Shown: in pieces, positions 1 through 64,000 of the stretch
How the letters are laid out: each line of letters begins with the position of its first letter
How positions within the stretch are numbered: position 1 is the first letter of the stretch
Assembly: GCF_000381965.1 (NCBI RefSeq)
Contig: NZ_KB908458.1
Coordinates: 169,563-233,562 of the forward strand
Length of the DNA stretch: 64,000 nucleotides
From: Oceanimonas smirnovii ATCC BAA-899
GTDB taxonomy: Bacteria; Pseudomonadota; Gammaproteobacteria; Enterobacterales; Aeromonadaceae
Direction: 5' to 3'
Translations under genes and position numbers: made by a program
The notes under the pieces: model-generated
Told to the model about the DNA's origin: nothing
The model's database searches: none
What the model saw: only the letters and a program-made list of their open reading frames with translations

Positions 1-431
1 TCCCGCGTTTGCTGATCTTCAATGGCGCTCAGCGCTTCTTCGTGTTTATGACAGATATCCTTGATATTACGCAGCCAGTTATCGATGAGCCCCAGCTCTT
101 TGTTCTGCATGGCAGCCAGCACGCCGCCACAGCCGTAGTGGCCGCAAATAATGATGTGCTTCACCTTGAGCACTTCAACGGCATATTGTACCACCGACAG
201 GCAGTTAAAGTCCGTATGTACCACCAGGTTGGCCACGTTGCGGTGCACGAAAACATCACCGGGCAACAGGCCGGTGAGCTGGTTGGCGGGCACCCGGCTG
301 TCGGAACAACCAATCCACAGATATTCCGGTGCCTGCTGCAGTGACAGCTTTTCGAAAAAGGAGGGATCTTCCGCTTTAATACGCTCAGACCATTCGCGGT
401 TGTTATCAAACAAATGCTTCAGAATTCTCAT
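1..431 (-). CDS. can: beta-class carbonic anhydrase, 3' part cut off
   Basis: Interconverts CO2 and bicarbonate in the cytoplasm. Reading left from the ATG at 429-431 gives a protein starting [11 protein letters not shown] with the beta-class zinc motifs CSDSR and HYGCGG, so two Cys and one His ligand plus the Asp-Arg dyad are visible. About 143 residues are present; the family is usually about 210-220, so the C-terminus lies beyond the left edge. The gene is separated from rpoH by a terminator and probably has its own promoter. Family assignment is firm; the symbol can (yadF) rests on the N-terminal resemblance to the enterobacterial enzyme. Confidence 0.93.
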
Positions 432-477
432 AATACAATCTGCCATTCTGTGTTTGGTATTGTTAAAAGGTAGGCGG

Positions 478-502
478 AAAAAAGGCCCCTGGGGGGCCTT
501 TT
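478..502 (-). terminator. intrinsic terminator of rpoH
   Basis: A GC-rich hairpin (AAAGGCCCC pairing with GGGGCCTTTT around a short loop) is followed on the minus strand by a run of six T. It lies just after the rpoH stop and before the can start, so it separates the two genes. Confidence 0.85.
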
Positions 503-538
503 AAACACCGGTCATCCGCAAATGTCCGCTGCGGCTGA

Positions 539-1411
539 TTATGCCTCCATGGCGGCTTTCAGTTTTTTCAGTGCGGTTTTCTCCAGCTGGCGAATACGCT
601 CGGCAGAGACACCATATTCGTCGGCCAGGCTCTGCAGGGTGGTTTTATCATCTTCGTCCAGCCAGCGGGCCTGAATAATATGCTGGCTGCGCTCGTCCAG
701 GGTACGCAGGGCAGCACGCAAACGCTGGTTAGCCGCCTGTTCCCAGTTCGATTCTTCCACCTGAGTGGCAACATCGGAACTTTTATCTTCCAGATACTGC
801 ACCGGGGAAAAGCTGCCTTCACGCTCATCGTCATCCGATGCCAGATCAAATGCCTGATCCTGAGCACTCATGCGGGATTCCATCTCCAGCACTTCTGACG
901 GTGACACGCCCAGATCTTCAGCGACCCGGTTGACTTCCTGCTGATTGAACCAGCCAAGACGCTTTTTGGACTTGCGCAGATTAAAGAACAATTTACGCTG
1001 GGCCTTGGTGGTGGCCACTTTGACCACCCGCCAGTTACGCAGTACGTATTCGTGAATTTCGGCCTTGATCCAGTGCACCGCAAAAGACACCAGACGCACA
1101 CCCACACCCGGATCAAAGCGTTTTACCGCTTTCATCAGGCCAATATTGCCTTCCTGGATCAGATCTGCCTGAGGCAGCCCATAACCGGCATAACTCTTGG
1201 CAATATGCACTACAAAGCGCAGGTGAGACATCACCAGCTGCCGGGCTGAACTCAGGTCACCCTCATTTTGCAGGCGCTCTGCCAGGGATTTTTCTTCTTC
1301 CGCACTGAGCACGGGAATCGTGTTCACTGCCTGGATATAGGCCTCCAGGCTGCCCTGGGGAACCAGGGCAAAGTGGCGCTGTAAATCTGTCGTCATCAAA
1401 CTCGTGTTCAT
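539..1411 (-). CDS. rpoH: heat-shock sigma factor RpoH (sigma 32)
   Basis: Directs RNA polymerase to heat-shock promoters. The 290-residue protein has the sigma-70 region 2 segment ([13 protein letters not shown], then the -10 recognition helix), the RpoH box [10 protein letters not shown] that distinguishes sigma 32 from other sigma factors, and a C-terminal region 4 helix-turn-helix ending [19 protein letters not shown]. The ATG at 1409-1411 is chosen because GGAG lies 7 bases upstream; an in-frame extension to 1453 would lack a ribosome site. The gene follows ftsYEX as in Escherichia coli but has its own sigma-70-like promoter and a terminator. Temperature control by the leader RNA, known for E. 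coli, was not tested here. Confidence 0.97.
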
Positions 1412-1492
1412 TACATGACTCCGTATATACGGCTTCGGTTGCTTGCTCTGCAATGACTTTGTCGACTCGTCCGGACGCTTGCCAGCGAGTGA

Positions 1493-1520
1493 AATTTATT
1501 CATTTATTACTAAAAGTCAA
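1493..1520 (-). promoter_or_regulatory. probable sigma-70 promoter of rpoH
   Basis: On the minus strand TTGACT (1515-1520) and TAAATT (1493-1498) are separated by 16 bases, about 80 bases before the rpoH start. A small hairpin (AGCAGC/GCTGCT, 1525-1543) lies between the ftsX stop and this promoter and may weaken read-through from ftsX. Confidence 0.5.
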
Positions 1521-1572
1521 GGTAAGCAGCAAGCTGTGCTGCTCCCATAAGACCACACTCTGCCCTTATGGT

Positions 1573-2523
1573 TCAAGCCGGCTCTATGGCTCTTATGTGT
1601 CGGCGCACGGAAAAACCCGACGCCAGCAGGCTGAGCAGGGTGCCGGTCAGTACCAGCCAGAAGCTTTCATTCAGCCCCAGGCCCAGCAGCTCAAAGTCAC
1701 TCTGATAAAGCGACGCCAGTGCACTGACCTTGTGGCTGAGCCAGAACACCATCACCAGCGTCAGCCACCAGGCCAGCAGCCCGCCGATAATGCCGTACCA
1801 GAGCCCCACATAAAGAAAAGGTCTGTGTATAAAGCCGTCGGTAGCACCCACCAGCTTCATTACTTCAATTTCGTAACGACAGCTGAGAATATTCAGCCGC
1901 AGGGTATTACTCACTACCAGCAGCACACCTGCCAGCAGCAGTACCGCCATGCCCACCACCGCCTGACGCAGCAACTCCACTATGCCCGACAACCGGGCCA
2001 GCCAGGCCATATCCAGGCGGGCTGTGTCTACCAGCGGCTCGGCATTCATGTCTGCCAGCAGCAGCTCAGCCATATCAGGCTGACGTCCGCTTTCCGACAA
2101 ATTAAGAATGAGTACTGCCGGCAGCGGATTTTGCTCAAGCAGGTCCAGCGCCTCGGCAAAGCCGGCAGCACCACTGAAGTCGGCCAGCCCCTGCTCCGGG
2201 CTGATAAAGGTGACCTGACGAATTTCGCTCATACCCTCAAGCCGGGTTTTGAATTCCTTTATCTGAACCTCATCGGTGTTTTGCTTGAGATAAAGGCTGA
2301 TCTGCGCCTGACTTTGCCAGAAACTGCTCACCGACTCGGCGTTTTTCAGCAGCACATAGAAGCTGGCGGGCAGCGCCAGGCTCACACCCAGCACCGCTAT
2401 GGTCATCAGCGAGCTTAACGGCGTGCGCCACAGCTCACCCAGACTGGCGAATAACTGACGCAGGTGATCCACCAGATACATGGCAAAACGCCGGTGCCAG
2501 CCCAGCTTGTGGATATTGCTCAT
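1573..2523 (-). CDS. ftsX: cell-division ABC transporter permease FtsX
   Basis: Inner-membrane partner of FtsE that couples the divisome to periplasmic murein hydrolases through EnvC in enterobacteria. The 316-residue protein shows a cytoplasmic N-terminus, a first membrane segment near residues 38-60, a large periplasmic loop, and three further membrane segments near 190-208, 235-260 and 287-310, the FtsX layout. Its ATG overlaps the ftsE stop (ATGA at 2520-2523), indicating translational coupling. It is the last gene of the leftward ftsY-ftsE-ftsX unit. Confidence 0.96.
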   Translation of the reverse strand: MSNIHKLGWHRRFAMYLVDHLRQLFASLGELWRTPLSSLMTIAVLGVSLALPASFYVLLKNAESVSSFWQSQAQISLYLKQNTDEVQIKEFKTRLEGMSEIRQVTFISPEQGLADFSGAAGFAEALDLLEQNPLPAVLILNLSESGRQPDMAELLLADMNAEPLVDTARLDMAWLARLSGIVELLRQAVVGMAVLLLAGVLLVVSNTLRLNILSCRYEIEVMKLVGATDGFIHRPFLYVGLWYGIIGGLLAWWLTLVMVFWLSHKVSALASLYQSDFELLGLGLNESFWLVLTGTLLSLLASGFSVRRHIRAIEPA

Positions 2524-3185
2524 ACCGGCACCTCCTGCTCCATGCGTCCGGCGTTAAGCCGCAGGGTACGGTAGCGCTGGGCGTTGATAAGACCGGTATC
2601 ATGAGTGGCGATCAGCACACTGACGCCTACCCGGTTAAATGATTCAAACAACCGTAAAATATCCATGGACAGTTCAGGATCCAGATTACCCGTGGGCTCA
2701 TCTGCCAGCAGCAGCAGGGGTTTGTTCACAATGGCCCGGGCAATACCTACACGCTGCTGTTCACCACCGGACAGCATGGGCGGAAAGTAACGATCCTTAC
2801 CGTGCAGACCGACCTTGTCGAGGGCAGCCGACACCCGCCTCTGAATATCGTGATGGCTGTAACCTTCAATCACCAGCGGCAGCGCCACGTTGTCGAACAC
2901 GGTACGGCCCTGAATAAGGTGATGATCCTGAAAAATCATACCGATGCGCCGGCGCACAAAGGGAATATCCCGCCGGGCAATACGGCTGACATTACGGCCG
3001 TTGAAAAACACCTGGCCGTCGGTGGGCCGCTCCATCACGCTGATCAGCTTGAGCAAAGTACTTTTACCGGCCCCGGAGTGGCCGGTTAGGTATGCCATTT
3101 CACCCTTTTCCAAATGAAAGCTGACCTTCTGCAGCGCCTGAAAGCCGCCGCTGTATACCTTGCTAACCTGCTCAAAGCGGATCAT
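2520..3185 (-). CDS. ftsE: cell-division ABC ATPase FtsE
   Basis: ATPase that powers and gates FtsX. Walker A GHSGAGKST is at residues 35-43, the ABC signature LSGGEQQR at 138-145 and Walker B LLLLADEP at 157-164, followed by the H-loop in IATHDT. The 221-residue length is normal for the family. The start codon immediately follows the ftsY stop region with no gap, and the end overlaps ftsX by four bases, so the three genes are one operon. Confidence 0.97.
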   Translation of the reverse strand: MIRFEQVSKVYSGGFQALQKVSFHLEKGEMAYLTGHSGAGKSTLLKLISVMERPTDGQVFFNGRNVSRIARRDIPFVRRRIGMIFQDHHLIQGRTVFDNVALPLVIEGYSHHDIQRRVSAALDKVGLHGKDRYFPPMLSGGEQQRVGIARAIVNKPLLLLADEPTGNLDPELSMDILRLFESFNRVGVSVLIATHDTGLINAQRYRTLRLNAGRMEQEVPV

Positions 3186-4790
3186 TTAGTCTTCCCGGCT
3201 GAATAGCGCCTCAATAAACTCGGAGGCATTAAAGGGACGCAGATCGTCGATTTGTTCACCCACACCGATATAGCGAATGGGAATACCGAACTTATCGGCC
3301 ACCGCAAAAATCACACCACCCTTGGCGGTGCCGTCCAGCTTACTGAGGGTAATGCCGGTAATGGGCACGGCGTCGTTGAAAATTTTGGCCTGGCTGAGTG
3401 CATTCTGACCAGTGCCCGCGTCCAGGGTGAGCATGATCTCGTGAGGTGCCGCCGGGTCGATTTTCTGCATGACCCGCACTATCTTTTTCAGCTCTTCCAT
3501 CAGGTGTGCCTTGTTCTGCAGGCGACCGGCAGTATCGGCAATCAGTACATCCACCTTGCGTGCCTTAGCCGCTTCAACGGCGTCATAAATCACGGAGGCG
3601 GCATCGGCACCGGTGTGCTGTGCAATCACCGGAATGTCATTACGCTCACCCCACACCTGCAACTGTTCAACGGCGGCGGCACGAAAGGTATCGCCGGCAG
3701 CCAGCATCACCGACTTGCCCTCGGCCTGAAACTGACGGGCCAGTTTGCCGATGGTGGTGGTTTTGCCCACACCATTGACGCCCACCATCAGGATCACATA
3801 GGGCTTGTGCTCGCTGTTAATTTCCAGCGGCTGATCTACCTTGGCAAGGATTTCTCCCATTTCTTCCTTGAGCAGCTCATAGAGGGCTTCGCCGTCTTTC
3901 AGCTGCTTGCGGCTGGCCTGGCTGGTGAGATTGTCGATAATCGACATGGTGGTTTCCACCCCCAGATCGGCGGTAAGCAACTGGGTTTCCAGCTCCTCAA
4001 ACAGATCGTCATCAATCTTTTTACCGCGAAACAGGCCAAAAAAGCCGGAGCCCAGATTTTGCCGGGTTTTCAGCAGCCCAGCCTTAAGACGGGCAAAAAA
4101 GCCTTTTTTCGGCGTTTTTTCTGCCTGAGCAGCGGCTTCGTCAGCAAGGCGCTGTTCTTCCGCTTCCTGTGCCAGACGCTCCTGCTCGGCGGCTTCCGCT
4201 TCGGCGGCAAGACGCGCCTCTTCTTCTACTGCCAGGCGAGCTTCTTCTTCAGCCTTGGCTTCTGCGGCCAGCCGCGCTTCTTCTGCCGCCCTGGCTTCCG
4301 CCGCCAGCCGCGCTTCTTCTTCAGCCTTGGCTTCTGCGGCCAGCCGCGCTTCTTCTGCCGCCTTGGCTTCCGCCGCTAACCGCACTTCTTCTGCCGCCTT
4401 GGCTTCTGCGGCCAGCCGCGCCTCTTCAGCGGCCTTGGCTTCCGCTGCCAGCCGCGCTTCTTCTGCCGCCTTGGCTTCCGCCGCTAACCGCGCCTCTTCC
4501 GCGGCCTTGGCTTCCGCCGCCAGCCGCGCCTCTTCCGCGGCTTTGGCTTCCGCCGCCAGCCGGGCCTCTTCCGCGGCCTTGGCTTCCGCTGCCAGCCGCG
4601 CTTCTTCCGCCGCCTTGGCTTCGGCTACGGCTCGCTCTTCGGCCGCACGCTCTTTAAGTTGCGCTTCTACTTCGGCACCGTGGCCGGCTTCCGCTTCCGA
4701 CTCTATTGCATTCTGTTCCTGTGTCTCTTCCGGCTGCTCTTCTTTCTTTTTGCCAAAGCCAAGCCAGGAGAAAAAACCTTTTTTCGCCAT
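3186..4790 (-). CDS. ftsY: signal-recognition-particle receptor FtsY with an expanded repeat domain
   Basis: GTPase receptor that docks SRP-ribosome complexes at the inner membrane. The start at ATG 4788-4790 gives MAKKGFFSWLGFG, matching the membrane-targeting N-terminus of E. coli FtsY; a TTG nine bases upstream is in frame but less likely. Residues about 56-187 are eleven near-identical 12-residue Ala/Glu/Lys/Arg repeats, then degenerate copies, then a second amphipathic KKGFFARLKAG segment. The NG domain follows: P-loop GVNGVGKTT at 337, DTAGR near 419 and SKLD near 483. The protein is 534 residues. The GTPase part looks fully intact; the acidic A domain is unusually regular. Confidence 0.96.
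   Translation of the reverse strand: MAKKGFFSWLGFGKKKEEQPEETQEQNAIESEAEAGHGAEVEAQLKERAAEERAVAEAKAAEEARLAAEAKAAEEARLAAEAKAAEEARLAAEAKAAEEARLAAEAKAAEEARLAAEAKAAEEARLAAEAKAAEEVRLAAEAKAAEEARLAAEAKAEEEARLAAEARAAEEARLAAEAKAEEEARLAVEEEARLAAEAEAAEQERLAQEAEEQRLADEAAAQAEKTPKKGFFARLKAGLLKTRQNLGSGFFGLFRGKKIDDDLFEELETQLLTADLGVETTMSIIDNLTSQASRKQLKDGEALYELLKEEMGEILAKVDQPLEINSEHKPYVILMVGVNGVGKTTTIGKLARQFQAEGKSVMLAAGDTFRAAAVEQLQVWGERNDIPVIAQHTGADAASVIYDAVEAAKARKVDVLIADTAGRLQNKAHLMEELKKIVRVMQKIDPAAPHEIMLTLDAGTGQNALSQAKIFNDAVPITGITLSKLDGTAKGGVIFAVADKFGIPIRYIGVGEQIDDLRPFNASEFIEALFSRED
4230..4625. repeat. 36-bp in-frame tandem repeats inside ftsY
   Basis: Eleven consecutive 36-bp units encode AEAKAAEEARLA or single-residue variants (AEEV, AEEE, AEAR). 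DNA identity between units is high, with differences mainly in third positions. Because each unit is a multiple of three, slippage changes protein length without breaking the frame. Degenerate copies continue toward about 4140. Confidence 0.9.
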
Positions 4791-4888
4791 TATTGCCAAT
4801 ACTCGCTGTTGTTCGGAACGATTAGGGCTGGCCGCGATTCGGCCGCTTCATTAGAATATCCGTCTTTTAATGCAGATATGCTCGTCCC

Positions 4889-4916
4889 TTAACGGGATGA
4901 AAAACCGCCTTATACT
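4889..4916 (+). promoter_or_regulatory. possible promoter of rsmD
   Basis: TATACT at 4911-4916 is a good -10 element 30 bases before rsmD. The best -35 is the weak TTAACG at 4889-4894, 16 bases upstream. The region is the divergent gap between ftsY and rsmD. Confidence 0.4.
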
Positions 4917-4945
4917 AGCACTTTATTGAAAGACGGCGAAACGAG

Positions 4946-5539
4946 ATGGCAAAAGCAAAACCGGCAAAAAAAACCACATCGGCCACGGGCCAGATAAGAA
5001 TTATCGGCGGTCAGTGGCGCGGGCGAAAATTGCCGGTGCTGCACAGCGAAGGCTTAAGACCCACCACAGACAGAGTAAAAGAAACTCTGTTCAACTGGCT
5101 GATGTTTGATATTCGCGACAAGCGCTGCCTGGATCTGTTTGCCGGCAGCGGCAGCCTGGGGTTTGAAGCCCTTTCGCGCCACGCCGCTGAGGTAGTGATG
5201 GTGGAAAAAGACACAGCAGTGGCCAGCCAGCTTACTCGCAACCTGGCCAGTCTGCCAGAAGCGCCGGGCACAGTGGTCCAGGCAGATGCGATACAATATC
5301 TGCAACAACCGGCTCAGCCGTTTGAGCTGGTGTTTCTTGATCCGCCTTTTCATCAGGAGCTGTTGCCCCGAGTCTGTGAGCTGCTGGAAAAAAACGGCTG
5401 GCTTGCCGACAACGCCCTTATTTATATCGAACGGGAGCAGGGCCTGGCACTACCGGCACTGCCCGCCCACTGGCAGCTGCATAAAGACAAGCAGGCTGGT
5501 CAGGTCATTTACCAACTCTACCAAAGGGAGCAATGTTAA
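4946..5539 (+). CDS. rsmD: 16S rRNA (guanine966-N2)-methyltransferase RsmD
   Basis: Methylates G966 of 16S rRNA using S-adenosylmethionine. The 197-residue protein has a basic N-terminal tail, the SAM-binding motif LDLFAGSGSLGFEALSR and the catalytic motif DPPF, in the spacing typical of RsmD (E. coli 198 residues). It is transcribed divergently from ftsY, as in enterobacteria. The end overlaps the following small membrane gene by a few bases. Confidence 0.96.
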   Translation: MAKAKPAKKTTSATGQIRIIGGQWRGRKLPVLHSEGLRPTTDRVKETLFNWLMFDIRDKRCLDLFAGSGSLGFEALSRHAAEVVMVEKDTAVASQLTRNLASLPEAPGTVVQADAIQYLQQPAQPFELVFLDPPFHQELLPRVCELLEKNGWLADNALIYIEREQGLALPALPAHWQLHKDKQAGQVIYQLYQREQC

Positions 5540-5826
5540 TAATGAAGGTACTCAACCTGCTGATGCGGCTGATAATGCTGATGTTCTGGGCTGGCATTAT
5601 TTATGCCCTGCTCGGCCCCGGCTTTGATGAAGCCGGCTCTACACCGCTGATTCTGGGTGCTGTTGTGCTGGTGATGCATATTCTTCAGATGGTGATGCTG
5701 AAACAGGTATCCAATCTGCTTAACCCCAGTGCCGGCGATTATCTGGAAGTGCTGGTCTTTGGCTCTTTTGCCATGCACCGCCACCGCGCCCGCCTGAAAG
5801 AACTGACCGGGCAGCAAAAACGATAA
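5533..5826 (+). CDS. yhhL: small membrane protein, DUF1145 (YhhL-like)
   Basis: Function unknown. Up to 97 residues with two or three hydrophobic stretches (about residues 8-27, 36-55) and a basic C-terminus. Its place directly after rsmD is the position of yhhL in E. coli, which supports a DUF1145 assignment along with the general layout. Two starts are possible: ATG 5533, overlapping rsmD, only two bases after GGGAG, or ATG 5542, eleven bases after it; neither spacing is ideal. Translation is probably coupled to rsmD. Confidence 0.72.
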   Translation: MLIMKVLNLLMRLIMLMFWAGIIYALLGPGFDEAGSTPLILGAVVLVMHILQMVMLKQVSNLLNPSAGDYLEVLVFGSFAMHRHRARLKELTGQQKR

Positions 5827-5830
5827 GTCA

Positions 5831-6148
5831 CTACTCCGGGCCTTCGGGTCCGGAGCCACACTGCCAGCAAATTTCAAAACTGACATCGTTTTCTTCTCCA
5901 CACGCACGGCAAAACCAGCTACCATCCTCTTTGTGCTGATAGTGCTGTACAAACTCACGAGCCTGCTGCCAGTTTCCCGCGGATACCAGCAGAGTAATCT
6001 GAGCCACATCCATGGGCAGCTCACCCAGCGCCCCTGACAGCGCTTCGCCTTTTAACCGCACATCAATACCCCGGCTTTCCAGCGCTCCTTTAAGAGCATG
6101 GGCTTCCAGGCTGTTGGCGGCATCAAATACTCGTATCCAGTCGTTCAT
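5831..6148 (-). CDS. DUF2007-type protein with a C-terminal zinc ribbon
   Basis: Function unknown; the family is described as a putative signal-transducing protein. The 105-residue protein starts with a small alpha/beta domain (MNDWIRVFDAANSLEAHALKG) and ends with two CxxC pairs (FCRACGEE, ICWQCGSG) that should bind one zinc. No membrane segment or signal peptide is seen. It is convergent with the YhhL-like gene, with only four bases between the stops. Confidence 0.75.
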   Translation of the reverse strand: MNDWIRVFDAANSLEAHALKGALESRGIDVRLKGEALSGALGELPMDVAQITLLVSAGNWQQAREFVQHYQHKEDGSWFCRACGEENDVSFEICWQCGSGPEGPE

Positions 6149-6173
6149 TCACTCACTGCCAAATGCACAATAG

Positions 6174-6205
6174 AAAAAGGGGGTGACGTCATGTCACCCC
6201 CTTTT
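6174..6205 (-). terminator. intrinsic terminator of the CsrB-like RNA
   Basis: Perfect nine-pair stem GGGGGTGAC/GTCACCCCC with a five-base loop, followed on the minus strand by five T. It lies upstream of the DUF2007 gene, so it cannot terminate that gene; it ends a transcript arriving from the right. Confidence 0.9.
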
Positions 6206-6447
6206 GGGTTGTCGTATGGTTAATCCGTAAACCAAGTTGCTCCCTGCAATCCCTGACAATACCTTTTCCTTAAGGTGTTCCTCTTACCGTTCCTTCGGCG
6301 CGTCCTTATGGTCTTCCTGACCGCAGTTCATCCTGAGCTGCCTGACTGTCTCCGTCCGGGGAGGTGTCCTTTACCGCATCCTGCGGTGATCCTTATGCCG
6401 TTCCTGGCAGCCGGTCTGTCCTGACCAACTTCTCTTTGCTTCCTGCA
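6174..6447 (-). ncRNA. csrB: CsrB/RsmB-family regulatory RNA that sequesters CsrA
   Basis: The minus strand carries about 17 GGA motifs within roughly 240 bases, many of them in the loops of short hairpins. Examples are GGTCAGGAAGACC (6310-6322), CCGCAGGATGCGG (about 6374-6386) and GCAGCTCAGGATGAACTGC (about 6325-6343). This repeated-loop design, a strong terminator, a promoter and a distant UvrY-type palindrome are the hallmarks of CsrB-type RNAs, which titrate the translational regulator CsrA. There is no plausible protein gene in this 587-base gap. The predicted length is about 270 nucleotides, between E. coli CsrC and CsrB. The 5' end is inferred from the promoter. Confidence 0.9.
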
Positions 6448-6453
6448 CCACTA

Positions 6454-6481
6454 ACTATAGAGAAGTTTTCTTTTGCCTCAA
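6454..6481 (-). promoter_or_regulatory. promoter of the CsrB-like RNA
   Basis: On the minus strand TTGAGG (6476-6481) and TATAGT (6454-6459) are 16 bases apart. Transcription would begin near 6447, just before the first GGA motif. Confidence 0.7.
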
Positions 6482-6616
6482 GCGGCCCACAGACCAAAAA
6501 GACTGCCCGCTTACTCGCTTAAAACCAACGAACAACACAAAGCACTGTTTAATAAAACAAATACCAAAAACAGAAGCATAAAATTCGCAACTGAAAGCGC
6601 CTTCTCCCACACTCAA

Positions 6617-6634
6617 AGTAAGAGATCTCTTACA
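6617..6634. promoter_or_regulatory. UvrY/GacA-type operator upstream of the CsrB-like RNA
   Basis: The minus strand reads TGTAAGAGATCTCTTACT, containing a perfect 16-base palindrome (6618-6633). It fits the TGTAAG-N6-CTTACA box bound by the response regulators GacA/UvrY. Its centre lies about 178 bases upstream of the predicted RNA start, a far-upstream position like that of the E. coli csrB site. It could also influence sseA on the other side. Confidence 0.82.
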
Positions 6635-6735
6635 CTCAAACGGGCCGTTTTCCTTATACTGTCTCGCGGAAACAAAAACAGTGGCACCCCGGCCTTCGCT
6701 TTCTTAGGATAAACCTGTCTATATAAGGAGGGTTT

Positions 6736-7596
6736 ATGAACCAAATAGAATTACCTTCATCATTGGTATCTCCCGAGTGGCTATCGAAGCATCTGACACA
6801 CCAGGATGTGGTGGTGCTGGACGCCAGCTGGCATATGCCCGCCAGCGGCCGCAATGGCGCAGAGGAATGGCAACAACAGCGTATTCCCGGCTCCCGCTTC
6901 TTTGATTTTGATGGCCGGATTAAAGATCAGCACACCAGCTTGCCCCATATGCTGCCGGACGAAAAACTGTTTTCAAAAGAGGTGTCAGCACTTGGTATCA
7001 GCAATCACCACATTGTAGTGATTTACGACAGTCTGGGGCTGTTTGCCGCCCCCCGCGCCTGGTGGATGTTTCGCGCCATGGGTCACCACAAGGTGGCCGT
7101 GCTGAACGGCGGCCTGCCGGCCTGGCAGCAAGCCGGTCTGCCGCTGGAACAAACTGCACCGGCGGCGGTACCTCCCGGCCAGTTCAGCGCCAGGCTGCAG
7201 CCGGGCTGGATCGCCGATGCCGATATCGTAGCCCGGGCACTGCAGCAAAATAACTCGCGCGTACTCGATGCCCGCAGCCGGGAGCGCTTCAGCGGGACGG
7301 CTGCCGATCCTCGTCCGGGCGTGCGTGCCGGTCATATGCCCGGTGCTCTGTGCCTGCCTTTTAATGAGTTGCTGCAAGACGGCCGCATGCTGCCGGAGCA
7401 AGAGCTGGCAGCCATTTTCGCACCTCTGCTGACGCCGGAGCAGACACTGATTTGCACCTGTGGCTCAGGAGTAACTGCAGCCATTCTGGCACTGGGAGCA
7501 GAACTTGCCGGCCATAAGAACATTGCCGTTTATGATGGTTCCTGGACCGAATGGGGAGGATCCGCGGACCGGCCGGTAGAAAAAGACGTCTGTTGA
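6736..7596 (+). CDS. sseA: 3-mercaptopyruvate sulfurtransferase (two-rhodanese)
   Basis: Transfers sulfur from 3-mercaptopyruvate to thiols or cyanide. The 286-residue protein has an inactive N-terminal rhodanese domain and a C-terminal domain with the active-site loop TCGSGVTA (Cys242). That loop is the mercaptopyruvate type; thiosulfate sulfurtransferases usually have CRKGVTA. AGGAGG ends four bases before the ATG, a strong ribosome site. TATACT at 6655-6660 may be its -10 element. It is a single-gene unit ended by a strong terminator. Confidence 0.93.
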   Translation: MNQIELPSSLVSPEWLSKHLTHQDVVVLDASWHMPASGRNGAEEWQQQRIPGSRFFDFDGRIKDQHTSLPHMLPDEKLFSKEVSALGISNHHIVVIYDSLGLFAAPRAWWMFRAMGHHKVAVLNGGLPAWQQAGLPLEQTAPAAVPPGQFSARLQPGWIADADIVARALQQNNSRVLDARSRERFSGTAADPRPGVRAGHMPGALCLPFNELLQDGRMLPEQELAAIFAPLLTPEQTLICTCGSGVTAAILALGAELAGHKNIAVYDGSWTEWGGSADRPVEKDVC

Positions 7597-7599
7597 TAA

Positions 7600-7631
7600 T
7601 AAAAAACCCGCCAGGATGGCGGGTTTTTTAT
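7600..7631. terminator. bidirectional terminator between sseA and yijD
   Basis: CCCGCCA/TGGCGGG stem with A-run before and T-run after, serving the convergent genes on both sides. Confidence 0.9.
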
Positions 7632-7649
7632 TATTCATGGCACAGCGGC

Positions 7650-8027
7650 TTATTTCTGAGCTTCCGCATCGGGGGCCGGACGCTCAGCTACCCCCATTTT
7701 GAGGGCAAGCCAGATTACCAGAACCAGAGTAATCATCACTGACAGGAAGTTGGTACCCATTTCCGGGAACTGAGTACGCAAAAACGCTGAATAACCAAAT
7801 ACCCCGATCAAAAAGCTCAGCAAGGTACAAACCGGAGTGTCACCTTCCATCGGTGCGCTCAGATACTCCTGATACAGCATGTAGGCTGCCAGCACCAGAG
7901 AGATGATGGGAAACACGGAAAACGCCAGTTCACTGACACTCAGAGTAGCCAGGGTGGCGTTACCACACAGGCCTACCAGCAGTGCCAGCAGTATGGGTTT
8001 ACGGCGAACATTCTTCTTTCCAGACAT
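7650..8027 (-). CDS. yijD: small inner-membrane protein YijD (DUF1422)
   Basis: Function unknown. The ATG at 8025-8027 has GGAAGGATC just upstream and gives a 125-residue protein, MSGKKNVRRKP, with a basic N-terminus and four hydrophobic segments. It follows fabR by about 20 bases in the same direction, the conserved fabR-yijD arrangement of enterobacteria, which is the main reason for the name. A longer in-frame reading to 8078 would overlap fabR and lacks a ribosome site. Confidence 0.85.
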   Translation of the reverse strand: MSGKKNVRRKPILLALLVGLCGNATLATLSVSELAFSVFPIISLVLAAYMLYQEYLSAPMEGDTPVCTLLSFLIGVFGYSAFLRTQFPEMGTNFLSVMITLVLVIWLALKMGVAERPAPDAEAQK

Positions 8028-8049
8028 AGTGATCCTTCCTGATTTAGGC

Positions 8050-8661
8050 CTAGAGCCGTTTTGCTTTATTATATGCATCTGCGCCCTTGGCGATCATGCG
8101 CAGCTGCAGAATCATGCGTTCCGCCAGCACGGCACGCTCATCTTCGTTCATATCCAGTGCATCGGCACCGGCACTGAACACCAAAGTGACCATGGCCTGG
8201 GCCTGAGCCTCAGCATAATCACGGCTGGTCTTCTGCTTTTCTTCGAGGTAGTCGGTCAGTTCAGCGGTAAAATGCTGAATCTCCCGCGCCACCGCCTGAC
8301 GAAAAGCTGCAGAAGTGCCCGATCGCTCCCGCAGTAACAGACGGAACACATCAGGACTGTTGTCGATAAATTCCATAAAGGTTTTTACCGAGATTTGTAT
8401 AACGCTGCCCCCGTCGGCAATACGCTGACGGGCTTGCCGCATCAGCTGACGCAGGGTCAATCCGCCTTCATCTACCAGGGTCAGCCCCAGCTCTTCCATG
8501 TCTTTAAAATGACGATAGAAAGAAGTGGGTGCAAGCCCGGCCTCCCGGGCAACTTCTCGTAAGCTGAGACCGGAAAAGCTTCGCTCGGCACTTAACTGTC
8601 GAAAGGCCGCTTCAACCAGAGACCGACGGGTTTTTTCTTTTTGCTGCGCGCGAACGCCCAC
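8050..8661 (-). CDS. fabR: TetR-family repressor of unsaturated fatty-acid synthesis, FabR
   Basis: Represses fabB/fabA-type genes in response to membrane fatty-acid composition. The 203-residue protein begins [14 protein letters not shown] and contains the helix-turn-helix [21 protein letters not shown], nearly identical to enterobacterial FabR, and the segment [15 protein letters not shown]. The start is GTG (8659-8661); no strong ribosome site is seen. The downstream partner is yijD. Confidence 0.92.
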
Positions 8662-8867
8662 GACACACCAGACTCAAAACTTTAGTGGACCGATCATACC
8701 CTGTTTGTAGCAGAGCAGTCAGCCCCAGTGGCTGAATTTGTGACTATTCGCGCCAATGTCGATGGATGAGCACAGTGAGCGTAAACCCTCTTTCGCCGCC
8801 TCAATTTTAATCATTTCATGATGTTTGGCTTTCGATAGCGCCCTGATCACTATGTAACCCTAAGTGC

Positions 8868-8907
8868 CAGAGTTTTCTTTGACAAAAACTCTGCAAAACT
8901 CCATAGT
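8868..8907 (+). promoter_or_regulatory. promoter with overlapping inverted repeat before the NSS transporter
   Basis: TTGACA (8879-8884) and CATAGT (8902-8907) are spaced 17 bases apart. A perfect inverted repeat, CAGAGTTTT (8868-8876) with AAAACTCTG (8885-8893), straddles the -35 element, so a bound regulator would block polymerase. The regulator is unknown. The rest of the 310-base gap between fabR and the transporter shows nothing else clear. Confidence 0.6.
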
Positions 8908-8971
8908 TTTCGCAATTTTCTATTGAAGTGAAGTGTACGCTTTAGTTTACACCCATCAGGAGCAAGCAGAC

Positions 8972-10315
8972 GTGAGTGCAAGGGCGCAATTCAGCAGCAA
9001 GCTGGGATTTGTCATGGCCGCCGCCGGTTCGGCGATTGGCGTAGGAAACATCTGGGGCTTTCCCACTCAGGCCGCCAGTAATGGTGGCGGTGCTTTTTTG
9101 CTGGTATATCTGCTGATGATATTGCTGCTGGGATACCCCATGCTGGTGGCAGAAATTACCATAGGCCGCCACGGTCAGGCCGGTCCTTTTCATGCACTGC
9201 AAAAGCTCACCGGCAACCGCTCGGGCAGGGCCATTGCCGGCCTGGTGGGGCTGGCGGCAGTCGTTACGGTCAGCTTAATCTTTACCTTCTATGCCATTGT
9301 ATCCGGTTGGTTTATTGCCTATGCGCTGGATCCGCTGAGCAACATGCTGGGCATGAAAGGAGACTGGCTTACCGCTTTTTCTACCTCCCGTAACCTTGTG
9401 TTCACGCTTATGTTTGCTCTGCTCAGCCTGTATGTGGTGAGCAGAGGGCTGGAGCAGGGCATTGAAAAATGGTCGAGCCGGCTGATGCCGCTGCTGCTGC
9501 TGATGCTGATTGCACTGACTGCTTATATGCTCACTCAGGACGGTGCAGGTGAAGGTCTGCACGCCTATCTGGTTCCGGACTTTTCCCGGGTGCTGAACCG
9601 GGATGTGCTGATCGGTGCACTGGGCCAGAGCTTTTTCTCATTGTCGCTGGGGGCAGCCGTCATGATGCTGTACGGCTCCTACCTCAGCCGTCAGTCCAGC
9701 ATTCCGGCGCTGGCCGCTCAGGTGACTCTGCTTGATACCAGCGTGGCGTTTTTGGCTGGCCTGCTGATTTTGCCGGCCATGTATGTGGCCCAGCATAATG
9801 GCGTGGCGATTTTTGCCGACGATGGCAGCCTGCTCAGCTCCGATACCCTGGTGTTCTCTGTGCTGCCGGCATTGTTTGAAACCATGGGTCAGGCCCAGCA
9901 TCTGATTGCCTTTGCTTTCTTTTTGCTGATGATAGTGGCGGCACTGACCTCCTCCATTTCCATGCTGGAAGCGCCGGTGTCCCTGACCATAGAAAGCACC
10001 GGCATGTCCCGCATCAAGGCCACCTGGCTGATGACCGCACTCTGTACTCTGATCAGCATTATTATTGTGTTTAACTTCGGCAGCCTGTTTGGCCTGGTGA
10101 TCACCGCTACCACCCAATATGCTCAGCCTCTGGTCAGCCTGTGCATCACCCTTTATGCCGGCTGGGTATGGCAGCGCAACAAGGTGCTGGCAGAGCTCAA
10201 AGCCGGCTGCCCTGATGTAGAGCAAGGTCTGTTCTGGAAAATCTGGCCCTGGTATGTACGCTTTGTGTGCCCGGTGCTGGTACTGGTGGTGATTATTCAG
10301 TCCATCGGTGGCTGA
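8972..10315 (+). CDS. sodium-dependent transporter, neurotransmitter:sodium symporter (SNF/NSS) family
   Basis: Na+-coupled uptake of an amino acid or amine across the inner membrane; substrate not predictable. The start is taken as GTG 8972, nine bases after CAGGAG, giving MSARAQFSSKLGFVMAAAGSAIGVGNIWGFP; the GSAIGVGNIWGFP segment is the unwound helix 1 that binds sodium and substrate in LeuT relatives. About eleven to twelve hydrophobic segments follow across 447 residues. A longer in-frame reading from GTG 8933 has no ribosome site. It is alone in its transcription unit. Confidence 0.9.
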   Translation: MSARAQFSSKLGFVMAAAGSAIGVGNIWGFPTQAASNGGGAFLLVYLLMILLLGYPMLVAEITIGRHGQAGPFHALQKLTGNRSGRAIAGLVGLAAVVTVSLIFTFYAIVSGWFIAYALDPLSNMLGMKGDWLTAFSTSRNLVFTLMFALLSLYVVSRGLEQGIEKWSSRLMPLLLLMLIALTAYMLTQDGAGEGLHAYLVPDFSRVLNRDVLIGALGQSFFSLSLGAAVMMLYGSYLSRQSSIPALAAQVTLLDTSVAFLAGLLILPAMYVAQHNGVAIFADDGSLLSSDTLVFSVLPALFETMGQAQHLIAFAFFLLMIVAALTSSISMLEAPVSLTIESTGMSRIKATWLMTALCTLISIIIVFNFGSLFGLVITATTQYAQPLVSLCITLYAGWVWQRNKVLAELKAGCPDVEQGLFWKIWPWYVRFVCPVLVLVVIIQSIGG

Positions 10316-10337
10316 TCCTTTCACCACTGTTCAAACA

Positions 10338-10366
10338 CAAAGGGCCGCAATGCGGCCCTTCTTTAT
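10338..10366. terminator. bidirectional terminator after the NSS transporter
   Basis: Ten-pair stem AAGGGCCGCA/TGCGGCCCTT followed by CTTTATT on the plus strand. It lies between convergent genes. Confidence 0.8.
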
Positions 10367-10374
10367 TAACCCGG

Positions 10375-12555
10375 TTAACGGGTTTCCCGATCTTGTGGGG
10401 CACTCGGGCCGGCGGCCAGGCGAGTGCTCTGCTCTTCATCGGCCAGGGCCAGCAAAAAAGCGTATTCCCGGGCCAGTTCATGATAAGCCTCAAACCGGCC
10501 TGACTTGCCGCCGTGGCCGCTGTCCATATCACAATGCAGCAGCAGCAGGTTATCGTCGGTTTTCATCTCACGCAGCTTGGCCACCCACTTGGCTGGCTCC
10601 CAGTATTGCACCTGAGAGTCGTGTAAACCGGTTGTCACCAGCATGTGCGGGTACGCCTGGGGTTTTACCTGATCATAAGGGCTGTAAGACTTCATATAGT
10701 GATAGGCATCAGCCTGGTTGGGGTTACCCCATTCACCGTATTCGCCGGTGGTCAGCGGAATAGACTCATCCAGCATGGTGGTTACCACATCCACAAAGGG
10801 CACCACGGCAACCACGCCCCTATACAGCTCAGGGGCCATATTTACCACCGCTCCCACCAGCAGACCGCCGGCACTGCCGCCAGAGGCAAATACTCTGTGC
10901 TCATCACCGTAACCTTGCTGCACCAGAGCGCGGGTCACATCAATAAAATCATTAAAGGTGTTCTGCTTGCTCATCAGCCGGCCCTGGTCATACCAGTCCC
11001 GGCCCAGCTCCTCTCCCCCACGCACATGGGCAATGGCATACACAAAACCCCGGTCCAGCAGGCTTAAACGAGCGCTGCTGAAGTCCGGATCCATACTGGC
11101 ACCGTAAGAGCCGTAGGCATATACCAGCAGCGGATTACTGCCATCGCGCTTAAACGAATCAGCCCGATATACCAGCGAGACCGGCACTTTGGTGCCGTCC
11201 CGGGCGTTCACCCACAACCGCTCACTGCGGTAGTCGGCAGCATTGAACTGCTCGCCCACATATTGCTGTTTCAGCTCCCGCCGCTCACCGGTATCCATGT
11301 TTACTTCATACACGGTAGATGGCCGGGTCATGGAAGCATAGCCATAACGCAGCCAGGGCGTATCGGCTTCCGGATTGGTGCCCAGCCAGCTGACATAGGC
11401 AGGATCATCAAAGGCGATTTGGTGTTCGGTATTATTATGTCTGTTCACCTGACGCAGGTGCAGCAGGCCTTCACTGCGCTCTTCCAGCACCAGCCAGTCG
11501 CGAAACAGAGCAAAACCTTCCAGCAGCACATCGGCACGGGCAGGAATCAACGGCTGCCACTCATTCGGCTCGCTGACCCTGTCGGTCACATACAAGCCAA
11601 AGTTGGCACCGTCTTTGTTGGAGCGTACATAGAAGCGGCCATCATAATGGTCCAGATCATATTCATGACCATGCTGCCGGGGCCAGAATAACTGAGGCGC
11701 GGCAGCGGGATTGTCGGAGGGAATAATACGCAGCTCGCTGGCATCGGTGTTCCAGCCGCCAATCACAATATAATCTCCCGAACGGCTCTTGTAGAGGCTG
11801 GTATAAAAGCCGCTGTCGGGCTCTTCATACACCAGCACATCCTGGCTCTGTTCGGTGCCAAGGCGGTGGCGGTATACCTGAAACGGCAGCAGGGTACCTT
11901 CATCCTGTTTCACATAAAACAGAGTTTTGCCGTCGTTGGCCCACACCAGATTGCCCGAGGTATTTTCCAGCACTTCGTCATAAAGCTCACCGGTTTGCAG
12001 CGATTTGAAACGGATCTGATACTGGCGGCGGGAAATAAAATCTTCCGAAAAGGCCAGGGTCTGCTGATCCGGGCTGACCGCCATCTGGCCCTGATCATAA
12101 TACGCTTTACCGTCTGCCCGCTGGTTGCCGTCCAGCAACACTTCAATCTGCTCGGGCCGGCCATCAGGATAACGCTCGGTAATGCCATATTCCTGCCCTT
12201 GCTGATAGCGGGTACGATACCACCAGCCCTGCTTGAAATAAGGGACAGTGTTATCATCCTGCCGTACCCGCGCCACCATTTCCTGAAACAGGCTTTGCTG
12301 AAGATCATTAAGCGGAGTGAGCACACGCTCACTATAGCGATTTTCCTGCTCAAGATACTGAATCACTTCAGGATCTTCACGCTGGTCATCGCGCAGCCAA
12401 TGATAATTGTCTACACGAATATCATCATGATGACTGAGCACATGGGGAATTTTTCTGGCGACAGGCGGTTGCAGCTGCACGTCGGCTCCTTTGGCATAGG
12501 ATAGGGTACACAGCACCCATGCTAACATCAGGCAAAGCCCTGCCCTATTCCCCAT
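10375..12555 (-). CDS. ptrB: oligopeptidase B-type serine peptidase (S9A), exported
   Basis: Prolyl-oligopeptidase family enzyme that cleaves short peptides after basic residues. The 726-residue protein has an N-terminal beta-propeller and a C-terminal alpha/beta-hydrolase domain with Ser561 in GGSAGG, Asp646 in GLHDSQV and His681 in SGHGGKSGR. The E. coli enzyme is cytoplasmic, but this one starts with a hydrophobic signal-like stretch (LCLMLAWVLCTLSYAKGA), suggesting a periplasmic location. It forms a single-gene unit. Confidence 0.9.
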   Translation of the reverse strand: MGNRAGLCLMLAWVLCTLSYAKGADVQLQPPVARKIPHVLSHHDDIRVDNYHWLRDDQREDPEVIQYLEQENRYSERVLTPLNDLQQSLFQEMVARVRQDDNTVPYFKQGWWYRTRYQQGQEYGITERYPDGRPEQIEVLLDGNQRADGKAYYDQGQMAVSPDQQTLAFSEDFISRRQYQIRFKSLQTGELYDEVLENTSGNLVWANDGKTLFYVKQDEGTLLPFQVYRHRLGTEQSQDVLVYEEPDSGFYTSLYKSRSGDYIVIGGWNTDASELRIIPSDNPAAAPQLFWPRQHGHEYDLDHYDGRFYVRSNKDGANFGLYVTDRVSEPNEWQPLIPARADVLLEGFALFRDWLVLEERSEGLLHLRQVNRHNNTEHQIAFDDPAYVSWLGTNPEADTPWLRYGYASMTRPSTVYEVNMDTGERRELKQQYVGEQFNAADYRSERLWVNARDGTKVPVSLVYRADSFKRDGSNPLLVYAYGSYGASMDPDFSSARLSLLDRGFVYAIAHVRGGEELGRDWYDQGRLMSKQNTFNDFIDVTRALVQQGYGDEHRVFASGGSAGGLLVGAVVNMAPELYRGVVAVVPFVDVVTTMLDESIPLTTGEYGEWGNPNQADAYHYMKSYSPYDQVKPQAYPHMLVTTGLHDSQVQYWEPAKWVAKLREMKTDDNLLLLHCDMDSGHGGKSGRFEAYHELAREYAFLLALADEEQSTRLAAGPSAPQDRETR

Positions 12556-12702
12556 GCATCACCTCCGGCACACCTGCTCAAAAAACCATCAAATATTACT
12601 CACGAAGTGCCACAGCAGCCAGCAAAACCGGTGAAAAATGCCAAATAAAACGAAAAATAAAGTCAAATGAGGCCGCAACCGCAGCCTCCAAGGGAGAAGT
12701 GA

Positions 12703-13017
12703 TTACTTACGTTGCCAGCGACCGTCAGCCAGCTGCACATACTGGCCCGGAGGGGTGCGATCAATATTCAGCTGACCGGCACGGCTTTGCACTATCGTCA
12801 GACTGGTGCCGGTTTTTTGAGCAATATCCCGGTAGCTGTCGAGCCGCTTGCGGTTAATGTCATTCACAATGGCGCTCACCTGAGCACCACCTTGCACCGC
12901 ACCCACCAGACCATTTACCTGTTCACCAATCAGCCCCTGCTGTTTAGCCTGCTGCAGATCCAGTGCCCAGGCCGACAGGCTGAGAGTTGCTGCCAGAATC
13001 ATAGCCAACCATCTCAT
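12703..13017 (-). CDS. ydbL: periplasmic protein YdbL (DUF1318)
   Basis: The ATG at 13015-13017 gives a 104-residue protein with a signal peptide (MRWLAMILAATLSLSAWA) and a mature DUF1318 domain (DLQQAKQQGLIGEQVNGLVG ... PPGQYVQL). In E. coli YdbL is a periplasmic helper of the YdbH-YnbE intermembrane bridge. Here it is the last gene of ydbH-ynbE-ydbL, ten bases after ynbE, so the same role is likely. An upstream in-frame ATG at 13053 overlaps ynbE and is less likely. Confidence 0.9.
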   Translation of the reverse strand: MRWLAMILAATLSLSAWALDLQQAKQQGLIGEQVNGLVGAVQGGAQVSAIVNDINRKRLDSYRDIAQKTGTSLTIVQSRAGQLNIDRTPPGQYVQLADGRWQRK

Positions 13018-13027
13018 ATCAGTCTCC

Positions 13028-13210
13028 TCAGAACAGTTCCTGCTCTTGTTCAAACAGTTTTTCCAGCTCCCGATCTACCCGCACCCGAATCTCGTGATCT
13101 ACCTTCACATTTAAATTCACGGTAATGGGCTTGTCGGGAACCATGACTTCCACCCTGGGTGTGCAGGCACCCAGCAGCAACACTGCCAGCACCATAGCGG
13201 TTTGTTTCAT
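13028..13210 (-). CDS. ynbE: small outer-membrane lipoprotein YnbE
   Basis: Sixty residues with a lipoprotein signal ending LLLGAC, so the mature chain starts at Cys16. The rest (VEVMVPDKPITVNLNVKVDHEI) can form beta strands. In E. coli YnbE docks onto the end of the YdbH groove at the outer membrane. Its ATG overlaps the ydbH stop (ATGA at 13207-13210), implying coupled translation. Confidence 0.9.
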   Translation of the reverse strand: MKQTAMVLAVLLLGACTPRVEVMVPDKPITVNLNVKVDHEIRVRVDRELEKLFEQEQELF

Positions 13211-14979
13211 TGTTCCTTACCCCCTTGCCACTGCGCCGGCAGCCGCTCACTGAGATCTTCGGCAAAGCGCAGGCTCTGCAGCAACTGTAACAGGTTTTCC
13301 TGATGGCGGTAATTGAAGTTAACCGGGTGCATTCGCTCGCCTACCGGAGCCCGGCCCTGCAACCGCGTCATGATCACCGCCTCACCGTCAACAGCCATGG
13401 TCATGTCGGCGCTAAGACGCTGGTAACGTAAATCTTCCAGCATGCCCAGGGTAAGCGCTAACGACATATTGTCTGCGGCAGAATCACGCAGCGCCTCACC
13501 GGCCTGATAAGACACCCAGCCGTTATGGCTCCAGAGACGACCGTTATGAACACTGACAGCACCATCAAATACAAAGGGCAGCCGGCCATGCAAACGGCCG
13601 TCACCGGTCAGTCCCGACACTGTGGTCAAATTCAGCAGGCTGGCCAGCGATACATCCTGAATATGCAGCTCGCCCTGTAAGTGAGCACTTAATGGCATTG
13701 GCGACAGTGCCAGCCGGCCTTCCAGCACATTGGCGGTAAGCCCTGACAGCCAGGGCCTGTTATTACGCCAGCTTAACGCAGCGTGAATATTAGTGACGGG
13801 CACACCGGTACTCAACGCCTCTATGGTCAGACCGCTGCCGGCATTCAGCCTCAGCCGTCCCTGCTGCCAGCGACCAGCGAGCTGGCCGCTCACGCCAGTG
13901 GCGCTCAGCTCTCCCCGGCTCAGCCGGCCATCTTCAAGCCGCGCCAGTAATATCAGCGGCTGAGCAGCACTCAGTACATTGGCTGATTGCAGCGCCAATA
14001 CCAGTTGCCCTTGCTCCACGTCTACATCGGGCAGCGCCAGCCAGCGGTTCAGCCAGGCCAGGCCAGCGGCCAGCGACAACCTCTGTTCAGGCAGCTCAAG
14101 GGCCAGCCCCTGCTGCCAGCGCCAGTTAGCCTTTACTTGCAACTGCGGTGACAATATCAGTTCCGCGCTGCCGTGTTCATAACTGTTAAGCTGCAAAGCC
14201 AGCTGTGCCCGGGGCAGTGCCTGCTGTTGCCAGCGGCCGCCCTGCCAGCTCAGCTCCCACCGGCCAATACCGCCCAGGGGCAAAGCGGCCGCAGGCTGCA
14301 GCATCAGCTCGTCGAGCTGCAAGTGCTGCCAGTTGAGCCGGTTTATATGCAACCGTGAGCCGGGATCCCAAAACCAGCCATCCTCACCGGTATGCAGCTG
14401 TGCGTCCAGTTGCAGCCGGCCGCTCAGCGGGGCAGGCAACCCCGTCTCTGCATTCAACCGCAGCCCTTGCCCGGGCTGCCAGCTGCCCTGCATACTCACC
14501 GGCTGTTTCAGTGCCGGCAGTAGCAGGCTGCCGGGCAGGATACCGCGCCAGCGCCAGCCGCCCTGATCCGGCGTCAACACGATAGCAAGCGGGCTGCCTT
14601 CAGCCTGCCAGTCAATCATGATGTCGCCATTATGATGGCGCAACCTGGCCGGACCATTAAGGGTCCGGCCAGGTAAATGCAGCGTTAACTGATCAATGGC
14701 AAAATCGACCGGCGGCAGGGTCAGCAGCACAGAAAGGGCATCTCCTTCACCTTGTGCGCCGGTATTACCACTACGGGAACACCCCAGATCCAGACCCAGA
14801 TATGCCAGCGTGCCGGTGACTTTACCATTGTGCCAGTGCAGCCTGAGTGAGTGAGCCTGTTCTTTAGGGCAGGCTGGTACTACTGCTCGTTCCATCTGCG
14901 CCGTCAGTTCAATGCCGGCGGGCAAAGCCGCCGCCGCAGGTAAACTCAGCAATAAAACCGGCAACAGCCATTTCATCAT
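13207..14979 (-). CDS. ydbH: YdbH-like AsmA-type intermembrane lipid transport protein, short form
   Basis: Anchored in the inner membrane and thought to form a periplasm-spanning groove for phospholipids, partly redundant with TamB and YhdP in E. coli. The 590-residue protein has one N-terminal membrane segment (LLPVLLLSLPAAAALPAG, which could also act as a signal peptide) and long stretches of amphipathic beta strands with the C-terminal DUF2/YdbH segment. Enterobacterial YdbH is about 880 residues, so this one is much shorter. Identification rests largely on the ynbE and ydbL neighbours. Confidence 0.83.
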   Translation of the reverse strand: MMKWLLPVLLLSLPAAAALPAGIELTAQMERAVVPACPKEQAHSLRLHWHNGKVTGTLAYLGLDLGCSRSGNTGAQGEGDALSVLLTLPPVDFAIDQLTLHLPGRTLNGPARLRHHNGDIMIDWQAEGSPLAIVLTPDQGGWRWRGILPGSLLLPALKQPVSMQGSWQPGQGLRLNAETGLPAPLSGRLQLDAQLHTGEDGWFWDPGSRLHINRLNWQHLQLDELMLQPAAALPLGGIGRWELSWQGGRWQQQALPRAQLALQLNSYEHGSAELILSPQLQVKANWRWQQGLALELPEQRLSLAAGLAWLNRWLALPDVDVEQGQLVLALQSANVLSAAQPLILLARLEDGRLSRGELSATGVSGQLAGRWQQGRLRLNAGSGLTIEALSTGVPVTNIHAALSWRNNRPWLSGLTANVLEGRLALSPMPLSAHLQGELHIQDVSLASLLNLTTVSGLTGDGRLHGRLPFVFDGAVSVHNGRLWSHNGWVSYQAGEALRDSAADNMSLALTLGMLEDLRYQRLSADMTMAVDGEAVIMTRLQGRAPVGERMHPVNFNYRHQENLLQLLQSLRFAEDLSERLPAQWQGGKEQ

Positions 14980-15044
14980 GCCAAACTCCTTGCACTACTC
15001 CGCTCAGCTCTTAAGCTAAATCCAGTAACAGGGGGAAACCGTAA

Positions 15045-15401
15045 ATGGATAAATTGGTGCTTTGGGGCATTGTCGTGATTGCTTTTTTGGTGCTCGGAAG
15101 GCGGCTTTATCAGCGCTTTTATGATCATACTCAGCCTGAGCACAGCATCAGGGTTACGGTCAGTGGCAAGCATATAAAGCAGTTTATGGGGCGCACCTCC
15201 AAGGAGGAAACTGAACTGCCGGCTCAGCGACAACAGTTCTATGTCAGCTTCCGGGCGCGCCCGGGAGACCAGGAACAGGAATTTCAAGTAAGCGAGCATC
15301 TCTATGAGCAGCTGCTGCTGAACAGCACCGGCACCCTGGTGTTCCGGGGCCGGCGCTTTATTGCCTTTGAGCCCGACGACACTAGCCAGGATAGCGACTG
15401 A
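15045..15401 (+). CDS. membrane-anchored DUF2500 protein (YhhM-like)
   Basis: Function unknown. A 118-residue protein with one N-terminal membrane helix (LVLWGIVVIAFLVLG) and a beta-rich domain whose end, GTLVFRGRRFIAFEP, resembles the GTLSYKGTRFVSF end of E. coli YhhM. In E. coli yhhM follows yhhL, but here the two are about 9 kb apart. The 3' end overlaps the convergent DUF411 gene by 20 bases. Confidence 0.75.
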   Translation: MDKLVLWGIVVIAFLVLGRRLYQRFYDHTQPEHSIRVTVSGKHIKQFMGRTSKEETELPAQRQQFYVSFRARPGDQEQEFQVSEHLYEQLLLNSTGTLVFRGRRFIAFEPDDTSQDSD

Positions 15402-15822
15402 ATACCGCTGTGTTGCCCTGTGCGTCAAAACTCAGTACTTCATAGGGGGTGCCGGGAATATCCATGCCCGGTGCACTCTGGGGCATGCCCGGAATGGTCA
15501 GGCCGCGATGCTCTGGCTGGTTCTGCAGCAGCTGCTTTACATCATGTGCCGGCACATGCCCTTCAATCACATAGCCACCAACCTGAGCGGTGTGGCAGGA
15601 CGCCAAAGACGGTTTGACACCGGCCCGCACCTTCACCGATTCCATATAATTGGTGTCTACGCTGGTCACGTCAAAGCCGGACTCGCGCATGTGCTCTACC
15701 CAGTCTTCACAGCAGCCACAGGTAGGTGACTTGTATACGGTAACCGAAGGAAGTGCTGCAGGTGCTGCCAGCGCAGGCCCGGCCAGCAGCAGTGCCAGAC
15801 TCATCAAGCTTTTTTTCATCAT
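15382..15822 (-). CDS. periplasmic DUF411 protein, possible metal-binding
   Basis: DUF411 proteins are often found with copper-resistance genes; function unproven. After a signal peptide (MKKSLMSLALLLAGPALA) comes a thioredoxin-like N-terminus VYKSPTCGCCEDW with a CGCC cluster, then SCHTAQVGGYVIEGHVPA. Two adjacent ATG codons exist (15822 and 15819); AGGA is seven bases before the second. No copper genes are adjacent. Confidence 0.82.
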   Translation of the reverse strand: MMKKSLMSLALLLAGPALAAPAALPSVTVYKSPTCGCCEDWVEHMRESGFDVTSVDTNYMESVKVRAGVKPSLASCHTAQVGGYVIEGHVPAHDVKQLLQNQPEHRGLTIPGMPQSAPGMDIPGTPYEVLSFDAQGNTAVFSRYPG

Positions 15823-15951
15823 GCTTTCCTGTGTTGAATGACCCGCCACCAGACTAGCAAAGCTCGGTCTTCGGGTCGCCTGTTGTCGGTATTCAGACCG
15901 GCGTCAAACGGTTATGCTTACCACTTTATAAAGTATAACTCCGGAGCCAAT

Positions 15952-16341
15952 ATGTCTTATCTTGCCCTTAAGCATGCACACATGATGTTTGCCATTATCA
16001 GCATAGTGCTGTTTATGCTGAGAGCCTGGCTGGCGGTCCCCTCTCCCGCCCGCATCAACAACAAGCTGCTGAAGATTTTGCCTCATATCAACGACACCCT
16101 GCTGCTGATATTTGGCATCTGGCTGGCGGTCAGCCTTAAGTTCAACCCCCTTGAGAACAGCCCCTGGCTGGCAGCCAAAATTATTGGCCTGGTGCTCTAC
16201 ATCATAGTGGGCACCATTGCCATCAAACGCGGCAAAACCCGCGGCCAGCGCCTGATGGCTGCGCTCGCTTCCATTGCTATTTTTGCCTACATCTATGGTG
16301 CGGCAGTCACCAAATCACCACTGTCCTGGCTGGTGCTGTAA
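15952..16341 (+). CDS. SirB-family inner-membrane protein
   Basis: SirB family proteins are four-helix membrane proteins of unknown biochemical role, first noted for effects on Salmonella invasion genes. The ATG at 15952 has GGAG upstream and gives 129 residues (MSYLALKHAHMMFAIISIVLFMLRAW) with four hydrophobic segments. The C-terminal 49 bases overlap the convergent peptidase gene. The longer reading from 15838 lacks a ribosome site. Confidence 0.85.
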   Translation: MSYLALKHAHMMFAIISIVLFMLRAWLAVPSPARINNKLLKILPHINDTLLLIFGIWLAVSLKFNPLENSPWLAAKIIGLVLYIIVGTIAIKRGKTRGQRLMAALASIAIFAYIYGAAVTKSPLSWLVL

Positions 16342-17876
16342 CGCGCGTTGCCGGGGTTAACCGGAAACACCGGAAACGGCCCCGGCTTCAGCCAGCGCCA
16401 GCCTGCTTCCTGATACAGGGCATTGGCTGAGCGCGGATCCAGCATCAGTGCCGCCAGCGGCCCCAGGGGTTGATCCATGGGGACCAGCATATCTCCCAGC
16501 CCCAGCCTCAGCTCACCGGCTTCAGTACGCGCCTGTACCCGCCATTTTTCTCTGACACCCGGTTTTGCTCTGGGCTGTGGCTGCAGCGCCTCTATCAGGA
16601 TGCGCTCGGCCCGGACGTCTTGGGGTGCCCGTAACGTCATAAAGCGAATATGATGCCGTTCAAGCCAGCGAGCCATTCGTTCACGTTCCCGTGTGATGGC
16701 ATAGGCTGGCGGCAACAATACCTGCTCCCCGGCCACGATGGCGTTGTAATTAACAAACTCATGATAACGGCGCTCACCGCTGCTGAGTCTGACCAGTGGC
16801 AGCCTCACCTCGGGCTTGGCATGATTACGGGCAAAGTGCACATCCATGCTCAGGGAGCGATCCGCGCCGGCCGACTGCCACTGTGCTTGAGCTTGCCGCG
16901 ACACCGCCATCAGCCGCTGGCTGTCGTCGGCCGCCAGCTGCAGCAGGCTTAGCAGGGCCAGATACTGCTTGCGAACCCGCTCGGCAATATTGCGCGGCGT
17001 GGCGTAACTGCCGCTTTTATTGTCCAGCCGGCTTTCCACCAGCACAGACACCCGCCCCTGCATGGCCGCATAGTTACGCAGATTGGTAATGCCCAGGCCA
17101 CCCCGGGCCACCCGCTGCCCCAGCTGCGTAATTTCCCCCCGGTAGGCCTCGGCCCTGACGCCGGTTTCGCTGACCTTGCGGATCAGCGCCGGCAGCAGAT
17201 AGCCGGCGGTATAATCCTGCAGGCGGGCATCGATATTAGGGTTGTTGCCCACCTCGAACTGCACTTCCACATCGGTAAGCCAGCCCTGCTGTCTGGTCAG
17301 CACCCGTTTCCAGATGCCCGACTCGTGCGCGTCGTATACCAGATCCGGATCAAAAGTATGCAGCGCATTCACCAGCAGCCGGGTTTCGCCGGCGTTCAGC
17401 GCCACATAGTCAATATTGGTGTTGTCGTTATTGGCATTGTGCCGACGGGATAAATCCCGGCCGTCGGGGTTGGCCATGGGCACCAGCACCAGATTCAGCC
17501 GCTCCAGCAAAACCTTATGCCGGCCCAGAGTCAGCTCCTGTGCCAGTTGCTGCACCGCTTCGGCACCGGCGGGTTCATTACCGTGCTGGGCCGCCAGCAC
17601 CAGCACTGTGGCCTTGCCGGGCTCGGGCCGGTAATGCTGCAGAAAGGCCGGTGAAGAGGATATCAGCAGGGCATGAACCGGACGGCCGCCGGCAGAAGTG
17701 CCAATGTGAACCCTATGAGACCGATCGTTGTGTTCGGCCAGGGTAAACAGGTAGTGGTCAATGTCGCGGCTGTCGGGCAACGACAAATAATTTGCTTTCT
17801 TTAATGGCGTCAAGGGTTCCAATCCGGCCCAACCCTGATTTCCCCAGAGGAACAGCAGCAACCACAAAAGACGCAT
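16293..17876 (-). CDS. secreted M14-family zinc carboxypeptidase
   Basis: Predicted exported metallopeptidase that removes C-terminal residues from peptides or peptidoglycan fragments. A signal peptide (MRLLWLLLFLWGNQGWA) precedes an M14 domain with the zinc motif QHGNEPAGAE (HxxE), the segment MANPDGRDLSRRHN with the substrate-binding Arg/Asn, and the third ligand in VYDAHES. The C-terminal 200 residues have no recognised domain. At 527 residues it is longer than a bare M14 domain. The end overlaps the sirB-like gene. Confidence 0.85.
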   Translation of the reverse strand: MRLLWLLLFLWGNQGWAGLEPLTPLKKANYLSLPDSRDIDHYLFTLAEHNDRSHRVHIGTSAGGRPVHALLISSSPAFLQHYRPEPGKATVLVLAAQHGNEPAGAEAVQQLAQELTLGRHKVLLERLNLVLVPMANPDGRDLSRRHNANNDNTNIDYVALNAGETRLLVNALHTFDPDLVYDAHESGIWKRVLTRQQGWLTDVEVQFEVGNNPNIDARLQDYTAGYLLPALIRKVSETGVRAEAYRGEITQLGQRVARGGLGITNLRNYAAMQGRVSVLVESRLDNKSGSYATPRNIAERVRKQYLALLSLLQLAADDSQRLMAVSRQAQAQWQSAGADRSLSMDVHFARNHAKPEVRLPLVRLSSGERRYHEFVNYNAIVAGEQVLLPPAYAITRERERMARWLERHHIRFMTLRAPQDVRAERILIEALQPQPRAKPGVREKWRVQARTEAGELRLGLGDMLVPMDQPLGPLAALMLDPRSANALYQEAGWRWLKPGPFPVFPVNPGNARYSTSQDSGDLVTAAP

Positions 17877-17930
17877 AGAAACCCCAAATAGTTATATAAA
17901 TATCAAAAGGTTATAGTTCTAAAATCACAT

Positions 17931-17946
17931 TGCAGCAAGCGCTGCA
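17931..17946. promoter_or_regulatory. palindrome upstream of the WYL regulator
   Basis: TGCAGC and GCTGCA flank AAGC. It lies about 80 bases before the WYL promoter and about 55 bases before the divergent peptidase gene, a possible operator for either. Only the symmetry supports it. Confidence 0.35.
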
Positions 17947-18023
17947 GAACGTCAGGAACAGACCGAAAAACAGCAACTGTGGAAAAATGGCGACACTCGC
18001 TCATGAAAAAGGTGCGTCAAAAC

Positions 18024-18051
18024 TTGTCACACCCTGTGCCTAGGATACAAT
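18024..18051 (+). promoter_or_regulatory. promoter of the WYL-ftsZ-like unit
   Basis: TTGTCA (18024-18029) and TACAAT (18046-18051) are 16 bases apart and 25 bases before the WYL-gene start. This is the only strong promoter-like sequence noticed upstream of the pair. Confidence 0.6.
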
Positions 18052-18075
18052 CATCCCAAGCAAGAGGGCATAACC

Positions 18076-19038
18076 ATGAGTAAGAAACTGCTGAGACAAC
18101 TGACCCTGGCGCGCTGTGTTCCCTACCGTCCATACAAGCTGACCGCACGCCAGCTGCAAGAAAAACTGGAAGAAGAAGGAATTCAGGTAAGCCTGCGGAC
18201 CGTACAGCGGGATCTGGAAGAAATGTCGGGCATGGGCCTGTTTGATCTGACTTCCGATGATCGCAGCAAACCCCACGGCTGGTGTTTCGAACGCAATGGT
18301 TTGAACGACTTCGCCAACTTTATGCCGCTGGGCCTGGCCATGGCACTCAAGACCTGGAACGACCAGGCCGCCGACCTGCTGCCAGCCAGCGTGCTGACCG
18401 AACTGACGCCCATCATCGACAAGGCGACTCAGGTTATTAACGACAGCCAGAGCGAGCTCGCCGGTCGCTGGATGGAAAACGTGATACAGCTGCCCAAGCC
18501 CTTTGCCGGCAGTCCGGAAATGCGCCGCGCCACCACCATACGCGACGCCCTGTGGCGTGGCCGCAAGTTTACCGCCGAAATCAAGCGCCAGATCAAGGGC
18601 CGCACCGTGTGGCTGCGCTATGAGCAGGTTAACCCGCTGGGCATTGTCAGCCGCAAAGACGGCACCATGCTGCTGTGCACCATGACCGACATGGATCCGA
18701 AGATTTACGGCATTCCCTTTGAGCACATCAAGGATGTGGAGCTGACCAGCCGGCCGGTTACTCAGCCTCGTGAGTTCAGCACCCACAAACTGGTGCGGGA
18801 AAAAGGCTATCAGGAAGAGGCAGAAACCATTCGTTTTGTTGGCCGCATTGCCAACTCGGGCCGCCCGCTGCTGGAAGACACCATTCCGGGTCACAATCCG
18901 CGTTTGACCCGTTATGACAAGCAGAGCATGATGGTAGAAACCGATGTGAAAGATTCGCCCGAATTCCGGCGATGGCTCACCGATATGGCCGGCAAGGTAG
19001 AAATACTGGCCCCGGAATCACTGAAGTCCGCCAAATAA
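18076..19038 (+). CDS. WYL-family transcriptional regulator
   Basis: A 320-residue protein with an N-terminal winged helix-turn-helix (TARQLQEKLEEEGIQVSLRTVQRDLEEM, residues about 23-50), a linker, and a WYL-type ligand domain (PLGIVSRKDGTMLLCTM). The WYL tripeptide itself is replaced by MLL. A conserved WCX-like C-terminal domain follows. Such regulators sense nucleic acids or nucleotides and often control DNA-damage, defence or accessory genes. An intrinsic terminator and then an FtsZ-like gene follow 64 bases downstream, so it is the obvious candidate regulator of that gene. No phage-defence genes are adjacent. Confidence 0.82.
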   Translation: MSKKLLRQLTLARCVPYRPYKLTARQLQEKLEEEGIQVSLRTVQRDLEEMSGMGLFDLTSDDRSKPHGWCFERNGLNDFANFMPLGLAMALKTWNDQAADLLPASVLTELTPIIDKATQVINDSQSELAGRWMENVIQLPKPFAGSPEMRRATTIRDALWRGRKFTAEIKRQIKGRTVWLRYEQVNPLGIVSRKDGTMLLCTMTDMDPKIYGIPFEHIKDVELTSRPVTQPREFSTHKLVREKGYQEEAETIRFVGRIANSGRPLLEDTIPGHNPRLTRYDKQSMMVETDVKDSPEFRRWLTDMAGKVEILAPESLKSAK

Positions 19039-19057
19039 AGGCACCCACACCGATGAT

Positions 19058-19088
19058 AAGGGCTGACTGGTTCAGCCCTTTGTTTTTT
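19058..19088 (+). terminator. intrinsic terminator immediately before the ftsZ-like gene
   Basis: Nine-pair stem AAGGGCTGA/TCAGCCCTT with a five-base loop, then TG and six T on the plus strand. The ribosome site GGAG of the next gene begins four bases after the T-run. There is no room for a promoter between terminator and start codon. Confidence 0.85.
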
Positions 19089-19101
19089 CACGGAGACCAG
19101 G

Positions 19102-20184
19102 ATGGATCAGATCCTTTTTGAGCCCGCCGAACCCGACTGCGACACCATTCGCATCAGCGTAGTGGGTGTGGGCGGCTGTGGCGGCAACACCGTCAACCTG
19201 CTGGCCGATCATCAGTTACCGGCCCATGTCAGCACCATGGCCATGAACACAGATGCCAAGGCCCTGCAACAAAGCCGGGTAGAAATTCTGCAGCTGGGTC
19301 GTGAGCTGACCCGGGGTCTGGGTGCCGGTGCCGAAGCGGAAACCGGCCGCAAAGCCGCCGAGGAAAGTGAAGACGAGATCCGCGCCCGTCTGCAAGGCGC
19401 GGATCTGTGCTTTATTACCGCCGGCATGGGCGGTGGCACCGGCACCGGTGCCGCTCCTGTAGTGGCGCGCCTGGCCCGGGAAATGAACATAATGACGGTG
19501 GCCATCGTTACCCGTCCCTTTGGCTTTGAAGGCAAAAAGCGCGCTCAGGCGGCGGAACACGGCCTGGAAACCCTGGCCGAGCATACCGACGCCCTGCTGG
19601 TATTGCCCAATGACTATCTGCTGCGGGTACTGGGTGCCCGCACGCCACTGCTGAAGGCGTTTTCTGAGAGCAGCAAGGTCATTCAGAATGCCGTACGTGG
19701 CCTGGCCGACATCATCGGTCAGACCGGCCTGATTAACATCGACTTTGCCGATGTGCGCACCATTATGAGCCAGCAGGGCAAGGCAGTAATGGGCATTGGC
19801 CTGGCCAGTGGTGAAAACAAGGTGGAAGAAGCCACCCTGCAGGCCCTGAACAATCCGCTGCTGGAAAAAGTAGAGCTGGAGCGCGCCCGGGGCGTGCTGC
19901 TCAATGTGGTCGCCTCAGCGGATATCGGGCTGGATGATTTTCAGAAAATCGGTGATCGCGTAGCCGAAAGTGTGGGCGAAGAAGCCACTGTGGTGTCGGG
20001 TATTACCCTGGATCCGGACTTAACCGACAGCATTCAGGTCACCATGATCGCCACCGGTATTCAGCCGCCAAAAGAAACCATAGCGCCGGTGCAGCAACCT
20101 CAGCATCAGCCCGGCCAGCCAGCAGAACAGCCGCTGCAGGAAGGTCTGGATATTCCGGCGTTTCTGCGCCAGCGCCAGCAATAA
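19102..20184 (+). CDS. FtsZ homologue outside the dcw cluster (possible second FtsZ)
   Basis: Tubulin-like GTPase. The 360-residue protein has the nucleotide loop GVGGCGGN (22-29; usual FtsZ has GGGGGN), the tubulin signature GGGTGTG (110-116), the catalytic T7 loop NIDFADVR (212-219) and a short linker ending in DIPAFLRQRQQ (350-360), the peptide that binds FtsA/ZipA in standard FtsZ. All parts needed for GTP hydrolysis and polymerisation are present. The start keeps the FEP of ordinary FtsZ but the body differs in many places conserved in gammaproteobacterial FtsZ. Neighbours are a WYL regulator and gltS, not ftsQA or lpxC, so this is either a paralogue or a relocated main FtsZ. GGAG is six bases before ATG. 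Confidence 0.9.
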   Translation: MDQILFEPAEPDCDTIRISVVGVGGCGGNTVNLLADHQLPAHVSTMAMNTDAKALQQSRVEILQLGRELTRGLGAGAEAETGRKAAEESEDEIRARLQGADLCFITAGMGGGTGTGAAPVVARLAREMNIMTVAIVTRPFGFEGKKRAQAAEHGLETLAEHTDALLVLPNDYLLRVLGARTPLLKAFSESSKVIQNAVRGLADIIGQTGLINIDFADVRTIMSQQGKAVMGIGLASGENKVEEATLQALNNPLLEKVELERARGVLLNVVASADIGLDDFQKIGDRVAESVGEEATVVSGITLDPDLTDSIQVTMIATGIQPPKETIAPVQQPQHQPGQPAEQPLQEGLDIPAFLRQRQQ

Positions 20185-20194
20185 TTTCAGGTAC

Positions 20195-20229
20195 AAAAAA
20201 AGGCCGACGCAATGCACCGGCCTTTTTTA
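20195..20229. terminator. bidirectional terminator between the ftsZ-like gene and gltS
   Basis: AAAAAAAGGCCG pairs with CGGCCTTTTTT around a ten-base loop; A-run and T-run on both sides suit the convergent genes. Confidence 0.85.
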
Positions 20230-20245
20230 ATGCTCAAACCCGGAC

Positions 20246-21454
20246 TCAGCCAAACACGTTCAGGCACCAGGTAATGGCCGGAATGGCCACGATATCGATC
20301 AGTACGGCACCACACAAAGGCGCCACAATAAAGGCCTTGTGGGAGAAAACCCGATAACGATCGCACACAGCACCCATATTGGCCACCGCATTGGGAGTGG
20401 CACCCAGACCATGCCCCACAAAGCCGGCACAAAGCACGGCAGCATCATAGTTACGGCCCATCAGCCGGAACATCACAAAGTAGGCCAGCAGAATAATGGC
20501 CAGGGTCTGCACCGCCAGAATGATCATCAGGGTTGCGCCCAAATCCGCCAGCTGCCACAGCTTCAGCGACATCATCGCCATGGTCAGAAAAATACCCAGA
20601 CAAAAATCCCCCACCAGGGTATTGGCACTGTCGGAAATGGGCAGCAGACGTATCAGCTCATTGAGATTACGAATTATGATAGCCACAAACATGGCACCCA
20701 CATAGGAGGGCAGAATCACATCAAAATGGGCGCGCAGGTTATCACTCAGCCACAGCCCCACCACCATGGTGCACAATACCAGGGTGACGCTTTTCAGCAG
20801 CAGGGTACCGGTGACGGTTTCCCGGCCGGGCTTTTCGGCCTCTTTCAGCGCTTCCAGCTCGTGTACCTGCTCCGCCTCAATGGCCACCTTGTGGCGCTTG
20901 ATCAGCAGACGGGCCACAGGCGCACCCAGCAGACCGCCGGCGACCATACCAAAGGTAGCCGCCGCCAGCGCGGCCGTAGTGGCGCCGGTTACCCCCAGCG
21001 CCTCGGCCTCGGGACCAAAAGCGGCGGCAGCGCCAAAGCCGCCTTCCAGTGATACGGCACCGGCCATCAGACCCAGCAGCGGATGCTCGCCCAATACAGA
21101 TGCCATACTGATGCCAATGGTGTTCTGCAAAATGGCCAGCACCCAGCAGGCCACCAGATACACCCCCAGCACCTTGCCGCCTTTTTTCAGCAGTGCCAGG
21201 CTGCCGCCCAGACCTACGGTGGCAAAAAATGCAATCATCAGCGGGCTTTGCAGTGCCAGATCAAACCTGAACTCCACCTGTGCCCAGTCCCGGGCCAGCC
21301 AGGCAAATACCGCAAAACCAAAACCACCAATCACAGGTGCCGGCACGCACAGCTGATGCAGCACCGGAATACGGCGTTGCAGATACATACCCAGCATCAG
21401 CAACAGCGCCGCCAGCGTGGTGGTGGTCATTACATCGAAGGTCATTACATTCAT
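20246..21454 (-). CDS. gltS: sodium/glutamate symporter GltS
   Basis: Na+-driven glutamate uptake across the inner membrane. The 402-residue protein (E. coli 401) has about ten hydrophobic segments arranged as two inverted halves, each with a Gly-rich re-entrant loop: MAGAVSLEGGFGAAAAFG and the second-half GFVGHGLGATPNAVANM. It is 39 bases downstream of hutG in the same direction, pairing glutamate production with glutamate import. Confidence 0.95.
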   Translation of the reverse strand: MNVMTFDVMTTTTLAALLLMLGMYLQRRIPVLHQLCVPAPVIGGFGFAVFAWLARDWAQVEFRFDLALQSPLMIAFFATVGLGGSLALLKKGGKVLGVYLVACWVLAILQNTIGISMASVLGEHPLLGLMAGAVSLEGGFGAAAAFGPEAEALGVTGATTAALAAATFGMVAGGLLGAPVARLLIKRHKVAIEAEQVHELEALKEAEKPGRETVTGTLLLKSVTLVLCTMVVGLWLSDNLRAHFDVILPSYVGAMFVAIIIRNLNELIRLLPISDSANTLVGDFCLGIFLTMAMMSLKLWQLADLGATLMIILAVQTLAIILLAYFVMFRLMGRNYDAAVLCAGFVGHGLGATPNAVANMGAVCDRYRVFSHKAFIVAPLCGAVLIDIVAIPAITWCLNVFG

Positions 21455-21493
21455 AACATATCCCTATTGATACAGCTTTCAGGGGCCTGCTGA

Positions 21494-22444
21494 TCAGCCG
21501 GCAAGGCGGGCCAGCAGGCGGGCGGCCACACGGGCCGTGAGTGACTGGTGATCACGGGACGGATTCAGCTCGGCAATATCCGCCATCATCACCTTGTTGC
21601 TGGCAAGAATGCGGTCGAGCGCCGCCTCCAGCAGACCCATATCCATGCCCCGCACCGCCGGCGCACTCACGCCCGGTGCCAGGCTGGCAGGTAAGACATC
21701 CAGACAAATCGTCAGATAAATCACATCGGCTTCAGCCAGTGCCATATCTACCGCATCAAACAGCGGTATCGGATTCCAGCTGAGCAGCTGCTCATCGTGG
21801 ACAATGCGGGTATTGAGCTCGGCCGCACGCTCAAACAGCGCCGCCGTGTTATGGCACCGGCTGACACCAATGCAGGTGTAGTGAAACGCCGTATTCAGCT
21901 GCTCACACAAGTGGGCACACTGGTTAAAAGGAGTACCGGAGCTGGGCCGGGCGGAACGACGCAAATCCAGATGAGCATCAAAATTGATAATACCCACTTT
22001 GGGCAAGGTACCCTGCGCCTGCAGGTGCTGCATCAGACCGCTGAAGCTGCCAAAGGCAATTTCATGTCCCCCGCCCAGGCCTACCACCTTGTGACCTTCA
22101 TTCAGCAGACGGGCCACCTGTTCGGCGTAAATCGCCTGGGCACTCTCCAGCTCATCTTCATGACAAATAACATCACCGCCGTCATAGACAGGACGGCTGC
22201 CATGCCAGGACAGATTGGCAGCAGCACAACGCAACGCCCTCGGACCGGCAGCAGCACCCGGGTTACCCTGATTCCGGCGCACACCGGCATCGCTGCAAAA
22301 GCCAAGCAACGCCACCCCGGTCGGCGCATTACCAAACAACGACTGCACCTGCTGATGCCAGCGCAGTGCCAGCGGGCCTTCGTCGGTATCGGTCCGGCCT
22401 TGCCAGACATTCATATCAGCCGTTTTGTAGGTGGTTTGCTTCAT
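21494..22444 (-). CDS. hutG: formimidoylglutamase (arginase family)
   Basis: Last step of histidine degradation, releasing glutamate and formamide. The 316-residue protein has the manganese motifs GGGHE (124-128) and NFDAHLD (155-160) and the family segment APGVSAPAVRG. At the third metal motif, where many arginase-family proteins have DxD, the sequence reads ICLDVLP; I am not sure whether Cys is usual in bacterial HutG. No hutH, hutU or hutI is in the window. AGGAG precedes the ATG at 22442-22444. It sits between an IclR regulator and gltS. Confidence 0.9.
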   Translation of the reverse strand: MKQTTYKTADMNVWQGRTDTDEGPLALRWHQQVQSLFGNAPTGVALLGFCSDAGVRRNQGNPGAAAGPRALRCAAANLSWHGSRPVYDGGDVICHEDELESAQAIYAEQVARLLNEGHKVVGLGGGHEIAFGSFSGLMQHLQAQGTLPKVGIINFDAHLDLRRSARPSSGTPFNQCAHLCEQLNTAFHYTCIGVSRCHNTAALFERAAELNTRIVHDEQLLSWNPIPLFDAVDMALAEADVIYLTICLDVLPASLAPGVSAPAVRGMDMGLLEAALDRILASNKVMMADIAELNPSRDHQSLTARVAARLLARLAG

Positions 22445-22465
22445 GATTGACTCCTGCTTTTTATA

Positions 22466-23188
22466 TTAATAACTCATGGCACCCAGACGCTGGGCCGCCT
22501 CACAGGTCCAGCGAATCCACTGACCGGCCAGGGTGCCCACCCGCTCAGCGGGTGCCATCAGGCTGATGCCGCCCAGCAGGTGATCCCGGCCGCTTAATAC
22601 CGGTGCGCTGACTCCCCAGATAGTCGAATCCAGCTCACCTTCTGATACGGCGTATCCCTGCTCTCGCACCCTGGCCAGCTCTGCCAGCATGAGGTCCTGT
22701 TCGGCATCATCCAGGCTCGCCAGTACACTATTGCGCAGCGTGTTGCCGGCAAAAGCCAGCAGCACTTTGGCACTGGCTCCCCGCCGCAATGGCTGAGACT
22801 GGCCTTTCTGATAGCAGCAGCGCAGCGCCTGGGAGCTGTCGATCATCTCCACACACAGAGCCCGGTGGCCGGACAGCATCATCAGGGCGGCACTCTCACC
22901 GGTACGCACCGCCAGTTCACTGAGTAACGGCCGGGCCCAGGTGAGCATACTGTTGTGCTGTTCAAAGCCCGCTGCCAGCTGCACCGCCATGGGGCCGGGA
23001 GCGTAATAGCCGCTTTGCCGTTCCTGCACCAGTGACCAGCGCGACAAGGTGCTCAGGTAACGATACACACTGGAAAGAGGCAGGCCGGTCTGCTCTGCCA
23101 GTGTTTTGGCGGTCAGGGGTTCGGCAGCCACTGCCAGCGCTGACAACAACGCAAATGTTTTATCCTGGGAGGGTGTTTTTTCAGCCAT
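22466..23188 (-). CDS. IclR-family transcriptional regulator
   Basis: A 240-residue protein with an N-terminal winged helix (LTAKTLAEQTGLPLSSVYRYLSTL) and a C-terminal effector domain (GASAKVLLAF ... GYAVSEGELDSTIWGVSAPVL). It is the first gene of a leftward set with hutG and gltS and likely controls them. The effector is unknown; histidine-pathway intermediates or glutamate are guesses. AGGAG precedes the start. A palindrome lies about 57 bases upstream. Confidence 0.9.
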   Translation of the reverse strand: MAEKTPSQDKTFALLSALAVAAEPLTAKTLAEQTGLPLSSVYRYLSTLSRWSLVQERQSGYYAPGPMAVQLAAGFEQHNSMLTWARPLLSELAVRTGESAALMMLSGHRALCVEMIDSSQALRCCYQKGQSQPLRRGASAKVLLAFAGNTLRNSVLASLDDAEQDLMLAELARVREQGYAVSEGELDSTIWGVSAPVLSGRDHLLGGISLMAPAERVGTLAGQWIRWTCEAAQRLGAMSY

Positions 23189-23244
23189 TGGGTTCTCCTG
23201 AAGAGCGCGACCTTCGCTCGAAAAGCGACCTGTGTAAAATCAGA

Positions 23245-23261
23245 TTCTCAAAATATGAGAA
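23245..23261. promoter_or_regulatory. candidate IclR operator
   Basis: TTCTCA-AAATA-TGAGAA, a perfect 17-base inverted repeat, lies about 57 bases upstream of the iclR-type gene. Its size fits operators of this family. It may mediate autoregulation. Confidence 0.5.
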
Positions 23262-23359
23262 ATAATGCTTATTTAAGCAGGTTAATTCCGCACATATGAA
23301 AAAATAAAACAGCTGTACCGATCCGGACAAAGCGTGGCAGGAGAGCAACAAAACAGACG

Positions 23360-23389
23360 AAAAAAAGGGCAGGCCGAACGGCCTGCCCT
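23360..23389 (-). terminator. terminator after the EEP protein, with a 185-base leader of unknown content
   Basis: Ten-pair stem AGGGCAGGCC/GGCCTGCCCT, then seven T on the minus strand. It is 185 bases beyond the stop of the leftward gene at 23575. The intervening 23390-23574 has no protein gene; a small hairpin TTCGGGT/ACCCGAA at 23414-23431 is visible. It may be a long 3' UTR or hold a small RNA. The whole gap 23189-23574 otherwise contains only the iclR upstream region. Confidence 0.8.
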
Positions 23390-23574
23390 GATATGAAGAA
23401 ATTCAGCTGATTCTTCGGGTCACCAACCCGAAAAACTGAAGCTTCGAAAGCAATCTAGGGTCTCGAAAAGCATTTAATCGCTAAAAAGACGCGCTTCCCA
23501 GCATTGCCTTTCCAATGTTTGACCTTGCTCGCGTTATTACTTTCGCGCTCCGTGAAAGCGTGAAGACACTCACA

Positions 23575-24690
23575 TCACGGCATGATATCCACCCATACCA
23601 GCCGGTGATCCGAGCCAAGACTGCGCCGGGCCGGCCTGCCATTGCTCCGCCAGAACCAGCCCGTCTCGTCTTGCTCCGGTGCTGGCCAGTGAACCCCGCT
23701 GGCCAGCGCCTTGAGCCGGACAGACGGCAACACATAATCCAGCCGCAGGCCATTAACATGGGTCCATAACCGGGCCGGCCCCCGGCGAGGCTCAAAGGGC
23801 CGCAGCCGGCGCGCCCCTTGTGATGCCGGCTGCAACCGGCCCCGGCTGACCTCCTGATTAAGCCCCGGATCTGCCAGCAATGAACGAATGGCCCGGCGAA
23901 AACCGTTACCATCCTTGGGATCCGCGTTCAGATCTCCCAGAATCACAAAGTCGGCACCGGCTTCAAGACCACCCCGGCTGCCTTTATCATCCACCAGATA
24001 ATCCGCCCTGCCCGGGCGAATATAATCATGCCAGAGCCGAAGTTCATCGTGATTACGGCAGCTGTTGCGCCGCTCCGGGCCTTCATCAATGGGCGGAGCC
24101 GGATGACTGGCCAGCAAATGCAGCCGCCGCCCGTGCGGCAGGCACACCGGCAGATCGATATGGTTTTTGGAAGACAGCGGTAAAAACGCCAGCACGTCAG
24201 GCGGATAGTAGGACTGGCCGTTCAGCGCCGGCAATCGAGCAGAAGGCATATCTTTCCATAAAAACCGGCGAAAACTGCGCAACTTGTCAGTATCCAGCGG
24301 AAAACGGGATAATACCGCGAAACCGTACTGACCATGAAAGGCACCGAAACCAAGCCCGTCTTGCGGCAACACAGGGGCATCACTGCCATTTAATGCTTTT
24401 GGTCCGGTCAGTCCGGTGTTGACCGGTGCCAGAAAATAATAAGGGTAATCCATGCCCTGCTCACCGGCGGCAAGATATTTCCGGGCAAAAGTAATGAGAT
24501 GATCGGCCTGCCGCGCCTCGCCATCGTGATCAAATTCATTCAGCAGCAAAATATCAGGTCGCACCTGCTGTACCATGGCCGCCAGGTTGTGCAGCTGAAC
24601 ACTGCCGGCTCCGGCTATCTCGTCAGCCAGCGCACCGGAAAAACTGCGATCCAGCGCCACATTAAAGCTGGCAATTCGTAATTTTTGCAC
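23575..24690 (-). CDS. endonuclease/exonuclease/phosphatase (EEP) family protein
   Basis: Predicted metal-dependent phosphoesterase; substrate unknown. The 371-residue protein shows the EEP motifs in order: ASFNV, LLLNEFD (metal-binding Glu), SHPAPP, ILGDLNADP, RLDYVLPS and SDHRLVWVDI. No signal peptide is evident. The start is GTG at 24688-24690 without a convincing ribosome site, so a different start is possible. Relatives include nucleases and phytase-associated proteins. Confidence 0.82.
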   Translation of the reverse strand: MQKLRIASFNVALDRSFSGALADEIAGAGSVQLHNLAAMVQQVRPDILLLNEFDHDGEARQADHLITFARKYLAAGEQGMDYPYYFLAPVNTGLTGPKALNGSDAPVLPQDGLGFGAFHGQYGFAVLSRFPLDTDKLRSFRRFLWKDMPSARLPALNGQSYYPPDVLAFLPLSSKNHIDLPVCLPHGRRLHLLASHPAPPIDEGPERRNSCRNHDELRLWHDYIRPGRADYLVDDKGSRGGLEAGADFVILGDLNADPKDGNGFRRAIRSLLADPGLNQEVSRGRLQPASQGARRLRPFEPRRGPARLWTHVNGLRLDYVLPSVRLKALASGVHWPAPEQDETGWFWRSNGRPARRSLGSDHRLVWVDIMP

Positions 24691-24757
24691 GGGAGTTATT
24701 GCCTTTAGCGTTCAAAATGTCATCATTTTGTATTCAATGTTTTCAGGGAAGAAAACC

Positions 24758-25066
24758 ATGTTTGGCACACTGGCTGCAACCTCGGCCTCGCTGTTTGCGC
24801 TGCTTTATTTGCTGCGCCGGCGGCAGGAAAGCTTCTGTATCACCATTCGCAATGATCATCTTAAAGTAAAGCGCGGACAGCCGCCTTCATATCTGCTTCA
24901 TCACTGCCATCAGCTGGCTACCGATGCTCAAACCCTCAGAGGCACCATAAGGGGCATGAACAAGGGTGGCAGAGTGGTATTAACCTGCTCCCGCAGCATT
25001 CCGGCGTCTTACCGGCAGGATATTCATCTGTTCTGGCAGAAGCAGTCGCACCAGACTGAACCTTGA
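24758..25066 (+). CDS. DUF3634-type small membrane-anchored protein
   Basis: Function unknown. From ATG 24758 (AGGGAAG upstream) it encodes 102 residues: an N-terminal hydrophobic helix (GTLAATSASLFALLYLL), then a small domain with KVKRGQPPSYLLHHC and RGTIRGMNKGGRVVL, the pattern I associate with DUF3634. It is divergent from the EEP gene and upstream of a lipoprotein gene. Confidence 0.65.
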   Translation: MFGTLAATSASLFALLYLLRRRQESFCITIRNDHLKVKRGQPPSYLLHHCHQLATDAQTLRGTIRGMNKGGRVVLTCSRSIPASYRQDIHLFWQKQSHQTEP

Positions 25067-25145
25067 GGAGCATGATGAGTCTCACCCTTGACTTGTATTC
25101 TGTTTCCCGCTTTGCTGGATATATTCTTTCTCAAGAGACTCAACC

Positions 25146-25841
25146 ATGAAAAAACTTAGTCCGCTTCTGTTGTGTGTGCTGCTGGCCGCCTGTGCCGGCA
25201 AGCCCGACTCAGACACCGCTGCCAACACCGAGAGCAAAAAACAGACACCTCAAACTAGTGAGCAACAACCACCGCAGGGGCCCGTTACTCCCAAAGGTGA
25301 GTTTGCCCGGATTGATGTCAGCCGTTCTCAGCAGGCCATGGATGATATTGCTGCCGGCAAGGCAGATACCATTAACACCATTTTGCAAGACCCCAACAGC
25401 TATGCACCGCCGGTACTGTATCTGATGTCGGCCATTATGTTTGACAACGATTATGAAGATCAGGGCACTTTCTGGTATTACGTGGCACAGCTGCGCGCCC
25501 GCAGCGACGCCAACAAATCCGGTGATAACACCACTCATGCCGCTGTGAGCCAGCTGAACAAACAGTTTGGCGTGCGTATTGGTCCGCATTCCATGGGCAA
25601 CCCAGACCGGCTGCAGGCCATTGTGAACCAGGTGCTGCAATGGGACAGCGAACAAACCCGTGACTATGACCCGCGCTGGATTGCTCTGCAGGGCCGGGAT
25701 GTGGCCACCGAGACCACCATCGACTTTGCTCCCGAGGCCAAATGGCAGGAAATTAACGCCCTTACCCGTAATCAGTATCGTCAGGGCCTGGAGCAGGCAC
25801 TGGCTGAAATACGCGAAAAGCAGGCCGAACAAGCCAAATAA
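25146..25841 (+). CDS. predicted lipoprotein of unknown function
   Basis: A 231-residue protein with a lipoprotein signal (MKKLSPLLLCVLLAACAG; lipidated Cys16), a Ser/Thr/Gln/Pro-rich spacer and a helical domain (AAPPVLYLMSAIMFDNDYEDQGTFWYYVAQL type) that ends in a charged coiled segment. The residue after Cys is Ala, so outer-membrane sorting is expected. No family was recognised. The helical repeats resemble Sel1/TPR-like scaffolds only loosely. Confidence 0.75.
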   Translation: MKKLSPLLLCVLLAACAGKPDSDTAANTESKKQTPQTSEQQPPQGPVTPKGEFARIDVSRSQQAMDDIAAGKADTINTILQDPNSYAPPVLYLMSAIMFDNDYEDQGTFWYYVAQLRARSDANKSGDNTTHAAVSQLNKQFGVRIGPHSMGNPDRLQAIVNQVLQWDSEQTRDYDPRWIALQGRDVATETTIDFAPEAKWQEINALTRNQYRQGLEQALAEIREKQAEQAK

Positions 25842-25861
25842 ACCCTGCCTCCCATTAATGC

Positions 25862-25892
25862 TATCCCGGTCTTTACCGGGATATTTTATTTT
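25862..25892 (+). terminator. terminator after the lipoprotein gene
   Basis: Stem TATCCCGGT/ACCGGGATA with a four-base loop, then TTTTATTTT on the plus strand. Confidence 0.85.
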
Positions 25893-25969
25893 GGCACCTT
25901 TGCAGTACTAAAAGGTCATACCAATCTGCCCGGGTGGCGGGTAACTGGTTGCACGGAGAATCATGGTTT

Positions 25970-26644
25970 ATGAGTACACCCCCTTCATCTTCGGTTCCGG
26001 TCTGGGACTGGTCCATTCGTTTGTTTCACTGGAGTATGCCGGTATTAATGGCGCTGCTGTGGTATTACGCCGGTGAAGACATGGACAAGCACATGTTGTT
26101 TGCCCAAATCCTGATAAGCCTGGTGTTATATAGAGTGATCTGGGGCTTTATAGGCACTCCCTATGCCCGCTTCAGCCACTTTGTGTATCACCCCCGCCAT
26201 ATTGTGGCCTATCTGCGCGCCAGCCTGACACCACAAAAGCCCGTTTACCTGAGCCACAACCCCATGGGCGGCATTATGGTACTGGTGCTGCTGGGTGGTT
26301 TGCTGCTGCAGGCAGGTACGGGCCTGTTTGCCACCGATGATATTTTCTATACCGGCCCGCTTTACGACTACGTTACCGGTGACACTGCCGAGCAGATGAC
26401 CCGCTGGCACAAACGCTGGTTTTACTGGGGCATACTGGTATTGGTGGGGCTGCATGTGTGTGCTGTGCTGCTTTACCGGTTACGCGGTGAAAATCTGGTG
26501 GGCCCCATGATCACCGGCCGCAAACAGGCACCGGCAGAGCGGGTGGCCGACCGGCTGCCCGGGCATACCGGCTTTCCGTGGCTACGCTTTATCATTGCTG
26601 CCATCATTGCCTGGGGTGCCGTTGAGGCGCTGTTCAGACTGTAA
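25970..26644 (+). CDS. prokaryotic cytochrome b561-family protein
   Basis: Di-haem b-type membrane cytochrome that passes electrons between the quinone pool and a periplasmic acceptor. From ATG 25970 it has 224 residues with about five hydrophobic segments and His residues placed for haem: RLFHWSMP, LSHNPMGG, TRWHKRW and GLHVCAV. GGAG is eleven bases upstream. The convergent neighbour is cytochrome c', which often accompanies such b-type cytochromes and may be its partner. Confidence 0.9.
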   Translation: MSTPPSSSVPVWDWSIRLFHWSMPVLMALLWYYAGEDMDKHMLFAQILISLVLYRVIWGFIGTPYARFSHFVYHPRHIVAYLRASLTPQKPVYLSHNPMGGIMVLVLLGGLLLQAGTGLFATDDIFYTGPLYDYVTGDTAEQMTRWHKRWFYWGILVLVGLHVCAVLLYRLRGENLVGPMITGRKQAPAERVADRLPGHTGFPWLRFIIAAIIAWGAVEALFRL

Positions 26645-26648
26645 TAAC

Positions 26649-26678
26649 AACAACGCCGGGGCAGGCCCCGGCGTTGTT
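26649..26678. terminator. bidirectional terminator between the two cytochrome genes
   Basis: Thirteen-pair stem AACAACGCCGGGG/CCCCGGCGTTGTT with a four-base loop. The stem is strong but T-runs are short on both strands. Confidence 0.75.
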
Positions 26679-26695
26679 ATATCTGCAATATAAGT

Positions 26696-27154
26696 TTAGT
26701 CTTTGCGGTAATTATCGTGGCAACCCTTACAGGTTTTGAAAAGAGCACCGGCGGCCTTGCGGGCATCAGCCTGATCAAAGCCTTCCTCACCGGACACCTT
26801 AACCAGATTCTGCAGCGCATCGCCAAAGTCCTTGCCCTTGGCCTGCATGCCTTCCATATCGTCCCAGGCTTTGTCCAGCAGGTTGCTTGACTCTACGCCG
26901 CGGGTTTCAGGAAAGTAGGTTTCACCCAGCAGACCCGCCGCCTGGCTCAGGTTAAGGGCACGCTGGTGCAGAGCAGCAGCATCAAAGTCGATTTCACCCT
27001 TGGCCATACCACCAATCACGCCCGCCTGAGCAGACATCACCTGATACAGGGACTGACGATATTTAACGGCATCTTCCGGCTTGAACAGATCAGCCTGGGC
27101 AGAAACAGAGGCGGCAAACAGGCCGGTACTCAGAATGAGTGCTTTCTTCAACAT
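26696..27154 (-). CDS. cytochrome c'
   Basis: Periplasmic four-helix-bundle c-type cytochrome; the family binds NO and is linked to nitric-oxide tolerance. From ATG 27154 (AAGGAG upstream) it has 152 residues: a signal peptide (MLKKALILSTGLFAASVSAQA), the helical body and the C-terminal haem site CKGCHDNYRKD. The C-terminal CxxCH position is diagnostic of cytochrome c'. It faces a b561-type cytochrome across a shared terminator. Confidence 0.93.
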   Translation of the reverse strand: MLKKALILSTGLFAASVSAQADLFKPEDAVKYRQSLYQVMSAQAGVIGGMAKGEIDFDAAALHQRALNLSQAAGLLGETYFPETRGVESSNLLDKAWDDMEGMQAKGKDFGDALQNLVKVSGEEGFDQADARKAAGALFKTCKGCHDNYRKD

Positions 27155-27316
27155 GGCTTTGCTCCTTGGGGGTTGGGTAGTGCTCAAAAGGCACCATTTT
27201 TAATTAGAGAGCCACGATATATCACCCACCAGCAGGGATCTAGCTTAAAAACGGGAAAACGCGCGGCATGCCGCAAACACACCCGGCTGCGCTGGCGGCA
27301 GCATAACAAGCCGTTT

Positions 27317-27877
27317 TTATTTGGCTTTGGGTGTTTGCGTGCACTGCGCCAGCAACTGAACAAAAAAGTCACTGCCCTTGCGCCGGGCAAAGTGAATATT
27401 ACGCTCGGGAATGGATTCGGGATCATCGTAGTCTGCCAGTGCCGCTTCAATGCTGGCTTCACGAATCAGGTGCAGAGTGGGATAGGGTGAGCGGTTGGTG
27501 TAGTTGGCGGCGTCATCCTGGGGTTCGCCGTCAAAACAGTAGTCGGGGTGAAAACTGGCCAGCTGATATTTACCTTCATAACCCTGCTCAAACAGCAGCT
27601 CATCCGCCAGGTCAACCAGATCCAGATAGGCGTAAAAGCCCTCAAAACCCCGGGGCAGGATCACCAGAGTGGTTTCTGTTTCCGGCTGCTCGTCCAGCAG
27701 CCGGCATTCCGCCAGCAGCGCCTGCAGCACCTCTTTCGGCTTGTGCTCTTCCACCACCACATAGCGAATGCTGGCCCGCTCCACCTCCCGCCGGGCAAAG
27801 GGGCACAGGTTGTATTTCATGATCACCTGCTTCACCCAGTTTTCAGTGTGCTCTATATACTGCTGTTGTTCCGGCAT
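27317..27877 (-). CDS. DUF1415 family protein
   Basis: Function unknown. From ATG 27877 it has 186 residues beginning EQQQYIEHTENWVKQVIMKYNLCPFA; the NLCPFA segment and the later SFHPDYCF and NRSPYPTLHLIRE blocks are family hallmarks. No signal peptide or membrane segment. Two conserved Cys and His residues hint at metal binding, but that is a guess. It is a stand-alone unit. Confidence 0.85.
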   Translation of the reverse strand: MPEQQQYIEHTENWVKQVIMKYNLCPFARREVERASIRYVVVEEHKPKEVLQALLAECRLLDEQPETETTLVILPRGFEGFYAYLDLVDLADELLFEQGYEGKYQLASFHPDYCFDGEPQDDAANYTNRSPYPTLHLIREASIEAALADYDDPESIPERNIHFARRKGSDFFVQLLAQCTQTPKAK

Positions 27878-27950
27878 GACTCGTTTCCCTGTTGGTTGTA
27901 TTAGCACCGGCCACCATCATAACCGATAGCGTTGCCACGGCGGTTAACTG

Positions 27951-28235
27951 CTACTCCCAGCGCGCCCACCACAGCAGCACCGGCAGCGTCAGATTCAGCA
28001 GCACCGTCAGCCAGAAGATGATGCGAAACGACGCCTTGCGGGTTTTATGACGCAGCCAATATTGCCCCAGCCAGGCACCGGGCCAGCCGCCCAGCAATGC
28101 CAGCATATGCAGAGTGCGCTCGGGCACCCGCCAGTTACCATGAATAGCGGCGCGCTTGTCCCACCAGTACACCCCAAGCGTGATCAGACTGAGCAGCAGG
28201 TACCAGAGCGCCAGCCCCAGATAAACCTTGATCAT
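27951..28235 (-). CDS. DUF1294 small membrane protein
   Basis: A 94-residue protein (MIKVYLGLALWYLLLSLITLG) with three hydrophobic segments and the family block WDKRAAIHGNWRVPERTLH-type, followed by GGWPGAWLGQYWLRHKT. The ATG overlaps the stop of the upstream ABC transporter (ATGA at 28232-28235), so it is translated with it. Function unknown. Confidence 0.85.
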   Translation of the reverse strand: MIKVYLGLALWYLLLSLITLGVYWWDKRAAIHGNWRVPERTLHMLALLGGWPGAWLGQYWLRHKTRKASFRIIFWLTVLLNLTLPVLLWWARWE

Positions 28236-30025
28236 GCCGGTTGCTCCTCTTGTTTCTGCTGCAGCCGCCACAGCTGGGCATAAAGGCCGTCTGCGGCCAG
28301 CAACTGCTCGTGGCTGCCCTGCTCGGCGATGCGGCCGTCCTGCATCACCAGAATATGGTCGGCGTCCACTATGGTGGACAGCCGGTGGGCGATCACCAGG
28401 CTGCTCTGGCCCCGGGACACCTCGCGAATGGCCTGCAATATGCTGCGCTCGGAGCGGCTGTCGAGGGACGAGGTGGCCTCGTCAAACACCAGAATGGGCG
28501 GCCGCTTTAAAATGGTGCGGGCAATGGCCACCCGCTGTTTTTCGCCGCCACTCAGTTTAAGACCTCGCTCCCCCACCAGAGTGGCGCTGCCTTCCGGCAA
28601 CTTGGCAATAAACTCATCGAGGTGAGCCAGGCGAATGGCCTCGTTCACCTCGTCCTCGCTGGCGTCGATGCGGCCATAACGAATGTTGTCGTAAATAGAG
28701 GCGTTAAACAGCACCGTATCTTGCGGCACTATGCCGATAGCCCGGCGCAGGGACGCCTGACTCACTCGCCGTATGTCCTGGCCGTCGATAAGAATGGCGC
28801 CCTCGCCCACCTCGTAAAACCGAAACAGCAGCTTGACCAGGGTGGACTTGCCCGAGCCGCTGGCCCCCACCACTGCCAGCTTCTGTTGTGGCCTCAGGGT
28901 AAAGCTGAGATCATGCAGAATTTGCCGGTCGGGGCGGTAACCAAAACTGACGTGGCGAAACTCGATTTCGCCCCGGCTGACTTCAAGCTCAGGCGCGTTA
29001 TCCGCGTCGGTAATTTGCGGCTGGCGGCGCAGCAGCGCAAACATACGCTCAATGTTGGCCAGTGACCCCTTCATCTCCCGGTACACAAAGCCAAGAAAAT
29101 TGAGCGGCAGAAACAGCTGCATCATAAAGGCGTTGATCAGCACAAAGTCGCCCAGGGTCATGGTGCCCGCCACCACTTGCTGGCCGGCCAGTATCATCAT
29201 GGCGGTCATGGCCACGGCAATGATCAGCGCCTGCCCGCCGTTCAGCGCAAACAGGCTGAGCCGGTTATTGCGCCGGGCCTGCTCCCACTCGGCCAGATCG
29301 TCGTCGTACCGGCCCGCCTCGTACTGCTCGTTGTTGAAGTATTTGACCGTTTCAAAGTTGAGCAGGCTGTCCACCGCCCGGCTGTGGGTTTGCGAGTCGG
29401 CCTTGTTGGCGGCGCGCACATAGCGGGTGCGCCAGTCGGTGGCCACCACCGACCAAGCCACATACACCACCACGGCCCCAAGAGTAATCAGCGCAAACCA
29501 CACCGAGTAGTTGATCAGCAGCAGCGCCGTAACCAGGCCAATTTCCAGCAGAGTGGGCACAATATTGAACACCATAAAGCGCAGCAAGAAGCCCACCCCG
29601 GTCACGCCCCGCTCTATATCGCGGGACAGGCCGCCGGTGCTGCGGTTAAGGTGAAAATCCAACTCCAGCCGGTGCAGGTGATTAAACACGCTCAGGCCAA
29701 TACGGCGCATGGCCCGCTCGGTGACCCGGCCAAACAGGGCGTCGCGAATTTCCCCAAACAGCACATTGGCAAAGCGCACCGTGCCGTAGGCCAGCAACAG
29801 CCCAAGGGGCAGCGACACTACCGTGCTTACGGCGGTGTCCATGCCATCCACTATGTGCTTGAGAATAAAGGGCAGGCCCACGCTGGCCAGCTTGGCTGCC
29901 ACCAGGCACAACAGCGCCAAGGCAATGCGGCCCTTCCAGGCCAGCAGGTAAGGAACCAGGGTTTTCAGGGTACGGACATTGATGGTGGCGTCATCCATAT
30001 CCGGGTGGTACGAGCCTCGGCGCAT
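28232..30025 (-). CDS. Atm1/HMT1-type ABC exporter (half transporter)
   Basis: Homodimeric exporter combining six membrane helices (residues about 30-310) and an ATPase: Walker A GASGSGKST, signature LSGGEKQR, Walker B ILVFDEATSSLD and H-loop IAHRLST. The motif LNFETVKYFNNE is typical of the mitochondrial Atm1 and bacterial Atm1-like subgroup that exports glutathione-linked compounds or metals. At 597 residues it is of normal length. An alternative start is ATG 29998. A DUF1294 gene is coupled downstream. Confidence 0.9.
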   Translation of the reverse strand: MRRGSYHPDMDDATINVRTLKTLVPYLLAWKGRIALALLCLVAAKLASVGLPFILKHIVDGMDTAVSTVVSLPLGLLLAYGTVRFANVLFGEIRDALFGRVTERAMRRIGLSVFNHLHRLELDFHLNRSTGGLSRDIERGVTGVGFLLRFMVFNIVPTLLEIGLVTALLLINYSVWFALITLGAVVVYVAWSVVATDWRTRYVRAANKADSQTHSRAVDSLLNFETVKYFNNEQYEAGRYDDDLAEWEQARRNNRLSLFALNGGQALIIAVAMTAMMILAGQQVVAGTMTLGDFVLINAFMMQLFLPLNFLGFVYREMKGSLANIERMFALLRRQPQITDADNAPELEVSRGEIEFRHVSFGYRPDRQILHDLSFTLRPQQKLAVVGASGSGKSTLVKLLFRFYEVGEGAILIDGQDIRRVSQASLRRAIGIVPQDTVLFNASIYDNIRYGRIDASEDEVNEAIRLAHLDEFIAKLPEGSATLVGERGLKLSGGEKQRVAIARTILKRPPILVFDEATSSLDSRSERSILQAIREVSRGQSSLVIAHRLSTIVDADHILVMQDGRIAEQGSHEQLLAADGLYAQLWRLQQKQEEQPA

Positions 30026-30160
30026 ATCTTAGTCGGGTAAGTGAGCAATGGGGCCTAGTTTACATGGGATTGAAGTGACTGAAAGAAAGCAAAGGTTTCG
30101 CATGAACCTGGCAGCACCATATTATAAGCTGGTGCTTTGGTGTGAGTGGGAGAGAAGCCG

Positions 30161-31123
30161 ATGGAACAGCTACCGCAAAAGTGCATTTATCGTCTTCAGC
30201 TGAGTGCTGAGGGCGGTCTCAGGCCATTACAGGATCAGCAGGCCACCACGGCGGCACCGGTGTGGCTGCATCTGGACTACGAGCAGCCCGAGAGCGCTGG
30301 CTGGCTGCGAAAAACGGAGCTGATCAGCGAGGCCGCCCGCGAGGCATTGCTGGGCCAGAGCAGCCGGCCCAAGCTGGTGCGCCAGGGCGACAACCTGCTG
30401 CTTACCCTGCGCGGCATTAACCATAACCAGGGCAACAGCCCGGAAGAAATGGTCGCCCTGCGCATCTACATCACGCCCTCGCTCATTATCAGCAGCCGGC
30501 ACCGGCCGCTGCTGTCGGAGCAGGATGTGTATGAGCAACTGGCCAATACCGGCGAACCCGTCACTCTTGGGGACTGGCTGGTGGAAATATGCGACGCCCT
30601 CACCGACCGGGCCGGCGAGTTTGTGGAAGACCTGCACGACCATATTCTGGAGCTGGAAGAGCAGATACTGATGCGTGAGCTGCCCACTAACAGCCGGCTG
30701 GGCCGCATTCGCAAACAGATGATTTTGGTACGACGTTATCTTTCTCCCCAGCGGGATCTGATCGCCCGGCTGGCCAGCGAAAAAATCGGCTGGCTCAACG
30801 ACGATGATCGCCGCCGCCTGCTCGACATTGCCGACCGCCTGCGGCGGTGGTTGGACGACCTCGACGCCGGCCTGGCGCGCACCGCCGTGCTGGCGGACGA
30901 AGTCAATAACCTGATGACCGAGGCTACTAATCACCGTGCCTATCAGATGTCGATTATGGCGCTGATGTTTTTGCCCGCCAGTTTTCTCACCGGCCTGTTC
31001 GGTATTAACCTGGGAGGCATGCCCGGTGCCGACAGCCCCGCTGCCTTCTGGATTTTCTGTATCAGCCTGCTGGCGCTGGGTGGCGGCCTGGGGTTCTGGC
31101 TGCACCGCAACCGCTGGTGGTGA
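30161..31123 (+). CDS. zntB: zinc transporter ZntB (CorA superfamily)
   Basis: Homopentameric membrane protein moving zinc, with proton coupling reported for ZntB. From ATG 30161 (GGGAG eight bases upstream) it has 320 residues: a long cytoplasmic N-terminal domain rich in helices, then two membrane helices joined by the pore motif GINLGGMPG. CorA has GMNF here; GIN followed by GGMPG is the ZntB form. The GTG at 30146 covers the ribosome site and is unlikely to be the start. Confidence 0.9.
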   Translation: MEQLPQKCIYRLQLSAEGGLRPLQDQQATTAAPVWLHLDYEQPESAGWLRKTELISEAAREALLGQSSRPKLVRQGDNLLLTLRGINHNQGNSPEEMVALRIYITPSLIISSRHRPLLSEQDVYEQLANTGEPVTLGDWLVEICDALTDRAGEFVEDLHDHILELEEQILMRELPTNSRLGRIRKQMILVRRYLSPQRDLIARLASEKIGWLNDDDRRRLLDIADRLRRWLDDLDAGLARTAVLADEVNNLMTEATNHRAYQMSIMALMFLPASFLTGLFGINLGGMPGADSPAAFWIFCISLLALGGGLGFWLHRNRWW

Positions 31124-31184
31124 AGCATTTTTGCCAGCCAGCAGGTCTGTTTGTAGCACTGCCGAACGTTAAAGGATGCCCGTT

Positions 31185-31724
31185 ATGAAACGACTGATCG
31201 GAACTCTGTGTACTGCCCTGTTCTGCTCTGCGGCGACCGCTGCAGAGCCTGACACCACCGCCCTTTATGAGCACCAGCTGCCCCGGCTGCATGCCGACAC
31301 CATGCTGGATATGCGCCAGTTTGCCGGTCAGCCTATGCTGGTGGTGAACACCGCCAGCCACTGTGGCTTTACCGGCCAGTTTGAAGGGCTGGAGGCGCTG
31401 CATCAGCAATATAAGGATAAAGGCCTGAAGGTGGTGGGCTTTCCGTCCAACGATTTTAATCAGGAAGCCAAAAGCGAGGAAGAAGCCGCCAGAGTCTGCT
31501 TTCAGAACTTTGGCGTTACCTTTGATATGGCCGCCCCCATTGGCGTGAAAGGCGACTCGGCTCATCCCATTTTCAAGGAAATTACCCGCCAGAGCGGTAA
31601 GCAGCCCCGCTGGAATTTTTATAAATTCGTGATCGACAAAGACGGCCGGGTCACCGAGGTGTTTTCCAGCATTACCGGCCCCGAGAGCAAGCGTCTGAAG
31701 TCGGCAATTGAGCAGGTGCTGTAG
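31185..31724 (+). CDS. exported glutathione peroxidase (Cys type)
   Basis: Reduces peroxides at the expense of thiols. From ATG 31185 (AAAGG nine bases upstream) it has 179 residues: a signal peptide (MKRLIGTLCTALFCSAATA), then the family motifs NTASHCGFT with catalytic Cys encoded by TGT rather than Sec, FPSNDFNQEA with Asn, and RWNFYKFVIDKDG with catalytic Trp and Asn. The Gln of standard Gpx is expected in GFPSNDFNQ. Periplasmic location is inferred from the signal. Confidence 0.92.
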   Translation: MKRLIGTLCTALFCSAATAAEPDTTALYEHQLPRLHADTMLDMRQFAGQPMLVVNTASHCGFTGQFEGLEALHQQYKDKGLKVVGFPSNDFNQEAKSEEEAARVCFQNFGVTFDMAAPIGVKGDSAHPIFKEITRQSGKQPRWNFYKFVIDKDGRVTEVFSSITGPESKRLKSAIEQVL

Positions 31725-31730
31725 GAAGCA

Positions 31731-31780
31731 TAATGCGAAGCATCGGCAGGGTTACCTACGCCGACACGCTTCGAGCCCAT
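31731..31780 (+). repeat. small dispersed palindromic repeat, copy 1
   Basis: An approximately 50-base element running AATGCGAAGC to GCTTCGAGCC with inner CGGC/GCCG pairing. It can fold into a hairpin. A diverged copy in the same orientation lies at 50616-50664. It starts seven bases after the Gpx stop. Confidence 0.6.
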
Positions 31781-31792
31781 CCTAAAGACAGA

Positions 31793-31822
31793 CAAAAAAG
31801 GGAGCACAGTGTGCTCCCTTGT
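31793..31822 (-). terminator. terminator of the TerC/CBS gene
   Basis: Ten-pair stem AAGGGAGCAC/GTGCTCCCTT with a three-base loop and a T-run on the minus strand. Confidence 0.85.
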
Positions 31823-31836
31823 TATTTGCTTAAGGC

Positions 31837-33369
31837 TTATGCCGCCAGCGGCGTGATGCGCACCTGAGCAATGCGGAAGTCTTCCACTTCCGTTACCTCA
31901 AAGCGCAGATCTTCATGTTCAAACACGGCACCAGCTTCCGGTAGTTGTCCTGCCAGCGCCAGCAGCAGGCCGGCCAGGGTGGCGTATTCATCTTCAGGAT
32001 CCACCAGACCCCGGCGAGACAGCACCTGCTCCAGATAGTGCAGATCGGTACTCCCCTTTACCAGCCAGCCACTGTCTTCGGTAATGATTTCCGGGTCTTC
32101 GTCTTCATCCAGAAACTCACCCACTATGGCTTCCAGCAGATCGTGAGGCGTGACCAGGCCCTGTACGGTACCAAACTCATCGTTTACCAGCACCATATGG
32201 CCACGGGCATCGCGCAGCACGTTAAGCAGGCGGATAACGCTGATGCTGTCGGGCACAATAATGGGCACACTGCCTTCTGCCAGCTCAGCCAGGTTTTTAC
32301 CGGCCTTCAGGCCGGCCATCAGATCCTTGGCCCGCACCACCCCCAGCAGATTATCCAGCTCGCCGTCGCACACCGGAAACTGGCTGTGAGAAGACGCCAT
32401 CAGCTCTGCCACCTGCTCTTCCCGGGTGTCGTTAATGTCCAGCCACACTATGTCGGAGCGAGGCGTCATCACGGTGCGAATGGAACGCTCAGCCAAAGAC
32501 AGCACACCGCTTATCATATTGCGCTCTTCGTCCACAAAGCCCTGCTGTTCAATTTGCTGGGGGGTTTCTTCCGTCTCGTCTTCGGTTTTGTCCTTGCCGC
32601 CCATCAGCCGGAATATGGCATCAGTAGTGCGTTCACGCAGCGGCCGGTGAGACTCCTGGCGCACTTTGTTGCGCTGGGCCAGCTGGTTAAAGAACTCAAT
32701 CAGAATCGAGAAACCAATGGCAGCATACAAATAGCCTTTGGGAATATGGAAGCCAAAGCCTTCCGCCACCAGACTGAAGCCAATCATCAGCAGGAAGCTC
32801 AGACACAGCACCACTACCGTGGGATGAGCGTTCACAAAGTCGGTCAGGGATTTGGACGCCGCCAGCATCACCGCCATGGCCACCACAACGGCAATCATCA
32901 TCACTGCCAGGTTATCCACCATGCCCACAGCGGTAATAATGGAGTCGAGCGAGAACACCGCATCCAGCACCAGGATCTGGGCAATCACCACGCCAAAGCC
33001 GGCGTAAACATTGCTCTTTACCTCTTCGTGCATGCTGCCTTCCAGCCGCTCGTGCAGCTCTGAAGTGGCCTTGAACAGCAAAAACAGACCTCCGGCCATC
33101 AGAATGAGATCCCGTCCCGAGAAGCTGAAGCTGCCCAGAGTGACCAGCGGCGTGGTCAGCGTTACCAGCCAGGACACCACACTCAGCAAGCCCAGACGCA
33201 TGACCATTGCCAGGGTCAGGCCAATAACCCGGGCTTTTTCGCGCTGATGAGGCGGCAGTTTTTTGACCAGAATGGCAATAAATACCAGGTTGTCGATACC
33301 CAGTACAATTTCAAGAATAACCAGTGTCAGCAAGCCCGCCCACACAGACGGATCCATCAGGAATTCCAT
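31837..33369 (-). CDS. TerC-family membrane protein with CBS and CorC/HlyC domains (YoaE/YegH type)
   Basis: Residues about 1-235 form a seven-helix TerC domain ([15 protein letters not shown] and [14 protein letters not shown] carry the acidic residues). A linker is followed by a CBS pair ([15 protein letters not shown] ... [18 protein letters not shown]) and a C-terminal transporter-associated domain. TerC proteins are implicated in manganese export and tellurite resistance; the CBS pair suggests nucleotide control. The 510-residue length matches YoaE. A -10 like element at 33555-33560 suggests a leader of about 180 bases. Confidence 0.9.
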
Positions 33370-33554
33370 GTTTTACCTCGTAGCAGAGAAGGTGGTAGTG
33401 CGGTTCAGCAAACAGCGCGCGTCATACCGGCAAAGTCAGTATAGCCATGACGGCGGCAGGGTCGGAGTAAAATGGCGAGTGCCAAAAACAGCGGAGAAAA
33501 GTGGGAAAAAGAATGTGAAACAGTGTGGTGCAAGCAACTTCGCGAGCAGTCCAT

Positions 33555-33560
33555 ATTATA
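33555..33560 (-). promoter_or_regulatory. possible -10 element of the TerC/CBS gene; 319-base gap otherwise unassigned
   Basis: The minus strand reads TATAAT (within TATATAAT) here, giving a leader of about 180 bases to 33369. The -35 region is weak. In the gap 33370-33688 nothing else was recognised; the leader does not match the yybP-ykoY manganese riboswitch core. Confidence 0.4.
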
Positions 33561-33688
33561 TACCGGCGTTTGACCGGACCTCTTGGTTAAAATGAGCGCA
33601 CATCATAATCTGAAAAAAACTGCAGGCAAGATTATTTTTTTATGGCCTTGCCGGCGGCCGTGATGCTGCTCACAACCGCCGTCTGATA

Positions 33689-35311
33689 TTACACCCTAAA
33701 GTGTCTGACCTGCTCCTGCAGCTGCTCAGCCAGCCGGGCCAGACCGCTGCTGGAATCGCGGGTTTGATCCGTGCCTGTGTTCACCTGCTGGGTAATGTCG
33801 TTAATATTGGTAATATTGCGGTTAATTTCTTCCGCCACCGCCGACTGCTGCTCGGCGGCGCTGGCAATGCTGGCGTTCATATCCCGTATACGAGCCACTG
33901 CGGCGGTGATCTTTTCCAGCGCCATACGCGCATCCTGTGCCGACTGCACGCTGTCATAGGCCTGGTTGCGGCCGGTTTGCATCACGGCAATGGCATTACG
34001 TGCGCCGTCCTGCAACTGAGTGATCATGGCATGAATTTCGGCAGTGGAGTTTTGGGTGCGGCTGGCCAGGTTGCGCACTTCGTCGGCCACCACAGCAAAG
34101 CCCCTGCCCTGCTCGCCGGCACGGGCGGCTTCAATGGCAGCGTTCAGCGCCAGCAGGTTGGTTTGATCGGCAATATCACGAATCACACTCAGCACCGAGC
34201 TGATTTGCTCGCTGTGATCCCCTACCTGCTCCATGGCCTGAGCGGCTTTTTCTACCTCGCTGGCCAGCTGCTCTATGCTGCGGCCGGTATGCTCCACCAC
34301 TTTGTTGCCTTCTTCGGTGGCATCATCCACCTGCAAAGCAGCATCCGATGCCGACAAGGCGCTCTGCGCCACTTCCTGCACGGTGGCGGTCATTTCATTC
34401 ATGGCAGTAGCTACCTGCTCGGTTTCGGTGTGCTGTCGTTGCACTGAGCCCGCCGACTGCTCGGTGATCTGTGCCAGCTGTTCGGCAGCGGCAGTAACCT
34501 CAAAGGTAGATGCTGTCACTTCCTTTACCAGCCGGTGCACCTTGTCTACAAATACGTTCACGCTGGCGGCCATGGCAGTCAGCTCGTCGTTACCGCTCAG
34601 CTCCAGCCGGCGGGTCAAATCACCGTCACCGTCCGCCAGCTCGTTGATCATGCGCTGAGTCAGCCCCAGCCGCTGGTGCAGGCTGCGGGAAATACCCAGA
34701 TTAATGACCAGTACCACCAGCACCGCGAGCGCACCGGCAATCAGGCCGCGCATGTAAGTGTTATCTACCTGCTGTTGCATGTGATCACGAATGAGCAGGG
34801 CCTCTTGATGCTCGCTCGCCATCAGGCTATCCAGTTCAACCCGAATGGCACGCCAGGCCGGGTTTTCAGTGCGTGCCAGCAAACGGGCGGCCGCTTCCTG
34901 ACGGCCATTGGCTGCCATGGCCAGCACTTGCCGGCGGCTGTCACTTACGGTTTGCCAGTGTTCGGCAATAATGGCCATGCTGGCCCGGGTGAGTTCACTG
35001 GCACCGGCACCGCTGGTTAAAAACGCCATATCACGCTCAAACCCGGCCTGGGCCTCGGCCACGACTTCGTCGGCCATGGCCAGCGACGCATTAAAAATTT
35101 TATTACGACTGGCAATGCCTGCCAGCAGGCCATTGCCATACATGCGGTTTAACGCATCCAGCCGGGGCTGGCTGACTTCCAGAAAATCAACGAAGGTATC
35201 GCGCACCTGCTGCACACCATACAGCGTCATGCCCAGAGCACTGCCTATCAGCAGCAGCGTCAGCACAACCGAGGCAAACAGTTTGGCCCGAATAGTGGAT
35301 AATGAAAACAT
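33689..35311 (-). CDS. methyl-accepting chemotaxis protein
   Basis: Transmembrane chemoreceptor. The 540-residue protein has a first membrane helix (residues about 10-33), a periplasmic four-helix-bundle sensor (33-190), a second helix ([19 protein letters not shown]), a HAMP linker, and a signalling domain with the invariant tip [20 protein letters not shown]. The ligand is unknown. It lacks the NWETF receptor tail. It is a single gene. Confidence 0.93.
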
Positions 35312-35424
35312 GGCAATCCCGCCTGAGTCTGTTAGTTATTCTGAGGCTATGATGCCGTTAAAACGACTTGGTTAATTTGATTTAGTCGACCCTTTAACTG
35401 TTTTTTGAGTAAGAAGGAAAGTAA

Positions 35425-36171
35425 ATGGCCACATTACTGCTGAATGCCGATATGGGAGAAAGTTTTGGTACCTGGACCATGGGTCAGGACGAGGCAGTAA
35501 TGCCCTTTGTGGATCTGGCCAATGTGGCCTGCGGCTTTCACGCCGCCGACCCCGACACCATGCGCCGCACCGTGCAGCTGGCCAACGCGCATGGGGTGAA
35601 AGTGGGCGCGCACCCCGCCTACCCCGACATGGTGGGTTTTGGCCGCCGCTCGCTGGCGGCATCCCCTGCCGAAGTGGAGAACATGGTGCTTTATCAGCTG
35701 GGCGCCCTGCATGGCATTTGTGTGGCAGAGGGTGCGCAAGTGCACTACCTCAAACCCCACGGCGCGCTTTATAACGACATGATGAAAGAAGAAGCAGTGC
35801 TGGCGGCCATTATGCGGGCAGTGGCTGCCTTTAACCCTACCCTGCCGCTGATGCTGATGGCCACCGCAAATCCGCAGCCAGCGCAGGAACTGGCCGAACA
35901 ACACGGCATCACTTTATGGTTTGAAGCCTTTGCCGATCGTGCCTATGATGCCGCCGGCTTTCTGGTGCCCCGCAGTCAGCCCGGTGCCGTGCATCACGCC
36001 CCCGGGGTGATTGTGGAGCAGGCCCGGCGCATTGCCGCCGGCGAGCCCCTTGCCGCCATTGATGGCAGCCCGCTCAGACTTACCGCCCATACCTTGTGCG
36101 TGCACGGTGACAATCCAGAGTCCATTGCCGCCGTGGCAGCTATTCGCCGCATGCTGGACAGCATGGCATGA
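35425..36171 (+). CDS. pxpA: 5-oxoprolinase subunit A (LamB/YcsF family)
   Basis: With PxpB and PxpC hydrolyses 5-oxoproline (pyroglutamate) to glutamate using ATP. The 248-residue protein shows the family start [11 protein letters not shown], then [20 protein letters not shown] and [18 protein letters not shown] precedes the ATG. The stop overlaps the pxpB start (ATGA), so the three subunits are coupled. Confidence 0.94.
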
Positions 36172-36872
36172 ACCCCGGGCTGGAAAATGCCGGTCTCGAC
36201 GCCTGGCTGGTGCGGCTGTTCGATCATATCGACGACGCCAATATGAACTGGATTGCGGCGCTGATACAGGACTGCGAACGGGTCTTTGGTAAGCATCTGC
36301 TGGATCTGGTGCCGTCTTACACCACTTTGCTGGTGCAGTTTGACCCGCTCACGCTTGATCACGGTGAGGCCCGCCACCTGTTGCAGCAGGTGCTGGCTGA
36401 CCTCACACCGCTGCAAGATAACGCAACAGCCCCGGTAAAAACCCTGCCAGTCTGGTATCACCCCAGCGTGGGCCCGGATTTGGCCCGTTTGGAGCAACAT
36501 ACCGGCCTGAGCATACAACACATTATTGAGCTGCACAGCAGCCACACCTACCGGGTGTTTGCCCTGGGCTTTGCGCCCGGCTTTGCCTTTATGGGCACCC
36601 TGCCCGCCGAGCTGGAAACACCCCGTCTTGCCAGCCCGCGCGCAAAGGTGCCCGCCGGCAGTGTGGCCCTGGCCGGCCGCCAGACCGCCGTCTACCCTAG
36701 CGCCACCCCAGGCGGCTGGAACCTGCTGGGACGTACGCCCATCAGGCTGTTTGACCCCGCCAGCCGCAGTCTGAGCCTGCTGCGAGTGGGCGACAGAGTA
36801 CGCTTTGAGCCGGTAAGCCGCGCCGAGTTTGAACGGCTGGGGGGCGATATGACCCCTATGGAGGCATTATGA
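36168..36872 (+). CDS. pxpB: 5-oxoprolinase subunit B (KipI family)
   Basis: A 234-residue protein with the cyclophilin-like KipI blocks: [24 protein letters not shown] and [23 protein letters not shown] in outline. PxpB with PxpC forms the ATP-dependent 5-oxoproline kinase part. Overlaps by four bases with both neighbours. In Bacillus the homologue also inhibits a sensor kinase; that role is not implied here. Confidence 0.93.
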
Positions 36873-37789
36873 GTCTGCTGATAGCAAAGCCCGGTCCGCT
36901 CAGCACACTGCAGGACGCCGGCCGCGTTGGTGTGCGTCATCTGGGGGTAGCTCAGGGCGGGCCTGCCGATATGCACGCCTGGGCCTGGGCCAACTGGCTG
37001 GTGGGCAATAGCTGGGGTGCCACGGCGCTGGAAATCACCCTTGGGGGATTAACCCTTATTGCCCGGCAACCCTGCCGGCTGGCGTTGTGTGGTGCTCAGT
37101 TACAGGCACGGGTAAATGACAGGCCGCAGCCAAACTGGCAGTCGTTTACCCTGCAACCCGGCGATACCCTTGCTCTTGGCATGGCACGCAGCGGAGTGCG
37201 TGGTTATCTGGCGGTAGCCGGTGGCTTTATTGCCGGGTCTGTGTTGGGCAGCACCGCCTGCGTAGTGCGCGACGGTCTGGGCGGCCACAAGGGCGATGGC
37301 AGTCCGCTGGCCGCCGGCGACGAACTGATGTTTGATGCCAACGCGCAGGAAAATACGTTAACTCGTGGCCTTCCCGCTCAAGAAAAGCCTGATTACCAGG
37401 ACGAGCCGGTGCTGGCGCTGATCCCCGGTGCCCAGTTTCGTCATTTTGAGGATCACAGCCTGATCGAAACATTGAACCGGCCCTGGACCGTGGATCCTCA
37501 CTCGGATCGCATGGGGATCCGGATTCAAGGATCTGTTTTGCAGTGCAACATGACATCATTGATTTCAGAAGGGCTGACTCTGGGTGCGGTGCAGGTCCCC
37601 CCGGACGGCCAGCCCATCATACTGCTGAACGACCGTCAAACTATTGGCGGTTATCCGCGCCTCGGCACCCTCACGCCCCTGGCCTGCGCTCGCCTGGCCC
37701 AGTGCCGGCCCGGGCAGACTCTGCGGTTATGCACCATCACCGCCAGTGAAGCACAGCGGGAGTACCGGGCATTCCGGGCGCAATTTTAG
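36869..37789 (+). CDS. pxpC: 5-oxoprolinase subunit C (KipA family)
   Basis: A 306-residue protein beginning LIAKPGPLSTLQDAGRVGVR and containing GGPADMHAW, the usual N-terminal signature, plus SDRMGIRIQG and PPDGQPIILLNDRQTIGGYP-type blocks. Third gene of the operon. A terminator shared with tmm follows. Confidence 0.93.
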   Translation: MSLLIAKPGPLSTLQDAGRVGVRHLGVAQGGPADMHAWAWANWLVGNSWGATALEITLGGLTLIARQPCRLALCGAQLQARVNDRPQPNWQSFTLQPGDTLALGMARSGVRGYLAVAGGFIAGSVLGSTACVVRDGLGGHKGDGSPLAAGDELMFDANAQENTLTRGLPAQEKPDYQDEPVLALIPGAQFRHFEDHSLIETLNRPWTVDPHSDRMGIRIQGSVLQCNMTSLISEGLTLGAVQVPPDGQPIILLNDRQTIGGYPRLGTLTPLACARLAQCRPGQTLRLCTITASEAQREYRAFRAQF

Positions 37790-37793
37790 GCAC

Positions 37794-37825
37794 AAAAAAG
37801 CCCGCTTTATATCGCGGGCTTTTTA
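37794..37825. terminator. bidirectional terminator between pxpC and tmm
   Basis: GCCCGC/GCGGGC stem with A-run before and T-run after. Confidence 0.88.
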
Positions 37826-37843
37826 TTAGCTCAGGGCTGGCTT

Positions 37844-39226
37844 TCAGTCGACCTTATCGAAGTTCTTGTTTTCAATAAACTCAAGGGACATAAAGCTTTC
37901 CAGTGAGTCGTCCTTGATATCCAGCCAGGTGCCCGGCAGACGGGTAGCCATGGTGCCGGTCACGGTGGAGCGATAGCACTTTTCGCGGAAGTTCATAATG
38001 CCTTCCTGCTTGTGCTGCTGCCATTCCTTGAGCAGGGCTGCCTGCTCTTCCACCTTAAACTCGGGATAGTCGGTGGGGCCGAGCAGATCGCGAATATAGC
38101 TGGCCTGGAAATCAATGGAGTCACAGCAGCCACCCAGCCGCTCGTGGCGCGTCAGCCAGCTGTCCATATCTTTACGGCGCTGATCAGCCTCGGGCAAGGT
38201 GATCTTGCCCATGATCACGTCGCGGGCATACCAGGCCTGGGCGTCGAACATGTTGAAGGTGAAATACTGATCCTGCATGCCCAGATAAATCATCTTCGGG
38301 TTGTTCTGGAAGAAAATGCCCTTGTACAGGTTGTCCGGGTACAGGCAGTTATGAGTCTGCAGACGCAGTGCATCCGGCAGGAACGGGAAATGGAACAGAT
38401 AGCCGGTGCACATAATAATGGCATCGAACTCTTTGGTAGAGCCATCGGCAAAATAGCCGGTGCTGCCATCAAAATGAGACAGCAGCGGACGTTCTTCCAT
38501 GCCCTCGGGCCAGTCAAAACCCAGCGGATTGCTGCGATAACTGATGGTTACCGATTTAGCACCGTACTTATAGCACTGGGAGCCGATGTCTTCCGCTGAA
38601 TAGCTGGCACCTACCAGCAGTACGTTCTTGTCTTTAAATTCCAGCGCGTCACGGAAGTCATGGGCATGCAGTACCCGGCCCGGAAACTGCTCTACACCCT
38701 CAAAGTAAGGCATGTTGGGGGTGGAGAAGTGACCGGTGGCCACCACCACATAGTCAAATTCGTCGCTTTCCTGCTGACCGGTCTTGTGGTTCATCACGGT
38801 CACGGTGAACTTGCCGGTAGCATCGTCATGGCTGACCCAGCGAACCGGGCATTCAAAACGGATGTATTTAGAAATGGCCTGCTTGTCGATACGACCCATG
38901 ATGTAGTCTTTCAGCACGGCACGCGGCGGATAGGAAGGAATGGCACGGCCGAAGTGCTCGTCAAACGAGTAGTCGGCAAATTCCAGACACTCTTTCGGGC
39001 CGTTGGACCACAAATACCGATACATGCTGCCATGAACTGGCTCGCCATTTTTATCTAAACCCGTGCGCCATGTGTAGTTCCACATGCCACCGATGTCACT
39101 TTGCTTTTCAAAACAAACGATTTCTGGCAGATCCTGAACCCCTGCCTTGCGAGCTGCTTCAAACGCTCTCAACTGTGCCAGACCACTGGGACCGGCGCCC
39201 AAAATCGCGATTCTTTGCTTGCTCAC
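37844..39226 (-). CDS. tmm: flavin-containing trimethylamine monooxygenase
   Basis: Oxidises trimethylamine to its N-oxide using NADPH and O2. The start is taken as GTG 39224-39226, six bases after AAGGAG, giving 460 residues. FAD motif GAGPSG is at 10-15, the FMO signature FPGRVLHAHDF at 181-191 and the NADP motif GASYSAEDIG at 206-215. Long blocks such as WNYTWRTGLDKNGEPVHGSM and LWSNGPKECLEFADY match bacterial Tmm as I remember it. No TMAO demethylase gene is adjacent. The neighbours are pxpC (convergent) and thiE (same strand, 140 bases upstream). Confidence 0.92.
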   Translation of the reverse strand: MSKQRIAILGAGPSGLAQLRAFEAARKAGVQDLPEIVCFEKQSDIGGMWNYTWRTGLDKNGEPVHGSMYRYLWSNGPKECLEFADYSFDEHFGRAIPSYPPRAVLKDYIMGRIDKQAISKYIRFECPVRWVSHDDATGKFTVTVMNHKTGQQESDEFDYVVVATGHFSTPNMPYFEGVEQFPGRVLHAHDFRDALEFKDKNVLLVGASYSAEDIGSQCYKYGAKSVTISYRSNPLGFDWPEGMEERPLLSHFDGSTGYFADGSTKEFDAIIMCTGYLFHFPFLPDALRLQTHNCLYPDNLYKGIFFQNNPKMIYLGMQDQYFTFNMFDAQAWYARDVIMGKITLPEADQRRKDMDSWLTRHERLGGCCDSIDFQASYIRDLLGPTDYPEFKVEEQAALLKEWQQHKQEGIMNFREKCYRSTVTGTMATRLPGTWLDIKDDSLESFMSLEFIENKNFDKVD

Positions 39227-39365
39227 AATCAACTCCTTCTACTGCAAAAACCTTGCCATACTAAAGGAACTGACTGCTGAGTTACAGTTTTTTGTATAAA
39301 AACGCCGCAAAAATACACAAACACCCTAAACAATAGGGTGCTAAGTGCTTATATGAAAAAGTATT

Positions 39366-39980
39366 TTATTCCAGAATCGCACGCAATGTGCGGGCTGCTG
39401 TCTGCGGGCAGGAAGCACTGCAAATGGCTGATACCAGCGCCACGCCATGCACACCAGTTTGAGCAATAATGCCTAAATTATTCTGATGGATACCCCCAAT
39501 GGCCACTATGGGCCGGGCGCTGACGGCCAGCGCCTGCTGCAGTCCGTCTATACCCCAGTGCTTTTTGAGATCGGTTTTGGTGGGCGTAGCAAAAATGGCA
39601 CTCAGGCCCAGATAGTCTATCGGCAATGATTCGGACTCGAATAATTGTTGCTCTGTCTCTACCGACAGCCCCAGCAGCTTATCCGGCCCCAGCAAACGCC
39701 GGGCACAAGCCGCCGGCATATCAGACTGGCCCAGGTGCACCCCATCGGCATTCACCGCCAGCGCTACATCCACCCTGTCGTTAATAATCAGCGGAACCCC
39801 TGTGCCTTTAAGCACTGACTGCACCGCTTCGGCCCGCTCAATAAAGGCACGCACATCGCCGTGTTTTTCCCGTACCTGCACCAGGGTTACGCCACCGGCC
39901 ACCGCCTCGCGCACCACCTGCTGCAGGCGTTCCACCGACAGCTGGTCGTCGGTTACCAGATATAAACGATAAGGGTTCAT
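39366..39980 (-). CDS. thiE: thiamine-phosphate synthase, stand-alone type
   Basis: Joins hydroxymethylpyrimidine-PP and thiazole-P. The 204-residue protein has [36 protein letters not shown], the Bacillus-like ThiE pattern, different from the enteric-like ThiE domain of the thiDE gene in this window. Its ATG overlaps the thiM stop. It is the last gene of fic-thiM-thiE and has no riboswitch of its own. Confidence 0.93.
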
Positions 39981-40774
39981 GCTGTAGTCACCTCAATGCT
40001 CAAATGGTTTTCCAGGGTCTCGGCATCAAGCCGGTAGAGGGTATCAAGCAGGTTGAGTTGCAGGCTGCCCGGCCCCGGCGACCGCGCGGCGGCGATTTCT
40101 CCCGCCACACCCATTACCGCCGCGGCCGCCGCACCAGACATTTCCCCCACAGCGGCAAAAGCACCGGTGAGTGCCGACAAAGTGCACCCCATGCCGGTAA
40201 CAAAGGGCATCATGGTATGGCCGTTGTTCAGCCTGACTTCGCGGTTTTCACCGATAATGACGTCGGTTTCACCGGAAATCACCACATGAGCGCCATACTG
40301 CTGCACCAGTTGCTGCCCGGCGCTTACTGCTGCTTCGCTGCCATCCATGGCATCCACCCCCTTGCTGTTGGCAGCCGCACCGGCCAGGGCGATAATTTCC
40401 GAGGCGTTGCCACGAATAATCAGCCGCTCTGCCAGCGCCGCCAGCCGGCGCGAGGTATGGGTGCGCAGGCTGCTGGCACCACAGCCCACCGGATCCAGCA
40501 CCACCGGCTTACCATGCCGGTTGGCAAGCGTCACCGCCGCTTCCATGCTTTCAATCCAGTAGCTGTCCAGGGTGCCGATATTAATCACCACGGCCCCCAC
40601 CAGGGGCACCAGCTCCGCCAGTTCATCTTGTGAATGCGCCATAATGGGTGACGCTCCCAGCGCCAGCAGGCCATTGGCGCTGTTATTCATCACCACATAG
40701 TTGGTAATGTTCAGCACCAGCGGTTTTTGTTCCCGCACCGCCTTGAGTGCAGTAATGATTTGTTGTTTGTTCAT
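39977..40774 (-). CDS. thiM: hydroxyethylthiazole kinase (thiazole salvage)
   Basis: Phosphorylates thiazole alcohol recovered from thiamine breakdown. The 265-residue protein has [33 protein letters not shown], the substrate motif GNASEI and the catalytic GMGCTLSA (Cys). It starts four bases after the fic stop with an AGGGAT ribosome site inside the fic 3' end, and overlaps thiE, so all three are probably one transcript. Confidence 0.95.
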
Positions 40775-40778
40775 TGAC

Positions 40779-42143
40779 TTATCCCTGCCAGTTTTGCTGA
40801 ATTTCTGCCTGTTCTAGCATAAAGAACACCCACTCTCTGCCCAGCTTTTTCTTGCCAAAGACGCCCAGCTCCACCAGACCGTTAAGGGCGGCAGACGCCG
40901 TATTGTAGGAACAGCCCAGGTTTTCTCTGGTATTTGCCGCGGTAAACTCCCGGGCTTTGCCACTTTTGGCCACCTGAAAGATCACCCGCTGCTTTTCCGA
41001 CAACTTGCGATACAGGCCGGAGTGCCAGATCCAGGCATTGAACTGTTCAATGCTTTCAAGAGTGCTGGTATAGGCCTTTTTAAAGTCATTAATGGCCCGC
41101 AATATCACCTGACACTGGTAATCCACAAAATAGGTCAGATCCATGTCGTCGGTTTCGGTATACAGATAAGACTTGCCGTATTTCACCGGCGCCGCCTTGA
41201 GCAGGGTACTGATGGCAATATAACGAAACGCCGCATAATCGCTTTTAAACAGCTGCCAGTAAAACAGGGTACGGGCCACCCGGCCGTTGCCATCCCGGAA
41301 CGGATGCTCGTAACCAATGGCAAAATGCAGGCAAATAGCCTTGATCATGGGGTGAATGTAAGCATTACTGTCGGCATCATCATGATTAACGTTGGCCCAC
41401 TCCACCAGCCTTGTAAGCCGCCGGCGAATGCCCTTTGCTGAAGGCGGCACATGCACCGTATTGCCATCGGCATCCACCACCGCCACGTCGTCGGTTGTTC
41501 TGAACACACCCGGCGTGTACTCATCGTCGTCGATGTCTTCGGTGCCGGTCTTGTGCATGGCCAGTATCAGCTCCACGCTCAGCGGTTTGTGTCTTTGCTC
41601 CCAGGCAAACTGCATCATTCTGAAATTACCCAGGATCATTTTCTCATCCGGCGTTCTGGGCTTGCGCTTTCTTTTCAGCATGTCTTTGGCCACCTGTGTG
41701 GTGGTGGCCGCCCCTTCAAGCTGACTGCTGCTGATGGCTTCGTCCTCGATCAAATCGTTGATCAGATACTCGAAGTGATTTTCTTCCCCTATTTTGCTGC
41801 TCATCCACTCCAGCGCTCCTGTGGTGGCGTGGCGATCGGCCCATGAAATGGCCTTCTGAATGGCGGGGGTCAGCATGAAATTGCACAGCTCCCCCCGCTC
41901 GCCCAGCGGCAGCAGCTGTAGGTACTGAACCCGGCGCGACAGCTTGGTCATGGCCCAGCACAAATCCACATTCAGTCCTTTGGGAACCCGGTGGCGAAAT
42001 TCGTCATAAGGCAGATAGCGCCCTTTGGCATCCACCGGCGTGTGCAGCGCCATGTAATCGGCCAGACGCTCGGGATGCTGACAGGAAATGGTCTCAAATA
42101 CACCGGGCAACAGCTCACTGGACGGCGGCGGTATCTTGATCAT
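40779..42143 (-). CDS. Fic-domain AMP-transferase-type protein with internal inhibitory helix
   Basis: Fic enzymes attach AMP to target hydroxyls; the target here is unknown. The 454-residue protein has the inhibitory motif SSSQLEG (138-144; [S/T]xxxE[G/N], Glu143) N-terminal to the catalytic motif [12 protein letters not shown] (280-291), making it a class II Fic that restrains itself. The C-terminal 80 residues form a winged helix ([28 protein letters not shown]), which may bind DNA and regulate the gene. Two copies of the same operator lie upstream. It is followed after four bases by thiM. No antitoxin gene is present. Confidence 0.92.
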
Positions 42144-42148
42144 GACGC

Positions 42149-42176
42149 TATCTCAAAAAAGGGAAAAATTGAGATA
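42149..42176. promoter_or_regulatory. fic operator 1
   Basis: Inverted repeat TATCTCAA ... TTGAGATA with a 12-base spacer, five bases upstream of the fic start, so it covers the ribosome site. The same architecture recurs 51 bases away. Confidence 0.75.
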
Positions 42177-42199
42177 ACGTTACACTATTCAGGGTTTAC

Positions 42200-42227
42200 T
42201 GTCTCAATTTTTATCAATTTTGAGATA
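42200..42227. promoter_or_regulatory. fic operator 2
   Basis: Inverted repeat TGTCTCAA ... TTGAGATA, again with a 12-base spacer and one mismatch from copy 1. The likely fic promoter (minus-strand TTGAGA as -35) begins in this element and runs between the two copies. The 51-base spacing (about five helical turns) suits cooperative binding or looping. Confidence 0.72.
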
Positions 42228-42236
42228 GATTAGGCT

Positions 42237-42722
42237 TTACCAATGAGCAGGATATTTTTGTCCAGTGCTACGGTGATACACCAATCCGCCCATGATGATA
42301 ATGACGGCCCCCAGCGCCACCGGTGACCACAAAAAGTGCCAGTCCTGGCCGCTCAGCATCACAATCAATGGGTTAGCCCCAGCCGGCGGATGTGTCGTTT
42401 TGGTCAACATCATCAGACTGACCGCAAGACCTACCGCTAAACCCAGCGACCAGGGCTGTACGCCGAAGCTATTCAGCACAATCAATCCCACCAGAGTGGT
42501 AAGCAGATGGCCAAAGAGAATATTCCGAGGCTGGGCCAGCGGGCTGTCGGGCAGCCCAAATAAAATGACCATGGTTGCGCCAAAGGGAGCCATCAGCCAC
42601 AAGCCGGACGAGTAAATGCCATCCAGCCCGGCCAAAGTGGTAATGCACAACATGGCCCCCGTGCCGGCAACCAGTGCCGGATAACGTCTCACAAACCCGC
42701 AAAAAGCATTTTTACTATCCAT
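42237..42722 (-). CDS. HPP-family membrane protein
   Basis: A 161-residue protein starting MDSKNAFCGFVRRYPALVAG, with four to five hydrophobic segments and the HPP motif THPPAGANPL after MMLTKT. HPP proteins are small transporters, some linked to nitrite or other small anions; substrate here unknown. AAGGA is ten bases upstream of ATG 42722. The divergent TetR gene and two operators between them suggest direct control. Confidence 0.85.
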   Translation of the reverse strand: MDSKNAFCGFVRRYPALVAGTGAMLCITTLAGLDGIYSSGLWLMAPFGATMVILFGLPDSPLAQPRNILFGHLLTTLVGLIVLNSFGVQPWSLGLAVGLAVSLMMLTKTTHPPAGANPLIVMLSGQDWHFLWSPVALGAVIIIMGGLVYHRSTGQKYPAHW

Positions 42723-42745
42723 ATTCACATATTCCTTGCATGAAG

Positions 42746-42763
42746 GTAGACAGACTTGTCTAC
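42746..42763. promoter_or_regulatory. TetR-type operator 1
   Basis: GTAGACAGACTTGTCTAC: seven-base arms GTAGACA/TGTCTAC around GACT, between the divergent HPP and tetR genes. Confidence 0.82.
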
Positions 42764-42775
42764 GCTCCGCACAAT

Positions 42776-42793
42776 GTAGACAGACCTGTCTAC
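42776..42793. promoter_or_regulatory. TetR-type operator 2
   Basis: GTAGACAGACCTGTCTAC, the same palindrome with one base changed in the centre, 30 bases from copy 1. Confidence 0.82.
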
Positions 42794-42829
42794 CCATGTC
42801 AATATGTCCGAATAAAACAGGGAGACATC

Positions 42830-43420
42830 ATGGACAAACGCCAGCAGCTGGTGACCACCGCTTTTGAGCTCTTTTACCGACAGGGCATTCATGCCGTGGG
42901 CATCAATCAGATACTGCAGCAATCAGGAGTAGCCAAAAAAACCCTTTACCATCATTTTTCCGGCAAGGAGGCATTGGTGGCGGCCGTAATCGCCTATCGG
43001 GATCAAGTATTTCTGGCATGGCTGGAAGGACGTCTGAAGCGAACTGAGCCCACGCCGGTAAGTGTGATTGAGGATCTGTTTACCGCTCTGGATGACTGGA
43101 TAAACGACCGAGAAGCAGCCCTGACAGCCTTTCACGGCTGCTTTTTTATCAATACCTGCGCCGAATATGGCGACCCCGGTCATGAGCTGCACCAACAGTG
43201 CGCACAACACAAAACGGCGGTCACGGCAATGCTGACGTCTTGTTTATTAAAGGCGGGCCTGAAACATACGGCGGCGACGCAGCTGGCGGGCATCCTTAAC
43301 CTGTTAAAGGAGGGTGCCATTGTGCAGGCACAGGTACAGGGCGACAAGCAGGCCGCCCTGCAGGCAAAAACCGTTGCCCTAAATCTGGGCGTCAGCCAAA
43401 GCGCCGTGAACGGCGGTTAA
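42830..43420 (+). CDS. TetR-family transcriptional regulator
   Basis: From ATG 42830 (AGGGAG five bases upstream) it has 196 residues: the helix-turn-helix HAVGINQILQQSGVAKKTLYHHF and a C-terminal TetR_C domain (FHGCFFINTCAEYGDP). It probably represses itself and the HPP gene through the two palindromes upstream. The 3' end overlaps the convergent TM2 gene by 29 bases. The longer reading from 42674 runs through the operators and is not real. Confidence 0.9.
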   Translation: MDKRQQLVTTAFELFYRQGIHAVGINQILQQSGVAKKTLYHHFSGKEALVAAVIAYRDQVFLAWLEGRLKRTEPTPVSVIEDLFTALDDWINDREAALTAFHGCFFINTCAEYGDPGHELHQQCAQHKTAVTAMLTSCLLKAGLKHTAATQLAGILNLLKEGAIVQAQVQGDKQAALQAKTVALNLGVSQSAVNGG

Positions 43421-43793
43421 CCTCGTCGATCTGGGTATTGAGAGTGCAGTAATCGTAGAGATAGCCGATCAGGAACAGGCCGCCAGTGAGGAACCAGATA
43501 ATGGCGGTGACCCACTTACCCAGATAGAGCCGGTGCAGGCCAAAGATGCCGAGAAAGGTCATCAGTATCCAGGTCAGGCTGTAGTCTTTGGGGCCGGTGG
43601 CGTAGCGCTGATCAGCATCCCGGTCCATGGACGGAATAAGAAACAAGTCCACAATCCAGCCGATAAAGAACAGGCCAAGGGTAAAGAAGTAGAGGGTGCC
43701 GCTGACGGGACGGCCATAGTAAAAGCGGTGAGCGCCCATGAACCCGAAGATCCACAGAATGTAGCCGATCACCTTGCTGTGTGTGTTGTTCAT
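43392..43793 (-). CDS. TM2-domain membrane protein (two TM2 units)
   Basis: A 133-residue protein with two TM2 repeats, each a pair of helices joined by a short turn: FGFMGAHRFYYGRPVSG ... GLFFIGWIVDLFLIPSM and FGIFGLHRLYLGKWVTA ... GGLFLIGYLYDYCTL. Function unknown. It is convergent with tetR and overlaps its end. Confidence 0.9.
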   Translation of the reverse strand: MNNTHSKVIGYILWIFGFMGAHRFYYGRPVSGTLYFFTLGLFFIGWIVDLFLIPSMDRDADQRYATGPKDYSLTWILMTFLGIFGLHRLYLGKWVTAIIWFLTGGLFLIGYLYDYCTLNTQIDEVNRRSRRFG

Positions 43794-43921
43794 GCAGCCT
43801 CGGGCAGTTTGATAAAAACGACCATTCTAGACCTTGCCCATGGCAACCGCCATGCTTGTATTTGCATCGGCGACCCGGTTCGTCGCCCGAAGCCGTAAGC
43901 GATCAGCTTTAAGTATAAGTA

Positions 43922-43960
43922 AAATAGAAAGGCTGCAGGCACAGCATTGTGTTGCAGCCT
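43922..43960 (-). terminator. probable terminator of the thiC-thiH operon
   Basis: AGGCTGCA/TGCAGCCT stem with an internally complementary loop (CACA/TGTG), then TTTCTATTTT on the minus strand, about 42 bases after the thiH stop. Confidence 0.65.
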
Positions 43961-43965
43961 ATATC

Positions 43966-44008
43966 GGGCGGCTTCCAGCTGTCAGCTTACGGCTTCAAGC
44001 TTCAGCGG
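43966..44008. repeat. AGCTTCAAGC-type short repeat at the thiH end
   Basis: The segment CGGGCGGCTTCCAGCTGTCAG and following AGCTT/GGCTTCAAGCTTCAGC resembles 58836-58868 beside the cysM stop and, inverted, 58726-58752. All three lie at operon ends. This copy runs into the thiH stop codon. Confidence 0.5.
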
Positions 44009-45123
44009 CTTGCAGAGTAGCTGTTGTCCCAGTCCTTCCATACCGGCTGCAGGCCGGTGGCGGCAATAGCCTGGGCCACTTCGGCGGGGCTGCGGTCGTC
44101 GTCGATTTCGAACTGCTCCAGCTCTTCCTTGACGTTCTCCACATAACCGCCGGGCTGGGTTTTGGAGCCGGCGCTGATGCTGGTCACCCCGAGCGGGATC
44201 ACCTTGTCGCGGAATTCCTGGGCTTCCCGGGTGGACAGGCTCAGCTCCAGCTCGCCGTCAAGCAGGCGGTAGGCGCAGATCAGCTGCACCAGCTGGCGGT
44301 CGGTCATGATCGACTTGGGCTGCAGGCCACCGGTGCAGGGGCGCAGCCGCGGGAAGGACACCGAATAACGGGTCTTCCAGTAGTGCTTCTGCAGGTAGCG
44401 CAGGTGCGAGGCGGTGTAAAAACTGTCGGTACGCCAGTCTTCCAGACCGTACAGCGCGCCCAGGCCGATTTTATCGATGCCGGCCTTGCCCAGGCGGTCC
44501 GGGGTTTCCAACCGCCAGCGGAAGTCCTTCTTCTTGCCGCGAATATGATGCTCGTCGTAGGTCAGATGCTGGTAGGTTTCCTGATACACCATAACACTGT
44601 CGAGGCCGTACTGGCGCAGCTCGGCGTATTCTTCCTGAGACAGCGGCTGCACTTCCATCATCACATAGCTGAAGTGGCGCTTGACGATGGGCAGCATTTG
44701 CTTGAAATACTCCAGACCCACCTTGCCCTCGTGCTCGCCGGTCACCAGCAACACGGTATCAAAGCCCATGGCCTTGATCGCCAGGCATTCCTGCTCGATT
44801 TCCTCGGCGCTCAGGGTTTTGCGCTTGAGCCGGTTGCTCATGGAAAAACCGCAATAGGTGCAGTCGTTGGCGCACAGGTTGGACAGATACAGGGGAATGT
44901 AAAAACCCACTGTATTGCCAAAGCGCTGCCGGGTCAGCTGATAAGACTGCTGCGCCATTTGCTCCAGATAGGGCTCCGCCGCCGGCGAGATCAGCGCCAT
45001 AAAGTCGTTCAAATCCCGCTTCGGCTTGGCCAGCGCCCGCTCCACATCGGCGGCGCGCTTGCTGTAGATGGTCATTTTGATGTCATCCCAGTCCATGGAT
45101 GACCAGACATCGAAGAAACTCAT
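44002..45123 (-). CDS. thiH: 2-iminoacetate synthase ThiH (radical SAM)
   Basis: Cleaves tyrosine to dehydroglycine for the thiazole ring. The 373-residue protein has the radical-SAM cluster [10 protein letters not shown] (CxxxCxxC) and later ThiH segments such as [14 protein letters not shown] and SFPRLRPC. It is the last gene of the thi operon and overlaps thiG by four bases. Presence of ThiH rather than ThiO implies the anaerobe-compatible tyrosine route. Confidence 0.96.
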
Positions 45124-45890
45124 AAGGTCTCCAGGAAGGACGTTAGCGGGCTGGACGCCTGAGCCTGCCGGCTTTGCCCGGCCAGACCGGCTTCATAGCC
45201 CATGCGGCCGGCAATCACCGCCCGGCGGAAGGCATCGCCCATGGCAACCGGGTCACCGGCCACGGCAATGGCGGTGTTCACCAGCACGGCGTCGGCCCCC
45301 AGCTCCATGGCGTAGGCGGCGTGGCTGGGGGCACCTATGCCCGCATCCACCACCACAGGCACAGTGCTCTGCTCAATGATGATTTCCAGGAAGTCGTGAG
45401 TGACCAGACCCTTGTTGGAGCCAATGGGCGCACCCAGCGGCATGACGGCGGCACAGCCCACTTCTTCCAGCCGCTTGCACAGCACAGGGTCGGCACCGCA
45501 GTAAGGCAGCACCACAAAACCTTCCTTCACCAGCTGTTCGGCGGCCTTGAGGGTTTCAATAGGATCGGGCAGCAGATACTTGGGATCCGGGTGGATTTCC
45601 AGCTTGAGCCAGTGGGTGCCCAGGGCTTCCCGGGCCAGACGGGCGGCGAACAGGGCTTCGTCTGCGTCTTTGGCACCGGAGGTGTTGGGCAGCAGGTTCA
45701 CCCCCATTTCCAGCAGCGGCGGCAAAATGTCGTCGCTGTGGTTTTTCAGATCCACCCGCTTCAGCGCCATGGTCACCAGCTGAGAACCGGAGGCCGTGAG
45801 TGACTGCTGCATCTGCTTGCCGTTGGCATATTTGCCGGTGCCGGTAAACAAACGGGATTCAAAGGTTTTATCGGCGATTTTCAGACTCAT
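45120..45890 (-). CDS. thiG: thiazole synthase ThiG
   Basis: Forms the thiazole phosphate from deoxyxylulose-5-P, dehydroglycine and ThiS thiocarboxylate. From ATG 45890 it has 256 residues with [21 protein letters not shown] (catalytic Lys), [12 protein letters not shown] and [12 protein letters not shown]. The longer reading to 46001 overlaps thiS and is not needed. Confidence 0.96.
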
Positions 45891-45891
45891 A

Positions 45892-46092
45892 TCAGCCTCC
45901 GGCAATGGCGTGGAACAGGGTAATGTTGTCGTTGGGTGCAAGCTGACGCTCCGCCCACTGGCTGCGTGCCACCACTTCACGGTTGAGTGCCACCGCCACA
46001 CCGGGTTTGTCCTGCTCCAGTTCGGTCAGCAGCTGCGCCAGGGTGGTCCCCTCGGTCAGCGGGTGTTGTTCGTCGTTCAGAATTATGTGCAT
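45892..46092 (-). CDS. thiS: sulfur-carrier protein ThiS
   Basis: Ubiquitin-like sulfur carrier of 66 residues ending in the required GlyGly (HAIAGG), which ThiF adenylates and a thiocarboxylate replaces. It begins at the thiF stop and ends one base before the thiG start. Confidence 0.95.
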
Positions 46093-46850
46093 CAGTTCTC
46101 ACTCCCCTTGATTCCACATACCGGGCAGGCCGGGTCCTTGGGCACTCGAAGGCTGTGCCAGCGGTGGGCCTTGGCATCAAACAGCTTCAGCTCACCCCAG
46201 GGCACAGTGCCGGTGCTGGTTAAAAATTTGATGGCTTCCAGCGCCTGCAACAGACCTATGGTGCCCACCACGGGGCCAATCACACCGGCGTTGCTGCAGG
46301 TCAGCCGTTCTTCCATTTCAGGGCCATACAGGCAGCGATAGCATCCATGCTCGCGGGACGGGTCCAGCGCCAGCAGCTGGCCTTCAAAGCGAATGGCCGC
46401 GCCTACCAGCAGGGGCTTGCCCTGGGCGTAGCAGGTGGCGTTCAGGGCCTGGCGCACCGTCATGTTGTCGGTGCAGTCCAGCACCAGGTCTGCCTCGGCC
46501 ACAAAGCCGGCCAGACTGTGCTCGTCCATTTTCTGATTCACCGCCACCAGCTCTACCTCGGGGTTGAGCTTTTGCAGCTTTTCCCGGGCTACTTCGGCCT
46601 TGGCCATTTTCAGGCTGTCGATGTCATACAGGGTCTGGCGCTGCAGGTTGCTGACCTCAATCTGATCGAAGTCGGCCAGCCACAGGGTGCCTACGCCGGC
46701 CGCCGCCAGATATTGGGACGCCGGCGAGCCCAGCCCGCCCAGGCCTACGATGAGCACGGAAGCATTTTTAAGCTTGAGCTGACCTTCCTCGCCCACCTCT
46801 TCCAGCAGCAGATGCCGGCTGTATCGCATGAATTCGCTATCGCTGAGCAT
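46092..46850 (-). CDS. thiF: ThiS adenylyltransferase ThiF
   Basis: E1-like enzyme activating ThiS. The 252-residue protein has the ATP loop VGLGGLGSPASQYLAAAGVG, the DNLQRQTLY-type SNLQRQ, DCTDNMTVR, and two zinc CxxC pairs (CYRC and CPVC). The Cys that forms an acyl-disulfide in E. coli ThiF would be in the TCSNAG segment. Confidence 0.95.
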   Translation of the reverse strand: MLSDSEFMRYSRHLLLEEVGEEGQLKLKNASVLIVGLGGLGSPASQYLAAAGVGTLWLADFDQIEVSNLQRQTLYDIDSLKMAKAEVAREKLQKLNPEVELVAVNQKMDEHSLAGFVAEADLVLDCTDNMTVRQALNATCYAQGKPLLVGAAIRFEGQLLALDPSREHGCYRCLYGPEMEERLTCSNAGVIGPVVGTIGLLQALEAIKFLTSTGTVPWGELKLFDAKAHRWHSLRVPKDPACPVCGIKGSEN

Positions 46851-46852
46851 GA

Positions 46853-50485
<3,633 letters not shown>

Positions 50486-50615
50486 AGATGGTCGCAGTAT
50501 AACCAGACCAAGTTCACAAAAGCAAAGGTGATTCATTGCCAGGCAACAGCCAAAATGGCAGCAGGCCATTACTTTTTTGCATAAGCGGCTGATGGTGAAT
50601 GACCTGCCGCCCCAC

Positions 50616-50664
50616 AATACGAAGTATCAGTGCGGTTACGCTCCGCCGACACGCTTCAAGGCTC
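50616..50664 (+). repeat. small dispersed palindromic repeat, copy 2; rest of the gap unassigned
   Basis: The end CGCCGACACGCTTC and the beginning AATACGAAGTATC match copy 1 at 31731-31780 with several substitutions; the pairing is partly lost. The remainder of 50486-50779 has the thiC promoter side and, at 50722-50752, a GTAGGTTGCGG...CCCAAC element that resembles another short repeat common in gammaproteobacteria. No gene was recognised. Confidence 0.55.
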
Positions 50665-50779
50665 CGGTAATCCCCACTGCTGCTTAGTGTAATCACTAAG
50701 CTGTCTGCACACTTTTAGTCCGTAGGTTGCGGATGAACGCAGTGAATCCCAACAAAAAGTGCCACAAAAGCCCATTTAT

Positions 50780-51652
50780 TCAAGATGTTATTAACCCCAG
50801 GGCCAGCCCCGCTGTGAGCATTAAAGTGCCTTTGGCCGTCTGCGCCAATGCCTGGTTTAATTCACCACCTTCACGGGTCAGCACCAGCTTTAGTCCTATT
50901 GCCAGCGGCCACAACCCTGCCAAGGCCAGATACCCCCAGCCGGTCATTAGCCGTTCGGCTGCCAGCACCGCCAACGCCAGCAGCCCGGCCTGCCAGGCCC
51001 GTGCCCGGGGCAGCCCCAGCCGTAAAGCAAGCGTGTGTTTGCCCGCCTGAGCATCACCCGCCATGTCGCGAATATTATTGATATTGAGCACCGCCATCGA
51101 CAGCAAGCCTGCCACCAGCGCTGCCCAGCTGCCGGCAGCGGCAAGCTCCGGCCGCATCAGCCAGCCAGTGCCCAGCACCGCTACCGGGCCAAAGAACACA
51201 AATACTGCCGCATCGCCCAGCCCGGAATAACCATAGGGCCGCCGGCCCAGGGTATAACCCAGTGCCGCCAGCACAGATAACGCCCCCAGCAGCAAAAAGC
51301 CCAGCCAGGCGGCAAGGTCGTGACCCAACGCCAGGGCCAGCAACGCCAGTCCGCTTGTCAGTGCCAGTAAAATCACCACTATTATGGCCCGGCGCAGCTG
51401 AGCCACCGACACTCGCCCCGAAGCCAGCACTCGTACCGGGCCGGTGCGCTCATGACCATCTGTGCCGCGCAGACCGTCGCCGTAATCGTTGGCCAGATTC
51501 GACAGAATCTGCAGTAACAGGGCCGTGAGCAGGGCCAGGGCCAGCACACCAACATTTATAGTGCCGGCACTGGCGGCTCCCAACACAATGGAAGCCACCG
51601 CCAGCGGCAGGGTTTTGGGCCGAATGGCCAGCAGCCAGATGTTCAGGGGCAT
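50780..51652 (-). CDS. menA: 1,4-dihydroxy-2-naphthoate polyprenyltransferase MenA
   Basis: Attaches the isoprenoid chain in menaquinone synthesis, in the inner membrane. From ATG 51652 it has 290 residues (MPLNIWLLAIRPKTLPLA) with about eight hydrophobic segments, the first Asp-rich motif NLANDYGDGLRGTD and the second NINNIRDMAGDAQAGK. A longer reading to 51703 has no ribosome site. It is divergent from the menC-like gene. Confidence 0.94.
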   Translation of the reverse strand: MPLNIWLLAIRPKTLPLAVASIVLGAASAGTINVGVLALALLTALLLQILSNLANDYGDGLRGTDGHERTGPVRVLASGRVSVAQLRRAIIVVILLALTSGLALLALALGHDLAAWLGFLLLGALSVLAALGYTLGRRPYGYSGLGDAAVFVFFGPVAVLGTGWLMRPELAAAGSWAALVAGLLSMAVLNINNIRDMAGDAQAGKHTLALRLGLPRARAWQAGLLALAVLAAERLMTGWGYLALAGLWPLAIGLKLVLTREGGELNQALAQTAKGTLMLTAGLALGLITS

Positions 51653-51766
51653 CACAAACACAATTCCACTTATATAAAGCGCTCCATGATACTCAATAAA
51701 CACCGCTGTTGCTTATCAGGGCAGCATGTTACCTTTATGTGAAAATAAGTATGAGAGCACCTGTTT

Positions 51767-52678
51767 ATGTCTGTTTCCGTATATCGTTATGCCCTGCCCC
51801 TGACCAAAGAAAAAGTGATCGACGGCGTTGCCGTGCGCCGCCGCCATGGCTTGTATATATGTATTAACGGTCACTGGGGCGAGGTGGCACCCCCGGTCAC
51901 CGCCGATATAGCAGCAACAGAAACCGAACTGCTGACCGCCTGCGCGCGGCTGGAACAAGGCCTTGAACATACAGCCACCTCACCCTGGGTGCGCTTTGGA
52001 CTGGGTTGCGCGCTCACGCCACTCACAGCTTCTCCTGCTCCCAGCCTGCCGCTGCTGGAAGGCGAGCGCGAAGCCATTATTCGCGCCTGGCGCTGCCGCA
52101 GGGAGCACCCTGTTCAAGCCTGGCTGACCCTTACCGGCGATGTGCAGCTTGACGCCGGCCTGGTGCGCGAGCTGTCCATTCTGGTGCCCGGCCTCAGGCT
52201 GGTGCTGGATGCCGGCGGCCGGCTCAGCGAAGCACAGCTGGCTGAACTGTGGCGACATACCGGTGGTCGCGCTACCGACTGGCTGCTGGACCCCGGTGCC
52301 AGCGCGGCCGACACTCGCACACTTGCCCAACGGAATGGCTGGCCGGTGGCCATCAGTGCTGATCGCTGTGGCGATAAACTTCCGGCGGTGTTTGAAGGGC
52401 TGAAAGCCCTGGTACTGCGCCCCTCCCTGCTGGGCGAGCCGGCCTTGTGCCGGCAGTGGGCCAATACGGCACTAGCGCAAGGGCTGCAGGTGATGCTGGC
52501 GGGCAATCTGGAAAGCGGCCTGGCCAATCAGCATATTGCACAACTGGCGGGGGAGCTGACACCGGACAGCCCGGCTCAGGTCGACGGCCTGCGTTATTTG
52601 CTGCACAACGGCGTCACCACTCAAGGCCAGCCGGACGTTAATCACCTTACTCTGGTTTATGGATCAGGCTGTTTATAA
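51767..52678 (+). CDS. menC: MenC-like enolase-superfamily protein with missing catalytic residues
   Basis: Related to o-succinylbenzoate synthase: N-terminus VYRYALPL ... GLYICINGHWGEVAPP and the barrel segments LRLVLDAGG (148, first metal ligand kept) and AGNLESGLA match MenC. But the catalytic lysine pair segment KxK is replaced by VQAWLTLTG with no Lys, the second ligand region EEP reads LLDPG, the third DES reads ISADR, and the final catalytic Lys is Arg218 in VLRPSLLG. The reading frame is intact at 303 residues. It is either inactive, of altered function, or my alignment is off in places. Placement beside menA supports a menaquinone link. Confidence 0.6.
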   Translation: MSVSVYRYALPLTKEKVIDGVAVRRRHGLYICINGHWGEVAPPVTADIAATETELLTACARLEQGLEHTATSPWVRFGLGCALTPLTASPAPSLPLLEGEREAIIRAWRCRREHPVQAWLTLTGDVQLDAGLVRELSILVPGLRLVLDAGGRLSEAQLAELWRHTGGRATDWLLDPGASAADTRTLAQRNGWPVAISADRCGDKLPAVFEGLKALVLRPSLLGEPALCRQWANTALAQGLQVMLAGNLESGLANQHIAQLAGELTPDSPAQVDGLRYLLHNGVTTQGQPDVNHLTLVYGSGCL

Positions 52679-52785
52679 AACAGCCACAAAAAGCGCACCA
52701 AACTGGTGCAAAAGGCAAGGTTTTCTTGGCATTTTGAGGGTAAATCCGTATAGTCAGGCCGATATTTCGACAGGTTCCCAAACAC

Positions 52786-54765
52786 ATGTTTCAAGACAAT
52801 CCCCTGCTGGCTCAGCTCAAGCAACAAATCCGCGACACCCTTCCCACCAAGGAAGGCATGGTCAAAGGCACCTCCAAGGGCTTCGGCTTTCTCGAAGTCA
52901 GTGACAAGGAAAGCTATTTCATTCCGCCCCCGCACATGAAAAAGGTGATGCATGGCGATCACATTACCGCCGTGCTGCGCACCGAGAACGACAAGGAGAT
53001 GGTGGAGCCCGAGACCCTGATCGAGCCTGGCCTGACCCGCTTTGTGGCCCGGGTAAAGTGGTTCCGTGACCGGCTCAATATTGTGCCCGATCACCCGCTG
53101 ATGAAAGACGCCATCAAGGCTCGCACCATCAAGGGAATGAACGACAAGGACCTGAAAGATGGCGACTGGGTGCTGGCGGATCTCAAGCGTCACGCCCTGA
53201 AAGACAATGGCTTTTTTGCTGATGTGGTAGAAGTGATTGCCGGCGTGGAAGACCCCATTGCCCCCTGGTGGGTGGTGCTGGCCCGCAATAGCCTGGCCAA
53301 CCAGGCCCCTCAGGACCGGGAACAGTGGGAGCTGCTGGACGACACTCTGCCCCGCCAGAACCTGACCGAAGTGCCCTTTTTCACCATCGACAGCGAGTCC
53401 ACTCAGGATATGGACGACGCTTTGAGCGTGAAAAAGCTGGATGACGGCGGCTGGGAGTTGCTGGTGGCCATTGCCGATCCCACCGCTTATGTAGCCCACG
53501 ACAGCGACATGGACAAAGTAGCCGCCGAGCGCGCCTTTACCGTGTATTTGCCGGGCCGCAACATTCCCATGCTGCCGCGCACCCTGGCCGATGAGCTGTG
53601 CTCCCTGAAAGAAGGGGAAGACCGTCACGCCCTTTGCGCCCGCATTCATATTAACGCCGACGGCAAAGTGGCCGACAACGCCGACTTTTTTGCCGCCCGC
53701 ATTCGCTCCCACGCCCGCCTGGCCTATAACAAGGTCTCCGACTGGATTGAAGGCACCGGCGACTGGCAGCCCGAAAGCGAAGTGATTGCCGAGCAGTTGC
53801 GCGAGCTGAACACCATGACCCTGGCCCGCAACAACTGGCGCAGCACTCACGCCATTGTGTTCCCGGACCGCCCCGACTTCCGTTTTGAACTGGACGATGC
53901 CAGCAACGTGGTGGCCATTCATGCCGACCACCGCCGCATTGCCAACCTGATGGTGGAAGAGTCGATGATTGCCGCCAACCTGGCCTGCGGCAACTGGCTG
54001 ACCAAACACTGCGGCACCGGTGTATTCAACGTGCACGCCGGCTTTGACGAAGAAAAACTGGCCCAGCTGCAGGAACTGCTGAAAGAGCATGATGCACCGG
54101 TAGACCTCGACAGAATCACCACCCTGGAAGGTTTCTGTGAGCTGCGCCGCTGGCTGGATAGCCGCGACACCAGCTATCTGGACAACCGGGTGCGCCGCTT
54201 CCAGTCTTACGCCGCCATGAGTACGGCTCCGGGTGAGCACTACGGCCTGGGTCTGGACGCCTACGCCACCTGGACCTCGCCCATTCGTAAATACGGCGAC
54301 ATCATCAACCACCGGCTGATCAAGGCCATTCTGGCCGAGAAGGCCCACGATGCTCACGCGCCCAACGCCGAGCTGGCCGTGCACCTCTCGGAGCAACGCC
54401 GCATGCACCGCCGTGCCGAGCGCGACATTGCCGACTGGCTGTATGTGCGCTATCTGCAGCCGGCGGTGGCTGGCGGCCATGTGTTTGATGCCGAGATTAT
54501 CGACATCGGCCGCGGCGGCGTGAAGCTGCGCCTGCAGGAAAACGGTGCCGTGGTGTTTATGCCGTCCTCCCTGATCCTGCCCAACCGGGATCGGCTGGAA
54601 TGCAGCTGGGATGACGGCCGCGTCTATCTCGACAAACAGCCGGTATACGAGCTGGGCCAGCACATTCAGGTGATCCTGACCGAGGCTATCGAAGACACCC
54701 GCTCCCTCATTGCCAAACCGGCCATTCCGCTGGTACCGGAGAAGCAGGAAAAACCCGCTTCCTGA
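52786..54765 (+). CDS. rnb: exoribonuclease II (RNase II)
   Basis: Processive 3'-5' exoribonuclease. The 659-residue protein (E. coli 644) has two cold-shock domains, the RNB catalytic domain with metal-binding Asp202, 208, 210 and 211 in IDSESTQDMDDA, and a C-terminal S1 domain near 560-640. ATG at 52786. It lies 107 bases after the menC-like gene with its own upstream region. A terminator follows. Confidence 0.97.
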   Translation: MFQDNPLLAQLKQQIRDTLPTKEGMVKGTSKGFGFLEVSDKESYFIPPPHMKKVMHGDHITAVLRTENDKEMVEPETLIEPGLTRFVARVKWFRDRLNIVPDHPLMKDAIKARTIKGMNDKDLKDGDWVLADLKRHALKDNGFFADVVEVIAGVEDPIAPWWVVLARNSLANQAPQDREQWELLDDTLPRQNLTEVPFFTIDSESTQDMDDALSVKKLDDGGWELLVAIADPTAYVAHDSDMDKVAAERAFTVYLPGRNIPMLPRTLADELCSLKEGEDRHALCARIHINADGKVADNADFFAARIRSHARLAYNKVSDWIEGTGDWQPESEVIAEQLRELNTMTLARNNWRSTHAIVFPDRPDFRFELDDASNVVAIHADHRRIANLMVEESMIAANLACGNWLTKHCGTGVFNVHAGFDEEKLAQLQELLKEHDAPVDLDRITTLEGFCELRRWLDSRDTSYLDNRVRRFQSYAAMSTAPGEHYGLGLDAYATWTSPIRKYGDIINHRLIKAILAEKAHDAHAPNAELAVHLSEQRRMHRRAERDIADWLYVRYLQPAVAGGHVFDAEIIDIGRGGVKLRLQENGAVVFMPSSLILPNRDRLECSWDDGRVYLDKQPVYELGQHIQVILTEAIEDTRSLIAKPAIPLVPEKQEKPAS

Positions 54766-54782
54766 GCGGAACTCTGATACTG

Positions 54783-54810
54783 AAAAGGCCTGCGAATGCA
54801 GGCCTTTTTT
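54783..54810 (+). terminator. terminator of rnb
   Basis: GGCCTGC/GCAGGCC stem with a GAAT loop and six T. Confidence 0.9.
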
Positions 54811-54928
54811 GTCCCTTATATCCACCCTTGCTTATATATTCCAAAAGCAACTATCAAAGTTAGTTTAAATATCTTTTGCGCATATTAGAATCGATTACAG
54901 TTTCTTCATTTTTGTTTGGAGTTGGATC

Positions 54929-55936
54929 ATGCGCAAATCCCTTCTGGCCTCTGTGCTGTTTGCCGCCGGCGTGAGCGCCACCGCCCTGCCGCTGCAGGCC
55001 AAAGAGCTGCTCAACAGCAGCTACGACATCGCCCGCGAGCTGTTTGCCGACATCAACCCGGTGTTTGTGAAACACTGGCAAGAGCAAACTGGTGAGACCC
55101 TGGAGATCAAGCAATCCCATGCCGGTTCATCCCGCCAGGCCCAGGCCATTTTGCAGGGCCTGCGCGCCGATGTGGTGACCTACAACCAGACCACCGATGT
55201 GGATGTGCTGCACCAGAAGGGTAATTTGATCCCCGAAGACTGGAAGGCCCGCCTGCCCAACGACAGCTCCCCCTACTACTCCACCATGGCATTTCTGGTA
55301 CGCAAGGATAACCCCAAGCAGGTGCAGGGCTGGGACGATCTGACCCGGGACGACGTGCAGCTGGTATTCCCCAATCCTAAAACCTCCGGTAATGGCCGTT
55401 ACACCTATCTGGCCGCCTGGGGCGCCGCCCACAAGGCCTTTGACGGCGACGAAGCCAAGATCCGCGAGCACATGGGCAAGCTGGTGAAGCAGGTAGCCGT
55501 GTTCGACACCGGCGGCCGGGGTGCCACCACCACCTTTGTGGACCGTGGCATTGGTGATGTGCTGATCACCTTTGAATCGGAAGTGAACAACATCATTGCC
55601 CAGTACCCGGATCAGGCCTTTGAGCGGGTGGTACCGCCGGTGGATGTGCTGGCCGAGTTCCCGGTGACCTGGATTGACCGCAACGTGGAGCGCAACGGCA
55701 CCGCCGACGCCGCCAAAGCCTATCTGGAGTTCCTCTACACCCCAGAGGCTCAGCGCATTCTGGCCAGCTACAACTACCGGGTGCATCACGAAGAAGTGGC
55801 CGCCGAAGTGGCCGATCAGTTCCCGGCCACCGAGCTGTTTACCGTGGAAGAGATCTTTGGCAGCTGGGAGCAGGCCATGCAGGATCACTTCTCTAATGGC
55901 GGCAGCCTGGATCAGCTGCAAGCCGAGGCCCGCTAA
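54929..55936 (+). CDS. sbp: periplasmic sulfate-binding protein
   Basis: Delivers sulfate to the CysUWA importer. The 335-residue protein has a signal peptide ([24 protein letters not shown]) and the Sbp/CysP blocks [24 protein letters not shown], and [12 protein letters not shown]. It heads sbp-cysU-cysW-cysA; in E. coli this position is held by cysP, and Sbp is encoded elsewhere. ATG has GGAGTTGG upstream. Confidence 0.93.
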
Positions 55937-55939
55937 GCC

Positions 55940-56782
55940 ATGGCGGCGTTGCTGGGTGCTTCCAAGCGGGTGCTGCCGGGCTTTACCCTGAGCCTGGGCA
56001 CCAGCCTGCTGTTCGTCAGCCTGATCATATTGCTGCCGCTCACCGGGCTGGTGATGAACACCAGCCAGATGGGCTGGGAGCAATATTGGCAAGTGGTGAC
56101 AGACCCGCGGGTGGTGGCCACCTACAAGGTGACCCTCAGCGCCGCCGCCGTGGCCAGCCTGTTCAACATGGCCTTTGGTCTGCTGATGGCCTGGATCCTC
56201 ACCCGCTACCGTTTTCCCGGCCGGGCCCTGCTCGACGGCCTGATGGACCTGCCCTTTGCTCTGCCCACGGCCGTGGCGGGCCTGACCCTGGCCTCGCTGT
56301 TTGCCACCAATGGTTGGTACGGTGCCTGGCTGGCGGAGTTGGGTATCAAGGTGTCCTACACCTGGGTGGGCATCGTCGTGGCCATGGTGTTTACCAGCGT
56401 GCCCTTTGTGGTGCGCACGGTGCAGCCGGTGCTGGAAGACCTGGGCCCGGAATATGAAGAAGCCGCCGCCACCCTGGGGGCCAGCCCCTGGCAGGCCTTT
56501 ACTCGCGTGGTGCTGCCCGAGCTGCGCCCGGCACTGTTTACCGGCACCGCGCTGTCATTTACCCGCAGTCTGGGGGAGTTTGGCGCCGTCATCTTTATTG
56601 CCGGCAACATGCCCTGGCAGACCGAAATCACCTCGCTGATGATCTTTATTCGGCTGCAGGAGTTCGACTACGCCGCCGCCAGCGCCATTGCCAGCCTGGT
56701 GCTGCTGGCCTCGTTTGTGCTGCTGTTTGCCATCAACACCCTGCAAAGCCGCTTTATGCGCCGCATTCGAGGTAACGCCTGA
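55940..56782 (+). CDS. cysU: sulfate/thiosulfate ABC permease CysU (CysT)
   Basis: One of the two inner-membrane halves. The 280-residue protein has about six to seven hydrophobic segments and the ATPase-coupling EAA loop EEAAATLGASPWQAFTRVVLP. It starts three bases after the sbp stop; its stop shares the TGATG with cysW. Confidence 0.95.
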   Translation: MAALLGASKRVLPGFTLSLGTSLLFVSLIILLPLTGLVMNTSQMGWEQYWQVVTDPRVVATYKVTLSAAAVASLFNMAFGLLMAWILTRYRFPGRALLDGLMDLPFALPTAVAGLTLASLFATNGWYGAWLAELGIKVSYTWVGIVVAMVFTSVPFVVRTVQPVLEDLGPEYEEAAATLGASPWQAFTRVVLPELRPALFTGTALSFTRSLGEFGAVIFIAGNMPWQTEITSLMIFIRLQEFDYAAASAIASLVLLASFVLLFAINTLQSRFMRRIRGNA

Positions 56783-57621
56783 TGGAACAGACGCTCACGT
56801 TCAAGGCTTCCCGCCCCTGGGGCCGCTGGCTGCTGATTGGCACCGGCGTGGTGCTGACCCTGTTGTTGCTGGTGGTGCCGATGATTGCCATCTTTGCCGG
56901 CGCTTTGGCCGCCGGTGTGGGGGGCGTGATCGACAACCTGAATGAGCCCGACATGCTGCACGCCATTGGCCTGACCCTGCTGGTGGCGGCCATTACCGTG
57001 CCCATCAACCTGCTGTTCGGCACTCTGCTGGCCTGGCTGGTCACCCGTTTTCGCTTTCCCGGCCGCCAGCTGCTGCTGACCCTGATGGACGTGCCCTTTG
57101 CGGTGTCGCCGGTGGTGGCCGGTTTGCTTTATCTGCTGATGTACGGCGTCAACGGCCCGGTGGGCGGCTGGCTCGACAGCCACGATATGCAGCTGATGTT
57201 TGCCTGGCCCGGCATTGTGATGGTGACGGTGTTCGTAACCTGCCCCTTTGTGGTGCGGGAGCTGGTGCCGCTGATGAGCAGCCAGGGCACCGATTCGGAA
57301 GAGGCCGCCGTGCTGCTGGGGGCCAGCGGCTGGCAGTTGTTCCGCAAGGTGACCCTGCCCAATATTCGCTGGGCGCTGCTGTACGGCGTCATCCTCACCA
57401 ACGCCCGGGCGGTGGGCGAGTTTGGTGCCGTGTCGGTGGTGTCCGGCGGTATTCGCGGCGAAACCAACACCCTGCCGCTACATGTGGAGCTGCTGCACCA
57501 GGACTACAACGCCGTGGGTGCCTTTACCGCCGCCGCCCTGCTGACCCTGATGGCAGTGGTCACCCTGATGATCAAATCTTACCTCGAGTGGCGTCTGCAC
57601 AGCGCCAGTGAACAGGAGTAA
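56782..57621 (+). CDS. cysW: sulfate/thiosulfate ABC permease CysW
   Basis: Second permease half, 279 residues, with the EAA loop [21 protein letters not shown] and about six membrane segments. The ATG overlaps the cysU stop by one base, indicating coupled translation. Confidence 0.95.
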
Positions 57622-57626
57622 CCGGC

Positions 57627-58718
57627 ATGAGCATTCGCATTGACGGCATTCAGAAATCCTTCGGCAAGACTCGGGTACTGCACGACATTAACCTGGATCT
57701 GCCCAGTGGTCAGCTGGTGGGCCTGCTGGGGCCGTCCGGCTCGGGCAAAACCACGCTGCTGCGCATTATTGCCGGGCTGGAGCAGGCCAATGCTGGTCGC
57801 ATTCACTTCAGCTGCACCGACGTAACCGGGCTGCACGCCCGGGATCGAAAGGTGGGCTTTGTGTTTCAGCATTACGCCCTGTTCCGCCATATGACGGTGT
57901 TCGACAACATCGCCTTTGGCCTGACCATCAAGCCGAGAAAGGAACGCCCGTCCGCCGCCGAGATTAAAACCCGGGTGGGCAAGCTGCTGGAAATGATCCA
58001 GCTGTCACACCTGGCCGACCGCTTTCCGTCCCAGCTGTCCGGTGGCCAGCGTCAGCGGGTGGCCCTGGCGCGGGCACTGGCGGTGGAGCCGCGGGTGCTG
58101 CTGCTGGACGAGCCCTTTGGTGCCCTGGATGCTCAGGTGCGTAAAGACTTGCGCCGCTGGCTGCGCCGGCTGCACGACGATCTGCACTTCACCAGCGTGT
58201 TCGTGACTCACGATCAGGAAGAGGCGCTGGATGTGTCGGATCAGGTGGTGGTGATGAGCCAGGGCCGCATTGAGCAGATTGGCAGCCCCAACACCGTATG
58301 GCAGCAGCCCGCCAGCCGCTTTGTGCTGGAGTTTCTGGGCGAGGTGGCCAAAATCGACGGCGAGCTGGCGGGTGGCCGTTTTCGCGTGGGTGACCATGGC
58401 CTGGCACTGCCGGCGGCGGCACAACACAGCGGAGCCGCCAGCTGGTATCTGCGCCCCCACGAGATCGGCCTGCAGGCCGAGGCAAGCAGCAGTCATCCGC
58501 TGCCGGTGCGGGTTACCGACGTGAACCCCCGCGGTGCCATGGTGCATCTGGAGCTGGAGCCTGCCGGCTGGCCGGGCCCGCTGCTGGAAGCCGAGCTGCC
58601 CCAGCATCAGCTAAGTAATGTAGAACGAGGCCAGACCCTGTATCTGGGTGGCCAGCAGGGCCGCCTCTACGCCGGCGACCGCCAGCTCACCGAAAGCAAG
58701 CTGGCGTTATCGGCCTGA
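57627..58718 (+). CDS. cysA: sulfate/thiosulfate ABC ATPase CysA
   Basis: ATPase of the importer. The 363-residue protein has Walker [10 protein letters not shown], signature LSGGQRQR, Walker [13 protein letters not shown] and the H-loop VTHDQEEA, plus a C-terminal TOBE-like regulatory domain. It begins five bases after the cysW stop. Confidence 0.96.
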
Positions 58719-58725
58719 AAGGGCA

Positions 58726-58752
58726 ACAGCTGAAAGCCTGAAGCTGGAAGCT
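58726..58752. repeat. AGCTTCAAGC-type short repeat after cysA
   Basis: The plus strand reads AGCTGAAAGCCTGAAGCTGG and onward, the inverse of the kind seen at 43966-44008 and 58836-58868. Confidence 0.45.
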
Positions 58753-58757
58753 GAAAG

Positions 58758-58780
58758 AAAGGCCGCAGATGCGGCCTTTT
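58758..58780 (+). terminator. terminator of the sulfate operon
   Basis: AAAGGCCGCA/TGCGGCCTTT hairpin with a two-base loop and a short T-run. Confidence 0.75.
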
Positions 58781-58835
58781 GGGTATTCACAGCGTGATTT
58801 TCATGTTTAATGGCCGCATATTCCAAAAACAATAC

Positions 58836-58868
58836 CGGGCGACTTCGCGCTGTCAGCTTCAAGCTGCG
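58836..58868. repeat. AGCTTCAAGC-type short repeat beside cysM
   Basis: CGGGCGACTTC ... GCTGTCAGCTTCAAGC, matching the copy at 43966-44008 in order and orientation, again beside the stop of a minus-strand gene. Confidence 0.5.
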
Positions 58869-58869
58869 G

Positions 58870-59760
58870 TTAACCGTTAAACACACCCGATGACAGGTAG
58901 CGGTCGCCCCGATCGCAGACAATAGCCACAATCACGGCGTTATCCACTTGCTCCGCCAGTTTCAGCGCGCCGGCCACGGCACCGCCGGAGCTGACGCCGC
59001 AGAAAATGCCTTCCTCTCGTGCCAGGCGCAGCATGGTAGCCTTAGCTTCTTCTTCGCTGATATCCAGCACCGAATCCACCCGGCTTTTGTCAAAGATGCC
59101 TGGCAGATAGGCCTCGGGCCAGCGCCGAATGCCCGGAATATGGCTGCCTTCGCAGGGCTGCAGGCCCACAATCTGCACCTCCGGGTTCTGCGCCTTGAGG
59201 TATTGGGACACGCCCATGATGGTGCCGGTGGTGCCCATGCTGGACACAAAGTGGGTAATACGGCCGTCGGTTTGCTGCCAGATCTCGGGGCCGGTGGAGA
59301 GCAGGTGGGCTTGCGGGTTGTCCGGGTTGTTGAACTGGTCAAGGATCACGCCCTTGTCTTCGGCGGCCATTTGCTCCGCCAGATCCCGGGCGCCTTCCAT
59401 GCCTTCTGCCTTGCTCACCAGAATAAGCTCGGCACCATAGGCGCGCATGGAGGCCTTGCGCTCTTCGGTGGAGTTGTCGGGCATGATCAGCACCATTTTG
59501 TAGCCCTTGATGGCGGCGGCCATCGCCAGAGCAATGCCGGTGTTGCCGCTGGTGGCTTCAATCAGGGTATCGCCAGGCTTGATGATACCGCGCAGCTCGG
59601 CCTGCTGAATCATGTTCAGGGCCGGTCTGTCTTTTACCGAGCCAGCCGGGTTATTGCCTTCCAGCTTGACCAGCACACAACTGTTGGTGTGATTGGTCAT
59701 ACGCTGCAGGCGCACCAGCGGCGTGTTGCCGACATAATCCTCAATGGTCGGAAATGACAT
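58870..59760 (-). CDS. cysM: cysteine synthase B CysM
   Basis: Pyridoxal-phosphate enzyme making cysteine (or S-sulfocysteine from thiosulfate). The 296-residue protein has the PLP-lysine motif GSVKDRPAL, SGNTGIALAM, SSMGTTGTIMG and VSSGGAVAG. The CysM-type PDNSTEERKASMRAYGAE segment separates it from CysK. In E. coli cysM ends the cysPUWAM operon; here it is on the opposite strand, convergent with cysA. Confidence 0.94.
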   Translation of the reverse strand: MSFPTIEDYVGNTPLVRLQRMTNHTNSCVLVKLEGNNPAGSVKDRPALNMIQQAELRGIIKPGDTLIEATSGNTGIALAMAAAIKGYKMVLIMPDNSTEERKASMRAYGAELILVSKAEGMEGARDLAEQMAAEDKGVILDQFNNPDNPQAHLLSTGPEIWQQTDGRITHFVSSMGTTGTIMGVSQYLKAQNPEVQIVGLQPCEGSHIPGIRRWPEAYLPGIFDKSRVDSVLDISEEEAKATMLRLAREEGIFCGVSSGGAVAGALKLAEQVDNAVIVAIVCDRGDRYLSSGVFNG

Positions 59761-59906
59761 AGGTAATCCTTTGCTACAGTGTCTGCAGCTAGTTTACCTC
59801 CGAGGTGCCAGGCAAGTTAAGAGGCAGTAATAAATAGCCCGGTTACGGCTTGCGCCAGAATCAGCCCGGTATAATAATTCGCCGGCCCTGTTCACGGAGA
59901 GTCCTT

Positions 59907-60260
59907 ATGCCGCCACTGGCCATTACCATCAGTCTGCTGATCCTCAGCAACATTTTCATGACGTTTGCCTGGTACGGGCATCTAAAAAATATGCAGCACA
60001 GCCCCTGGATCTGGGCCGCCCTGGTCAGCTGGGGCATAGCACTGTTTGAATACCTGCTGCAGGTGCCGGCCAACCGCATTGGCGCTCAGGTGGTCAATGT
60101 GGGTCAGCTCAAGATCCTGCAGGAGGTGATCACCCTGTCGGTATTCGTGCCCTTTTCCATACTCTACCTGAAAGAGCCCTTTCGTATGGACTTTGTCTGG
60201 GCCGGGCTCTGCCTGCTGGGTGCCGTGTTCTTCATGTTCCGCGAGCGGCTGTTTGGCTGA
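59907..60260 (+). CDS. small multidrug-resistance-like DUF486 membrane protein
   Basis: From ATG 59907 (GGAG seven bases upstream) it has 117 residues with four helices: ITISLLILSNIFMTFAWYGHL, WIWAALVSWGIALFEYLLQVPANRIG, ITLSVFVPFSILYL and FVWAGLCLLGAVFFMF. The block FEYLLQVPANRIG is typical of DUF486. Function unknown, probably a drug/metabolite transporter relative. Confidence 0.85.
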   Translation: MPPLAITISLLILSNIFMTFAWYGHLKNMQHSPWIWAALVSWGIALFEYLLQVPANRIGAQVVNVGQLKILQEVITLSVFVPFSILYLKEPFRMDFVWAGLCLLGAVFFMFRERLFG

Positions 60261-60261
60261 A

Positions 60262-60876
60262 TCAGCGACTTAGTGCCAGCCGGGCACCCAGTACCATCAT
60301 CAGTATTCCCGAGATCCGGCCCAGATAAACGGAAAAACGCTCCCGGCCTGCCAGGCTGCGCTGCAGCCGCTGCCCCAGCAAACCGTAGCCGCCGTTGCAC
60401 AGAGTGGCGGTGAGAGTAAACACCAGCCCCAGTTGCAGCAACTGTAACGGCACCGAACCACCGTCAAAAGTGACGAACTGGGGCAGAAACGCGAGGAAAA
60501 ACAGCGCTACTTTGGGGTTAAGCAGGCCCACGGTCAGCCCTTGCCTGAAAATACGCCAGCTGCTTTGCTCATTAGCAGCGGCAGGTAACGCCAGCCTGCT
60601 GGCATGACGCAGGCTGCTCCAGCCCAGATAGAACAGATAAGCCGCACCGGCATACTTGATCAGGGTAAAGGCGGTAGCCGACTGCAACACCAGCGCCGAT
60701 AATCCCACCACTGCCAGCAAAGTATGGCCAAGATAAGAGATCCCAAGCCCGAGCGCCGCCAGCATGCCGGCGCGACGATGGCCACCCAGGGCCTGAGAAA
60801 GGATAAAAAAGATATCCGGCCCGGGGGTCAGATTCAGGGCAAGACAGGCGGGAATAAACAGTAACCAGACTTCCAT
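60262..60876 (-). CDS. LysE/RhtB-family exporter
   Basis: Amino-acid efflux family member. From ATG 60876 (GGAG six bases upstream) it has 204 residues with six hydrophobic segments, the family start PACLALNLTPGPDIFFILSQAL-like, and GLLNPKVALFFLAFLPQF. Substrate unknown. It is convergent with the DUF486 gene. Confidence 0.9.
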   Translation of the reverse strand: MEVWLLFIPACLALNLTPGPDIFFILSQALGGHRRAGMLAALGLGISYLGHTLLAVVGLSALVLQSATAFTLIKYAGAAYLFYLGWSSLRHASRLALPAAANEQSSWRIFRQGLTVGLLNPKVALFFLAFLPQFVTFDGGSVPLQLLQLGLVFTLTATLCNGGYGLLGQRLQRSLAGRERFSVYLGRISGILMMVLGARLALSR

Positions 60877-60983
60877 CACAGTCTCCGGTGGCGTTTGTTC
60901 ATGGTCAACACAAAATGGATAACAGGCTGATAATATGATTCAAATATTAGTTTGGTGCCACATATCCCTTTTGAGGAGACGCT

Positions 60984-63647
60984 ATGCCCCAGCAAGGACT
61001 CGATGCCCTGTTCAGGCCTGCCAGTATTGCCGTTATCGGAGCTTCCCACCGGGACGACGGTGCCGGCAAACTGGTAATGAAAAACCTGCTGGCCGGCAAT
61101 TTCAGCGGCCCCGTTATGCCGGTTAACCCCAAATACGAGGCCGTGGCCGGAGTGATGGCTTATCCGAATATCGCCAGCCTGCCGCGCGTTCCTGATCTGG
61201 CCATTATCTGCACACCGGCAGAGAAAAATACAGAGATTATCGAACAACTGGGACAAAAGGGCTGTAAAGCCGCCATTATTCTTGCTGCCGGCACCACTAA
61301 TGAGCAGCTGGAGCAAATGAAAGCCAGCGCCCGCCAGCACCGTATGCGCCTGTTAGGCCCTAACAGCATGGGGGTAATACTGCCGCATCTGGGGTTAAAT
61401 GTGAGTTTTGCCCCTTTTCCGGCCAAAAAAGGGCGAATTGCCTTTGTTTCACAATCTTCTGCGGTGTGTGCGACGATTCTGGACTGGGCACGGCATAACG
61501 ATATCGGCTTCTCTCATTTTATCTCCCTGGGTGATGCCTGCGATATCGACTTTGCTCAGCTGCTCGATTACCTGTCCCGGGACCGGCACACCAATTCCAT
61601 TTTGCTGTATATGGATGCCGTGCAGGATGCCCGTGCCTTTATGTCTGCAGCCCGTGCCGCGTCCCGCAACAAGGCTGTGCTGGTGGTCAAAAGCGGCAAA
61701 ACCCGTATTGGCGCTCAGTTGGGTCATATTCATACCGGCGGCCATGTGGGCATGGACTCAGCCTACGATGCCGCCATTCGCCGGGCCGGCATGCTGAGAG
61801 TGCGCGACACTCACGACTTGTTTGCCGCGGTAGAAACCCTGAACCATTCACACAGTCTGCGGGGCGAGCGGCTGGTTATTCTCACCAATGGCGGTGGTCC
61901 GGCCATCAATGCCATCGACACCCTGCTGGCCCGGGGCGGCAAGCTGGCCAGCCTGACCGACACAACACGCGCGGCACTGGACAACGTATTGCCGCCATCC
62001 TGGTCTCGCACCAACCCCATCGACATCGTCGGTGATGCACCAGTAGAGCGCTACGTGGCCAGCCTTCGGGTACTGCTCGATAGTGACGATTTTGATGCCA
62101 TTCTGATCATGCATGCGCCCTCGGCTGCGGTAAACAGCACAAAAGTCGCCAAAGAGCTGATTGAAGTACTGCGCTCTCACCCCAGAGCCAAACGTTTTAA
62201 TATTCTGACCAACTGGTCCGGTGAAACCAGCGCTTTTGAAGCCCGCCGTTGCTTTACCGAAGCCGGCATTCCCACCTATCGCACGCCGGAAAGCGCTGCC
62301 GGTGCTTTTATGCATATGGTGGAATATCGACGTAACCAAAAACAGCTGATGGAAACCCCCGAGTCCATTTCAGACATGCCTAGTGATGGCGACACAGTCC
62401 GCAAGCTCATTGGTCAGGCTTTTGAAGAAGGACTGAACCAGCTCGATACTCATGAAGTGAGCCGGCTGATGGCCGCTTATGGCATTGACGTTTTGCCGAC
62501 CTGGATTGCCACTGACGGCACCGAAGCAGCCCATATTGCCGAACAAATTGGTTATCCTGTGGCGATCAAGCTGCGATCTCCCGATATTGTGCATAAATCG
62601 GAAGTGTCGGGCGTAGTGCTCAACCTGCGTTCGGCCGCAGAGGTGGCTCAGGCTGCCGATGCACTGCTCGACCGGGTGCGGCAGGCATACCCCAGTGCTC
62701 GTATACACGGTTTGATGGTACAGCGCATGGCGCGCCGGGCAGGCTCTCAGGAGCTGCATATAGCGGTTCGCTCAGATCCCGTGTTTGGTCCGGTCATTCT
62801 GCTGGGTGACGGCGGTGTGGATCTGGAAGGAGAAGAGCAGGCCGCAGTGGCATTACCCCCCTTAAACATGACCCTGGCCCGCTATCTGGTTATTAATGCG
62901 CTTAAAAGCGGCAAGGTGCGTGCAAACCGCTCTCAGCACCCCATGGATATGATGGCGGTATGCCGGGTACTGACTCAGGTATCTCATCTGATTATCAACC
63001 ACCCGGAGATTGTCAGCCTCGATATTCATCCGCTGCTGGCCACCGGTAGCGAACTGATTGCACTGGATGTAAGCATGAAGCTCACTCCCTTTGAAGGAGA
63101 TGGCCAGACCCGGCTTGCTATCCGGCCTTACCCCAAAGAGTGGGAAGAGCGTACTGTGCTTAAAGATGGCACTCCGGTCACTCTAAGGCCCATACTCCCC
63201 GAAGATGAGCCAGCCCATCAGGATTTTGTCAGCCATGTTACTGATGAAGACAGATATAAACGCTTCTTTGCCGATGTGGTGATCGGCCATGAAGAACTGG
63301 CTCATATGACTCAGATAGATTATGACCGGGAAATGGCCTTTGTAGCCGTGGCCAGTAATGGCAGCATTCTTGGTGTAGTACGGGCAGTTTCTGATCCTGA
63401 CAATAACGATGCCGAGTTTGCTGTGCTGGTACGCTCGGATCTCAAGGGCGTGGGACTGGGCCGTATGCTGATGGAGAAGATCATTCGTTATGCCCGGCAG
63501 CGCGGTCTCAACAGCCTGAGCGGTATCACAATGCCATCGAACCGGGGCATGGTGATGCTGGCCCGCAAGCTGGGCTTTAACACCAGAATGCAGCTGGAAG
63601 ACGGTATCGTTGAGCTGAAGCTGCTGCTGAATAATGAGGTTTTGTAG
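60984..63647 (+). CDS. patZ: protein lysine acetyltransferase PatZ (YfiQ type)
   Basis: Acetylates lysines of acetyl-CoA synthetase and other proteins. The 887-residue protein has an N-terminal NDP-forming acyl-CoA synthetase-like region (SIAVIGASH, LLGPNSMGV, FVSQSSAV, an ATP-grasp part near 480-690) and a C-terminal GNAT domain (residues 725-887) with the acetyl-CoA loop RSDLKGVGLGRMLM. The E. coli protein is 886 residues. A His essential for acyl-CoA synthetase phosphorylation is not evident, in keeping with the pseudo-synthetase part of PatZ. Confidence 0.95.
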   Translation: MPQQGLDALFRPASIAVIGASHRDDGAGKLVMKNLLAGNFSGPVMPVNPKYEAVAGVMAYPNIASLPRVPDLAIICTPAEKNTEIIEQLGQKGCKAAIILAAGTTNEQLEQMKASARQHRMRLLGPNSMGVILPHLGLNVSFAPFPAKKGRIAFVSQSSAVCATILDWARHNDIGFSHFISLGDACDIDFAQLLDYLSRDRHTNSILLYMDAVQDARAFMSAARAASRNKAVLVVKSGKTRIGAQLGHIHTGGHVGMDSAYDAAIRRAGMLRVRDTHDLFAAVETLNHSHSLRGERLVILTNGGGPAINAIDTLLARGGKLASLTDTTRAALDNVLPPSWSRTNPIDIVGDAPVERYVASLRVLLDSDDFDAILIMHAPSAAVNSTKVAKELIEVLRSHPRAKRFNILTNWSGETSAFEARRCFTEAGIPTYRTPESAAGAFMHMVEYRRNQKQLMETPESISDMPSDGDTVRKLIGQAFEEGLNQLDTHEVSRLMAAYGIDVLPTWIATDGTEAAHIAEQIGYPVAIKLRSPDIVHKSEVSGVVLNLRSAAEVAQAADALLDRVRQAYPSARIHGLMVQRMARRAGSQELHIAVRSDPVFGPVILLGDGGVDLEGEEQAAVALPPLNMTLARYLVINALKSGKVRANRSQHPMDMMAVCRVLTQVSHLIINHPEIVSLDIHPLLATGSELIALDVSMKLTPFEGDGQTRLAIRPYPKEWEERTVLKDGTPVTLRPILPEDEPAHQDFVSHVTDEDRYKRFFADVVIGHEELAHMTQIDYDREMAFVAVASNGSILGVVRAVSDPDNNDAEFAVLVRSDLKGVGLGRMLMEKIIRYARQRGLNSLSGITMPSNRGMVMLARKLGFNTRMQLEDGIVELKLLLNNEVL

Positions 63648-63696
63648 GCCCGGTTTAACCGGGCAATAAATGCATACGCCCCGTATAAAACGGGGC
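63648..63696. other. two stem-loops after patZ
   Basis: GCCCGG/CCGGGC (63648-63664) and GCCCCG/CGGGGC (63678-63696) are short hairpins without T-runs. They may end patZ transcription or be processing signals facing the rRNA operon. Confidence 0.4.
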
Positions 63697-63720
63697 CTGC
63701 AAACACAAAATACAGAAACG

Positions 63721-63754
63721 AAAAAAGCCCTTCACATCAGTGAAGGGCTTTTTC
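63721..63754 (-). terminator. rRNA operon terminator
   Basis: Ten-pair stem AAGCCCTTCA/TGAAGGGCTT with a six-base loop, and a T-run (six) on the minus strand just beyond the 5S gene. The plus strand also has T after the stem, so it could stop patZ transcripts as well. Confidence 0.9.
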
Positions 63755-63762
63755 TTATTGGG

Positions 63763-63880
63763 TGCCTGGCAGTGACCTACTTTCACATGGCAGCTGCCAC
63801 ACTATCATCGGCGCGGTTGCGTTTCACTACTGAGTTCGGCATGGAGTCAGGTGGTTCCACAACGCTATGGCCGCCAGGCA
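63763..63880 (-). rRNA. rrf: 5S ribosomal RNA
   Basis: Reading left from 63880 the sequence TGCCTGGCGGCCATAGCG and onward matches gammaproteobacterial 5S rRNA through the CCACCTGACTCCATGCC loop and the ACTCAGTAGTGAAACG segment. The 3' end pairs with the start near 63763 (TGCCTGGC/GCCAGGCA). Length about 118. Confidence 0.97.
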
Positions 63881-63965
63881 TTAAACTTGAATTCGAAAAA
63901 AGCTTGGTGATGAATTTCTTTGTGCTCTTGAGCCTGCAAGGTCTCACACTTCTTGGGTGTTGTAT

Positions 63966-64000
63966 GGTTAAGCCGCACGGGTCATTAGTACAGGTTAGCT
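63966..64000 (-). rRNA. rrl: 23S ribosomal RNA, 3' end only
   Basis: The minus strand from the right edge reads AGCTAACCTGTACTAATGA, then CCCGTGCGGCTTAACC, the conserved 3' end of gammaproteobacterial 23S rRNA. Only the last 35 or so bases are in the window; the operon extends to the right. Confidence 0.9.

Follow-up and report, generated by a model that had tools for sequence, protein, structure and literature searches.

A conserved second FtsZ gene paired with a DriD-like WYL regulator and predicted to be under its control

In the 64-kb stretch of DNA from an Oceanimonas-like bacterium analysed here (the window), a second, complete ftsZ gene (ftsZ2) lies beside a gene encoding a WYL regulator, and the pair is conserved in relatives with a palindrome at its promoters. 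The reading that we prefer, with a probability of about one half, is that a DriD-like regulator binds this palindrome and activates both its own gene and ftsZ2, DNA damage being the likely signal and FtsZ2 joining and altering the FtsZ ring. FtsZ is usually seen as a lone housekeeping gene in Gammaproteobacteria; our literature search found no published description of the WYL-ftsZ2 pair, and within the literature searched a conserved, regulated second FtsZ seems to have been overlooked in the well-studied Shewanella and Pseudoalteromonas.

Results and Discussion

The window encodes a second complete FtsZ

The features of the locus are as follows.

15838..16341, + strand: SirB-family gene
18076..19038, + strand: WYL regulator gene (320 aa)
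19091..19096, + strand: likely ribosome-binding site of ftsZ2, CGGAGA (GGAG kept in 16/16 aligned rows)
19102..20184, + strand: ftsZ2, second complete FtsZ (360 aa)
20195..20228, no strand: inverted repeat with A and T tracts in the ftsZ2-gltS gap, seen by eye, likely a shared terminator
20246..21454, - strand: gltS, a neighbour outside the module, not beside ftsZ2 in many relatives

The original prediction of a complete FtsZ between the WYL gene and gltS was confirmed in each of its elements, namely the GTP loops (first loop GVGGCGGN, T4 loop GGGTGTG), the T7 loop (N-x-D-x-x-D) and the C-terminal peptide for FtsA/ZipA, DIPAFLRQ. FtsZ2 reached 372.9 bits against NCBIfam TIGR00065 (cut-off 295.2), and both Pfam Tubulin and FtsZ_C exceeded their cut-offs. 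The key G, N and D positions of the GTPase and T7 motifs are invariant in all 15 aligned FtsZ2 rows, and dN/dS values of 0.04-0.14 (5 pairs) indicate purifying selection. The C-terminal tail is intact in the window and in locus L026, both from the genus group of the window (g1); it is degenerate in several distant FtsZ2 rows, and L139 has none. The GGCG of the first loop was considered as a mark unique to FtsZ2 and rejected, as it also occurs in P0030, a protein that looks dcw-like.

A search of the genome gave the dcw ftsZ on contig C8, in the order ftsA-ftsZ-lpxC (neighbours read from translations by eye). The gene of the window is thus a second ftsZ, as the original prediction had proposed for the case of a genome that also has a dcw ftsZ, and a relocation of the main ftsZ is ruled out. 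Public sources annotate ftsZ2 simply as 'cell division protein FtsZ', as would suit a moved main gene or an accident of gene order; against the presence of the dcw ftsZ, and the recurrence of the pairing and of the site described below across a number of genera, with the genes in three orientations, such an explanation is very improbable.

The WYL-ftsZ2 pair is old

Conservation of the pair, which the original prediction left to be looked for in relatives, was found throughout g1, where the two genes are adjacent in 23/23 genomes. They are also adjacent in Dongshaea and in 7 of the 29 sampled Shewanella, and they form a pair in 16/16 named loci; on large plasmids of Pseudoalteromonas carrying FtsZ2 the WYL gene is adjacent in 5/5. 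Among 20 loci fetched around second FtsZs, 11 have a WYL homologue nearby, Dongshaea counted. In the FtsZ tree, which was built without L146, the FtsZ2s fall as one clade on one side of a branch supported at 100/97, apart from the dcw FtsZs, their own branches being long and the program warning that such joins may be false. In the WYL tree, 17 of the 18 linked WYLs and two WYLs of a second group of genomes (g2) are grouped at 100/99, and the linked WYL of L139 is placed on a different branch. The pair is old.

Regulator and tubulin also occur apart. The WYL gene is present without ftsZ2 in 35/37 g2 genomes, one copy having stops, so the regulator has another role too; a SirB homologue lies immediately 5' of WYL in 12/12 g2 loci, so that this gene order is common to loci without ftsZ2. 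Conversely, five genomes carry FtsZ2 without the linked WYL type. Within the order, the family being set aside, second FtsZs were found in 36 genomes: 11 had a WYL-linked FtsZ2, five an unlinked FtsZ2 and one a fragment of FtsZ2, and the other 19 fell into different kinds, namely 12 from family f3 (in 10 of these, two copies separated by a few kb), two with dcw-like extra copies, three with split genes and two with weak matches. Over 80 genomes, the 11 strong WYL matches were those of the 11 linked genomes, with a score gap that is biased since 10 of the 11 linked WYLs were query rows. In the class-wide FtsZ2 search no other genome's match stood above ordinary FtsZ among the matches listed, and on the same terms no member of the FtsZ2 clade was seen outside the order in the samples searched. 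A phage origin was rejected, no relative being encoded on viral contigs with the patterns used, and so was a plasmid origin, the plasmid records (best 12-20 of 113-117) being ordinary FtsZ or the Pseudoalteromonas copies.

The regulator resembles DriD in fold and domain order

The domains of the regulator, in residues of the protein, are as follows.

About 1-72: winged HTH
85-138: three-helix linker
About 160-227: WYL
About 251-319: WCX

WCX was the sole Pfam match above cut-off; PADLOC gave a WYL match at 6.9e-12, and structure comparison showed a WYL fold. The gene is under purifying selection (dN/dS 0.02-0.07, 5 pairs). The top fold match was DriD (E 6.7e-12, TM 0.46), whose order of winged HTH, three-helix bundle, WYL and WCX is wholly present in the regulator. 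In the DNA-damage checkpoint of Caulobacter crescentus, DriD acts on the division inhibitor DidA (PMC4211646), a small protein, whereas the predicted target of the regulator of the window is a second FtsZ.

The second best fold match was PafBC of mycobacteria, a WYL-WCX activator of the DNA damage response which, according to passages of PMC11804915 and PMC10693628, reprograms RNA polymerase at the promoters it controls. PafBC differs in being a heterodimer with a large regulon and in needing arginines that are not conserved here: in an HMM alignment, the RxxR pair by which PafBC and SiwR bind ssDNA corresponds to Y and P of the window protein. Likewise, the RSWR of DriD, which passages on PafBC and SiwR suggest by analogy to be its own ssDNA-binding pair, is aligned to YGIP. 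The arginine pair of this regulator class, seemingly including that of DriD, thus appears from the alignment to be missing from the window protein, so that ssDNA is perhaps not its ligand, and we regard the protein as DriD-like in its working rather than as a DriD-type member.

A palindrome marks the WYL and ftsZ2 promoters

The promoter elements upstream of the WYL gene are as follows.

17990..17995, + strand: upstream half-site GCGACA, part of the WYL promoter's second conserved block
18013..18031, + strand: predicted regulator site TGCGTCA-AAACT-TGTCACA (12/14 to the palindrome, one base changed per half)
18024..18029 and 18046..18051, + strand: TTGTCA and TACAAT of a rival promoter
18041..18046, + strand: predicted -10 element TAGGAT, 9 nt 3' of the site

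Control of ftsZ2 by the WYL protein, a guess in the original prediction, is now backed by the palindrome TGCGACA-N5-TGTCGCA, conserved at WYL promoters and, in Alteromonas-type genomes and those of Shewanella and Pseudoalteromonas, also present at the promoter of ftsZ2; as a prediction from sequence, this control is well supported. Before WYL, the best score is 12-14 of 14 in 23/23 g1 loci and at least 13 in 12/12 g2 loci; before ftsZ2, it is at least 12 in 10 of the 11 distant linked loci. Scores before ftsZ did not exceed 10 for 5/5 unlinked FtsZ2 and 17/17 dcw rows, and the site is absent from the WYL promoters of L146 and of 5/5 Pseudoalteromonas records. Over 888,527 bases scanned, 49 of the 53 sites scoring at least 12 lie at WYL or ftsZ2 promoters, a tally made by hand over loci many of which are near kin. 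The upstream half-site is present in 31 of the 32 aligned WYL promoters (g1, Dongshaea and 8 of g2).

The site was first read as lying over a promoter, TTGTCA at -35 and TACAAT at -10, and hence as a site of repression. This reading was set aside because distant promoters show a different constant element, TANNNT at +9 of the site (23/23, 12/12, 11/11 and 8/11 in the sets compared, and 5/5 in Pseudoalteromonas), which led us to prefer activation, while g1 promoters keep both TANNNT at +9 and TTGTCA/TACAAT (23/23). In passages on DriD, its site ATACGAC-N7-GTCGTAT lies over the -35; compared solely for this overlap and for the constancy of the distance from the -10, the DriD site is placed as is the palindrome at the WYL and ftsZ2 promoters. 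The core CGAC-N7-GTCG of DriD is common to most g2 and Shewanella copies (by eye, complete in 11/12 g2 WYL, 8/11 distant WYL and 7/11 distant ftsZ2 sites) and degenerate in the genus of the window and in Pseudoalteromonas. The window core, CGTC-N7-GTCA, is altered in both halves, and the full core is found at WYL in only 2/23 g1 loci and in 0/5 Pseudoalteromonas ftsZ2 sites; this departure slightly lowered our confidence in the preferred reading.

A less probable alternative, although one that deserves attention, is that the WYL protein represses in the manner of BrxR and CapW, occupying the -35 region until a signal lifts it and ftsZ2 is derepressed. The site of the window overlaps a near-consensus sigma-70 promoter (TTGTCA-16-TACAAT, 10/12), which would suit a repressor equally; passages of PMC9122601 describe BrxR as binding inverted repeats whose halves are 5 bp apart and as repressing its own promoter, and class-level relatives of the WYL protein adjoin defence-looking genes, several with the same palindrome. 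However, the constant 9-nt spacing of distant promoters to a weak -10, with no consistent -35, is needed by an activator and not by a repressor. Moreover, although BrxR and CapW have WYL folds like that of the regulator and BrxR operators are inverted repeats, their fold match is weaker, fold and site core being closer to the activator DriD, and they are phage-defence repressors whereas the scanned neighbours in the window are non-defence genes, the nearest genes being those for peptidase M14, SirB, gltS and arginase.

Read-through of a terminator may supply ftsZ2 in the genus of the window

19058..19088, + strand: intrinsic-terminator hairpin and T tract in the WYL-ftsZ2 gap (stem 19058-19080)

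The intrinsic terminator announced after the WYL gene is present as a stem followed by a T tract, and its hairpin is not due to chance because it recurs in 23/23 related loci; the stem lies 23-27 nt from the ftsZ2 ATG in g1. This conservation is what supports the hairpin: a compensatory change was seen in just one of its pairs, and the window intergene by itself has an unremarkable RNA fold (z -0.91). The site at 18013..18031 is the sole match scoring at least 12 in the window; synonymous conservation is not raised at the 3' end of the WYL genes, and in 23/23 g1 loci no site stands before ftsZ2 (best score 9). Given this absence and the conserved terminator, read-through is the simplest route to ftsZ2 in the genus of the window, where the sole site found is the one before WYL and ftsZ2 would be made at a fraction of the level of the WYL transcript.

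Possible function of FtsZ2

In the activator reading, the DriD-like protein would bind the 12/14 copy of the palindrome at its own promoter, with a -10-like element 9 nt 3' of it, and turn on its own gene and ftsZ2. DNA damage would be the probable trigger, and FtsZ2 may then join the ring by co-assembling with housekeeping FtsZ (FtsZ1), delaying or reshaping division. More tentatively, the pair could form a gammaproteobacterial checkpoint for DNA damage that works outside SOS with a division tubulin as effector, the inducible FtsZ flooding or seeding the Z-ring and so halting or rewiring division; small inhibitors, such as SulA, SidA or DidA, serve this purpose in other bacteria.

That FtsZ2 is instead a spare tubulin, with which division continues if something such as a phage- or stress-made inhibitor blocks the main FtsZ, seems unlikely. 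The intact GTPase loops, and the intact tail of the two g1 proteins, would allow it; WYL regulators often guard defence genes, as passages of PMC9122601 describe, and the five Pseudoalteromonas pairs lie near DUF262, McrC, HipA, HNH, nuclease or recombinase genes. Against it, the pair is a fixed locus across the g1 genomes, PADLOC matched the WYL protein alone among four window proteins scanned, and the FtsZ inhibitor SulA was detected in just 3 of the 75 genomes of the family (E 0.001, two over the cut-off). SulA is rare family-wide with or without FtsZ2, and FtsZ2 as a stand-in for SulA was accordingly rejected.

Archaea and chloroplasts likewise have two FtsZs per cell, FtsZ1 and FtsZ2. To our knowledge, these pairs have housekeeping roles and lack a WYL regulator. 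If the activator reading is true, ftsZ2 would encode the first division tubulin known to us under a WYL switch, the DriD mode of control would extend past Caulobacter, and these cells would have a second means of adjusting division; the pair would also offer a tractable two-FtsZ system for asking how a single ring accommodates two types of FtsZ.

The regulator may have further targets. A scan of eight genomes with at most one mismatch gave 15 sites, six at WYL promoters and nine elsewhere, compared to two matches of a control pattern, which makes targets other than WYL and ftsZ2 possible; by eye, no two of the nine seem to lie at the same gene.

Genomic organization of the WYL-ftsZ2 locus

A complete FtsZ had been predicted between a WYL regulator and gltS, and the following genes were found in this arrangement:

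18076-19038, same strand as ftsZ2: WYL-type regulator gene, matched by domain profiles
19102-20184, same strand as the WYL gene: complete ftsZ2, matched by family models

In the window sequence, a terminator hairpin separates the two genes, and gltS lies downstream, facing both. WCX is the sole Pfam domain of the regulator above its cut-off, the PADLOC WYL model matches it at 6.9e-12, and its Pseudoalteromonas homologue is annotated as a WYL protein in its records. A search for another ftsZ elsewhere in the genome located an ordinary dcw gene on contig C8, flanked by ftsA and lpxC. FtsZ2 is 47% identical to this dcw FtsZ over 364 aligned positions, and 97% and 95% identical to its counterparts in Oceanimonas sp. 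AH20CE76 and O. baumannii, respectively. Contig C8 also encodes a second WYL regulator at 28% identity (L183 8454-9395); some 25 kb separate it from this dcw gene.

Conservation and evolution of the pair

For the original prediction, a WYL-ftsZ pair not conserved in relatives would count as a refutation; the genome surveys found the pair conserved. Among 75 genomes of the family, both FtsZs were present in all 23 genomes of genus group g1 (named records: Oceanimonas, Oceanisphaera and Zobellella) and in one further genus (Dongshaea marina, G038). A single FtsZ was found in 37/37 genomes of genus g2 and in 13 of the 14 genomes of g4 and g5, the remaining one (70% complete) being without any. 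The WYL gene lies directly 5' of ftsZ2 in 23/23 g1 loci, in Dongshaea and in 16/16 named loci, and immediately 5' of it in the five Pseudoalteromonas records with FtsZ2 of a plasmid collection (5/5), replicons of 0.68-0.90 Mb termed plasmid or megaplasmid there. The surroundings of the pair on these replicons (L255-L259) vary: its neighbours include HipA, McrC, DUF262, HNH, nuclease, recombinase or transposase genes, and a YfhL-type ferredoxin gene is annotated 3' of it on four of the five.

An order-wide search covered 394 genomes, and the 36 outside the family with at least two FtsZ matches were re-examined. FtsZ2 with a nearby WYL homologue was found in 11 of them: seven Shewanella (of 29 sampled genomes of this genus, g10), two Alteromonas-type (f7/g33, whose FtsZ2 resembles a named Alteromonas mediterranea protein), one Pseudoalteromonas-type (whose WYL groups with named Pseudoalteromonas WYLs in the WYL tree) and one of family f21. 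Five genomes of the order-wide set carried an unlinked FtsZ2. The orientation of the pair varies while linkage holds: in g1, Dongshaea, Shewanella and Pseudoalteromonas both genes share a strand, with WYL first; they are convergent in both Alteromonas-type loci and divergent in locus L139.

In an FtsZ tree of 66 rows, without the Pseudoalteromonas-lineage locus L146, the 23 FtsZ2 rows fell on one side of a branch (support 100/97) and 22 dcw rows formed another group (96/94); the depth of FtsZ2 relative to dcw FtsZ is uncertain because of the long FtsZ2 branches, which the tree program flagged. In a WYL tree of 59 rows, 17 of the 18 linked WYLs and two g2 rows formed one clade (100/99) inside a wider family, the L139 WYL lying outside it. 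In g1, dN/dS over five pairs each was 0.04-0.14 for ftsZ2 and 0.02-0.07 for the WYL gene, so purifying selection on both is strong.

The WYL gene was also found in 35 of the 37 genomes of g2, which is probably Aeromonas, at 69-72% identity (one copy has internal stops), and ftsZ2 was absent from these 35 genomes in the family survey. Since the two g2 WYLs of the tree join that of Dongshaea (98/95) inside the linked clade, the simplest reading is that ftsZ2 was lost in g2. A SirB homologue lies just 5' of WYL in 12/12 fetched g2 loci; the window likewise has one 5' of WYL, with a peptidase gene intervening.

No published description of the pair was found among the open-licence papers listed for second FtsZs and FtsZ2 in Gammaproteobacteria, WYL together with FtsZ, FtsZ duplications, Shewanella FtsZ paralogs and chromid FtsZ. 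Some of the papers that mention both WYL and FtsZ deal with DriD, a WYL activator of Caulobacter; in others the two words occur far from one another's subject. That the pair is new to print is not proven.

A palindrome as predicted control site

Alignment of WYL promoters revealed a conserved palindrome, TGCGACA-N5-TGTCGCA. The best site 5' of WYL matched 12-14 of 14 positions in 23/23 g1 loci, 13 in Dongshaea and at least 13 in 12/12 g2 loci; scores of 12-14 were also reached in L139 and in the Shewanella and Alteromonas-type loci, against just 9 in L146. The g2 loci (L171-L182) carry the regulator with a perfect or near-perfect site though ftsZ2 is absent. In the distant lineages, a second site scoring at least 12 lies directly 5' of ftsZ2 in 10 of 11 linked loci, the exception being L141 (10); the score 5' of Dongshaea ftsZ2 is 8. 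Upstream of the five unlinked FtsZ2 genes and of 17 dcw rows (two of which are the same gene), the best site did not exceed 10. By hand tally, 49 of the 53 sites scoring at least 12 in 888,527 bases of loci lie at WYL or ftsZ2 promoters, about 3 such sites being expected by chance under equal base use; close kinship among many of the loci means that the 49 are not independent. Five named Pseudoalteromonas records were examined once the motif was fixed, L146 of the same lineage having been seen earlier: their ftsZ2 sites scored 12, 12, 12, 11 and 12, and a site 5' of WYL was missing in all five.

The window site is a degenerate copy of the palindrome, and the window WYL promoter also fits a near-consensus sigma-70 promoter; both count against parts of the model. 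A further point against is that in eight genomes 9 of 15 close palindrome matches lay away from WYL, versus 2 for a control pattern. One of these nine, a g1 copy with one mismatch (L189 1501-1519, G052:C1:1041967), lies 44 nt 5' of an unrelated gene; a second WYL-family gene of that genome follows at a distance of about 2.5 kb from the copy. A perfect copy in a g1 genome (L190 1501-1519) lies 3' of a BrxL-like gene.

Expression of ftsZ2

A hairpin, GGGCTGA-N-TC(A/G)GCCC with a T-rich tail, lies between WYL and ftsZ2 in 23/23 g1 loci, its stem 23-27 nt from the ftsZ2 start, and the spacer 5' of it varies in sequence and length. This leaves hardly any room for a promoter between hairpin and ftsZ2. 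As, in addition, no site was found 5' of ftsZ2 in the 23 g1 loci tested (best score 9) and synonymous conservation is not raised at the WYL 3' end, the simplest account of g1 ftsZ2 expression would be a WYL transcript that reads through the hairpin. By contrast, ftsZ2 has its own site in Shewanella, the Alteromonas-type genomes and Pseudoalteromonas. The g1 terminator perhaps serves to hold FtsZ2 low.

Regulator signal and wider WYL family

The WYL regulators PafBC and SiwR are described as binding ssDNA through an arginine pair (PMC11804915, PMC10693628), which appears to be replaced in the window regulator; this, too, counts against parts of the model. The wider WYL family was detected at some level in 49/369 genomes of the class, and FtsZ was not found within up to 1.5 kb of WYL in 29 fetched loci (L200-L228). 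Read by eye, these carry restriction, DUF262, Sir2, ATPase and nuclease-like genes. The palindrome described above recurs in several of them, suggesting that the operators of such regulators form a wider family. With other genes in these loci, and the palindrome in several, this WYL type serves several cargoes, and it may respond to a phage-related or other nucleic-acid signal.

Possible role of FtsZ2 and other additional FtsZs

In 15/15 FtsZ2 alignment rows the glycines of the GTP loops are conserved, as are N, D and D of the T7 loop, so that FtsZ2 is expected, as a member of its family, to hydrolyse GTP and polymerise. The FtsA/ZipA tail is intact in the window FtsZ2; other FtsZ2s have it in altered form, and that of L139 lacks it. 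Because these residues are kept and the tail is variable, we favour the view that under stress FtsZ2 would enter or poison polymers of the housekeeping FtsZ1; the main rival is that it would be a spare FtsZ for when FtsZ1 is blocked. SulA was found in just 3/75 family genomes, and this near absence makes a different division brake plausible.

Other FtsZs were also encountered. One genome of family f3 (L149 8258-10898) has two different ftsZ genes in tandem, flanked by ftsA and lpxC, of which the first encodes a GGCGC loop; nine further genomes of f3 each gave a pair of FtsZ matches spaced by a few kb. Two dcw-like FtsZs with a GGGGGN loop were found in each of G363 (L132, L133) and G193 (L142, L143), genomes in which tblastn gave no WYL homologue; in G193 the two share a contig, with about 140 kb between them. 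One g1 dcw ftsZ (G053:C18:29346-30301) is split across two frames by a frameshift or an assembly error, and in an Alteromonas-type genome a 571-aa frame (G265:C88:46389-47117, L168) gave a distant FtsZ-like match, the third of that genome.
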